Below, piece by piece: positions 1-42,331 of a stretch of DNA of 42,331 bases; the first letter of the stretch is position 1, and each line of letters opens with the position of its first letter. The position numbers were made by a program, and so were the translations under genes. Below the pieces are notes generated by a model that saw only the letters and a program-made list of their open reading frames with translations, was not told the DNA's origin and made no database searches. The stretch comes from Fimbriiglobus sp. (GTDB taxonomy: Bacteria; Planctomycetota; Planctomycetia; Gemmatales; Gemmataceae). The stretch spans positions 1 to 42,331 of the forward strand of contig JALOQR010000006.1 of the NCBI GenBank assembly GCA_025459365.1, written 5' to 3'.

Positions 1-76
1 CCCCCGGCCCCCCTGTCCGGGACGAAATCGTGGCCGATTGGCGGAAGTGGCTGACTGGGCAACACTTAGGGTGAGG

Positions 77-130
77 ATGGCCGAGGGGGGTATATGTGTG
101 GCAGGTGGCAGTGTGGCAGAGAGGGGGGGG
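77..130 (+). repeat. Dispersed GTGGCAG-triplet repeat, copy A
   Basis: Three GTGGCAG heptamers (starts at 98, 105 and 113) follow TATATGT and sit between a run of six G (85-90) and a run of eight G (123-130). The same arrangement recurs at 20726-20785 (minus), 38155-38204 (plus) and 41106-41160 (minus). This copy lies about 112 bp upstream of the sensor kinase start at 242 and has the same orientation. Similarity to copy B continues past the core through GAGCCGTGGCC and, more weakly, for roughly 60 bp more. The function is unknown; a small non-autonomous mobile repeat or a regulatory site are both possible. The rest of 1-241 holds no gene that I can support. Confidence 0.8.
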
Positions 131-241
131 CCTGAGCCGTGGCCGACGGTGCGAGGCCTTCCCCAATCGTCGGACACACGTTCAATGTTCGATAGTCGAT
201 CGTCCCCGGACAGGGCGGCCGGGGGGTGAGGTTTCCGACTC

Positions 242-949
242 ATGCGCCGCTCGTTCGTCACCCCCGTGCGGGCGGTCGTCGCCCTGGTACTCCTCGCTCT
301 GCTGGTGGTCGGCGGGCTGGCGTGGGTGAGCGTGTCGGCCCTACAGGCCGAGGCCGACCGCCGCTGGGCCACCGCCGACGCCGACCGGGCCAACCGCGAG
401 CACTTCGCTCTCTGGCGGCTCGACTCCCACCTGCTTGCCCCGCTCGGCGTCGAGAATAACCGCCCGTTCACCAACTACTCGGCCCTCGCCGCCCCTGCTC
501 CGGTCGTGCTCGACGACGCCGGTTGGCCGACCGCCGACCCCGGCCGCGTGCCGTCGCCATTGCTCTCCGCCGACCTCCCGCCGTGGATGCTCCTGCACTT
601 CGAACTGGACGCCGAGCGGGGCTGGCGGTCGCCGCAGGTACTCCCCCCCACCCTCGCCCGGACACTCGCCGCCGAACCGCTCGCCCTGCCGCTGACCAAC
701 TGCACCGCCGCCCAGAGTGAACGCCTGGAACACCTCCGCAGCCGTTTCCCCCTGGCCCCGACCCTCGCCGCCCTCGCCGCCCTCGACCGCCGTGACCGTG
801 GCCAGCCGCCCTACACCGTTCCCGTGCCGCTGGCCGACGAGCCGGCCCTCGCTACGCCGCGGCCCCGCCCCGTAAATCCGACGAGCCAACCGCCGCCACC
901 GGGCCAACCTCCGCCAAGCCACCGCCGAAGCCCGACGACAAGCCGGTGA
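242..949 (+). CDS. Sensor histidine kinase, N-terminal sensor part (frameshifted from the kinase part)
   Basis: This 235-aa frame starts with a membrane anchor (about residues 10-33, rich in V, L and A) followed by an extracytoplasmic region with the FALWRLDSHL motif, as in planctomycete sensor kinases. The last 35 or so residues turn into arginine/proline-rich low-complexity sequence, which suggests reading in the wrong frame. The next frame (946-2517) reads sensibly upstream of its own start, back to about 850, as ...PPRKSDEP...KPPPKPDDKPV. The two pieces therefore look like one gene of about 755 codons with a single-base loss near 845-855. I treat it as the first half of a sensor kinase. 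No response regulator is visible; it may lie left of the window. Confidence 0.7.
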   Translation: MRRSFVTPVRAVVALVLLALLVVGGLAWVSVSALQAEADRRWATADADRANREHFALWRLDSHLLAPLGVENNRPFTNYSALAAPAPVVLDDAGWPTADPGRVPSPLLSADLPPWMLLHFELDAERGWRSPQVLPPTLARTLAAEPLALPLTNCTAAQSERLEHLRSRFPLAPTLAALAALDRRDRGQPPYTVPVPLADEPALATPRPRPVNPTSQPPPPGQPPPSHRRSPTTSR

Positions 950-2517
950 CGTGGCGGCCCAATCCGCCGCCCGACGACGACCGGCCGACCGTCCCGGCCA
1001 ATGTGCAAGAAGTGGAGTTGTCGGCCGAGGCGAAGGCCCGGCGAGGGGCGGTCGGGCAGATGCAGTCGTCCCGCGGTGGGTATGAGTTGGCCACGAACGC
1101 CATTCCGGGATACGGGCTGAAAGCCCAGGCGCCGGGCATGGCCGCCCCGAACGGCGGGGTGAAACCCGGCCCGCTCGCCGACGAGGAACAGAAGAAACAG
1201 GCCGAGAACTTCCGCAACACCGCCGAATGGACGGAGCGGGTGGCCAAGTCGATCGCCGATCGCTCGGCGCGGGAGGCGGAGAAGCTGCGAGAGCCGAACG
1301 ACCTGCAACAGAAGTCGAAGTCGCCCTTCCTGCCGCGATCGCCCGAACTGAAGGCCGCCTCGACCCCGCCCGCGCTGGTGGGGGTGAAAGGCGGCGACCC
1401 GGACGAGCGAGCCGCGGTACCCAAATCGGCCCCGGTGGTGACCCCCGTGGCGGTGCAACTCAGCCCCCTGCGGGCGGCGTGGCTGACCGCCGCCGACGGG
1501 GTGGTTCACCTGCTATTGGTGCGGTCGGCAGTGGTGCGAGACGGTGTCATCTACCAGGGAGTGCTGCTCGACTGGGACGCCCTCCGCCCGGAACTCATTG
1601 CCCTCGTCGCCGACCTGTTCCCGCACGGCGAACTGGTGCCGGCCGGCGACGACCCGAACCCCGACCCGGAGTCTACCCTGAACACCCTGCCGGTGCGGCT
1701 GGTGACGAACGATCCGGCCGCCCCACCCGACCCCGGCTTCACCCCCCTGCGGCTCGGCCTCGGGCTGGCGTGGGCGGCGGCTGTGCTGGCCATCGCGGCG
1801 GTGGCCGTCGGTGGGCGGGCGGCGCTGGTCACGGCCGAGCGGCGGATGCGGTTCGCCTCGGCCGTCACTCACGAGCTACGGACCCCACTCACCGCGTTGC
1901 AGTTGCACCTCGACCTGCTCACCAGCGGGTTGATCACCGACGAGGGGAAGAAGGCCGAGTACCTCGCCACCGTGGCCGCCGAAACCGACCGCCTGAACCG
2001 GCTGGTGGAGAACGTGCTCGACTTCGCCCGGTTGGAGAAGTCGTCTGCACTGGCGATGGCCCGGCCAATGGAGGTCGCCGAACTCCTGGCAGCCGTGGAA
2101 GTCACCTGGGCTGACCGGTTGCGGGGCGAGGGGTTTGAACTGACGTGCGAGAACCACTTGCCGGGCGAGCGGACGGTGACGGTGGACCCGCGGGTGATGG
2201 CGCAGGTGCTCGGCAACCTCATCGACAACGCTCGCAAGTACGCGAAGACGGCGACCGATCGGCGGATCCAGGTGCGGGCGGGTGCAGCAGGTGGGCGGGT
2301 AGCGATCGAGGTGGAGGACGGCGGGCCGGGGGTGCCGGCGGGTGAGGAGAAGGCGATCTTCAAGCCGTTCCGCCGTGGGAGCACCAGTACCGACACCGGC
2401 GGGGCCGGGCTGGGGCTGAGCCTGGCGAAGGAGTGGGCGGAACTGTTCGGCGGCAGCCTGACGTACCACCGCGGGTCCGGCGGCGGGGCGTGCTTCCGGC
2501 TGGAGCTGCCGGAGTGA
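946..2517 (+). CDS. Sensor histidine kinase, kinase part (HisKA + HATPase_c)
   Basis: This frame holds a complete transmitter module: a second membrane segment at about residues 268-292, an H-box with THELRTP (phospho-acceptor His309, codon 1870-1872), an N-box (GNLIDNARKYA), a G1 box (EDGGPG), an F-box (FKPFRRG) and a G2 box (GAGLGLSLA). The family autophosphorylates on the His and passes the phosphate to a response regulator. The GTG at 946 overlaps the stop of the upstream frame (TGA 947-949) but is unlikely to be a real start, because the same frame encodes plausible protein back to about 850. Residues 1-170 look like a continuation of the sensor domain. This is either a frameshifted single gene or a sequencing error; the kinase core is intact. 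Confidence 0.85.
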   Translation: MTWRPNPPPDDDRPTVPANVQEVELSAEAKARRGAVGQMQSSRGGYELATNAIPGYGLKAQAPGMAAPNGGVKPGPLADEEQKKQAENFRNTAEWTERVAKSIADRSAREAEKLREPNDLQQKSKSPFLPRSPELKAASTPPALVGVKGGDPDERAAVPKSAPVVTPVAVQLSPLRAAWLTAADGVVHLLLVRSAVVRDGVIYQGVLLDWDALRPELIALVADLFPHGELVPAGDDPNPDPESTLNTLPVRLVTNDPAAPPDPGFTPLRLGLGLAWAAAVLAIAAVAVGGRAALVTAERRMRFASAVTHELRTPLTALQLHLDLLTSGLITDEGKKAEYLATVAAETDRLNRLVENVLDFARLEKSSALAMARPMEVAELLAAVEVTWADRLRGEGFELTCENHLPGERTVTVDPRVMAQVLGNLIDNARKYAKTATDRRIQVRAGAAGGRVAIEVEDGGPGVPAGEEKAIFKPFRRGSTSTDTGGAGLGLSLAKEWAELFGGSLTYHRGSGGGACFRLELPE

Positions 2518-2765
2518 GGTCGAATTCTGTTGCGCTGCGGTTGTTGTCTATCTCGCCCCACCTTCCCCACTTTCCCAGAATCCGTTTGTGCTGGTCGTGC
2601 CGTTCGTTTCTTCTGCATCGAGCGTAGCGGATTTCCCCAAAGTCCGGGCCGGGTTCGGTCGATCAAAACTCCCGACGCGATCTATCCGCGGACCATCGAC
2701 CGTTGCGGGGGTTCGTCCACCGCCTCGGGCTTACGGGGCGGCTTTCGGGCCGCTGGGGGGGAACC

Positions 2766-3956
2766 ATGAAACGAGCAGCCGCCGCGTTCGTGCTGGTGGC
2801 CGGTGTGGGCGGGTGCATGACCGCCACCCCCGGCACCAAGCAGGCCACGACCACCCTGCCCGCGGAAACGCGGGGGGCCACCCCGGAGCGGACCTCGTCC
2901 GGCTTCCGGCCGGTCGGAAGCCGTGGGCCGGACATGGGCGTGATCCAGGCGAACGCCCTCGGTGTGGACAAAGTGAGCGGGGCCGACTCGAAGGTCCGGC
3001 AGGTGAACGGCTGGGGTCATGGGCACGGCACTCCGCCCGGCGGCGGCCCGCCGCTCGATCCGGGTGTGTACGGCCCGACTCAGCGGGGCATTGGCACTGC
3101 CCTCGGGCACGGCGGCATTATGCCAGCGCCGGGGATGGGGCCGTGGGGCGCGGTGGCGCTGGTGCCAGGTGCGGCGACCGGGCCAGGCGGCGGGGCCGGC
3201 GGCATGTACGCCAACGGTCGAAGCGAAGTGAAGTTTGTCAGTACCCCCAGCACGTCGAAGATGCGGATCGCCTTCCAGACGCCGACTGGGTTCGTCGACA
3301 CCTTGTCCGTCCCGCAGAGCTACAACTTCGTGCAGGGGAACATCTATCGCCTGCGGCTGACCAACATCCCGAACCGCCCCGAAGCCAAGTACTACCCGAC
3401 ACTGGAGGTGTACCCGGCCGCCCGCGAGACGATCACGTTCCTGTCGCACGGGACGGTGCCGATCGGCTTCACCGACGAAGACTTCGAGCAGGTGAAGAAC
3501 GGGAACCTGGTCGTGAAGGCGATCTACCTCCCGAGTTCGGCGTTCCAGGATGTGGCCGCGACGGAAGAGATCGTCTCGACCCGGCTGGAGCCGGGGGCCG
3601 ACCCGGTCGCCGAGGCCACCCGCCGCGGGACCGTGCTGGCAGTGGTGCGGATCGGTAACGCCAACCTCGAGAACGAGAGCAGCCCAGCCCTCGATGCCCC
3701 TCCCGGCATGAACGGGCCCGGTGGCGGCATGATGGCCCCGCCGGCGGGCATGGGCATGGGGATGGCCCCGCCGAAAGGGATGCCCGCACCGTCGGCTCCG
3801 CTGTCAGCCGGGCCGATTCCGCCCGCTAACGGAGCGGTGCCGAAGGTCGATGCTGCTCTGCCGAGCCCGCGGTCGTCGGACGCTTCGTCGGCCAAGCCGG
3901 TTCGTGGTGTGCCCGGCGAACTGCCGCCGATTAGCCTGCCGACGGCAACGAAGTAA
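2766..3956 (+). CDS. Secreted lipoprotein with planctomycete-type repeat domain (paralogue of next gene)
   Basis: A 396-aa protein of unknown function. I chose the ATG at 2766 because it gives a clean lipoprotein signal (MKRAAAAFVLVAGVGGC, lipobox GVGGC, Cys at residue 17); an in-frame upstream start at 2703 would bury that signal. Residues 25-150 are glycine/proline-rich. Residues 150-300 form a globular, probably beta-rich domain with IYRLRLTNIP, TLEVYP, FTDEDFEQVKNGNLVVKAIYLP and GTVLAVVRIGN, which pair with similar strings in the neighbouring gene 4111-5667. The C-terminus is methionine/glycine/proline-rich (GGMMAPPAGMGMGMAPP). It is predicted to be membrane-anchored on the outside of the cytoplasmic or outer membrane. 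The pair may be cell-envelope partners; this is inferred from adjacency and paralogy only. Confidence 0.75.
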   Translation: MKRAAAAFVLVAGVGGCMTATPGTKQATTTLPAETRGATPERTSSGFRPVGSRGPDMGVIQANALGVDKVSGADSKVRQVNGWGHGHGTPPGGGPPLDPGVYGPTQRGIGTALGHGGIMPAPGMGPWGAVALVPGAATGPGGGAGGMYANGRSEVKFVSTPSTSKMRIAFQTPTGFVDTLSVPQSYNFVQGNIYRLRLTNIPNRPEAKYYPTLEVYPAARETITFLSHGTVPIGFTDEDFEQVKNGNLVVKAIYLPSSAFQDVAATEEIVSTRLEPGADPVAEATRRGTVLAVVRIGNANLENESSPALDAPPGMNGPGGGMMAPPAGMGMGMAPPKGMPAPSAPLSAGPIPPANGAVPKVDAALPSPRSSDASSAKPVRGVPGELPPISLPTATK

Positions 3957-3979
3957 CGCCAAATAGTTCCAACTTCCAA

Positions 3980-4075
3980 GTTCCGGGTTTCGAGAGTCGG
4001 GTTCGAGTGACGGGCCGACGAGCGGCGGCGGGTTCTACCCACCCGTTCGCCGGCTCGGCATCCGAAACCCGGAAC
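3980..4075. repeat. Intergenic inverted repeat
   Basis: GTTCCGGGTTTCG at 3980-3992 is the exact reverse complement of CGAAACCCGGAAC at 4063-4075, with about 70 bp between the arms. Short variants of the same words (GGAACTCGGAACCCGGAACT) follow. It lies between the two paralogous secreted-protein genes. It could be a REP-like palindrome or a processing/termination hairpin for the first gene; there is no T-tract. Confidence 0.6.
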
Positions 4076-4110
4076 TCGGAACCCGGAACTGTTGAATCGG
4101 GGATTCACGG

Positions 4111-5667
4111 ATGAACCCGACACTCGGCCTGCTTCTGCCCCTGGCCCTCGCTCAGCCGCCTGCTCCACCGGTGGTTCCGGCGAACTGTAGTACTTGCCCG
4201 CCGGCGGCCACGGTATCCCCGTCGTCTCCGCTTCCCTGCGGGCCGGGGCCGGGGTTTGTCGTCCCGCCGCATCTACTCTCGCTGGTGAAGAGTCCGCAGG
4301 GCGTCTGCCCGCCCGCTGGCCCGGCTGCCCCGCTCCTCGCCGTGCGGCCGGTACTGGCCAACGGATACACCCTGGCGGTCGATGGCACCGAGCGGGGCTA
4401 CGACACCGGCGCGGTGTTTGGCTTCCGGCCGGGGTATGTGTACCGGCTGAAGTTCGTCAGCGCCGCCCAGCCGGACGAAGCCATTGGCGGCACTTTGGAG
4501 GTCCGCGGGAGCATCGTTCCCCGACCCAATATGCGGTACATGGAGTTCCCGGCCGTTGTTGGGGTCACGAAGGAAGACGTGAAAACGGCTCTCGCCGGCG
4601 GGCTGGTGACGAAGGTGATCTACCTCGAAGACCCGGCGAAGGCGCTCCCGATCGAGCAGAAGGCGAACGACCCGCTGGAGGTCACCACCCTCGACGAACG
4701 TGAGGCGTTCGATCTGGCTCGCGAAGGCGGGCGGGTGGTGGCTGTGCTCCGGCTCGGCGGGCGGGTGCCGACCCGGCAGCAGTTGGCCGAGGCGAGTATC
4801 GATGGCACCGTACTCCTGCCTGGAGAATCTGCCCTCGGCCGACCCACTGCCCCACCGGTGTTGGAGTGCGCCTCCGTGCCGCTCTACGATCCCATCCTCG
4901 GCCCAAAGGTGGGCCACGAGGAATGTTTCCCGAACGGCGGCGACCGCTATCCGTTTGCTGGCATCGGGCCTACTGGGCTACTCGGAAACCTGAACGTGAC
5001 GGAAGCGGCACTGGAGTACACCCGCGGTGGCAAGCGGGAAGCGGTGCCGTCGAACGTGGTCTGCCTGTGTGCCCCGCGGTTTGTCGCCCGGCGGGCGGAG
5101 AGCGTGGCGGCGGTGGTGAGCGCGGCCTCCAGCGCCCAGGAACTTCGGCAGGTGATCCAGCGGAACGTGTTCGCTCAGCGGGTCCACACCGAAGAAGTGG
5201 TGGGGCGGGAACGCACGCTCGGCCTGGTCGGGCGGTCGCGGCCAGGGGCAGCCCAGCAGTACGTCATCCTCCAGTCGCTCACCGGCACTCAAGGGCTGCG
5301 GGGGCTGGCCAGCACCCGGGCGACAACCGAAGTGGCGGTGGTGGTACAACTCGACGAGATCAGCCTGAGCAACCGCCTGGCCCTGACCAAAACGATCGAC
5401 CCGCCCGGCCCCTACCAACCGGGCGACGAGATTACCATCACCCTCCGCTACGCCAACAACACCCGGCAGGAAATCCGCGATCTGGTCGTGAGCGACAGCC
5501 TCAGCGCACGGCTCGCCTACGTTGAGGGCTCGGCGATGGCTGACCGCCGATCGACGGTGACGACCGCAGACAACGAGGCGGGGGCGAAGGTGGTGCGGTT
5601 CGACATTCCCGGCCCGATCCCGCCGAACGGCACCGGAGTGGCCGTGTTCAAAGTGCGGGTGCGATAA
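4111..5667 (+). CDS. Secreted protein with paralogous domain and C-terminal DUF11-type repeat
   Basis: A 518-aa protein with a short hydrophobic leader (MNPTLGLLLPLALAQ) and then a Cys/Pro-rich stretch (CSTCPP...PCGPGPGF). Residues 75-217 match the domain of the upstream gene (YVYRLKFVS, GTLEVRGS, VTKEDVKTALAGGLVTKVIYLED, GRVVAVLRLGG). Residues 423-518 look like a DUF11 'conserved repeat' domain: ALTKTIDPPGPYQPGDEITITLRY, then DLVVSDSLSARLAYV, and GPIPPNGTGVAVFKVRV at the end. Such domains are beta-sandwich modules of bacterial surface and outer-membrane complex proteins. It follows the lipoprotein gene with a 154-bp gap, so co-expression is plausible. It ends before a strong bidirectional hairpin. 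The exact role is unknown. Confidence 0.75.
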   Translation: MNPTLGLLLPLALAQPPAPPVVPANCSTCPPAATVSPSSPLPCGPGPGFVVPPHLLSLVKSPQGVCPPAGPAAPLLAVRPVLANGYTLAVDGTERGYDTGAVFGFRPGYVYRLKFVSAAQPDEAIGGTLEVRGSIVPRPNMRYMEFPAVVGVTKEDVKTALAGGLVTKVIYLEDPAKALPIEQKANDPLEVTTLDEREAFDLAREGGRVVAVLRLGGRVPTRQQLAEASIDGTVLLPGESALGRPTAPPVLECASVPLYDPILGPKVGHEECFPNGGDRYPFAGIGPTGLLGNLNVTEAALEYTRGGKREAVPSNVVCLCAPRFVARRAESVAAVVSAASSAQELRQVIQRNVFAQRVHTEEVVGRERTLGLVGRSRPGAAQQYVILQSLTGTQGLRGLASTRATTEVAVVVQLDEISLSNRLALTKTIDPPGPYQPGDEITITLRYANNTRQEIRDLVVSDSLSARLAYVEGSAMADRRSTVTTADNEAGAKVVRFDIPGPIPPNGTGVAVFKVRVR

Positions 5668-5685
5668 GAAGCGGGCGGTGAAGCA

Positions 5686-5734
5686 GAAGGGGGGTGACTG
5701 GGTGGGCACAAGGCTCACTCAGTCACCCCCCTTC
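5686..5734. terminator. Bidirectional hairpin terminator between convergent genes
   Basis: The left arm 5686-5706 (GAAGGGGGGTGACTGGGTGGG) pairs with 5714-5734 around a 7-nt loop. Only two G-T wobbles occur in 21 pairs. It sits exactly between the stop codons of the convergent genes 4111-5667 (+) and 5755-9588 (-). The plus side is followed by TTCCTGACTTCC and the minus side by TTCTGCTTC, so there is only a weak T-tract on either side. Confidence 0.75.
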
Positions 5735-5754
5735 CTGACTTCCTGGCCTTCGGC

Positions 5755-8700
5755 TTAGCCGACCGACACGCCGCCGGTAAAGGTCGGGTCGGTGGCGAAG
5801 AGGCTATTCATCGGGGCAAGCGACAGCCCCATGAACGACTTGACGTGTGGCCCACCGCCGGGGCCGGCACCGGTGATGATCTCGGCCCGGTTGTCGCCGT
5901 TCAGGTCGGCCGCCGCCACGCTCACTCCGCCAGTGAAGCCGGGATCGTAAGCGAAGAAGGTGACCAACTCGGAAGTAGTGGTGGCATCCCACGCCGACAC
6001 ACGCGGCCCACCGCCAGCACCGGCACCGGTGATGATCTCGGCCCGGCCGTCGCCGTTCAAGTCGGCCGCCGCCACGTTCACCCCGCCGGTGAACCCGGAA
6101 TCGTAGGCGAAGAAACTGGCCAACTCGCCGAGAGTTCTGCCGTGGAATGCCCTCACGTGGGGGCCGCCGCCGGCCCTGGCCCCAGTGACAATGTCGTTCT
6201 GCCCGTCGCCGTTCACGTCTCCCACGGCCACGTTCACACCACCGGTGAAGCCGGGGTCGTAGGCGAAGAAATCTTGCAGGGTGTCGAACGTCCGCCCGTC
6301 GAACACTTTCACCCGCGGGCCGGTGCCGGGACCGCTTCCGGCGCCCATCCCGACCACCATGTCGGGGGTTCCGTCGCCGTTCATATCGCCTGCAGCGATC
6401 GACACCCCACCGGTGAAGAACGGGCTGTAGGCGAAGAAGGTGGTCGTCTCCAACCCGGTCACGCCATCGAACACCGACACACGCGGACCACCGCCCGCCC
6501 CGGCTCCGACAAAGAAGTCGGGCACGCCGTCGGCGTTGATGTCGGCGATTGCGGTGGACAGCGGGCCGTTGAACCCGACGTACGGAACGAAGGTGCGGAT
6601 GACCTGTTGAGTGATCGGGTCGATCACTCGCACCTCGGAGCCGAGCCGGCTGGAGCCTGGGGTGGCCGCGAGGAAGGCGTTCTTGGGCGTGACCACCGGG
6701 GGCGGCACCGGCGGTACCACTGGCGGCGGGACTGTGCCCGGCGGCGGCACCGGCGGCGGCACGATCGGGGCCGGGAGAACCGTCACCACCAGTTGTTGGA
6801 AGCTCGGCGTAGTGACGTTGTTCGTGGCGGTCAGGTCAAGGGTGTAGGTGCCGGGGGTGGTCGGCGTGCCCGAGAGGGTCGCGGTGCCATCGCCGTTGCT
6901 CACCAGCAGCATGCCCGGCGGGAGCGTGCTCAGGGTGCTGATGGCGGCCGGCGGAAGTGCGACGGTGGTGACGGTGAACGCCCCGGCCACGGTGGCCTGG
7001 AACACCACTGATGTCGGCGAGGTGAACACCGGCGCCTGGTTGACCGTGACCGTCAGAGTTTGAGTGGCAGGCACCCCGACGCCGTTCGTGGCGGTCAGGT
7101 TGAGGGTGTAGGTGCCCGGGACGGACGGGAAACCACCCAGGGTCGCAGTACCGTCGCCGTTGTTGACCAGCATCATGCCGGGCGGGAAGGCACTGGTGGT
7201 GCTGATGGTGGCTGTTGGGGCGGCGGCGGTAGTGACGAAGAACACACTCGACTGCCCGGCGGTGAAGGTCACCGAGGGGGCCGAGGTGAACGAGGGCACA
7301 CGGTTCACCACCAGGGTGAACGGCTGAGTCGTCGCCGCAACGGCGTTGGTGGCCACAAGGTTGAACGTGAACGTGCCGATCTGCGGCAGCGGGCCGGTGA
7401 GAGTGGCCGTGCCGTCACCGTTGTCGGTGAGGGTCACCCCGCCCGGCAGTGGCGTGGCCGGGTTCACCGAGATAGCCGCGTTCGGCACGGCCGTGGTCGA
7501 GATCGTGAAGCTGTTCGCCGGGTTGTTGAACAGGAACGTGGCAGTGTTGGCCGAGGTGAACACTGGCGCACGGTGGACATTCAGCGTGAACGGTTGATCG
7601 ACAAACCCGGCCGCATTGGTCGCCCGGATGGTAAACGTGATTGTGGAGGGACTTCCGGGCGGTGGTGTGCCGGTCAGTTCAGCGAAGCCGGAGAAGTTGC
7701 TCAGCGTCACCCACGGCGGCAACGTCCCCACGATGCTCATGGTGGCGATCGGATTGGCATTCACCTTGATGCGGTGTAGGCCTGGTTGCCCCTCGATGAA
7801 CGTGGCGGTGTTGGGGCTGCTGATGGTCGGTACGGTGTTCGCCGGCGGGACGAACTCGAAAGCACCGATGTCCTTCATGCCCCACGAAGCCTGGTTCCGT
7901 TGGTCGAATTCACCAGTCGGTTGAAACCAGAACCCGTTGTTGATCGCGGGGCTACCAGGCAAGAGAGCGACGGTGGGGGTCAGTCCGCCGTTGTTGCTGA
8001 GGATCGGCTGGCCCAGAAAGTTCACCTGGATGCCGGGATTGAGCGCGCCGTTCACCACGTTCCCGCTCAGGTTTTCCAGGCTGTTGAAGGACGCCTGCAC
8101 CGGCATGGTGCCAACCAGGTTGAACCCACCGATGGTCCCGTTGGGCATCGTCAGGCCGCGGGCGATGGCTGGGTTGAGTTCGTTGAAGGCGATGTTCAGG
8201 TCGGCGTTGTTCAACCCGGTGCCGTTGTTGTTCAGAGCGACGATGGAGTTGAACAGGGTGAACCGCGTACCGACGGTGTCGATTGTCACCCCACCCGAGG
8301 AGTTTGGCTGGTTCGGGGCCGAAGCACTGTTGCCAACAATCGTGCTGTTGGTGATGGTCAGGTCGTTGCCGCCGCGGGAGAAGATCCCACCACCGACCCC
8401 GGCTTGGTTGTTGGCGATGGTGCTGCGGTCGATGGTGGCAGTCGTTCCGAACAGGTAAAGCCCGCCACCCTCGTTGGCGAACGCGTCTCCTGTGGTGTTT
8501 CCGGCCACCGTGGACGCGGTCATCACCAGATCGCCGTTGTTGTAGAAGTACACTCCACCGCCCCGCATGGTGGAGGCGTTCCCGCTCACCGTGCTGCGGT
8601 CGAGTTCAAGCGTGCCGAGGTCGAGGACGTTGATCCCGCCGCCGGTGTACTTTCCGCCAGCCGCAAAACCAGTGGCCACGTTGTTGTCGACCCTGCTGTT

Positions 8701-9588
8701 GATCACACTGATGCCGCCGCCCGAACTGATGCCCCCGCCGAATCCGCCAACCGTGCCGGTGGCTTTGGCCGTGTTGGCTTGCACTACGGCATTCTTAATG
8801 TCCACACCGGTGAGGGCGTTGATGCCGCCGCCGCCGCCGCCAATCGCGGTGTTACCGAAGATGTTTGCCCGCTGCGTTTCGGATGCGCCTTCGATCGTGA
8901 CAAACCCGTTCGCGACGTCGATCCCCCCACCGCTTCCGGCCTGTGCCGTGTTACCCGAGATGCTGACGTTGCCCGTGGCCGTTCGTGTGATCGTCACGGA
9001 GGGCCTGGGGAATGTGACCCCGCCGTTGCCCACGAAGATCCCGCCACCGCTGCCGCTGGCAGTGTTGTTCTGCACCGAAACGTCGGTCAGGTTCAACTCC
9101 CCGCGGGTGATATTGATTGCCCCGCCGTTGCCGGTCACGTTCCCGCCGATCAGGTTCATCCGCGTCAGGCTGAGGGTGCGGAAAGCAGGCGGCCCTGGCG
9201 GCGGCGGAGACGGCGGGAGGACGTTGAAGATGCGGGTGTTGTTCCCCACGCTGGTGGCGGCGTTGACGATCGTCACGCCGTTCGTTGGGCCAGTGATCTC
9301 CAGGTCCCGGTTGATCGGGAATTCCTGAGTGATGCTGATGGTGCCACCGGTGGCCGCCGCTCCGCCGAACACGATGCGATCGTTGAAGCCGAAACCTCCA
9401 GCCACCACATCCTTGTTGACGGGTTCCCCCTTGTTCATCGAGTCGATGGCTTCGCGCAGGGTCACGACCCCGTCTTCGGCAACGTTGTCGGCGAACGAGG
9501 TGACGGTGATGAGAGCCGGCACTTCCCGCGGTTCGAGAATCTCCAGAAACGGGCGGTTGGAGCGGGAGGACTTGGGGGAACGCGGCAT
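5755..9588 (-). CDS. Giant surface protein: beta-helix, Ig-like repeats, FG-GAP/VCBS repeats
   Basis: A 1277-aa extracellular protein. The N-terminus carries the planctomycete extracellular motif (FLEILEPREVPAL, residues 14-26) in place of a classical signal peptide. Residues 27-580 are a right-handed parallel beta-helix rich in GGGI..., TNSTIVGNSA and DRSTIANN turns, ending in a choice-of-anchor-Q-like segment (SPAINNG, DIGAFEF). Residues 583-937 hold about four putative Ig-like (He_PIG type) repeats of 85-90 aa with NGDGTATL and PGTYTLNLTATN. A proline-rich linker spans about 938-970. Residues 983-1277 hold six FG-GAP-like repeats (ADLNGDGRAEIITGAGAGGGPRV, FFAYDPGFTGGV). The likely role is adhesion or surface structure, with Ca-binding DxNxDG loops. 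No C-terminal anchor is visible. Confidence 0.85.
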   Translation of the reverse strand: MPRSPKSSRSNRPFLEILEPREVPALITVTSFADNVAEDGVVTLREAIDSMNKGEPVNKDVVAGGFGFNDRIVFGGAAATGGTISITQEFPINRDLEITGPTNGVTIVNAATSVGNNTRIFNVLPPSPPPPGPPAFRTLSLTRMNLIGGNVTGNGGAINITRGELNLTDVSVQNNTASGSGGGIFVGNGGVTFPRPSVTITRTATGNVSISGNTAQAGSGGGIDVANGFVTIEGASETQRANIFGNTAIGGGGGGINALTGVDIKNAVVQANTAKATGTVGGFGGGISSGGGISVINSRVDNNVATGFAAGGKYTGGGINVLDLGTLELDRSTVSGNASTMRGGGVYFYNNGDLVMTASTVAGNTTGDAFANEGGGLYLFGTTATIDRSTIANNQAGVGGGIFSRGGNDLTITNSTIVGNSASAPNQPNSSGGVTIDTVGTRFTLFNSIVALNNNGTGLNNADLNIAFNELNPAIARGLTMPNGTIGGFNLVGTMPVQASFNSLENLSGNVVNGALNPGIQVNFLGQPILSNNGGLTPTVALLPGSPAINNGFWFQPTGEFDQRNQASWGMKDIGAFEFVPPANTVPTISSPNTATFIEGQPGLHRIKVNANPIATMSIVGTLPPWVTLSNFSGFAELTGTPPPGSPSTITFTIRATNAAGFVDQPFTLNVHRAPVFTSANTATFLFNNPANSFTISTTAVPNAAISVNPATPLPGGVTLTDNGDGTATLTGPLPQIGTFTFNLVATNAVAATTQPFTLVVNRVPSFTSAPSVTFTAGQSSVFFVTTAAAPTATISTTSAFPPGMMLVNNGDGTATLGGFPSVPGTYTLNLTATNGVGVPATQTLTVTVNQAPVFTSPTSVVFQATVAGAFTVTTVALPPAAISTLSTLPPGMLLVSNGDGTATLSGTPTTPGTYTLDLTATNNVTTPSFQQLVVTVLPAPIVPPPVPPPGTVPPPVVPPVPPPVVTPKNAFLAATPGSSRLGSEVRVIDPITQQVIRTFVPYVGFNGPLSTAIADINADGVPDFFVGAGAGGGPRVSVFDGVTGLETTTFFAYSPFFTGGVSIAAGDMNGDGTPDMVVGMGAGSGPGTGPRVKVFDGRTFDTLQDFFAYDPGFTGGVNVAVGDVNGDGQNDIVTGARAGGGPHVRAFHGRTLGELASFFAYDSGFTGGVNVAAADLNGDGRAEIITGAGAGGGPRVSAWDATTTSELVTFFAYDPGFTGGVSVAAADLNGDNRAEIITGAGPGGGPHVKSFMGLSLAPMNSLFATDPTFTGGVSVG

Positions 9589-9899
9589 GGGGCAGCTCAG
9601 CGAAGGGGGGACGAATGCAGAAGGACGAAATTACCTAACTGTAACCTCACAACCACGCATAGGGCCGTTGGCGGTGTCAATTTTCACCGCAGCCTTCCTA
9701 TCTTCAACGGTGCAGCCCGGAAAACTCAACTCCAGACCGCCCGTATAAGACTCCCGATCCGCAGTCGGAGTTTCGCCCGGAGGAGCGGTTTTTCCGATTT
9801 CAACTACCTAGCCTTCCCGATCTGTCGGCCGTTCGGGATTTGCGTCCGGGAATACGACACACGCTGGTCTGTAGGATCTACACCTGTCCGCAAACTTTC
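9589..9899. other. 311-bp intergenic region, no gene seen
   Basis: This gap lies upstream of the surface-protein gene (start 9588, minus) and downstream of the gene at 9900-10979 (minus). It should hold the promoter of the former and the terminator of the latter. A weak hairpin (ACTCCCGA near 9750 with TCGGAGT near 9763) is present, but I cannot assign a -35/-10 pair with confidence. No repeat or RNA was recognised. Confidence 0.4.
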
Positions 9900-10979
9900 T
9901 CACCGCTTGGCCACCTCCCGGATCGCATCGTCGGGAAGGATGAACGAATTATCGATGAGTGCATCGCTCTCCACGACCAACTCCGGGTGGCGAACACCGA
10001 TCAGGGCGTGAACAGCGAAAATCTCCTGCACGCCGCTCTCGAACCGCACGAAGCCAACCACCTGCCCGGAACGGAGGTCGACCACCCACACCCCACACGC
10101 TCGCTTCTCGACCGGCAATTCGGTGATCGGCAGACCACTGAACGCAGCCGTTTCGCGGACCTGCGACAGCCCGACAAAGGCGAACGGGCCGACGAAGTCC
10201 AGCCCGCGGGTAAACCCTGGTAGGGTCGCCACCGGCACCAGTTGACCGCGGGCCGGATCAAGGTAGCCCAGCCCGCCGACGCCGGATTCGAGCACCCACA
10301 GTTTGCCGTCGTAGAGGCGGGGAGAGTGCGGCATACTCAGCCTGGCGGCGAGCACCTCGTGCGTGTCCACGTCGAGGAGCAATCCGCCGTCGCGCTTGTT
10401 TTCGCGCCACCCGCCGGCCGTATCGGTTGCACCCAGGCAGGTGACGTACTTGGGGCGGGCCGGATCGCCGGCCACGCACAGCCCGTTCAGGTGGCAGCGG
10501 TCTTCGGGAGCAAGGGCGGAGACGAACTTCGGCCGCCAGCGGGGGGTGAAGCTGTGCATGCGGTCGAGCGTGCAAAGGCAGGAAAAGCGAGTGTTCACCA
10601 CCCAGAGTTCATCCCCAGCCCAGGCGATGTCGTGCCCGCGGATGTCACCCGTGACGTGCATCGCCCGCGGCAGGTAACAGGCGTCGTGCGATCCTGGTGG
10701 GTTGATCTTGGCCGCCGCAGCCGGTTGATTATGAAACTCCCACACGGCCGATTTGGTGCCGATCGCCAACCGGCCGCCGTTCACCGCCAACCCCATCGGG
10801 GCGGGCAGGTCGCGGAAGTGTGTGTTCAGCTTGCTTCCCTGGGCGCGGAGGACCACCAACTTACCGGCCTGGTAGGTCGTCACCAGGAGCGAGACGCCAA
10901 GTTGAGAGAGCAGGTCGGGCAAGCTGGTGGTGAACACGCTCTCGAGGGGGCTTTCGGCGGGCGGGATGTCGGCAGACAT
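9900..10979 (-). CDS. TIGR03032-family protein (beta-propeller-like)
   Basis: A 359-aa cytoplasmic protein without a signal peptide. It resembles the conserved family TIGR03032/DUF4915: the SQLGVSLLVTTYQAGKLVVLR opening, the AMGLAV-type strand (here APMGLAVNGGRLAIGT), HDIAWAGDELWVVNTRFSCLCTLD, HLNGLCV, GLLLDV, MPHSPRLYDGKLWVLESG, LPGFTRGLDF and FAFVGLSQVRE all follow in the order typical of that family. These strands suggest a six- or seven-bladed propeller. The biochemical function of the family is not established to my knowledge; members often sit near TPR or sulfotransferase genes, which are not seen here. It is divergent from the small secreted protein at 11085, with a 105-bp shared upstream region. 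Confidence 0.8.
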   Translation of the reverse strand: MSADIPPAESPLESVFTTSLPDLLSQLGVSLLVTTYQAGKLVVLRAQGSKLNTHFRDLPAPMGLAVNGGRLAIGTKSAVWEFHNQPAAAAKINPPGSHDACYLPRAMHVTGDIRGHDIAWAGDELWVVNTRFSCLCTLDRMHSFTPRWRPKFVSALAPEDRCHLNGLCVAGDPARPKYVTCLGATDTAGGWRENKRDGGLLLDVDTHEVLAARLSMPHSPRLYDGKLWVLESGVGGLGYLDPARGQLVPVATLPGFTRGLDFVGPFAFVGLSQVRETAAFSGLPITELPVEKRACGVWVVDLRSGQVVGFVRFESGVQEIFAVHALIGVRHPELVVESDALIDNSFILPDDAIREVAKR

Positions 10980-11084
10980 GGTTGAGCCTGAGGGAATGTA
11001 ACAATTGCATTAGGCGGCGCAAGCAGGCGCGGTATCTCCGTTCAGAATTCAGAATACACCTCGCCCCACATCGGAGACTCCATC

Positions 11085-11489
11085 ATGTCGTTCACCCGCA
11101 CCCTGTTCGCTGTTGCCGCCCTGGCTGTGGTCGGCAGCGTCGCCTCGGCTCAAGTCGTCCGCTCCGGCATCGGCGTCCGCCCGGTGACCACTGCTGGCCC
11201 GGTGTCGAGCGCCGTCACCATCCCGGCCATGCAGTGGCAGAACGCCGTTCTTCAGGCCCAATTGTGGCAGATGTACCAGCCGCCGGTGGTCTTCAACCCC
11301 TGGGTGCCGGTGAGCGCCTGGACGCCGATCGCCCCGGTCAACCCGTGGGTGAACGGACTCGGTTACAACCCCTGGGTGAACAACATCGCCCGTAACCCGT
11401 GGGTGCCGGGCGTGGTTTCGACTCCCGGTTTCGTCGGCGGTTCGACTGGTTCGTTCTACCGCAACTACACCAACCCGTGGGGCCGCTAA
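11085..11489 (+). CDS. Small secreted NPW-repeat protein
   Basis: A 134-aa protein with a clear signal peptide (residues 1-22, cleavage likely after VASA before QVV). The mature part is rich in W, N, P, V and Q and carries the tripeptide NPW five times (residues 71, 86, 95, 104 and 130), mostly as [FVYR]-NPWV with spacings of 15, 9 and 9 and then a last copy at the C-terminus (TNPWGR). GGAGA about 8 bases upstream of the ATG serves as a ribosome-binding site. There are no cysteines or catalytic motifs. It could be a surface or matrix protein. I do not recognise a family. The esterase gene begins 9 bp after its stop, so the two may be co-transcribed. Confidence 0.7.
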   Translation: MSFTRTLFAVAALAVVGSVASAQVVRSGIGVRPVTTAGPVSSAVTIPAMQWQNAVLQAQLWQMYQPPVVFNPWVPVSAWTPIAPVNPWVNGLGYNPWVNNIARNPWVPGVVSTPGFVGGSTGSFYRNYTNPWGR

Positions 11490-11498
11490 ACTGACGGT

Positions 11499-12359
11499 GT
11501 GAACACCGTCGTCCTGCCCTTTGCCTCGGGTGAACGCCGATACCTCCTGCACGGGGCCGACCAGTCCGGTCGGCCCCGGCCGCTGGTGGTCATGCTCCAC
11601 GGCACCGGCGGTTCGGCCGAGTTTGCCGCCGAAGAAACCCGCTGGCCCACCTTCGCCGACACGCATCATCTCCTCGTCGCCTTTCCGGACGGTCTGCCCC
11701 TCGACCCGTCTCGCCCGCCCTCGTTCCTGACCAACCCGAAGCGGTGGAACGACGGCTCGACCCGACCCGGGGACCCATTCCACACCGAGACGGACGACGT
11801 CGGCTTCCTGTCAGCCGTCATCCGCCACGCCGTTCAACACACCGACGCCGACCCGCACCGCGTGTACCTCACCGGCTTCTCGAATGGGGCCGCGATGAGC
11901 TTCCGGTTCGCCGCCGAGCGGCCGACTGAACTGGCCGCCGTCGCCCCACTCGCCGGCTACTGCCACGTTTCCCCCGTGGCAGTGTCGCCGCCTGTGCCAA
12001 CGCTCTACATCGTCGGGGATCAGGACTTACTCATCCCGCTGCACGGTGGGCCGGCGCGTCTGCCGTGGGGCAACCGTGTGGTGGAGCGGCCAACGGTGGA
12101 GGCCACCCTGGCGAAGTGGGCGGCGGCCATCGGCTGCGACCCAACGCCGACGGTGGTGGGTGAGGCGAACGGGGTGCGGGAGGAGCGGTTCGCCGGGCCG
12201 GTGGAGTTGACGAAGGTGGTGGTGAGCGGGCTGGGGCACCACTGGCCCGGGGGGAAGGCGATGTTCAACCCGCGGATCGCAGGCCCGCCGTCGGACGTGC
12301 TAAACGGCTGCGAGCGGGTGTGGGCATTCTTCGAGCGACACGGCGGGCCAGGGGCGTGA
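11499..12359 (+). CDS. PHB-depolymerase-like alpha/beta-hydrolase esterase
   Basis: A 286-aa alpha/beta hydrolase of the esterase-PHB/LpqC type. It shows an oxyanion region (VVMLHGTGGSA), the nucleophile elbow GFSNGAA (Ser128), an acidic residue after TLYIVGDQDLLIP and a C-terminal catalytic His in GLGHHWPGG. The family hydrolyses short-chain polyhydroxyalkanoates or aryl/feruloyl esters. There is no signal peptide, so it would act inside the cell unless the start is wrong. The GTG at 11499 is the first start in frame after the upstream stop and gives a natural N-terminus (VNTVVLPFASGERRYLLH). A hairpin at 12375-12431 follows. The substrate cannot be read from the sequence. Confidence 0.85.
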   Translation: MNTVVLPFASGERRYLLHGADQSGRPRPLVVMLHGTGGSAEFAAEETRWPTFADTHHLLVAFPDGLPLDPSRPPSFLTNPKRWNDGSTRPGDPFHTETDDVGFLSAVIRHAVQHTDADPHRVYLTGFSNGAAMSFRFAAERPTELAAVAPLAGYCHVSPVAVSPPVPTLYIVGDQDLLIPLHGGPARLPWGNRVVERPTVEATLAKWAAAIGCDPTPTVVGEANGVREERFAGPVELTKVVVSGLGHHWPGGKAMFNPRIAGPPSDVLNGCERVWAFFERHGGPGA

Positions 12360-12374
12360 GCGACCGCGTGAGTG

Positions 12375-12431
12375 GAAGGCCAACCCGGTTGCAGGGTTCC
12401 CGGTTCTGGCAAGCGATTGGCGTTGGCCTTC
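12375..12431 (+). terminator. Possible hairpin terminator
   Basis: GAAGGCCAAC (12375-12384) is the reverse complement of GTTGGCCTTC (12422-12431), with a 37-nt loop, just after the esterase stop. The long loop and weak T-rich tail (TCTCAGTTCC) make it a modest candidate. Confidence 0.4.
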
Positions 12432-12493
12432 TCTCAGTTCCTATCTAGACTGTGGGCACGCGCGACCCGTTCACGTCATCCCGCCCGGTGCGC

Positions 12494-13444
12494 ATGAGCC
12501 TCCCGCTCCAGACTTCTGCATTGCTTCAGTCGGCCCGCGACCTGGTGAAGGCGCTGCCCGCCGATGGCGTGCTGCTCCTCACCGAAACCGCCCTCGACTG
12601 GGAAGAGGTGGAGCGGCACCTGATCGGGTGCAAGCTGTACGCTGCCTCCGACAAACCGAACTTGCTCAAGCCACTCCGCGACAGCGAGGCGTGGACGGTC
12701 ATCGACCTCGACCCCGAACCGCTACCGGTGCAGGAGCGGTTGAGCAACGCCCTGCTGAACGCCGTGTCCACCGAGACGGTGCAACCGGGGGCGCACATCG
12801 TGGTGCTGTACAACGGCATCGCCACCATGGAGGACGCCCCCGAGCCGATCGACAGCCTCAGCGTCATCCACCTGGGCGAACACCTGGAGCCGATGACCAA
12901 CCAAGACCTGCGGAAACTGGGCAAGGGGGTGCCGCTCGATGTGCTGCGGGCCGTTGTTGATCTGGCCAAGGAGATCGGGCGGGAAGGCCGCGAAGGGCAC
13001 CCGATCGGCACCATTCTGGTGGTCGGCGATGTGAAGAAGGTGCAGGGGGTGTCGCGGTTCCTGAATTTCAACCCGTTCCGTGGGTACACCCGCCAGGAGC
13101 GAGACATCCGCGATCGCAAGGTACGCGAGCAGATCAAGGAGATCGCCAAGCTCGACGGGGCCATCCTCATCGGCCGCGATGGCATCGCCGAGGCTGCCTG
13201 CCTGTACCTCGACGTGCCGACCGACGGCATCGGGCTGAGCAAGGGGCTGGGCAGCCGGCACCTGTCGGCGGCGGCGGTCACCCAGCACACCAAGGCCATC
13301 TCGTTCTGTATCAGCCAGTCGTCGGGCACAGTGCGGGTGTTTCAGGGGGGCGAATTGAAGTTGCACATCGAACCGCTCGCCCGACCGCACGTGTGGCAGC
13401 CGCTTCGCCTGGAAAGCCAGGAGTCTGAAGTCGGCGGACAGTGA
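12494..13444 (+). CDS. DisA_N/DAC-domain protein, putative diadenylate cyclase
   Basis: A 316-aa soluble protein. The C-terminal 120 residues match the diadenylate cyclase (DAC) fold: a catalytic DGA motif (LDGAILIGRDG, Asp221-Ala223), the GLGSRHL loop where the family has G-x-RHR (Arg255-His256-Leu257), and the closing strand SQSSGTVRVFQGGE. This family condenses two ATP to c-di-AMP. The third residue of RHR is Leu here, so activity is uncertain. The N-terminal half (residues 1-170) resembles the alpha/beta domain found in archaeal/planctomycete DAC proteins, including VVVGD-type strands. I prefer ATG 12494 over the GTG at 12452, whose extra 14 residues are not domain-like. No c-di-AMP phosphodiesterase or receptor is nearby. 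Confidence 0.8.
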   Translation: MSLPLQTSALLQSARDLVKALPADGVLLLTETALDWEEVERHLIGCKLYAASDKPNLLKPLRDSEAWTVIDLDPEPLPVQERLSNALLNAVSTETVQPGAHIVVLYNGIATMEDAPEPIDSLSVIHLGEHLEPMTNQDLRKLGKGVPLDVLRAVVDLAKEIGREGREGHPIGTILVVGDVKKVQGVSRFLNFNPFRGYTRQERDIRDRKVREQIKEIAKLDGAILIGRDGIAEAACLYLDVPTDGIGLSKGLGSRHLSAAAVTQHTKAISFCISQSSGTVRVFQGGELKLHIEPLARPHVWQPLRLESQESEVGGQ

Positions 13445-13541
13445 CCGATCCGTGGTTGCCAGCCGCCCTGCGTAACCTCGACTCGACCATCTCTCGCCAG
13501 CCGTCTAGCATGACTTCCGTCCTGCCTTCCCCAGTGGAGTC

Positions 13542-15347
13542 ATGCCAATGCTGCGTTTCCGAGTCCTGGCGGTGCTACTCGCCGCCCTAGCCCCGGCGGC
13601 ACTCTTCGCCGCTCCAGTGCCGGTCGGCGGCAAGCCGGCCGATGTCAGTGAGTTGCCCGTCGCCGCCAACGCAATGGTCGTGGTGCAGGTGAACGGCCTG
13701 GAGCGAGTGAAGGAACGTATCGTGAAGATGGTCGGCAGTGTGGATGCCGATGCGGGCAAGCAGGCCGGGGAACAGATCGACGGGTTCTTGAAGGGTGCCC
13801 TGGAAGGGCGCGACCTCGCCGGCCTCGACCCGCAGGGGCGGGTGTTCCTGGCGGTCGGCAACCTGGGCGAGGTCGCCTCGGCCGATGGGCCGATCGCCGT
13901 GCTCCTGCCGGTGAAGGACTACAAGACATTCCGCGAGAAGTTTCTGAGCGAGGGGGAACGGAAATCGTTCCAGAAGGGCAAGGGCGGAGTGGATGAGATC
14001 GAATTCGAGCCATCCGGCGGTAGTGCGCTCTATCTGGTCGACACCACCACGGGGTACGTCGTCGTCAGCCCGAACCGAGACACCGCCGAGGCCTATGCCG
14101 GCAAGTACGAGAAACTGACGGCCAAGAAGATGGGTAACCTCGCCGACGCCTTCCTGGCGAACGACCTCGGGATCTTCCTCAACCTGGCGCGAGTCAACGA
14201 AGAATACGCCGGCCAGATCGCCCAGGCGCGGGCGGCGGTCGGTCAGTTGTTCCAGTTGTTCGGCGGCGACGTACTCGACAAGAGCCAGATCGAGCAGGCG
14301 AAGGCGGCAGTCGAAGGGCTGTTTCAGGTGATCGAAGACGGCACGGGTCTGGTGCTGGCCATCGATGCCCGACCGGAAGGCTTCGCTCTGCGGGCCGAGG
14401 CCGGCTTTAACGCGGGTAGCACCACCGACCAGCTGCTCGCCGCCGAGACGCCCTCGCCGCTGAAGGGGCTGGCCGACCTGCCCAAAGGGATGTCGTCGTA
14501 CAGTGCGAGCCAGTGGGGCCAGGGGCTTGGCGGGCTGCAACGTAAGCTCTCGGCCGAGTTCGCTTCGGACGACGACAAAGCCGCCGATGCCATCAACAAG
14601 TTGGTCGATCTGGGTGGCGGTGCGGGAGACTCGTTGAGCATGTCTGCGGCGGAATTTGCCAGCCTGACGGCGACAACATACAAGGACGCGGCCAAGGTGT
14701 CGGCTGCCAGGTTGGCTGTCTTCCAGGCACTCGACGAAGGGGCCAAGTACAGCAACCTCGTGCTCAAGCGCAAGCCGAAGGTGACAGCCGACGCTCAGTC
14801 GCACGCCGGGTTCAAACTGCATGCGGCCGAGATTGAGGTCGATTTCGAGGCGTCGGTGCAGAAGGCCGGCGACCCGAACCAGAAGGAAGCCGCCATCGAA
14901 GCGATGAAGAAACTGATGCCCGAGAAGCAAACCCTCTGGTTCGGCACCGACGGCAAGCGGTACGTACAGGTGACCGGAAAGAACTGGGACGCGGCCAAGA
15001 AACTGTTGGATGAGTTTGCCGCTCCGAAGGCGAAGGTTGGGGACGACCCGGCATTCGCCGTCACTCGCAAGCAACTCCCGGCCGACGCCGGTTACCTGCT
15101 GCTCACCGACGCCGTGCCCCTGCTTGGCCAACTGAGCGACTACGCTGGGCAACTCGGCGGAGCCATCCCCGGCGCTCCTACCGGCGAACTTCCCAAGTTC
15201 GGCAAGGGAAAGGGCGACACGGCATACATCGGGATGGCGGTGGCCGCTCGCAAGCAGTCGGTGCGGTTCGATCTGTTCGTCCCGGTGGGGGCCGTGAAGG
15301 CGGCGATGAAGGCCGCCGAAGAAGGTGAGAAGGACAAGGACAAGTAA
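13542..15347 (+). CDS. Secreted protein of unknown function (601 aa)
   Basis: A 601-aa protein with a signal peptide (MPMLRFRVLAVLLAALAPAALFA, cleavage near residue 23-24). The mature protein is acidic/lysine-mixed and shows repeated short blocks of the type VFLAVGNLGEV, IAVLLPVKDYKTFREKF, ALYLVDTTTGYVVVSPNRDTA and later WFGTDGKRYVQVTGKNWDAAKKLLDEF. These resemble the DUF3352-like secreted proteins common in planctomycetes, but I cannot place it firmly. There are no catalytic motifs and no anchor. The C-terminus is lysine/aspartate-rich (GEKDKDK). A second ATG at 13548 could also be used. The gene ends just before a very strong hairpin. Confidence 0.75.
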   Translation: MPMLRFRVLAVLLAALAPAALFAAPVPVGGKPADVSELPVAANAMVVVQVNGLERVKERIVKMVGSVDADAGKQAGEQIDGFLKGALEGRDLAGLDPQGRVFLAVGNLGEVASADGPIAVLLPVKDYKTFREKFLSEGERKSFQKGKGGVDEIEFEPSGGSALYLVDTTTGYVVVSPNRDTAEAYAGKYEKLTAKKMGNLADAFLANDLGIFLNLARVNEEYAGQIAQARAAVGQLFQLFGGDVLDKSQIEQAKAAVEGLFQVIEDGTGLVLAIDARPEGFALRAEAGFNAGSTTDQLLAAETPSPLKGLADLPKGMSSYSASQWGQGLGGLQRKLSAEFASDDDKAADAINKLVDLGGGAGDSLSMSAAEFASLTATTYKDAAKVSAARLAVFQALDEGAKYSNLVLKRKPKVTADAQSHAGFKLHAAEIEVDFEASVQKAGDPNQKEAAIEAMKKLMPEKQTLWFGTDGKRYVQVTGKNWDAAKKLLDEFAAPKAKVGDDPAFAVTRKQLPADAGYLLLTDAVPLLGQLSDYAGQLGGAIPGAPTGELPKFGKGKGDTAYIGMAVAARKQSVRFDLFVPVGAVKAAMKAAEEGEKDKDK

Positions 15348-15353
15348 CGCCAC

Positions 15354-15419
15354 CCTGGAGCCAACCCGTTGAGTCGGTAGATGTGGGCTCACCCGCCGAC
15401 TCGACGGGTTGGCTCCAGG
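15354..15419 (+). terminator. Strong hairpin terminator
   Basis: Arms 15354-15377 and 15396-15419 are 24 nt each and differ at a single position, which still pairs as G-U. The loop is 18 nt and the tail reads CCTATTTTCCCCTTT. It begins 6 bp after the stop of the 601-aa gene. The arm length is unusual for a factor-independent terminator, so it may be an inserted palindromic repeat that doubles as one. Confidence 0.8.
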
Positions 15420-15504
15420 CCTATTTTCCCCTTTACACCCCACCCCGGTTCCGTCTAAACATCCGAACGACACTCTCTCCCTCTCCCCACTTCCGGTGCC
15501 TGCG

Positions 15505-17823
15505 ATGTCGTTCGAGTGGTGGATGATTCCCGCCGGGTTGGCTGCTTACGTCTGCACTTATGCCGTTCTCGCCTGGTTCTTCCCGGCCATGTTGCGGCCG
15601 GTGTGGTGGCTGCTCGCCCGTACGCTCTACCGCTTCCACGTCCACGATCGCCATCAGGTGCCTGCGGCGGGGCCAGTACTGCTCGTGGCAAATCACGTTT
15701 CGTACATCGATTGGCTGCTGGTGTGGGCGGCCTGCCCGCGGCCGGTGACCTTCGTGCTGTGGGCGAAGTACCGCCGCAACCCGGTGCTGCGGTTCTTCCT
15801 GTCGTTCGTTCGCCGCCGCACCGTGTTCATCGACCGCACCACCGCCCCGCACGCCCTGGCCGCGGCGCTCGACAAAGTGTCGGCCGCCCTCGCCCGCGGC
15901 GAATGCGTGCTGGTGTTCCCCGAAGGGCGGCTCACTCGCAACGGGCAGATGATGCCCTTCCGCCGGGGCATCGAGCGGGCCGCCGCGCGGGCCGGTACTC
16001 CGGTGCAGATCGTGCCCGTGGCCCTATGGAACGTGTGGGGGAGCCTGTTCAGCTACAAGGGCGGGCGGATGCTGTGGAAATGGCCCGAGCAACTGCGGCG
16101 CCGGGTGGCCGTGTGCTTCGGCCCACCCCTCCCCGGCGACACCCCCGCGGCCGATGTGCGGGCGGCGGTCGTCGAGACTCAAGCACGGTGCGGCATCCTC
16201 CAGAGCGAGTATGTCATCCCCGTTCACGCCGGGTTCGTGCGCTACGCCGCACGTAAGTCGAACCTCTTCCGCGTCGGATTCGTGGATGCGTCCAGCGGCA
16301 CCGACCGCGTGCTCACCTGGCCAAAGGCACTCGTCGGGGCGTGGAGCCTCGCTGGGTGGCTGAAGCGGCACCTGCCGGCCGACGAAAAAACGGTCGGCGT
16401 GTGGCTGCCGACCGGCCTCGGCTCGGCGTTCACCAACTTCGCCCTCGCCTTCCTACACCGCACGACGGTGAACCTGAATTACACCGCCGGGGATGTCTCG
16501 GTGCTGGCGGCCGTGCGGCAGAGCGGGCTCAAGACGATCATCACTGCCAAGCGGTTCACCGACCGCCTGCCGCTCCCCGATGCCGGTGTGCGGGTGATCT
16601 ACCTCGAAGAAGCGCTGGCCGGCATCTCCGGCCTTGCCAAATTGTGGCGGCTGCTGCTGGTGTTGCTACTGCCCGGCTGGTTCCTCGACCGGGTGGTGCT
16701 GAACTGTCGCCGGTTCAAGTGGGACGACCTGCTCACCATCGTGTTCAGCAGCGGCAGCACGGGCGAACCCAAAGGGGTGATGCTCACCCTGCGCAACATC
16801 TCCAGCAACGCGGATGGGTTCCAACTCGGGGTGAATTTCACCCGCGACGACCGCATGCTCTGCACCCTGCCGTTTTTCCACAGCTTCGGGTACACGGTCT
16901 GCCTGTGGGCACCGGCGAGCATCGGCATGATGAGCGTGTACTACCCCGATCCACGGGCCGCGAAGGAGGTCGGCGAACTGGCCAAGCGGTGGGCCTGCAC
17001 CATCGCCCTGGGTACGGCCACGTTCGTGCGGTTCTACCTGCGGCGGGCCGCCGAAGATAGCTTCCGCACTTGCCGGCTGTTCATCTGCGGTGCGGAGAAA
17101 CTGCCGGTGAGCGTGCAGCACGAGTTCCGCGAGCGGTTCGGCGGGCTGCTGCTGGAAGGGTACGGCTGCACGGAAGTATCTCCGGTCGTCGGTACCAACC
17201 TGCCCGATGCCACCGTGCGGGGGCACACCCAGATTGCGAACACCATCGGCACCATCGGCCAGCCAATCCCCGGCGTGGCGGTGCGGGCATTCAATCCCGA
17301 GACCAAACAGCCGCTTCCCACCGGCGAAGAGGGAATGCTCGGGGTGATGGGGCCAAACGTGATGGCCGGTTACTTGCACCAACCGGAGCGCACGGCCCAG
17401 GTGATGGCCGGCGGGTGGTATCTGACGGGTGACATCGGGCGCGTGGAGGTCGACGGGTTTGTGCGTATCACCGGTCGGCTGTCGCGGTTCGCCAAGATCG
17501 CCGGCGAAATGGTGCCGCTCGAACGGCTGGAGGACGAAATCCACGAGGTACTCGGCCAACCGGCCGAACGCGCCGTGGCGGTGGCGGCAGTGCCCGACCC
17601 GAAGCGCGGCGAGCGCCTGGTGGTGCTGCACACCGCCGAATGGGGGGCCAAGCTGAAAGACGCCTTCGAGAAACTGCGGAGTAAGGGCTTGCCCAACCTC
17701 TGGGTGCCCGATGTGCGAGACTGCTTCCTGGTGGAGAACTTCCCGGCCCTGGGCAACGGCAAGCTCGACCTCCGCGGCCTCCACGAACTCGCCGGCCGGC
17801 TGGCCGGGGCGAACGCCGCGTGA
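15505..17823 (+). CDS. Aas-like bifunctional acyltransferase / acyl-activating (AMP-binding) fusion
   Basis: A 772-aa fusion with the Aas architecture. A membrane segment lies at about residues 7-30. A PlsC-type acyltransferase domain follows, with NHVSYID (HX4D, residue about 63) and FPEGRLTRNG (about 137). An ANL adenylating domain comes next, with SSGSTGEPKGVM (about 414), YGCTEVSP (about 552), TGDIGRVE (about 641) and the C-terminal catalytic lysine region LGNGKLDL. In E. coli Aas activates free fatty acid and re-acylates 2-acyl-glycerophosphoethanolamine; here the acceptor is unknown. The MFS lysophospholipid flippase LplT, often fused or adjacent, is absent. ATG 15505 gives the membrane-anchored start; the longer frame from 15409 overlaps the hairpin and is rejected. 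The downstream glycosyltransferase starts 27 bp later. Confidence 0.88.
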   Translation: MSFEWWMIPAGLAAYVCTYAVLAWFFPAMLRPVWWLLARTLYRFHVHDRHQVPAAGPVLLVANHVSYIDWLLVWAACPRPVTFVLWAKYRRNPVLRFFLSFVRRRTVFIDRTTAPHALAAALDKVSAALARGECVLVFPEGRLTRNGQMMPFRRGIERAAARAGTPVQIVPVALWNVWGSLFSYKGGRMLWKWPEQLRRRVAVCFGPPLPGDTPAADVRAAVVETQARCGILQSEYVIPVHAGFVRYAARKSNLFRVGFVDASSGTDRVLTWPKALVGAWSLAGWLKRHLPADEKTVGVWLPTGLGSAFTNFALAFLHRTTVNLNYTAGDVSVLAAVRQSGLKTIITAKRFTDRLPLPDAGVRVIYLEEALAGISGLAKLWRLLLVLLLPGWFLDRVVLNCRRFKWDDLLTIVFSSGSTGEPKGVMLTLRNISSNADGFQLGVNFTRDDRMLCTLPFFHSFGYTVCLWAPASIGMMSVYYPDPRAAKEVGELAKRWACTIALGTATFVRFYLRRAAEDSFRTCRLFICGAEKLPVSVQHEFRERFGGLLLEGYGCTEVSPVVGTNLPDATVRGHTQIANTIGTIGQPIPGVAVRAFNPETKQPLPTGEEGMLGVMGPNVMAGYLHQPERTAQVMAGGWYLTGDIGRVEVDGFVRITGRLSRFAKIAGEMVPLERLEDEIHEVLGQPAERAVAVAAVPDPKRGERLVVLHTAEWGAKLKDAFEKLRSKGLPNLWVPDVRDCFLVENFPALGNGKLDLRGLHELAGRLAGANAA

Positions 17824-17850
17824 TGCCTTCCCGTGTCCTACCCTTCCCCC

Positions 17851-19017
17851 ATGAGCTTTCCCGCCCCCCCACCCTGGCTGGTGTTCGCCGACGACTGGGG
17901 CCGCCACCCGTCGAGTTGTCAGCACCTCGTCCGCCAATTGCTCCCCACCCGCCGCGTTACGTGGGTGAACACCATCGGCACCCGCCCACCACGGCTCGAC
18001 TGGGGCACGGTGAAACGCGCCGCCGGGAAGATCCGCGGCTGGGTGTTCAAGCCGGTTCGCCGTGAAGAAATCCCGAGCGCGGCCCTGGTTCCCGCTGTCG
18101 TCTCACCGAAGATGTGGCCGTCGTTCCGCTCCACCTTTGCCCGCCGGTTGAACCGCAAACTCCTCCTGCGGGCGCTGCGGCCGGTGGTCGCGGCCATGCC
18201 CGCCCCGCCGGTGGTCGTCACCACCCTGCCGCTCGTCGCCGACCTGATCGGCGAACTGCCCGCCGCCCGCTGGGTGTACTACTGCGTCGACGACTTCAGC
18301 GTGTGGCCCGGCTACGACGGCGAGACGATGCTGCGGATGGAACGCGACCTGGTGCCGAAGGTGGACGCGGCGGTGGCGGTGAGCGAAACCCTGCAACACA
18401 AGCTTGCAGCGATGGGCTGTGAGTCGCGGTTACTCACTCACGGGGTCGATCTGGGGCACTGGAACGTGGCTGCACCGGCTGCAGCGCCCCCCGAGTTCGC
18501 CGGCCTCGAACCGCCGATTGTGCTGTTCTGGGGTGTCATCGACCGGCGGATGGACGTGGCCTACGTGCGGCACCTGGGCGAGCACCTCGGCCGCGGCACA
18601 GTGGTGCTGGTCGGCCCACAGGAAGATCCCGACCCGGCCCTGAAGGCGATCCCCCGGGTGGCCTTCTGCCCGGCGGTGCCGTTCGACCGGCTGCCGGCCC
18701 TGGCGGCGGCAGCGGCGGTGCTGGTGATGCCCTACGCCGACCTGCCTGCCACGCGGGCGATGCAACCGCTCAAGCTGAAGGAGTACCTGGCGACGGGCAA
18801 GCCGGCGGTGGTGCGAGCGCTGCCCGCCACGACCGCCTGGGCGGACGCGGCCGACGTGTGCGACACCCCGGCGGCGTTCACAGCGGCAGTGGCGGCCCGG
18901 GCGGAGGCTGGGCTGCCTGCGGAACAGAGGGCGGCCAGGGAACGGCTGACGGCCGAGGGGTGGGCGGCGAAGGCGGCGGCGTTCGCCGAGTGCGTGGAGG
19001 GGAAGAAGTTCGGGTGA
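17851..19017 (+). CDS. Glycosyltransferase (GT-B, group 1-like)
   Basis: A 388-aa putative GT-B enzyme. The N-terminal Rossmann-like half has WLVFADDWGRHPSSCQHL, WVNTIGTR, a conserved YYCVDDFSVWPGYD and AAVAVSETLQHKL. The C-terminal half has LLTHGVDLGHW, IVLFWGVIDRRMDV, VVLVGPQEDPD, the site VAFCPAVPFDRLPAL and the nucleotide-sugar loop region PLKLKEYLATGKPAV. These are the hallmarks of group-1 glycosyltransferases that modify cell-envelope glycans or lipids. It is 27 bp downstream of the acyltransferase fusion, which suggests the pair makes a glycolipid; this is inference. ATG 17851 was chosen over the GTG at 17833. A terminator follows at 19120-19170. Confidence 0.82.
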   Translation: MSFPAPPPWLVFADDWGRHPSSCQHLVRQLLPTRRVTWVNTIGTRPPRLDWGTVKRAAGKIRGWVFKPVRREEIPSAALVPAVVSPKMWPSFRSTFARRLNRKLLLRALRPVVAAMPAPPVVVTTLPLVADLIGELPAARWVYYCVDDFSVWPGYDGETMLRMERDLVPKVDAAVAVSETLQHKLAAMGCESRLLTHGVDLGHWNVAAPAAAPPEFAGLEPPIVLFWGVIDRRMDVAYVRHLGEHLGRGTVVLVGPQEDPDPALKAIPRVAFCPAVPFDRLPALAAAAAVLVMPYADLPATRAMQPLKLKEYLATGKPAVVRALPATTAWADAADVCDTPAAFTAAVAARAEAGLPAEQRAARERLTAEGWAAKAAAFAECVEGKKFG

Positions 19018-19119
19018 AAGCGGGGGATTCTTCTTCCCCTGGTCGCAACACGTTCTATTGTGTTAACGAGCCGGGGCCGTGTGGGGCGCGAAGACGCTCA
19101 ACCCCTCCCCGCAACAGGT

Positions 19120-19170
19120 CAACGCCCGCGGGCCGCGAATCACTCGCGTCCCACGGGCGTTGTGGTTTTT
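19120..19170 (+). terminator. Rho-independent-type terminator
   Basis: CAACGCCCGCGGG (19120-19132) pairs with CCCACGGGCGTTG (19150-19162) with one mismatch, and TGGTTTTT follows. It lies between the convergent genes 17851-19017 (+) and 19190-20533 (-) and probably ends the glycosyltransferase transcript. Confidence 0.75.
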
Positions 19171-19189
19171 CCGGGGTCGGTCGCCCGGC

Positions 19190-20533
19190 TCAGAACTTCG
19201 GCACCGGGAACAGGTTCACCCCGTCGAACAGCCGCTGCACCTTCGGCCGGCCGTCCGAGCCGATCACCGGCCGTTTGTCCTTATCCAGCATCTCGAACGT
19301 GATGCCGAGCAACTCCTGCTGCATCTTCAGCAGTTCGGGGTCGTCCGGGGCGTCGAACTGGCCGACCGTCACGATGCTTCCGTGGGTGTGGTGCAAAACG
19401 AACGCCTCGTAACTCCGCGGCTTCATCTTCGGGTCCCGCAGGGCCTTGGCCATCGCGTCTGCCTCCGCCCCGGTGGCCTGGAGCACGTCGGCCGCCGATG
19501 CTCCCTTTCGTTTGGCATCGAACACGCTCTTCCCGTCGCCGTCTCCGCTCACCAGCCGGGTGGGCACCGAATACGCCTTCACCGCTAGCGTCCACGGTTT
19601 CTTCACCTGGAGCAGGCTGTTCTCCACCCCGTCGTTCAGTTTGACCACGAACGGGTCGAGCTTACCTTTCTCCTCCAGACCCTTTCGCCCGGCGGCCGGG
19701 TTCGGTACCACCATCGCTGAGGGGTAGGGATTGAGGTAGCTGACCGTCGATTTGAACTCCTTCTGCCCCGTTCGCGGGTCGGTCACCTCCGCCCCCATGA
19801 CGCCGGCGTCCACCAGCGAGGTATCTTTCGGCATCGGCCATTTCTTCACCGTCGGCAGGCTGGCGCGGGCGTCATCCATCGTCTTGAACCCGCCGATCAG
19901 CACCACCCACTGCTCGGGCGTTTCCTGGTACGGGCGGGGCACCTTCACCGTCGGCCGTGAATCCATGAACCCGAAGCCGTTCGCCTCGGCCTCCCGCCGC
20001 GCCCGCTCTTCCACCTCCAGGAACGGCTTGGCCCGCTCCTGCTCCCGCTTCCGGACGGCTTCCACACGGGCTATTTCGGCTTTCCGCTCCTCGGCGTTCC
20101 GTTCATACACCAGCGAATTCACCCCGTGCGTTTTGCGGATGTCGGCGGCCAGCGCCTCAGCCTTCTGCCGCGAGTCTGGGCCGGCGTAGCTCTTCACCAT
20201 GATCATCCATCCGCCGTGATCGGCCTTGACGGTCCACGGGTGTACCGGCGCGTCGTCCTTGATGGTGGTGGGCACCGGGCGGAGTGGTTCTTTGCGAGTC
20301 GGGTCGGGCAGAGCGAAGCCGTTGGGCAGGGTGAGCCGCGAGGTGGGGGTGAGCGACGTGCCGCCGGCTGGCACCACCCCGCCGGGAAGCTGGGGTGTAC
20401 CACCGGGGGTGGGAGCTTTGGGTGTACTGGGTGGAACGGGCAACCGATCGGATGCGAACTGAGCCGACGCTGTTCCCGTCACAGTCACGGTCACCATTGC
20501 CGCGCACGCCCCCGCCAGCAGGCACTTCCGCAT
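19190..20533 (-). CDS. Secreted protein with SPOR-like region
   Basis: A 447-aa protein with a signal peptide (MRKCLLAGACAAMVTVTVTGTASA, cleavage before QFAS). Residues 28-90 are proline/threonine-rich. Residues 100-140 read HPWTVKADHGGWMIMVKSYAG...AEALAADIRKTHGVNSLVYER, which resembles a SPOR-type peptidoglycan-binding fold but is not a confident match. A charged helical segment (KAEIARVEAVRKREQERAK) follows, then a second similar block (EQWVVLIGGFKTMDDARASLPTVKKW). The last 160 residues (KKPWTLAVKAYSVPT, PRSYEAFVLHHTHGSIVTVGQFD) may be a third. So there may be three tandem modules of one beta-alpha type. It is likely periplasmic. Repeat copy B lies about 190 bp upstream in the same orientation. 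Confidence 0.7.
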   Translation of the reverse strand: MRKCLLAGACAAMVTVTVTGTASAQFASDRLPVPPSTPKAPTPGGTPQLPGGVVPAGGTSLTPTSRLTLPNGFALPDPTRKEPLRPVPTTIKDDAPVHPWTVKADHGGWMIMVKSYAGPDSRQKAEALAADIRKTHGVNSLVYERNAEERKAEIARVEAVRKREQERAKPFLEVEERARREAEANGFGFMDSRPTVKVPRPYQETPEQWVVLIGGFKTMDDARASLPTVKKWPMPKDTSLVDAGVMGAEVTDPRTGQKEFKSTVSYLNPYPSAMVVPNPAAGRKGLEEKGKLDPFVVKLNDGVENSLLQVKKPWTLAVKAYSVPTRLVSGDGDGKSVFDAKRKGASAADVLQATGAEADAMAKALRDPKMKPRSYEAFVLHHTHGSIVTVGQFDAPDDPELLKMQQELLGITFEMLDKDKRPVIGSDGRPKVQRLFDGVNLFPVPKF

Positions 20534-20725
20534 GGCCCGTCCCCCCCGGAATCCGAAACTGGATTGAAGTTCGGCCGGGGATATACCGACACCTGGCGGG
20601 GAGGGGAAGGGGAAAAACGTTCGGGTGACCGGATCTCACCTTGTTAAGGGGTCGGTCGCCAATTGGATTTCGAACGCGAGTCTGATGGTCGTGAAGTGAA
20701 TCGCACCGCGGGCCACGGCTCGATA

Positions 20726-20785
20726 CCCCCCCTCTCTGCCACACTGCCACCTGCCACGCACATACCCCCCCTTCCACTCGGCCAT
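20726..20785 (-). repeat. Dispersed GTGGCAG-triplet repeat, copy B
   Basis: Read on the minus strand it gives ATGGCCGAG, a run of G, TATGTGCG, then the three GTGGCAG words and another G-run. It differs from the others in an insertion before the first G-run and in TATGTGCG for TATATGTG. After the core, GAGCCGTGGCC-CGCGGTGCGA matches copy A at 19 of 21 positions, and weaker similarity runs for about another 60 bp. It lies in the 341-bp gap 20534-20874, about 190 bp upstream of the secreted-protein gene starting at 20533 (minus). The rest of the gap shows no gene. Confidence 0.8.
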
Positions 20786-20874
20786 TATTGTGCCCTGACA
20801 GGGATGCGGGGCACGCCGCTGCTCCCGTCCGGATCGCGGACACCCCAGAGGCCTGGCGGGTGGGGCACCGTCGC

Positions 20875-21987
20875 TCAAACCGTTAGCTTGCGATCCCGCG
20901 CCGTCACCTTCCACGCCCCGACCACCCGCCCACCCTCGGCGACGAGCGCCTCGCGGTGTAGCGCCACCGTCGGGCAGACGTGGCCGGGGATGGCGTACAC
21001 CACGTCCCCCGGCGTGAAGCGGTCGGCGTGTGGCGTCTCGACGACGTAGTGCTCCTCACTGTGGACGACCGGCGTGTGCGGGGGGAAGTCGAGCAAATGC
21101 ACCCGCTTTGGCAGGAGCGGGTCGGCCGCGATCGACTTGTTCCCCACGTCGAGCGTCACCCGGTTCGGCGTCGGCCGGCTGACCACCCGCGTGACGATCA
21201 CCGCCGCCGGCTCGATGCCGGTGAAGTCGGGGTACTTCGACCCATAGCCGTTGTCGTGCAGCACGTAGGTGCCGGGCGAGCACTCCAGGCCGGGGATGTC
21301 GCGGATGCCGGCGTAGATCGGGAACGCCGGAGTGCCGCCGCAGATCATCGCCGGCACCGGCAGGCCGGCCGCTTCGAGGCTCGCCCGCACCTCCAGCACC
21401 GGCGTGAGCTTGGCCCACACCGCCGCCTCGCGGTCGGATCGGCTCTCCTGGTTGACGTGCCCGTCGTAGCAGTGCAACCCCACCGCCGTCAGCCCCGGTG
21501 TGGCGGCGATCTGCCGGTACAACTCGGCGACGTGCGGGATGGCGATTCCGGTGCGGTCCATGCCCATGTTCACGTCCACCAGCACCTCGATGGGCCGGTC
21601 GCCGGCGACGGCGGCGAGCGGGGCGAGCGTGGCCGGGTGATCGACGATGACCGACCACCGCACGCCGGGAAACTTCTGGCGCAGCTTGGCGAATCGGCCG
21701 ACGTTCGGCCCGACGAGGGGGTACGAGAGGAGTACGTCCGGGGCGCCGGCGTCGGCGAGCATCTCGGCCTCGGCGATGGTGGCGCACTTGTGCTTGGTCA
21801 CGCCGGCGAGCAACTGCATCTGCACCACTTCGGCGGTCTTGTGCGTCTTGACGTGCGGGCGGAGGCGCTCCACCCCGCCGGCCATGCCGATGACGGCCCG
21901 GATGTTGTGGCCGATGATCTCGGGGAAGAAGACGAGCGCCGGGGACGGGATATCGGCGACGTTCGACAGGTGGTAGCGGTGGGACAT
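20875..21987 (-). CDS. PLP-dependent D-threonine aldolase / D-serine dehydratase-like enzyme
   Basis: A 370-aa protein of the alanine racemase N-terminal (TIM-barrel) plus DSD-like C-terminal family. The PLP lysine is Lys47 in RPHVKTHK. Further barrel motifs are HKCATIAEAEMLADAG, VDVNMGMDRTGI, GLHCYDGH and the phosphate-binding ICGGTPAFP. The C-terminal metal site reads GHVCPTV (His-x-Cys), the zinc motif described for eukaryote-type D-serine dehydratase, whereas classical D-threonine aldolases have His-x-Asp. The family cleaves D-beta-hydroxy-amino acids to glycine and aldehyde, or dehydrates D-serine. No signal peptide is present, so it is cytoplasmic. Tandem genes here are separated by about 120 bp, with an inverted repeat. 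The substrate is unresolved. Confidence 0.85.
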   Translation of the reverse strand: MSHRYHLSNVADIPSPALVFFPEIIGHNIRAVIGMAGGVERLRPHVKTHKTAEVVQMQLLAGVTKHKCATIAEAEMLADAGAPDVLLSYPLVGPNVGRFAKLRQKFPGVRWSVIVDHPATLAPLAAVAGDRPIEVLVDVNMGMDRTGIAIPHVAELYRQIAATPGLTAVGLHCYDGHVNQESRSDREAAVWAKLTPVLEVRASLEAAGLPVPAMICGGTPAFPIYAGIRDIPGLECSPGTYVLHDNGYGSKYPDFTGIEPAAVIVTRVVSRPTPNRVTLDVGNKSIAADPLLPKRVHLLDFPPHTPVVHSEEHYVVETPHADRFTPGDVVYAIPGHVCPTVALHREALVAEGGRVVGAWKVTARDRKLTV

Positions 21988-22024
21988 GGTGGCATCATCT
22001 CTTGAGATCAGAAAAGACTTCGGC

Positions 22025-22100
22025 GAACCGCCAAGTCGCGAAGAAGCACAGAGGTGGTCTCAACCCGTTCCCTGCGAAACTCTTGGCGTCTTGGCGGTTC
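22025..22100. repeat. Intergenic inverted repeat
   Basis: GAACCGCCAAG (22025-22035) is the exact reverse complement of CTTGGCGGTTC (22090-22100), in the gap between two minus-strand genes. The spacer is about 54 bp and carries CTTGGCGTCTTGGCGG, a near direct repeat. It could be a REP-like element or the terminator of the glycosidase gene upstream. Confidence 0.55.
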
Positions 22101-22111
22101 ACCGCGGTCCC

Positions 22112-24925
22112 TCACACCCACTCGGCCCGCACGCGGAACGTCTCGTTGGCCGAGAAGTCGAGCGTCGCTCCGCCGGCGTTCAACGGGATCTCGGCCCCTG
22201 GCACGTCGTCGCCGCTGGAGTGGCTCACCCGGTCCGGGTCGCGGGCGAACTTCACCTCGGTGCTGCCGGCGAAGCCCGCCGTCTCCATCAGTCGCATGGC
22301 CACTGCCCGACTCATGCCGTCGCCCGCCGGCACCGGCCGCAGGCTCGTCATCAGCACGCTCGGTAAATCGACGTGGGCGAGCCACGCCGTCGGCCCGATG
22401 TGTGGTGGGCCTTTGCTCGTGAACACCACCGGGCTTGGGGCGACCCATCCCGCTGCCGTCGGCATTGGGTACTCGCGGTCCATCGCCACGATCAACTCGA
22501 AGCTGCGAGCCTGCTCGCCCTCGGGGATGAGCACCACGTCGGCCATGCGGTCGCCGTGCTTCTGAATATACGGCAGCCCGCCAGTGAACAGGAACGTCCG
22601 CTCGGCCCCGATCCGCAGTTCGAGGTAGTCGGCACTCACCGGGCGGGTGTACGTGCTGCGGTCGTTGGAGCCGTGCGTGCCGCGGAACAGCACCGCCCGC
22701 GGGTCCCGCCAGGCGAACCGAGCGGCGTAGTAGGCGTGCCACGGGTAGCCGGTCGGCGGGTGGACCGGGTCGAGGTCGATCTTCAACTCCACGACTGGCC
22801 GGCCGATCCACGCCCGCAACCGCTGGCGGAACCGGCACAGCACCGTGTTGTGCTCGTCGGTGATGTCGCCTTCGCACACCACCTCGCCCATCGCCGTGCC
22901 GCTGTTCGTGACCGTCACCCCGCGGCACTTCGTGCGGCTACCGGGGTTGAACACCAACTGCATGCCGAGGCGGTTGGTGCGAGTGCGGAGGTCGCGGACG
23001 GCCCGCAGGCTACCGGTGGCCGGGTCGAAGTCGGCCTCGACGAACTCGTTGCGGACGGTGCCGTTCTCGGCCGTTTTGATGCGGGGCTTGGGCGGCGGGT
23101 GGGAGGCATTCCCCCTGGGAATCCAGGTGTACCCGAGCGACGGCACCTCCACCACCAGCCGGGCGAGTCCGTTGGCGAACTCGACCGCCTTCACCGGCCC
23201 CTCGACCGGGATCGGCCCACCGAAGTCGGAGAGTTCCAGCGCCACGCGGCGGGTGAAGTTGCAGGGGTTGAACACGAGCACACCGGGCTGGTTCGGCGGC
23301 GACTTCACCTGGATGCGGTCGGCGAGCAGTTGGGCGAAGGACTGTTCGAGGGCATCCAGCCCGTTCGCCGTTGGCTCGCGGTTCACCTCAACATGGCGCT
23401 CCGCCGCCTCCAACTCCCGCAGCAACCCTACGTCCTTTTCGCCGGGCGGAGTGAGCATGCGGTGAAGCCCGGCCAGAGCGAACGCCGAGTCGAGCTTTCG
23501 CCGCAGCCGCGTGTGAACCGCGAACCCGCTCACCGGGTGCGGGTCTTTGCGGTGGGTCACGGCGTCGTCGAGGTAGTCGTTGAAGTAGTCGTCGGCGCTC
23601 GGCGAGCCGAGGTACTCGCCGTAGTGGTGGTCGCGGAGGAGTTCGGCCACCGACACCCACTTGCCGCAGGCGTCGCCCAGGGTGGCGAGCGTCACCAGTT
23701 GGGCGTACCCGACGGCCGCGGCCGGGCCGGTGTGCTTCAACGCTACCGTTGGCGTGCTATCGGTGCTGAACGCCTGGTGGATGTGGTAGACGAGGTTGAA
23801 GAAGGTGAGCGGGTCGGCGGCGGCGAGCGGTTCACGGGCGAAAGCGTTGACCGCTTTGCCGTCGGGCGACGCCCAGTTCACCACCACTGCGTTGCGGGCC
23901 GGCGTCATCGCTCCGTCGAATGCCACCATCACCGCATGCGTGAACCCGGTGTGTAATAGCCACCCCGGCAGGTGCGGGTGGAACGCCGACCGCGTGCGGG
24001 CGTAGACCGTCGGGGCGACGCCGAACAGCTCCTGCACACACTTCCGGGCAGCCGTCAGGTTCCACCACTGCGATTCCGCTGGCAGCAGTCCATCTTCGCG
24101 CTCGGTGTAGACCCCCACGCACAAATCCACGGTGGGCGTTTCACCGCTGGCTTTCTCCTTCAACTCGGCGAATCGCTCGGGGTGCTCGTTGGCCAGCGTT
24201 TCCAGCAATTCTCCGGTGGCGATGATCGCGGCGGGCAGCCCACGGCGGACGGTCGCCGGCCAGGGGCGGGCCAGGGTGTCGGCGGTGGGGATGGCGAAAT
24301 CGACGAGTTGCACCGAGTTGGTGTTCAGCACTTGCCGGGCGTTGGCGAGCTTCTCCACGGCGGGGGTCAGCTTCTCGCGGACGGCCGCCGCATCGGGCAC
24401 GGCCGCCACCGCCGCCGACACATCCGCCCAGAACCCTTCGGCGTCGAGCAAGTGATCGTGGCTGGCGGCATCGAACAGCGATTCCACGAGGAGGTAACCA
24501 AACCCGACCGCTTCAAACAGCCCGACCACATCGCGTGGGGCGTCGAGCAGGTGCGGCAGGATTCGCTCGCCAGGATTGCGGTCGGACCAGTCGATCAGGG
24601 CGACCCGCAGGGTGTCGCGGGTTTCGAGCACATCCGCCGATGCCGCGAAACTGGCACCACCGCCATCGGCCACCATGACGCCCCAGTGGTCGGGCTGGTA
24701 CACCGTCGGCCCTTCGGGAACGGTGTACAGGAAGCCGGGCTTGGGCACGTCGTGGTCGTAGGTGCTCGCGGCCTGCGGCGGGCGGCCGATGATGCCGAGT
24801 ACCGCCGGATGCCAGAGAGCAAAGTAACCGTTCAGCCACGCCTCGGCCTCGGACGGGTTCAGGCTCACCGGGTACGAGGTGGGCGGGCGGTACGGGGAAA
24901 GGAGGACGGCTTCGCGCGGATTCAT
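22112..24925 (-). CDS. GH38-related alpha-mannosidase-like protein
   Basis: A 937-aa cytoplasmic protein. The C-terminal half (from about residue 550) resembles the beta-sandwich of glycoside hydrolase family 38: VLVFNPCNFTRRVALEL, VEVPSLGYTWIP, TVRNEFVEADFDPATGSLRAVRD, RLRAWIGRPVVELKIDLDP and HPPTGYPWHAYYAARFAW. The N-terminal 400 residues look like an alpha/beta domain (HPAVLGIIGRPP, YQPDHWGVMVADGGGASFAAS), but I do not find the usual GH38 metal-site HxD/DxxH pattern with confidence. So this is a GH38-like protein rather than a proven mannosidase. The length is in the usual range for the family. There is no signal peptide. Its start is divergent from the gene at 25055. Confidence 0.7.
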   Translation of the reverse strand: MNPREAVLLSPYRPPTSYPVSLNPSEAEAWLNGYFALWHPAVLGIIGRPPQAASTYDHDVPKPGFLYTVPEGPTVYQPDHWGVMVADGGGASFAASADVLETRDTLRVALIDWSDRNPGERILPHLLDAPRDVVGLFEAVGFGYLLVESLFDAASHDHLLDAEGFWADVSAAVAAVPDAAAVREKLTPAVEKLANARQVLNTNSVQLVDFAIPTADTLARPWPATVRRGLPAAIIATGELLETLANEHPERFAELKEKASGETPTVDLCVGVYTEREDGLLPAESQWWNLTAARKCVQELFGVAPTVYARTRSAFHPHLPGWLLHTGFTHAVMVAFDGAMTPARNAVVVNWASPDGKAVNAFAREPLAAADPLTFFNLVYHIHQAFSTDSTPTVALKHTGPAAAVGYAQLVTLATLGDACGKWVSVAELLRDHHYGEYLGSPSADDYFNDYLDDAVTHRKDPHPVSGFAVHTRLRRKLDSAFALAGLHRMLTPPGEKDVGLLRELEAAERHVEVNREPTANGLDALEQSFAQLLADRIQVKSPPNQPGVLVFNPCNFTRRVALELSDFGGPIPVEGPVKAVEFANGLARLVVEVPSLGYTWIPRGNASHPPPKPRIKTAENGTVRNEFVEADFDPATGSLRAVRDLRTRTNRLGMQLVFNPGSRTKCRGVTVTNSGTAMGEVVCEGDITDEHNTVLCRFRQRLRAWIGRPVVELKIDLDPVHPPTGYPWHAYYAARFAWRDPRAVLFRGTHGSNDRSTYTRPVSADYLELRIGAERTFLFTGGLPYIQKHGDRMADVVLIPEGEQARSFELIVAMDREYPMPTAAGWVAPSPVVFTSKGPPHIGPTAWLAHVDLPSVLMTSLRPVPAGDGMSRAVAMRLMETAGFAGSTEVKFARDPDRVSHSSGDDVPGAEIPLNAGGATLDFSANETFRVRAEWV

Positions 24926-25054
24926 TGGAGCAAGCTGGGGTCGCGGAGTGTCCGGATATAGTAGGGGTTGTGCAGGTAGAACCGGGAACGCAATGGCTGG
25001 CTGCGGGTGTTCTCATCCGGTCGCTGCTGTCCCGGTTCCAGTGAGGTTGCTCCC

Positions 25055-27295
25055 GTGCCGCCGCGTAAGCGCCCCGTCAAGCCCGCCGCTCCAGTCCGCC
25101 CGGCCGACAAGCTGGCGGCGTACCTCCGCAACCGCAACTTCGACGAGGCGGTACCGCTGGCCGAACAGATGGCGAAGGCCGATCCCGCCCACGTCCCCCT
25201 GGCTCGTGAGGCCATGCTGAAGGCCGCCGAGCACTACGAGCGAGCCGGGCGATTCGACGCACTGCAAGCGGTGCTGCGGCAGGCGACCGCACTCCCCGAC
25301 GACCCGACCACCCGGCGGCGGCTGGCCGAACTGCTGGCGATGGCCGGCCGGCGGGCCGAGGCCGACGCCCTCGACCCGCAGCCCACCCACGCCCTGCACT
25401 TCGCCGACTACCTCCTCCGCAGCAAATCCGCCGCTGAGGTGCCGCCCGAGTGGACGCCCGCCTACAACGCCGTGCTCGACGCCTTCGCCCTGTACTCCAA
25501 CGCGAAGGACGACGCCGCCCGCGAAACGCTCAATGCCGTCGGCCTGAGTTCGCCGTTTCTCGAATGGAAGCTGCTGCTCCGCGGGCTGATGGCGTGGAGC
25601 GGGAACGACGACGCCCGGGCGGTCGAGAACTTCACGCGGCTGAACCCGGCTCGCTACCCCGCTCGACTCGCCGCTCCGGTGCGGGTGCAGTGCGATGCGG
25701 CCTTTGCCCAGGCCCAGCCCGATGCGGTTCGGTCGGCACTGCTCGAACAAAACCAGCGGCTGCGCTCGGTCGGAATCCTGGCGAAGCTCAGCAAGATTCG
25801 CTCGGAGTTGGCCAGTAGCCGCAAGCTCGGGCCAGCGTTCAAGGCCGCGGAAGGGGCGGTCAACGATCTGAAAAAACACGCCCCGCACCTGATCCCCCGG
25901 CTCGCCGACGCCTTCTACTTCGCCATCGCCCGACGCGGTGAGCAAGACGACCTGCCGAAGTATCGCAAGCTGTTCGGCCCTCCCCCGGCCGATCCGCAGT
26001 TCCACAAGCTCGAAGCGATGGTGTTCGAGGAGATGGATGCCCTGGAAATGTCGCTCGCTCGCTGGTCGGCCTACGAGGTGTGGCTCGCCGGGCGACCGGC
26101 CGGGTGGACGCAACCGCTCGCCGACCGGGCGCGGGCGGTCATCCTCCATCGCATGGCCGGCCTCGCGGCCGACATCGCCGACGATGCCGGCGACCCGTTC
26201 GGTGGCTTCTTTGGTTCACCCGCTCGCAAGTCGAAAGGGAAGAAACCACGGCTCGACCCGATTGCTTACTGGAAACAAGCGGCTGATCTTGCCCCGGACT
26301 GGGAGCCGCCCGCCCAGGAGTTGTTCAACGCCGCCGTCGATCGCGGCGACTCTGCCGCCGCCGAGGCCGCTGCTCGCCGCTACCTGACCAACAACCCTCA
26401 GTCGGTGGCCACCCTGTCGGCCCTGGCGTCGCTTCTCGGCAAGCAGGGGCGCACCGCCGACGCCCTGGAGTTGCGGCGGCGGGCGCTGGCCGTCAACCCG
26501 CTCGATACCGCCAATCGACAGCTCGCCGGCCTGGCGATGATGGCCCACGCCCGCCGCCAGGCGGTGGACGGCGACCTGCCCGACGCCGAGAAGCTGCTCC
26601 ACGAGAACAAAAGCCTGCTGGAAGCCGTCATGCCGACCAGCTACTTCGCCCTGCGGTCGGTGATCGACCAGAAGACGAAGCGGCCCGCCGAGGCGACGAC
26701 CGCCGCCGACGCCGCCCGTGCTCAGAAGGGGTCGCGGCTGGTGGCCCGGCTGTACCTCCACGCCAACGCCTTGCTCCTCAAGCTGAAGCCGAAGGAACGG
26801 GCGGCCGCGGCGAAAGATCTCGCCGACGCCCTGGAGGCGACGCCCACGCCGGCCGAGGCGGCCAACCTGCTAACCGGGTACGCCATGTATCTCGATGAGG
26901 GGTTGAAGTACACCGGGCAGAAGACGCAGGAGAAGAAGTTCGCCGAGGTGGCGGTGCGGGCGACCGAGTCGGTGGAGGGGTCGGAGGTGGAGTTCGAGAC
27001 GCTGGCGGCGCTGCTCTTGGACAAGGGTCATTCGGCGGCCGGGCTGAAGGCGGCGACCGCCCTGATGAAGCGGTTCCCGAAAAACCCGGTGTTCCCGCTG
27101 GTGCTGGCCCAGGCGGAGTTGACCAAGGCGAAGGGGCGGGTCGGATACCGGGTGACGGAGCCGCTTCGGAAGGCGAAGGCGCTGGCCGAGGCGAGCGGGG
27201 AGGAGCGGCACAAGCAGCTACTTCGGCAGATCGAGGCGCTACTGCGGGCGAACGACCCGTTCAGCGGGCTGTTCGGCGGCGGCTTCTTCGGGTGA
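25055..27295 (+). CDS. TPR-like repeat protein of unknown function
   Basis: A 746-aa largely helical protein. Repeated helical pairs with tetratricopeptide spacing appear at residues 20-110 (LAAYLRNRNFDEAVPLAEQMAKADP, EHYERAGRFDALQAVLRQAT) and 440-530 (ATLSALASLLGKQGRTADALELRRRALAVNP). A related block occurs near the C-terminus (LALLLDKGHSAAGLKAATALMKRFPKNP). The motif DPF-x-G-x-F-G occurs internally (GDPFGGFFG) and again at the extreme C-terminus (NDPFSGLFGGGFFG). The N-terminus is basic and proline-rich (PPRKRPVKPAAPVRPADK). I chose GTG 25055; the GTG at 25007 adds only 16 residues without domain character. TPR proteins are scaffolds, so partners are not predictable. It is divergent from the GH38-like gene. 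Confidence 0.75.
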   Translation: MPPRKRPVKPAAPVRPADKLAAYLRNRNFDEAVPLAEQMAKADPAHVPLAREAMLKAAEHYERAGRFDALQAVLRQATALPDDPTTRRRLAELLAMAGRRAEADALDPQPTHALHFADYLLRSKSAAEVPPEWTPAYNAVLDAFALYSNAKDDAARETLNAVGLSSPFLEWKLLLRGLMAWSGNDDARAVENFTRLNPARYPARLAAPVRVQCDAAFAQAQPDAVRSALLEQNQRLRSVGILAKLSKIRSELASSRKLGPAFKAAEGAVNDLKKHAPHLIPRLADAFYFAIARRGEQDDLPKYRKLFGPPPADPQFHKLEAMVFEEMDALEMSLARWSAYEVWLAGRPAGWTQPLADRARAVILHRMAGLAADIADDAGDPFGGFFGSPARKSKGKKPRLDPIAYWKQAADLAPDWEPPAQELFNAAVDRGDSAAAEAAARRYLTNNPQSVATLSALASLLGKQGRTADALELRRRALAVNPLDTANRQLAGLAMMAHARRQAVDGDLPDAEKLLHENKSLLEAVMPTSYFALRSVIDQKTKRPAEATTAADAARAQKGSRLVARLYLHANALLLKLKPKERAAAAKDLADALEATPTPAEAANLLTGYAMYLDEGLKYTGQKTQEKKFAEVAVRATESVEGSEVEFETLAALLLDKGHSAAGLKAATALMKRFPKNPVFPLVLAQAELTKAKGRVGYRVTEPLRKAKALAEASGEERHKQLLRQIEALLRANDPFSGLFGGGFFG

Positions 27296-27344
27296 GAGGC
27301 GAAGGGGTGCGAGAGAACTGCACTCCGAACGATCTGAGTATCAC

Positions 27345-27380
27345 GAATCGCCGCACAGCAACACGCGACCTGGTTCGGCG
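27345..27380 (+). mobile_element. IS110-type element remnant: right-end fragment (copy a)
   Basis: GAATCGCC (27345-27352), an 8-bp variable stretch and a 20-22 bp word (27359-27380) match positions 28057-28092, where they follow the deleted transposase. The 22-bp word is identical in both places. Here no transposase precedes it, so only the right end survives. It stops 9 bp before the stop codon of the 142-aa minus-strand gene. Confidence 0.65.
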
Positions 27381-27389
27381 TGCCTTTAG

Positions 27390-27818
27390 CTACGCGGGCG
27401 GCTCTGCCCACGCGGCCGACGGCTCTCGGTTGGCGAGCACGTCGATGGTGTTGCTGAGTGTGTACAAGAAGTAGTGAGTGAACGACCCGCGGAAACCCAG
27501 CAACTGCGAGTCCGAGAACCCGGCCACCCACTCAGACCCCTCGACCACCATGCACGGGTGCGGCCCCCACGCCCAGCCCGGTGATGCTTCGACGCCCGAC
27601 TCCTTCCCGAAACGTGGGTGAGTGTGTTCCTCGTGAACCCGGTAGGCGAGGGCCGACCGGCCGAAAGACAGCCGGAGCGTGCCGTACTCGCGGCCGTCGG
27701 GATACACGCCTGGCCGCAGCCAGACCGTCAACCCGTTGGCGCCGTCGCGCAACTCGTAGTCGCCGAAGAACGGAGGCAGGTCGGGCAGCGGCTCCCACGA
27801 TCGGTACGCCTGCACCAT
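27390..27818 (-). CDS. Hypothetical protein between IS110-type element ends
   Basis: A 142-aa soluble protein with no recognised family. It has aromatic/glycine-rich strands (PFFGDYELRDG, LTVWLRPGVYPDGREYGTLRLSFG, WAWGPHPCMVV, SEWVAGFSDSQLLGF, FTHYFLYTLSN) and looks beta-rich. Its stop is 9 bp from the element right end (27380) and its start is 14 bp from the next element left end (27833). It is thus boxed between pieces of the same element, like the gene at 28100-29956. The frame stays open upstream of the ATG into the element, so the protein could be N-terminally truncated by the insertion. There is no signal peptide. Confidence 0.55.
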   Translation of the reverse strand: MVQAYRSWEPLPDLPPFFGDYELRDGANGLTVWLRPGVYPDGREYGTLRLSFGRSALAYRVHEEHTHPRFGKESGVEASPGWAWGPHPCMVVEGSEWVAGFSDSQLLGFRGSFTHYFLYTLSNTIDVLANREPSAAWAEPPA

Positions 27819-27832
27819 CGGGAAGGCCTCCT

Positions 27833-28092
27833 CCGCCGAAAGAATCCCTGCAAGCCGTGGTGGTCGTGTCGCGGGGTCGCCCGCGTTCGGAGGCTTGCGA
27901 TGCGTGACACCATTCTGGCGCTCGACCTGGGGCGGTACAAGAGCGTGGCGGGCAAACCGAAGATGCAGGCCATCGGCGCCTGCATGCGGAAGCTGGTCAT
28001 GATCTGCTACGGGGTACTGAAAAACCGTACCCCATTCGACACGAACTAGTCATCCAGAATCGCCAATTGACAACACGCGACCTGGTTCGGCG
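27833..28092 (+). mobile_element. IS110-type element, internally deleted, full-length ends (copy b)
   Basis: About 260 bp. It contains a left end (from CCGCCGAAAGAATCC), a transposase remnant (27900-28049) and a right end with GAATCGCC and the 22-bp word at 28071-28092. The left end and the first 80 or so bases of the remnant are repeated at 30007-30156 with only scattered changes; the right end is repeated at 27345-27380. The complete form would be an IS110-family element, which moves by a DEDD transposase guided by an RNA from a non-coding end. Here only a miniature derivative is left. Confidence 0.75.
27900..28049 (+). pseudogene. IS110-family transposase remnant (N-terminus fused to C-terminus)
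   Basis: The 49-codon frame joins an N-terminus of IS110 type (MRDTILALDLGRYKSVA, the start of the DEDD domain) straight to a C-terminus of the same family (KMQAIGACMRKLVMICYGVL, ending FDTN). Almost the whole catalytic and transposase_20 body is missing, so it cannot be active. The in-frame junction is shared with the second copy at 30073, so the deletion predates their separation. Confidence 0.75.
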
Positions 28093-28099
28093 CCCGGAT

Positions 28100-29956
28100 C
28101 TACCTCGTCGTTGGCACGCCGCTGTACGACGCGAATGGCCCGTCGCCCCGCTTGACTTCTTTCGTCTCGCGGTTGCGAGTCTCCCGGATCATCACTGCGT
28201 AGGGGTCGCCGTTGTAGCAGACTTCGCCGAAGAAGGCCCATACCGACGAGTTGTCGTTCACGAACATCGGGGCGAGTTTCCCGGCGGTGGTCGTGTAACT
28301 GAACCCGCCGAGGATTTCCGTGCGCCCGCCGCCCGAGGTGTAGGCGAGCGTGCCGCCGCGTTCGGTTTTGTAGCCAAGCACCCAGACGTCGCCGGCATCG
28401 TTGGTCAGGTGGGTGCCCTCGTTCTCGATGTTGAGCTGCCGGGCCCAGACCCGCTGCTTCCGGAAACGGAAGTTGTCCCCCACGACGTCTTCGAGGAACA
28501 CCTCCCCTCCCTCGCTGCGCGGTGTGCCTTGGATGGTGTGGCTTTCCATGCTCCGGAGTACGACCGTCCGTTTGGTATCGATCTCGATGCCGCCGCCTAA
28601 ATGGGCAAAGTGTTCCAGACAAACCGTCGGTGAGTCGCCGTCGGCGATACGGAAGTTGATGAGCTTGCGCTGGCCATAGTTTAGATGGCCGCCGAGACCA
28701 ACAATCCGCTCGACCTTGCCGCGAACGATGATGGTTGAGCTGCTCTTGTAATGGCCAGGCAGAAACACCGTTGTCGCGCCGGAATCGATCGCTTTCTGGA
28801 TGGCGGTTGCCGAATCACTCTTTGCGGTTGGGTCGGCCCCGAACTCATCCACAACGGCCCACTTCGTGGGAGTCTCCCAATGGACCGATGGCGTTTCCTT
28901 GACTGGCAGCCTCAGCGAGCCGGGGCGGGACGGGAAGGCGGTTGTCGCCGCGTGTGACGAGTACTCCTTGAGGTCCGGACCGAGACTACCAAGTTTGTCC
29001 TCGCCCTCGATCCGGTACGCCGCCGCGAAGTCGGGCGTTTTCAGATCCGCCAAGGCACGCTTGTAGCCTGTGGTCTTCACATCACGCAGAAAGATCAACC
29101 CGCCGTTGAAGTTCACGATTGCCGGATGGTTCGCCCCGCCCTTGCGGCCTGAGATCGTGGCGTCAGTGAGCATCAGCCGGCCGTAGGTGCTGATGGCCGG
29201 AACGGCGTTTTCGCTCACTAGGCCACGAATACTGACGCTCTGCCCTTCGTTGGTGAAGCCGAACTGGCTTTGCCCGCGGAGCGTCAGATTCTCAAAGGTC
29301 TGGCTGTTGACCGCACGCGAAGTCGTGACCCCTCGTGCAAAGCCGAGCACCTCGCAGTCTTTCACCAGGAGCGGCCCGTTCATGTCGCGATGCGAAAGGT
29401 CGAGCCCGACTGCACCGCTGCCTTCGGCGGCCACGAATCGGCAGTCTCGCACCGCGCCTGTGTTGTTCGAGTAGAACTGCAAACCAATCGCGCCGGGATT
29501 GCGTCGGCCTACATCGAAGGTCAGGTTCTCGACGTAGTTGTGGAACCAGTCGGCGCTGCCGAACCCGCCGCACCACATGATTGCCGCTGGTTTCTTATCG
29601 TCGGTGAAGGTGTTGTCCGCCAAGCGGATCACGGTCGTGTCGCGGTCGGCTCCGCGGAGAATCGTCTTTCCCCAGTTGTCGTGCTTGGCAAACGTCTTCG
29701 GCCAGGTGAGCGTTGCTGAGACGAGATACGTTCCCTTGGGGAAATAGAGCACCCGGTGCCAGCCGACGTTCTCATTCAGTGCCCGCTGGATCGCCTTCGT
29801 GTCATCGGAGACGCCGTCGCCCTTGGCGGAATAGGGGGCACGGGTCACATCAACGACGTTTGCATGCTGCGGATAACCTTGGCTCCCCGCGAGCAGATTG
29901 GCCGGGTAAGCGAGTATGGTCGCGATGAGTAGGCATTGCGCAGGGGAAGGGTGCAT
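28100..29956 (-). CDS. Secreted pectate-lyase-superfamily (GH55-like) protein
   Basis: A 618-aa protein with a signal peptide (MHPSPAQCLLIATILAYPANLLAGS). It has two right-handed beta-helix units of the Pectate_lyase_3/GH55 type. The first starts near residue 34 (VDVTRAPYSAKGDGVSDDTKAIQRAL) and the second near residue 370 (VDEFGADPTAKSDSATAIQKAID). The D-x-T-x-A-I-Q signature marks each. Beta-helix turns follow (VENLTFDVGRR, GAVRDCRFVAAEGSG). GH55 enzymes attack beta-1,3-glucans; relatives act on other polysaccharides, so the substrate is open. Its stop is 7 bp from the element right end (28092) and its start 50 bp from another left end (30007). It is probably exported. Confidence 0.8.
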   Translation of the reverse strand: MHPSPAQCLLIATILAYPANLLAGSQGYPQHANVVDVTRAPYSAKGDGVSDDTKAIQRALNENVGWHRVLYFPKGTYLVSATLTWPKTFAKHDNWGKTILRGADRDTTVIRLADNTFTDDKKPAAIMWCGGFGSADWFHNYVENLTFDVGRRNPGAIGLQFYSNNTGAVRDCRFVAAEGSGAVGLDLSHRDMNGPLLVKDCEVLGFARGVTTSRAVNSQTFENLTLRGQSQFGFTNEGQSVSIRGLVSENAVPAISTYGRLMLTDATISGRKGGANHPAIVNFNGGLIFLRDVKTTGYKRALADLKTPDFAAAYRIEGEDKLGSLGPDLKEYSSHAATTAFPSRPGSLRLPVKETPSVHWETPTKWAVVDEFGADPTAKSDSATAIQKAIDSGATTVFLPGHYKSSSTIIVRGKVERIVGLGGHLNYGQRKLINFRIADGDSPTVCLEHFAHLGGGIEIDTKRTVVLRSMESHTIQGTPRSEGGEVFLEDVVGDNFRFRKQRVWARQLNIENEGTHLTNDAGDVWVLGYKTERGGTLAYTSGGGRTEILGGFSYTTTAGKLAPMFVNDNSSVWAFFGEVCYNGDPYAVMIRETRNRETKEVKRGDGPFASYSGVPTTR

Positions 29957-30006
29957 CTCGAATCGCTCACTTCGGTGAGGGGCGCAACTTCCGATGACTT
30001 TGGTTG

Positions 30007-30156
30007 CCGCCGAAAGAATCCATGCAGCCGTGGTGGTCGTGTCGCGGGGTCGCCTGCTTCGGGCGGCTTGCGATGCGTGACACCATTCTGGCCTTCGACC
30101 TGGGGCGGTGCAAGAGCGTGGCGGGCAAGCCGAAGATGCAGGCCATCAGCGCCTGA
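30007..30156 (+). mobile_element. IS110-type element remnant: left end and start of transposase (copy c)
   Basis: It begins with the same CCGCCGAAAGAATCC as copy b and runs parallel to it through CAGCCGTGGTGG, the GTGTCGCGGGGTCGCC block and the transposase start. The match stops around 30156, 12 bp before the end of the Ser/Thr kinase gene. It has no right end. The orientation is the same as copies a and b. Confidence 0.7.
30073..30156 (+). pseudogene. IS110-family transposase remnant, second copy (truncated)
   Basis: A 27-codon frame beginning MRDTILAFDLGRCKSVA and joined to KPKMQAIS, then a stop at 30154-30156. The same internal deletion as at 27900 is present, but the C-terminal MRKL segment is cut off. 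It is non-functional. Confidence 0.7.
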
Positions 30157-30168
30157 CCGGACTCGCCC

Positions 30169-31026
30169 TCACCCCTCCAGTTCGTCGGGCGACAGCTTCG
30201 CCTCGGCCTCGTCGGCCAGGGTGTCGAGCACGTTGTGGACGTCGGTCATGGTGGCCGGCCGCTTGTTGGCGTCGAACTGAAGGCACTGCTCGATCAGTTC
30301 GGCCAACTTCGGCGGGGTGTTCGGGGCGAGTTCCCGCACCGGCTTGAGCATCCCCAGAAACTGCTTCTCCTTCACCTTCATCCCCTCCGCCGGCAGTACG
30401 CTCGGGGGCAACTGGAAAGTCGTCAGGCGGTACATGGTGGCGCCGAAGTTGTAGATGTCGGTCCGCTCGCTCACCATCTTGTGCGTGGCCGTCTCGGGGG
30501 CCATGTACTCCGGGGTGCCTTGCACCCGGTCCTTCGGCTCGCCCTTGATCCACGCCAGCCCATAGTCGAGCACCTTCACCACGTTCCCCCGGCCGACCAT
30601 CACGTTGTTCGGCTTCATGTCGGCGTGCAGCACCCCCTTCTGGTGCATGTGCGCCAGCCCGGCGGCGATCTGCTGGAAGATGCGGAGCAGCTTGGCCGGC
30701 TTGATCAGCTTCGCCTTGTCGAGCGTGTCGCCCTTCACGTACTCGATGAGCAGCCGGGCTTTCTTCACCCCGCCGAGGCCGAGGAACCCCTTCTCCAGCT
30801 CCAGGCAATGCACCTTCACCAGATTCGGGTGGTTGAGCATCTTGCTCACGCGGAGTTCATGCTCGGCCTGGGCCAGGAACTTCTTCTCTTCGTCGCCGTC
30901 GATGCTCACCACCTTGAGCGCGTACTCCTTGCCGTCGTCGGCCCGCCGCACGTGCAGGATGCTGCTGTGCGCGCCGGCCCCGAGGGTGGCGAGCACCGCG
31001 AACTTACCGATCTTGTCGATGGCCAT
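30169..31026 (-). CDS. Serine/threonine protein kinase
   Basis: A 285-aa stand-alone Hanks-type kinase with no membrane segment or sensor domain, starting at the ATG that gives MAIDKIGKFAVLATLGAG. The Gly-rich loop is LGAGAHSS (15-22) and the ATP lysine is Lys38 (YALKVV). The catalytic loop reads HADMKPNN (134-141), so the usual HRD arginine is Ala while Asp136, the Lys and the Asn remain. The metal motif is DYG (154-156) instead of DFG, and APE is at 176-178. Lack of the HRD Arg implies little dependence on activation-loop phosphorylation. A longer frame from 31086 adds a hydrophobic peptide of doubtful reality. Its 3' end abuts the IS110-type remnant. Confidence 0.88.
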   Translation of the reverse strand: MAIDKIGKFAVLATLGAGAHSSILHVRRADDGKEYALKVVSIDGDEEKKFLAQAEHELRVSKMLNHPNLVKVHCLELEKGFLGLGGVKKARLLIEYVKGDTLDKAKLIKPAKLLRIFQQIAAGLAHMHQKGVLHADMKPNNVMVGRGNVVKVLDYGLAWIKGEPKDRVQGTPEYMAPETATHKMVSERTDIYNFGATMYRLTTFQLPPSVLPAEGMKVKEKQFLGMLKPVRELAPNTPPKLAELIEQCLQFDANKRPATMTDVHNVLDTLADEAEAKLSPDELEG

Positions 31027-31154
31027 GGGGCGGAACCCGGAGAGAAGCAGGGCGAGAACGACACGGCGGGAAAGGTTGACGGACATGATACCGCCGCCGC
31101 CGGCTGGCGGGAATCACCCGCCGAGCGCGGCGTTGGTTCGCCCCGGCGGTTCGC

Positions 31155-33668
31155 CTACTCCTTCCACACGAAGAGTTCGCTCACCCCGCTGCGGGCTTTA
31201 CCGGCGTGGGTGAACACCACCCGCAACTTGCTCGCGGTGGTTTCGTCGAAGCGTACCTCATTGAAACTGCTACCGGTCGGCTTCTCCGGGGAGTACTTCG
31301 GGTTCGCCACCAGCTTCCAGGCGTTCCCATCCCACACTTCCACCGTGTATTGGGTCGGTGGCTGCACTCCGCCGCGGTCGTCGTAGATGGCAAGTTCGAC
31401 GCGGCGGAACGTCTTCGCTTCGCCGAAGTCGACCTCCAGCCAGTCGGTGGCGTTCGGCGACTCGTAGCTCGTCCAGCGGTTGGTGGGGCTGGGAAGGAAG
31501 TTCACCTTGCCGTCGATGGCCGACTTCGCCACTCCGCCGAAGCGGTCGGCGTGGGAGGCGGTCGCCTTCGGGAAGGGCTTGTTGCCAGGGTTGTAGGCGA
31601 GGTTGCCGGGCGGATGCGGCGGTTCGCCGAGCGGAAGCGTGGCGTCGCCCCACACCTCGAACTCGGTCAGGCCGGTCTTGCCGCTGGCGGCGTGGGTGAA
31701 GGTGGCCCGCAGTTTGGCGGTCGTCAGTGGGGCGAAGGTCACCACGGTGGCCCGCCGACCGGCCGGGGTCTTCACCTCGGCGAGCGGCTTCCACGCCTGA
31801 CCGTCCCACGATTCCAACGACACCTTCTCCGGCGGCACCACTCCCTTTTCGTCGTCGAGGAAGTAGAGCTTGGCGGTGTGAATGGCCCGCCCGGTGCCGA
31901 AGTCGAGGATCACGGAGTCGGCCGCGTTCGGCGAGCCGTCGCAGGTCCAGCGGTTTGGCGGGTCGCGGTGATACCAGTAGTTGCCGTCGTTCAGTTTCAC
32001 CGCCGGGGTGCGGGGGTTCGAGTAGCTGGTGGTGAGCCGAGGGAAGTAGGTGCCGTCGTTGTTCACGGCGAAGTTGATGGCGGTGGTTTTCGGCACCGGC
32101 ACGGGCTTGACGGTGAGCTTGGCCGTGAGCGGGCCGAGGTTGTCCGCGGCGGCGATCTCCCGGCCATCGGCGAACAGCCGCAGCCCCTTGCCTTTCTTGT
32201 AGCGGGTGCCGTCGCGGTCCCAGACCACACTGACGAGGTGTCCCTTGTACGGCACGGCATCGAGGGCGAAGTAGTCCCAGGTGGCGGGGGCGAGCGGTTT
32301 CACTTCCAGGGTGTCGTCGTCGCGGGTGACGAGGCCAACCAACCCGGTGATGACGAGATCGTTGAAGCTGGAGTGGAAGTAGTGCTCGCTATGGTTGTAG
32401 CCGTCGTGCCCCTCCCATGAGCCGGTGTCCGGGTGGCAGGCTTCGGCGAGGTAAGGCTTGCCGTTCTTGCGGTGGGTGCGGGCGAAGGTGCCGAGCAGTT
32501 GGGCGTAGTCCTTCGGCGTGATCGCGGTTTGGTCGTAATCGTGGAGCACGTTGGCCATCGCCTTGAGCGTCTGACTGGTGGCGTAGGGCCACGACTGCCC
32601 GCTCCACCAGCAGCAGGAGTTTTTGAGCAGGAACATCGGGTCTTTGCGTTCCACGGTGCTCGGGCCGTAGGTGGCGGCGAACGCCTCGGCGTCGATCAGT
32701 TTCCGCCACGCCTCCTCGTACCCTTTGCCCTTCTCCACCATGCCGAACTGCCACGGCACGTAGCCGATCAACTCGCGGCCGTACTCGCTGCCGGCGTGCC
32801 GGCCGGTCTGGTACGTCAGCGTGAGGGCCTTGACCTTGTGGCCGTCGGCCTCCTCGTCGTTCTTGTACATCGGGAAGAAGAACTTCCGCTTCGGGTCCCA
32901 CAGCTTGGCGTGCAACTGTTCCTTCAGCCCGGCGGCCTTGTCGCGGAATGCCTTCGCGGTGTCGGCGTCGCCGGCCAGTTCGGCCGTCTTGGCGATGGCG
33001 AGCGAGTCGGCGTACATGTAGGCGTTCATCGTCGGCCGGTAGCCGGGTGCCCCGCGGAGGATGTCCTTCGTTTGTCGGCTGTTGATGTTGAACTCCATGC
33101 CGTCGTCGTGCCCGGTCTGCCAGAACATGCCGACCTCTTTCACGAAGTGGCGCTTCTCCCACCCTTCGTGGTTCTTCTTCAGGTCGGGGAGCAGGTCTTT
33201 CACGAAACCGTCGTCTGGGTGGACCTGATGCACGGCCCAGAGGCAATCGGCGAGCCAGGTGCTGTAGTTCCGCGGCTGTGCCCCCGGCGTGCGGAGCCAG
33301 TAGCGGCCGTAGTCGCGGGCGATTTGCGGGTTCCGCAGCCAGCGGGCTTCGTAGAGTTGGTGCCCGGCCGGGCACGAGATGGCCCCGTAAGCGCCGGACC
33401 AAAACGGCCGGTCGATGAACTCGGTGAAGGTGTACCCGCTGTTCGGCGAGCCGTAGGTGAGGTGCTTGGTGAGCAACTCCCAGCGGTAGTAGTAGGTCGT
33501 TTGGAGGTCGCGGTCGGGGCACTCGAAGAAGGGGATGTTGGCCTTGTACCAGTCCCAGTCCTTGTTGTCCCAGAAGGTTTCCTGGTCGAGGAGTTTCTGG
33601 GGAGGCAAGATCGGGTCGGCGGCGAACGCGGGCAGTGCGAGCAGCAACAGAGAGAGGACAGAACGCAT
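31155..33668 (-). CDS. Secreted MGH1-like glycoside hydrolase with two discoidin-like domains
   Basis: An 837-aa protein. I chose the ATG at 33668 because it starts a signal peptide (MRSVLSLLLLALPAFA, then ADPILPP); the longer frame upstream overlaps the metallophosphoesterase and is low-complexity. Residues 20-520 form an (alpha/alpha) barrel of the MGH1/GH63-like type: FWDNKDWDWYKANIPFFECPD, FIDRPFWSGAYGA, QTGHDDGMEFNINSRQ, RPTMNAYMYADSLAI, WWSGQSWPYATSQTLKA and YNHSEHYFHSSFNDLVI. Two F5/8-type (discoidin) carbohydrate-binding-like domains follow (ANRWT- and TNRWTSYESPNATDWLEVDFGE with DDRGGVQPP). The sugar bound or cleaved cannot be read off. It probably acts extracellularly. Confidence 0.8.
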   Translation of the reverse strand: MRSVLSLLLLALPAFAADPILPPQKLLDQETFWDNKDWDWYKANIPFFECPDRDLQTTYYYRWELLTKHLTYGSPNSGYTFTEFIDRPFWSGAYGAISCPAGHQLYEARWLRNPQIARDYGRYWLRTPGAQPRNYSTWLADCLWAVHQVHPDDGFVKDLLPDLKKNHEGWEKRHFVKEVGMFWQTGHDDGMEFNINSRQTKDILRGAPGYRPTMNAYMYADSLAIAKTAELAGDADTAKAFRDKAAGLKEQLHAKLWDPKRKFFFPMYKNDEEADGHKVKALTLTYQTGRHAGSEYGRELIGYVPWQFGMVEKGKGYEEAWRKLIDAEAFAATYGPSTVERKDPMFLLKNSCCWWSGQSWPYATSQTLKAMANVLHDYDQTAITPKDYAQLLGTFARTHRKNGKPYLAEACHPDTGSWEGHDGYNHSEHYFHSSFNDLVITGLVGLVTRDDDTLEVKPLAPATWDYFALDAVPYKGHLVSVVWDRDGTRYKKGKGLRLFADGREIAAADNLGPLTAKLTVKPVPVPKTTAINFAVNNDGTYFPRLTTSYSNPRTPAVKLNDGNYWYHRDPPNRWTCDGSPNAADSVILDFGTGRAIHTAKLYFLDDEKGVVPPEKVSLESWDGQAWKPLAEVKTPAGRRATVVTFAPLTTAKLRATFTHAASGKTGLTEFEVWGDATLPLGEPPHPPGNLAYNPGNKPFPKATASHADRFGGVAKSAIDGKVNFLPSPTNRWTSYESPNATDWLEVDFGEAKTFRRVELAIYDDRGGVQPPTQYTVEVWDGNAWKLVANPKYSPEKPTGSSFNEVRFDETTASKLRVVFTHAGKARSGVSELFVWKE

Positions 33669-33745
33669 GGCGGTCTCGTGCGGGTGACGTATTCCGGCGG
33701 AGTCGGTGGGCGGGGCGATCACCCGGGATTTTACCACCTGCGGGT

Positions 33746-34819
33746 TCAACCTCGCGGTCTGGCCACGGGGGCCGTCCAAGCTTGTGGGGTCCAGGCTCCG
33801 GTCTCCCACGCGTCGGTGGTGCCGTACTCGCGGACGAGCACCTCCCCCGCCCGCAGCTCGAAGTAGAAGAACGCCTGCTGTTTGCCGGCGAAGTGGCTGC
33901 TGTTGTCCACGTTGAACGTCGGGATGCCCTCCTTCGCCGCCTTGTTTGTCCCGTCCCAGCGGAACACGTTGCGGGCGTGCGTGTGCCCATAGAGGATGGC
34001 GGCGATCGTGTACCCCTTCAGTGCGACGTGGAACCCCTTCACGTCGGCCGGGTCCCACTCCATCCCCTCCGCTTTCTTGTCTTCGACTGGAAGCGGTTGG
34101 GCGTACCGCAGCATGTCCACATGGTGGGTGATGACGACCGGCTTGCCGCTCGTACCCACTTTCTCCTTCAGGTCGTTCACCAGGAATTCGAGGCTCTCCA
34201 GCGGGGCATACCGCCGCTTTCGCTTCTCGTCGGCCACCTGCCCGACGACGATGCCAAGATTCACGAAGTGAACCCCGCCCCAGTCCCACGAGTAGTGCAG
34301 GCCGTTCTTCGACACGTTCACCAGGCCCGGCCGCTTCTTGTTGCGGTCGATGATCTTCTTCACCGCCAGGCCGTCGCCCCGCGGGCTATCGTGGTTGCCG
34401 TGGACCTCGTACACCGGCACCTTCAGCTTGCCATCGGTGCCGGTCAGCCCGTAGGCGTCGGCGAACGCGGCCCACTCCGTTTCTTGCATCTTCACGTTGG
34501 CCTTGTCGCCGGTGTCGATGCAGTCGCCGGCGTGGATCACACCGCGCGGGGCGAGCACCTTCCCGCCGCCCGCTTCCTTCGGGATCTCTTGACCGGGGAG
34601 CTTGTTCAATAGATCGACCAGCCGGCCAGTGATGGTGGCGGAGCGGTCGTCGAGCTTGGCGGTGTCGTCCTTGTTCGCCAGGAAGTGGGTGTCGCCGACG
34701 AGGAAGAAAGCGACCGGGTCATCGGCCGGCTTGGGGTCGGCGGATCGGGCGACGGCGGGGAGTGCGAGGCCCGCGGCAGACGCGGCCAGAAACCCGCGGC
34801 GGGAGATGGGGCGATGCAT
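33746..34819 (-). CDS. Tat-exported calcineurin-like metallophosphoesterase
   Basis: A 357-aa protein. A twin-arginine signal (ISRRGFLAASAAGLALPAVARS, residues 5-26) indicates export in the folded state. All the metal-ligand motifs of the family are present: GDTH (Asp43, His45), GDCIDTGD, GNHD, THH and GHTH. The family hydrolyses phospho-mono- or diesters with a two-metal centre; extracellular members are often phosphodiesterases or nucleotidases. It lies 77 bp upstream of the MGH1-like gene on the same strand, so co-transcription is possible. The substrate is unknown. Confidence 0.88.
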   Translation of the reverse strand: MHRPISRRGFLAASAAGLALPAVARSADPKPADDPVAFFLVGDTHFLANKDDTAKLDDRSATITGRLVDLLNKLPGQEIPKEAGGGKVLAPRGVIHAGDCIDTGDKANVKMQETEWAAFADAYGLTGTDGKLKVPVYEVHGNHDSPRGDGLAVKKIIDRNKKRPGLVNVSKNGLHYSWDWGGVHFVNLGIVVGQVADEKRKRRYAPLESLEFLVNDLKEKVGTSGKPVVITHHVDMLRYAQPLPVEDKKAEGMEWDPADVKGFHVALKGYTIAAILYGHTHARNVFRWDGTNKAAKEGIPTFNVDNSSHFAGKQQAFFYFELRAGEVLVREYGTTDAWETGAWTPQAWTAPVARPRG

Positions 34820-34912
34820 AATCGCTCCTCGGGTGGGGGGAGGTGATGATACCCGCCCGCCACCCGAGGAGGAAAGGAATGTGGGGCGAGTGGTGTGCCC
34901 GCCCCACGGCTG

Positions 34913-35080
34913 TCACTTCTTCCCGCCCTGGGCCGGCGGGGTGCTCCCACTCGGCGGATTGGTGCCGCCCGGCTTCGGCGGCTCGGGCCGCAGCGGGGTG
35001 CTCAGATCAACACGGGTGAACGGGTTCGGCAGCAGGCCGAGGATGCTGCCGGCCTGGGCGTAGCGGTTCAAGCGGATCAT
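34913..35080 (-). CDS. Small proline-rich protein (uncertain)
   Basis: A 55-aa frame starting at ATG 35080: MIRLNRYAQAGSILGLLPNPFTRVD, then proline/glycine/threonine-rich to the C-terminus (PAQGGKK). An alternative GTG at 35113 adds 11 residues. It may be a small exported or surface peptide, but nothing confirms it. The spacing to its neighbours on the same strand is about 90-130 bp. There is no family match I can name. Confidence 0.4.
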   Translation of the reverse strand: MIRLNRYAQAGSILGLLPNPFTRVDLSTPLRPEPPKPGGTNPPSGSTPPAQGGKK

Positions 35081-35212
35081 GGGTCCGGTCTCCGAGGAAA
35101 GGTGGCGGATCACAGGTGTCGGTCTGTGGTGAGCCGACCGCCGGCGGGTCGGTGCCCGTGGCGTCGGCGAGGTGGATTGCGTGAAACGTGGGCTACGCCG
35201 GCGGCGAAGAGC

Positions 35213-35518
35213 TTATTCCCGCCAGACACAGAAGCGGACGTGCGGCGCGACGGAGAGGTAGAACGGGCCGGCCGGCGGGCGAGCCACCGACCGCGTGGCC
35301 GGCCCGGTAGGCTGAGGAAGGCGTCCGGCGGGGGTCGCCGGACGCCGGGCCGCCGAGGATCGGGGGGAGCGATCGAACGGATCGGCCATCGATTCGTCGG
35401 CCGAGGCCGGCAAATCGGTCTGCACAACGGGGACCACCGGCACCCCGGCCGAAGCCGGGGCAATCGCCACCGCCCCTGCAAGCAAGAGCGTGAACGCGAT
35501 TCGCAAGATATCGGTCAT
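35213..35518 (-). CDS. Small secreted protein, unknown
   Basis: A 101-aa frame with a convincing signal peptide (MTDILRIAFTLLLAGAVAIAPASA, cleavage near residue 24-25). The mature part is proline/arginine-rich and basic, with only one cysteine (CVWRE near the end). It lies head-to-head with the OPT transporter gene, sharing the 35519-35716 upstream region. That region contains AT-rich stretches (AACTTACATATATTC) that could hold promoters for one or both. I do not recognise the protein. Confidence 0.5.
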   Translation of the reverse strand: MTDILRIAFTLLLAGAVAIAPASAGVPVVPVVQTDLPASADESMADPFDRSPRSSAARRPATPAGRLPQPTGPATRSVARPPAGPFYLSVAPHVRFCVWRE

Positions 35519-35716
35519 CAGAAACCCTCGCGGGTGACGCCGATCAGTGACCCGTCCGCAGTTAACACAAGATTACGCCAGATTTCCAGAGAACTTACAT
35601 ATATTCTCGCGCGGGTTTCCATCGCCATCCGTGTAGGGGTGGCCCTTGCCGTTCGCGGTCGCCCGGCACACGTTAGTCGGCACCTCTCGTCATTCTTCAC
35701 CACTTCCGAGGCCGAC

Positions 35717-38044
35717 ATGTCGTCCCCCGACACTCCGCCGCCGTCCGAATTCAAACCGTTCGTGCCGGCCGATCAGTCGCCGCCCGAGTTCACCCTCGCC
35801 CCGATCATTGTCGGCTCGCTGCTCGGCATCGTGTTTGGTGCTTCCAGCATCTATCTGGTGCTGAAGGTCGGGATGACGGTGTCGGCGAGCATTCCGGTGG
35901 CGGTGCTGGCGTTCGCCCTGTTTCGTGTACTCTCGGCGGCGCTTCGCACCCGCAAGCGGAGCGTGCTGGAAAACAACCTCGTGCAGACCGCCGGGAGCGC
36001 CGGCGAGAGTATCGCGTTCGGCGTCGGGCTGGTCATGCCCGCGCTGCTGGTGCTTGGCTTCGACATCGACGTGGTGCGGGTGATGACCGTCGGCGTGTTC
36101 GGCGGGTTGCTCGGCATCCTCATGATGATTCCGCTGCGGCGGGCGTTCATCGTGAACAAACACGGCGAACTGAAGTATCCGGAGGGCACCGCGTGCGCCG
36201 ATGTGCTCAAGGCCGGCGAGCAGGGCGGTAGTACGGCCGGCACGCTGGTGGTCGGGCTGATCATCGGGTTCGTGTTTCAGTTCGTGGTGCAGGGTTTCCG
36301 GCTGTTCAAGGATGTCGCCGGGGTCGGCCTGGCCAAACTGTTCGAGTTGAACGGCAAGACGGTCGGGCTGAAAGGGGCGAGCCTGCAGTCCGAGATGTCG
36401 GCCCCGCTGCTCGGGGTGGGGTACATCATCGGGCCGAAGATTGCCGGCATCATGGTGGCCGGCGGAGTGCTGGCGTACCTGATCATCGGCCCGATCATCA
36501 GCACCTTCGGCGAAAATCAGGCCGGGTACATCGCCCCGGCGAAAGAGTCGATCCAGACCGACCCCGAAACGGGCGAGAAGGTCGATCACGGGCTGATCAA
36601 GAACATGAACGAACTGGAGGTGCGGAAGAACTACATCCTTTACATCGGGGCGGGGGCGGTGGCGGCGGGCGGCATCATCAGCATGCTGAAGGCGCTGCCG
36701 GTGATTGTCAGCTCGCTCGTCGGTGGGCTGCGCGACCTGACCGGCGGCCGGAAGAACGGCGGGGCGAGCGGAGCAGCGGTGCCACGCACCGAACGAGACG
36801 TACCGCTGTGGGTGGTGGTGGGCGGTAGCCTGGGGATGATCGTGGCCATGATGGCGGCCCCGCAGTTGGGCCTCGGGTTCAACTGGGGCGGCGTGGCGGG
36901 GGCGGTCATGATCCTGCTGTTCGGCTTTCTGTTCGTGACGGTCAGTAGCCGCCTGACCGGGGAAATCGGCTCGTCGAGCAATCCCATCTCGGGCATGACG
37001 GTGGCGACACTCTTGCTCACCTGCCTCATCCTGCTCGCCCTGAGCGAGTACGGGGCGGTGCAGATGGGCAAGGAACTCAAGCTGCTCGCCCTCACCATCG
37101 CCGGGGTGGTGTGCATCGCCAGCAGCAACGGCGGCACCACCTCGCAGGCACTCAAAACCGGCCACCTCCTCGGGGCGACGCCCAAGTTTCAGACCTACGC
37201 CATCCTCATCGGCTCGCTCACCTCGGCCCTCGTCGTTGGGCTGGTGCTCATCGTGTTTAATGCGGTCGGCACGGTGTACACGAAGAACGGCCTACCCGCG
37301 GTGACGCTGAACGCCGACCTGCTCCCACCGGCCACCGAACGCGTGGCGACCGGCCAGTACGCGGACGACCCGACCGAGTACAAGGTGCTCCTCCTCGGCA
37401 AAGGAAAGACGGAGAAGCTCCCCGACGGGCTGGTGAAAGCGGGCAAGCCCGAAGCGATCGCCCCCGGCCGGTATCTCGTGTCGGCCGATGGCACGATTGC
37501 CTATCGCTGCGATCCGGCCGTCACGGGCCAACTCACCCAGCAAGACAACGGCGAGAAGGTGCAGTTCAAGTTCGAGGCCCCCAAGACGCAACTGGTCGTG
37601 CTCATCATCGATGGCATTCTGGATGGCGACCTACCGTGGGATCTGGTGCTCATCGGGATCGTCATCGCGGTGATGCTGGAGTTGTGCGGGCTACCGAGCC
37701 TGGCGTTCGCGGTGGGGGTGTACCTGCCGCTGTCGTCGAGTGTGCCGATCTTCCTCGGCGGGATGGTGCGGTGGCTGGCCGACAAACTCCGCAACCGCCC
37801 GGACGAAGGCGACAGTAGCCCCGGCGTGCTGCTCAGCAGTGGGTACATCGCTGGCGGCTCGATCGCGGCGCTGATCGCCGCGGGATTGCAGTTCATGCCT
37901 TCGTGGGTGGAGACGCTGAACCTGGCGCCCTCGGTGCTTGGCAGCAAAGAGCCGGAGAGCGACGTGCAGGTGTCGCTGGCGTTCGCGGCGCTGGCGGTGG
38001 TGCTGCTGGTGGTCGGGGTGGTCGCCGGACGCGGGAAGAAGTGA
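35717..38044 (+). CDS. OPT-family oligopeptide transporter
   Basis: A 775-aa polytopic membrane protein of the OPT superfamily (TIGR00733 type). ATG 35717 gives a short cytoplasmic N-terminus (MSSPDTPPPSEF) and then about 14-16 hydrophobic segments. Family features include GLKVGMTVSASIP (here LVLKVGMTVSASIP), NNLVQTAGSAGES, KYPEGTACADVLKAGE, SSSNPISGMTVATLL and the PW-LVLIG segment before the last helices. OPT proteins import small peptides or metal chelates with protons. A soluble loop of about 110 residues (about 521-632) interrupts two helices. A hairpin follows the stop. No peptidase or regulator is adjacent. Confidence 0.9.
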   Translation: MSSPDTPPPSEFKPFVPADQSPPEFTLAPIIVGSLLGIVFGASSIYLVLKVGMTVSASIPVAVLAFALFRVLSAALRTRKRSVLENNLVQTAGSAGESIAFGVGLVMPALLVLGFDIDVVRVMTVGVFGGLLGILMMIPLRRAFIVNKHGELKYPEGTACADVLKAGEQGGSTAGTLVVGLIIGFVFQFVVQGFRLFKDVAGVGLAKLFELNGKTVGLKGASLQSEMSAPLLGVGYIIGPKIAGIMVAGGVLAYLIIGPIISTFGENQAGYIAPAKESIQTDPETGEKVDHGLIKNMNELEVRKNYILYIGAGAVAAGGIISMLKALPVIVSSLVGGLRDLTGGRKNGGASGAAVPRTERDVPLWVVVGGSLGMIVAMMAAPQLGLGFNWGGVAGAVMILLFGFLFVTVSSRLTGEIGSSSNPISGMTVATLLLTCLILLALSEYGAVQMGKELKLLALTIAGVVCIASSNGGTTSQALKTGHLLGATPKFQTYAILIGSLTSALVVGLVLIVFNAVGTVYTKNGLPAVTLNADLLPPATERVATGQYADDPTEYKVLLLGKGKTEKLPDGLVKAGKPEAIAPGRYLVSADGTIAYRCDPAVTGQLTQQDNGEKVQFKFEAPKTQLVVLIIDGILDGDLPWDLVLIGIVIAVMLELCGLPSLAFAVGVYLPLSSSVPIFLGGMVRWLADKLRNRPDEGDSSPGVLLSSGYIAGGSIAALIAAGLQFMPSWVETLNLAPSVLGSKEPESDVQVSLAFAALAVVLLVVGVVAGRGKK

Positions 38045-38051
38045 CCGGACG

Positions 38052-38103
38052 CGGCGAGGGCGGGATATTCGGGGACTTTTCTCCGAACATCCCTCCTTCG
38101 CCG
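38052..38103 (+). terminator. Long hairpin terminator after the OPT gene
   Basis: Arms 38052-38075 and 38080-38103 pair in 20 of 24 positions plus two G-T wobbles, with a 4-nt T-rich loop, 7 bp after the transporter stop. The tail has no clear T-tract. It lies between convergent genes. Confidence 0.65.
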
Positions 38104-38154
38104 TCAGAGGCCAGATGCGGCGTAACTACTGCAATTCATTGCGGTTGCGTCAAA

Positions 38155-38204
38155 ATGGCCGAGAGGGGGGTATATGTGTGGCAGGTGGCAGTGTGGCAGA
38201 GTGG
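38155..38204 (+). repeat. Dispersed GTGGCAG-triplet repeat, copy C
   Basis: ATGGCCGAGA, a run of six G, TATATGTG and three GTGGCAG words, but the second G-run is lost (AGTGGTAGCG). Unlike the other copies it lies between convergent genes (38044 + and 38253 -), not upstream of a start. A frame through it (38153-38340) is open, but the G-run lengths differ among copies, so the repeat is not conserved as a protein. Confidence 0.8.
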
Positions 38205-38252
38205 TAGCGTAGCAATCTTCAGAATGATGCTATTCGCTCCCCCAGACCCGGA

Positions 38253-39674
38253 TCACTTCCGCTCCTGGATCCACTCGGTGAGCATCTTGAGCACCTCCGG
38301 GGCGATCGTCTCTTCGATCACCCCATACTCGCTGAGGTGACCCGTCTTGCACGTCTGAAACAGGTGGTTCAGCCCCTTCATTTCCACGCACCGGAAGTTC
38401 TTGTTTCCGCTTTTCTTCAGTGCGGATTCGATCACTTCCAGGTTGTCCTTCGCCTTCACCTGAAGGTCTTTCTCGCCGTTGAGTGCAAGCACCGGGCACG
38501 CCACCTTTCCCAGCGTCGGGGCTGGGTCGTGCGCCACGAACCAGCGATACCACGGGTCGGCCAGTTGCTTTACTGCCGCCGGCATTGCCTTTTCAGCTTC
38601 GGCCCGCTTCTTCTCGTCTTTCTCCTTCACAATGACCGCTTTCATCGCCTCGGTGAGCTTGGTGGCCGCCTCCTCGGTCGTCTTCGCGTTGCGCATGATC
38701 GGCATCACCGTGTCGGTGAATTCCTTGACCTCTTTCTCATCGGTCAGGCTCCCGAAGTCGAGCGACTGCTGATACAGAATCCGCTCGCCGCTCACCCCCG
38801 GCCCGGCGAGCAAGATGATGAACGCCACATCGGCCGGGTGGGCGGCGGCCACCAGCGGGGCGATGATGCCTCCCTCGCTGTGCCCGCAGAGGCCGATCCG
38901 CTTCGGGTCGATCTCCTTGCGGCTTTTCAGATACAGCACGGCGGCGTGGGCGTCGGTGGCGAAGTCGGCGCTCGTTGCCCCAGCGAATTTGCCCTGACTT
39001 TTGTGCGTTCCACGGTCGTCGTACCGCAGGCAGGCGATGCCGTTCTTCGCTAGATGGTCGGCGATCACCAAAAACAGCTTGTGCCCGAACAGCGTCTCGT
39101 CGCGGTCTTGTGGGCCGCTCCCACTCACCAGCACCACCGCCGGGAACGGGCCGTTGCCCTTTGGTAGCGTCAGCGTGCCGGCGAGTTTCACGTTCGGCGG
39201 GTCGTCCTTCACGCTCAGGTCTTTGGCTTCCTTGTTCTCGAAGGTCACGTCTTCGGTGGGGTACGGGAAGGGGGCCTTGGGTGTCTGTGGGCGGTTCAGC
39301 GTTGGGAGCGAGTCCACGCGGCCGAGGTCGAGCTTGAACGTCTGCCCGGACTGCTTGAACTCGCCCTTGATCGCGTCTCCCTTTTCGCTCAGCGTGCCCT
39401 CGAACGACGCCCCGAAGTCGGAAAGATCGATGGCGAGTTTGCCGTCGATCAACGTCACTCCCTTCACCGGGAGGGCGTCCTTCGTTTGGTCGATGCTGTA
39501 GAACTTGGCCGACAGCTTGCCGTCCTTCTCGGCCATGTCGAACGCCAATCGCAGGTCGATCGGCCCGACTTTCAGCACACCGAGCCATAGCCCCGCAGGT
39601 GAGGCGGCCTTCGGTTTGTCGTCGGCGAAGGCCGGGGTCGCGAGCAGGAGCAGGAGCAACAGGGATCGTGGCAT
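38253..39674 (-). CDS. Secreted alpha/beta hydrolase
   Basis: A 473-aa protein with a signal peptide (MPRSLLLLLLLATPAFA, cleavage before DDKPK). Residues 20-130 form a beta-rich N-terminal domain (GLWLGVLKVGPIDLRLAF, ...GEFKQSGQTFKLDL). Residues 150-473 form an alpha/beta hydrolase of the S9-like/DLH class: PFPAVVLVSGSGPQDRDE, GIACLRYDDRGTHKSQG, GHSEGG (nucleophile Ser), VLALNGEKDLQV (acid) and LNHLFQ (His). The same order of a short domain plus an esterase-like hydrolase is known in planctomycete and Bacteroidetes secreted hydrolases. The substrate may be a peptide or ester. It sits between convergent genes with repeat copy C next to its 3' end. Confidence 0.85.
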   Translation of the reverse strand: MPRSLLLLLLLATPAFADDKPKAASPAGLWLGVLKVGPIDLRLAFDMAEKDGKLSAKFYSIDQTKDALPVKGVTLIDGKLAIDLSDFGASFEGTLSEKGDAIKGEFKQSGQTFKLDLGRVDSLPTLNRPQTPKAPFPYPTEDVTFENKEAKDLSVKDDPPNVKLAGTLTLPKGNGPFPAVVLVSGSGPQDRDETLFGHKLFLVIADHLAKNGIACLRYDDRGTHKSQGKFAGATSADFATDAHAAVLYLKSRKEIDPKRIGLCGHSEGGIIAPLVAAAHPADVAFIILLAGPGVSGERILYQQSLDFGSLTDEKEVKEFTDTVMPIMRNAKTTEEAATKLTEAMKAVIVKEKDEKKRAEAEKAMPAAVKQLADPWYRWFVAHDPAPTLGKVACPVLALNGEKDLQVKAKDNLEVIESALKKSGNKNFRCVEMKGLNHLFQTCKTGHLSEYGVIEETIAPEVLKMLTEWIQERK

Positions 39675-39828
39675 GGTGGGTCTCCGCCGGCCGATCGCCG
39701 GGTTGCAGAAAATCTAGCGACGCGTGGGACGAAGACGGGGTTGAAATTGCACCCCGAGCGAAACACACCCCAGCCTCCGGCCTGTAGGCGGTCCGACTGG
39801 CACTCGTTTCCGGCGGTCGCGGCTCGTT

Positions 39829-41001
39829 CTAATCCAGCCAGCTCAGCGGGTAGGCCGGGTCGTCGAACGCCTCCGCCTCCATCGTCAGGTAGAGCGGGCG
39901 GAAGGTATCCACCATCACCGCCAACTCATCCGTGCGGGTCATCGCCCAGCTCGCGTTGATCGTGCCGGGGTGCGGGCCGTGCGGGATGCCGTGCGGGTGC
40001 AGGGTGAACGAGCACTCGTCTACCCCTCGCCGGCTGCCGAACTTGCCCCGCACATAGTACAGCACCTCGTCCGACTCCACGTTGCTGTGGGCGTACGGGA
40101 TCTTCACCGCCTCCGGGTGCGTGTCGAGCATCCGCGGGGCGAACGTACACACCACGAAGCCGCCGCGGCCCTCGAACGTCTGGTGGATTGGCGGCGGCTG
40201 GTGGATCGTCCCCGTGATCGGCTCGAAGTCGTCGGCGTTGAACGTGAACGGGTACACCATGCCGTCCCAGCCGATCACGTCGAACGGGTGGTGGGCGAGT
40301 ACGTACCGCGTCAGGCGGTGGCCGTCCTTGATGACTACCGGCACGTCTTCTTCGCGGTCGATGGGAGTTAACTCGGTCGGGCCGTGTAGATCGCGTTCAC
40401 AGAACGGTGCTCCGAGGCGGAACTGGCCGTCCGGGTTCAGGTAGCGGTCGGGGAACCCGACCGCCCGCGGCGACTCGATCACGAGCAGGTCGGGTGGAGG
40501 GCCAGCGTCGAACTCGAACTGATAAGTGGTGCAGCGGGGAATGACGACGTAGTCACACGGGCGGAAGTGCAGCACCCCGAAGTGTGTGTGCAGTTTCCCA
40601 CTCCCCTTGTGGACGAACACGATCTCATCGGCCAGTGCGTTGCGGAACAACTCGGCTTGCGGCTTCGTCGGCCGGCATCGCCACAGGGTCACGTCGGCAT
40701 TCGTGAACAGCGGTACGCGGCCGGTGATGGGGTCGCCGGCGGCGGGCATGGCCAGCGTCTTGAGGTGGTGGTGCCGCAACACCCGCTGTTCACTTGCCGT
40801 CACCTTCTGCTCGCCGGCTGGTTCCACCCGCTTCACCCGCGTCGGCGGCTTCAGGTGGTAGGCGATGCTGTACGCCCGACTGAACCCATGAGTGCTCACC
40901 ACCTCCTCGTAGAAAATGCCTTCGCCCTTGTAGCCGGGAGTCGTGCGGTGGGCGGTGTGGCGCTTCTTGGGGATCGAGCCGAGGGAGAGGTAGTGCGGCA
41001 C
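39829..41001 (-). CDS. Homogentisate 1,2-dioxygenase-like enzyme
   Basis: A 390-aa cupin-type dioxygenase. The N-terminal half shows family words (GEGIFYEEVVSTHGFSRAYSIAYHLKPP, DEIVFVHKGSGKLHTHFG, DYVVIPRC). The C-terminal third carries the catalytic region: HPFDVIGWDGMVYPFTFN, PPIHQTFEGRGGFVVC, PYAHSNVESDEVLYYVRG and HPHGIPHGPHPG, which supply the His/Glu/His iron ligands. The enzyme opens the ring of homogentisate to maleylacetoacetate in tyrosine/phenylalanine breakdown. It is shorter than mammalian HGD (about 445 aa), as in many bacteria. No maleylacetoacetate isomerase or fumarylacetoacetase gene is adjacent. Repeat copy D lies about 105 bp upstream of its start. Confidence 0.82.
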   Translation of the reverse strand: MPHYLSLGSIPKKRHTAHRTTPGYKGEGIFYEEVVSTHGFSRAYSIAYHLKPPTRVKRVEPAGEQKVTASEQRVLRHHHLKTLAMPAAGDPITGRVPLFTNADVTLWRCRPTKPQAELFRNALADEIVFVHKGSGKLHTHFGVLHFRPCDYVVIPRCTTYQFEFDAGPPPDLLVIESPRAVGFPDRYLNPDGQFRLGAPFCERDLHGPTELTPIDREEDVPVVIKDGHRLTRYVLAHHPFDVIGWDGMVYPFTFNADDFEPITGTIHQPPPIHQTFEGRGGFVVCTFAPRMLDTHPEAVKIPYAHSNVESDEVLYYVRGKFGSRRGVDECSFTLHPHGIPHGPHPGTINASWAMTRTDELAVMVDTFRPLYLTMEAEAFDDPAYPLSWLD

Positions 41002-41105
41002 GAGAAAGCTCCGCGAGGGGACAATTCATGCTAAACCGGCAACGGGGCGGTGCCCAGAGCATCCGACCCACGGTTACTTCTCTCGTTCCTTGATCACCAC
41101 CCACG

Positions 41106-41160
41106 CCCCCCCCTCTCTGCCACACTGCCACCTGCCACACATATACCCCCCCCTCGGCCA
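41106..41160 (-). repeat. Dispersed GTGGCAG-triplet repeat, copy D
   Basis: On the minus strand: TGGCCGAG, a run of eight G, TATATGTG, three GTGGCAG words, AGA and a second run of eight G. It is the most regular copy. It lies about 105 bp upstream of the dioxygenase start (41001, minus) and in the same orientation. No clear similarity to copies A and B continues beyond the core. Confidence 0.85.
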
Positions 41161-41377
41161 CCGACCCCTCACCGGTTGGATTGTCGTCGTAAGTCGATTC
41201 ACATGAGTGATTTGCAACAACTCCCCCGCCGAGGCTCATGGTGGCGTTGTTCGTGAGAATGTACCAATCTTCCCGAAGACTGCTCGCCGATGGCCGTGGT
41301 CGCCAGGCCTTCTCACGCCCGATCGGCCACCGCATCCAGGCCCGGCCGAAAAAATGGCCCGAGCAGAATAATTCCAG

Positions 41378-41406
41378 TTGATTCCTGTTGGAGTTTAGAC
41401 TATTTA
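41378..41406 (+). promoter_or_regulatory. Possible sigma70-like promoter
   Basis: TTGATT (41378-41383), a 17-bp spacer and TATTTA (41401-41406) lie in an AT-rich patch upstream of the FHA gene. Both boxes match the consensus only partly (four and three of six). The gap 41161-41610 otherwise shows no gene, only a weak 6-bp hairpin (41216-41251). Confidence 0.3.
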
Positions 41407-41610
41407 TCACACAAGCTCCGATGAATCGGCGCTGGCCTTCGACAAATTTGCCAAGTTCGAAGCGTTCGCGTCACTTGCCGGTCCGAAACAACGGATATGA
41501 TCGAGAGAGGTTGAGTTTGCGTGGCGGATCATCGATCAAGTCGATTCTCGGCAAGGATTCTGCGGTGCGTGGTGTATCCCCTGTCGTGGTGTTCGTTCGG
41601 GGGTCTGGCG

Positions 41611-42111
41611 GTGTCTGACCTGTGCTTCAAAAGTGTGCATCTGGAAGGCCTGCCTCGGCGGGAAGATTTCCGCATCGCGCGGGCACGCCTCGAAGCAAGC
41701 TGCGGATTGCAGACTTTGGCCGGTCGGCTGGAAGAACTCGGTTCGTCGGACCCCGGTGATGGCCTGACACTTCCGTTCGACCCGTCTCTGGGGTATCAGT
41801 TCTTCGTGCAAGATGGGGAAAAACTCCACTCGCTGAAGGTCGGGGTGAATAGTGTGGGCCGCCTGCCCGACAACACTGTGGTCATCCGCGACGAGTGCGT
41901 GAGCCGCCGGCACTGTGCGATCGTTGTTCATCGCAACGGCTCGTGCGAACTGCACGACGTGGCCTCGAAGAACGGCACCATCCTGAACGGCAATCGCATC
42001 CACGGCCCGACTGTGCTCCGCCCTGGCGACAAGATCTCTCTGTGCGCTCGCAACATCGTGTTCTTGGTGCAGGAAGCCGAACCGGCCCCGCCCGCCAAGT
42101 CTGTTGGTTGA
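41611..42111 (+). CDS. FHA-domain protein
   Basis: A 166-aa protein. The C-terminal 90 residues form a forkhead-associated domain that binds phosphothreonine peptides: VGRLPDNTVVIRDECVSRRHCAI (the Gly-Arg and Ser-x-x-His signature), KNGTILNGNRI and a closing PGDKISLCARNIVFLV. The N-terminus (VSDLCFKSVHLEG...RARLEASCGLQ) has no known fold. I chose GTG 41611 because the extra 30 residues from GTG 41521 use codons unlike those of the gene (tca, agg, agt); both starts have a purine-rich site upstream. FHA proteins often serve Ser/Thr kinases, which fits the kinase-rich genome and the Cys-rich gene that follows. Confidence 0.82.
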   Translation: MSDLCFKSVHLEGLPRREDFRIARARLEASCGLQTLAGRLEELGSSDPGDGLTLPFDPSLGYQFFVQDGEKLHSLKVGVNSVGRLPDNTVVIRDECVSRRHCAIVVHRNGSCELHDVASKNGTILNGNRIHGPTVLRPGDKISLCARNIVFLVQEAEPAPPAKSVG

Positions 42112-42227
42112 TCCTGTCGATCTCACTTCCTGGTTGGCTTCTTGAAGTCGCCTCGGTGGGCGTTTTTCCGCCCCCATCGTGCTCGCGGCTCCTTACACTT
42201 GGATTTTTGAACTGAGAACTCGGAACC

Positions 42228-42331
42228 ATGTCGTCCTCCTTTCGTATCGCCTGCCCGAATCCGGCCTGTGCCAAGCCACTGAACCTACCTGCCGTCGTCG
42301 TTGGGCAACCGCTCTCGTGCCCCCACTGCGG
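42228..42331 (+). CDS. Zinc-ribbon-like protein, N-terminus only (runs off the window)
   Basis: ATG 42228 opens a frame to the end of the window: MSSSFRIACPNPACAKPLN, then PLSCPHC. Two Cys-x4-Cys or Cys-x2-Cys pairs suggest a zinc ribbon of the kind found at the N-terminus of many planctomycete regulatory proteins, including Ser/Thr kinases. What follows cannot be seen. The gap to the FHA gene is about 116 bp. Confidence 0.55.
   Translation, partial: MSSSFRIACPNPACAKPLNLPAVVVGQPLSCPHC

Follow-up and report, generated by a model that had tools for sequence, protein, structure and literature searches.

A probable integron cassette remnant in Fimbriiglobus with attC joints replaced by a fusion of two IS110-superfamily elements

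Two neighbouring genes in a draft genome of Fimbriiglobus sp. (5.0 Mb, 471 contigs, ~90% complete) very probably represent a short remnant of a sedentary integron cassette array whose attC joints were hit by two different insertion sequences – here called type A and type B – and then collapsed by deletion. The relevant part of the window (the whole 42,331-nucleotide stretch analysed) reads on the minus strand as a kinase gene, a truncated joint, a GH55-like gene, a full joint, a gene for a 142-aa protein, a truncated joint, and the end of a TPR gene that lies on the other strand. The features below are given in plus-strand coordinates, with cassette and attC assignments as our best reading.

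27338–27368, plus strand: left-truncated remnant of a type B right end (stop-codon region and 3' non-coding end), the third joint of the array
27369–27379, minus strand: putative attC R'' box and spacer, GCCGAACCAGG, after the 142-aa gene; the same as the first 11 nt of the genome's three intact attC (contig C165)
27390–27818, minus strand: putative cassette gene 1, an ORF for a 142-aa orphan protein
27835–27841, plus strand: putative attC R' box, recognized from its sequence (on the minus strand TTTCGGC, then GGAGGAGG, then the ATG of gene 1)
27842–27948, plus strand: left end and first ~17 transposase codons (ATG at 27900) of a type A, IS1111-like element, assigned by similarity to type A elements
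27947–28080, plus strand: last ~45 transposase codons and right end of a type B, IS110-like element, fused in frame to A (stop at 28047–28049)
28081–28091, minus strand: putative attC R'' box and spacer, GCCGAACCAGG, after the GH55-like gene; the same as the starts of the C165 attC
28100–29956, minus strand: putative cassette gene 2, a 618-aa pectate-lyase-fold protein (PF12708), GH55-like by a weak match to a solved beta-1,3-glucanase
30009–30015, plus strand: putative attC R' box (minus strand TTTCGGC) upstream of the GH55-like gene, recognized from its sequence
30016–30156, plus strand: second copy of the A/B fusion (A left end, A/B junction and ~30 bp of B), right-truncated, 92% identical to 27833–27982

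The joints are copies of one repeat. The middle copy (27833–28092) is complete, the right copy (30007–30156) lacks its right side, and the left copy (27338–27380) lacks its left side. Alignment within the window gave 92% identity between 27853–27982 and 30026–30155, 95% between 27833–27852 and 30007–30026, and 75% over 52 nt between 27329–27380 and 28041–28092, the last 22 nt being identical; an exact copy of GCCGAACCAGGTCGCGTGTTG lies on the minus strand at the 27338–27368 remnant. Each gene has its stop about 8–10 bp from a right end and its start about 14–52 bp from a left end. The repeats and gene distances reported in the initial annotation are thus borne out by the alignment across 27329–30155 and by the ORF coordinates. 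This adjacency extends beyond the window: across this genome and the family, 15 of 27 right ends abut the stop of an opposite-strand ORF, compared with 16% of random positions, and 18 of 20 left ends abut an opposite-strand ORF start, compared with 42%. Gene adjacency of the element ends therefore exceeds chance.

The repeat had been interpreted as a single, internally deleted IS110-type element that carried the genes. We searched the 260-bp element against 95 family genomes and observed that its matches fall into two classes, left-half and right-half, which meet at element position ~115–121 and are never joined outside the source genome. Full-length loci identify the source of each class. Left-half matches come from type A elements, whose transposase starts M..DTILAIDLGRYKSVA and ends ..RKKPAIVALARKLLVRCWAMLRDGKPWRADP, and right-half matches from type B elements, whose transposase starts MGT..FVGIDVSKKTLDAC and ends ..GKPKMQAVGACMRKLVMICYGVLKNRAPFDP. 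Both transposases contain PF01548 and PF02371 and pass NF033542, the model for IS110 family RNA-guided transposases (258.6 bits for the type A protein of locus L069, which also has PF01548 and PF02371). The left half of the window element is 73–80% identical to type A elements (L037, L038, L041, L043 and L053), with matches ending at element position 116–121, and the right half is 81–84% identical to type B elements (L028/L059, L050/L061 and L032), with matches starting at 114–115. The transposase relic reads MRDTILALDLGRYKSVA followed by GKPKMQAIGACMRKLVMICYGVLKNRTPFDTN, an A start joined in frame to a B end, and the junction falls at element positions 114–118, within a GGCG common to both parents. 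Among the relatives' loci we found no full-length parent that combines an A start with a B end; the left end and transposase start of the window element derive from A, and the transposase end and right end from B. The element is thus a chimaera of two different IS110-superfamily elements. An internal junction common to the copies was correctly recognized in the initial annotation, but its halves come from two elements, each targeting one attC arm, and the idea of a single defective element carrying the genes finds no support.

We scanned the relatives' loci for R''/R' boxes enclosing a foldable middle and found many sites of 90–110 nt, lying between same-strand genes and built as GCCGAAC..GCTGCAGCAGACC..loop..GGCTGCTGAGC..GTTCGGC. 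These predicted hairpins are laid out like integron attC. With 19 of the relatives' sites as its input, a covariance model gave 75 matches in 20 loci, many of them in rows; some matches count one site on both strands. Separately, a near-perfect 127-nt inverted repeat, GCCTAACGTAGACCCGGGCGGG...GTTAGGC, lies at 1642–1768 of locus L057 (genome G009, contig C2); it has attC-like outer boxes but a full-length stem, unlike normal attC.

Types A and B occupy different arms of these sites, and both lie antisense to the cassette genes. Type B lies in the R''-L'' spacer: a gene stop is followed by GCCGAAC(A/C)AGG and then by the B right end, and the B left end adjoins the rest of the attC, ..GCGCTGCAGCAGACC, in all nine cases read. 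Type A lies at R': its left end is followed by (G/T)TTCGGC, a GGAGG-like site and the next gene start, and at L069 an attC ending ..GGTGAGCAGGGTCG runs directly into the A right end. Type A carries ~370 bp of non-coding DNA after the transposase (L069, L061), as in IS1111-like elements, with insertion on the G|TTCGGC side; type B carries ~170 bp before the transposase, as in IS110-like elements. This placement matches the published distinction between IS110 and IS1111 elements (PMC11187229), and targeting of attC by both is presumably RNA-guided.

The window's repeats bear the same boxes. Each 'right end' closes with CCTGGTTCGGC (~11 nt) and each 'left end' opens with GCCGAAA (~7 nt); we read these bases as probable R'' and R' boxes of target attC rather than IS ends. 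All three intact attC of the source genome begin GCCGAACCAGG, the same 11 nt that lie just outside the two B right ends of the window. The ends described in the initial annotation are real repeats whose outermost bases would belong to attC. Consistent with this, intact attC sites have the layout GTTCGGC-GGAGGAGG-ATG, to which TTTCGGC-GGAGGAGG-ATG upstream of gene 1 corresponds, and the joints of both window genes have GCCGAAC and TTTCGGC boxes, the genes running head to tail in one orientation. The intact attC form a canonical three-site array on C165 (at 447, 899 and 1315, ~430 bp apart, 80–88 bits), and the genome encodes an integron integrase on another contig than the window's (C43, 409–1356; TIGR02249, 451 bits against a cut-off of 265). 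In its three congeners, attC matches number between 9 and 32. Contig C43 also contains, at 9525–9786 of locus L021, a low-complexity Asp/Glu-rich ORF with irregular 9–15 nt GAC/GAT/GAA repeats.

The arrangement from which the window's element would have formed is present in a relative. In the complete, single-contig genome G051 (L061, ~7840–10520), one attC holds intact A and intact B between a gene ending before it and a gene starting after it: ..GGGTAGCAAAGGCAC and GCCGAACCAGG precede B, the attC body runs from GCGCTGCACACGGACCCC to GAGCCGGTGAGCGGGGTCG, and A is followed by TTTCGGCGAGAGAAGGCGGAGG... The layout is thus stop, GCCGAACCAGG, B, attC body, A, TTTCGGC and start, and the attC body (9070–9159) scores 20.6 bits with the attC model. 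We regard this locus as the predicted intact precursor of the window's element. A second doubly occupied attC (30 bits) lies at 7420–9490 of locus L071 on contig C2 of genome G026; its type A lacks most of the transposase, and it is an intermediate stage of collapse.

These loci suggest how the window could have arisen. Each joint of the two head-to-tail cassette genes would be a former attC site, with B entering the R''-L'' spacer next to a gene stop and A entering at R' next to the following gene's start. A deletion would then join codon ~17 of A to the last ~45 codons of B at the GGCG microhomology. Both transposases would be lost together with the attC hairpin, while the R'' and R' boxes would stay outside. 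Carried out on the G051-type structure, this deletion yields the window element with attC boxes outside. Both elements probably hit the same attC rather than neighbouring ones, though a deletion between an A and a B in neighbouring attC sites, with loss of the intervening cassette, would give the same product and may have occurred instead. Since A and B each target one attC arm, our preferred reading of the 142-aa gene and the GH55-like gene is as putative integron cassettes flanked by IS; no attC body survives in the window, and their cassette status therefore derives from boxes, spacing and homologous loci. Of the initial annotation, the cassette-like array, the single gene orientation and the shared junction are supported, while construction of the array by an IS110 derivative gives way to an A/B chimaera within attC.

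The array is a remnant and not a functional integron array. The attC model has no match in the window up to E=1, and only the outer boxes remain, without a hairpin. The fused element folds no better than shuffled sequence (minimum energy z -0.75). With the hairpin gone and no compensating fold, the scarred cassettes have probably lost their mobility and would now be frozen.

Several points weigh against the integron-remnant reading. No attC body survives in the window, the closest GH55-like homologues have no attC beside them, and the genome is a draft. In addition, a single deletion does not by itself account for finding the same fused junction at no fewer than three positions: a scar beside a 123-aa gene on another contig (C271, 4848–5095) has it in common with the middle and right copies, at 86–93% identity. 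Further remnants differ. On C445 (L022, 100–900), a degenerate integron integrase is found next to an A/B remnant whose junction is different; C275 has an A left end only; and C128 (L025, 2646–3260) has a B-like right end, a 118-aa gene whose stop lies inside GCCTAAC, the consensus attC R'', and a diverged A-like left end. The C445 integrase remnant is 62% identical over 37 aa to the C43 integrase, and C445 may represent a dead second integron platform. The initial annotation had proposed examining element copies elsewhere, with copies never adjacent to genes counting against it; the copies found likewise adjoin genes, because attC does, so this check did not refute the initial annotation, and the same reason accounts for IS ends adjoining genes in general.

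Two explanations of the shared junction keep the integron setting. The first is recurrent deletion: several doubly occupied attC would each have lost the DNA between A and B independently, always at the same microhomology. The GGCG at the junction fits this idea, and the different junction on C445 implies that such deletions recur; the same junction arising three times from a 4-nt microhomology is improbable, however, and we consider this account unlikely. Alternatively, the A/B fusion could be a small non-autonomous element, moved in trans and re-inserted into several attC. Its sharing of one junction, at the identities given above, beside different genes at three positions is what such movement predicts, but an A left end and a B right end are joined by no known single transposase and guide RNA, no exact match to the fused junction and no fused copies were seen in other species' genomes, and no full-length A or B was seen in the source draft; movement of this kind is quite improbable. 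The shared junction in three copies may reflect a scarred attC copied with or between cassettes, conversion, movement of the fusion, or recurrent deletion. Because one rare junction marks attC at three or more different cassettes, it may record copying of an IS-scarred attC between genes, tracing attC acquisition, or IntI may still handle the scar via the R boxes; we put these forward as speculation that is probably wrong.

Explanations that dispense with attC fare worse. A defective IS110 derivative that builds [element + gene] units and mobilizes genes on its own is suggested by the repeated order of right end, gene and left end, seen also on C128 (RE-like, 118-aa gene, LE-like). The chimaeric origin of the element, the attC boxes at its outermost bases and the single full-length copies of A and B that occupy attC elsewhere, at equal distances from genes, all argue against it, and the doubly occupied attC in G051 and G026 largely refute it, leaving it highly improbable. 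Chance insertion of an IS110-type element beside unrelated chromosomal genes, with no integron, would fit the lack of an intact attC in the window but is contradicted by the adjacency statistics, by R''/R' boxes identical to those of the genome's attC and by the precursors in relatives, and can hardly be credited.

The integron-remnant reading places the window among known systems. Planctomycetes integrons are known and their attC sites already modelled (PMC8352920). As in sedentary chromosomal integron arrays, the window's single genes run head to tail, each stop lying next to R'' and each start, preceded by a ribosome-binding site, shortly past R', and the source genome has an integrase and a canonical attC array elsewhere. 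Unlike in such arrays, a fused IS scar of ~240 bp stands in place of the attC bodies, so searches based on attC miss these joints. The IS1111-attC group (ISKpn4, ISPst6, ISPa25) targets one end of attC (PMC11187229, which cites Tetu and Holmes 2008 and Post and Hall 2009 on these elements). Type A resembles this group in its IS110/IS1111 transposase, long 3' non-coding region, fixed one-end attC insertion and single orientation, but occurs in a different host group, its guide RNA is presumed, and its partner, type B, targets the opposite attC arm and has a long, IS110-like non-coding region upstream. IS110/IS621 bridge-RNA elements encode a DEDD transposase with PF01548 and PF02371 (PMC11208160). 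A and B share this transposase, and B the non-coding region 5' of it, whereas the window copies are dead, the target is attC and a guide RNA is only presumed.

The components – integrons and IS1111-attC elements – are known; the occupation of both attC arms and the collapse to a shared fused scar appear to be new. In the literature covered, which took in few subscription papers, we found no description of an IS110-type partner on the other attC arm or of a fused-scar attC; this is weak evidence of novelty. The arrangement shows two IS110-superfamily elements dividing one attC, with an arm for each, in bacteria that have been little studied, and it would provide a route by which integron arrays freeze and escape attC-based searches. 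The shared fusion junction could also serve as a natural tag for the spread of attC between genes, an open question in integron biology.

The two genes themselves differ in their distribution. The 142-aa protein has no Pfam or NCBIfam match and no homologue in the 95 family genomes or in a collection of 84,980 species. The 618-aa protein contains a pectate-lyase-type domain (PF12708), and a weak match to a solved beta-1,3-glucanase is the basis of its GH55-like label. Its homologues are patchy, occurring in 16 of the 95 family genomes; the closest (62%, G010/G011, another genus) and those in its own genus (54%) are not beside attC. A 36% relative in G090 (C871) has a complete attC before it and the 5' arm of another attC after it, so a GH55-like gene can occur as a cassette in the family. 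In G001–G003, the three remaining species of the genus, the homologues of the flanking TPR and kinase genes are on separate contigs, neither having an attC or IS next to it; a counterpart of the site lacking the block was therefore not found. At locus L080 (G002, C105), attC occur at 1469–1564 and 2146–2236, no more than about 4 kb from the flanking kinase's homologue; they are not syntenic with the window array and perhaps mark a recurrent integron neighbourhood.
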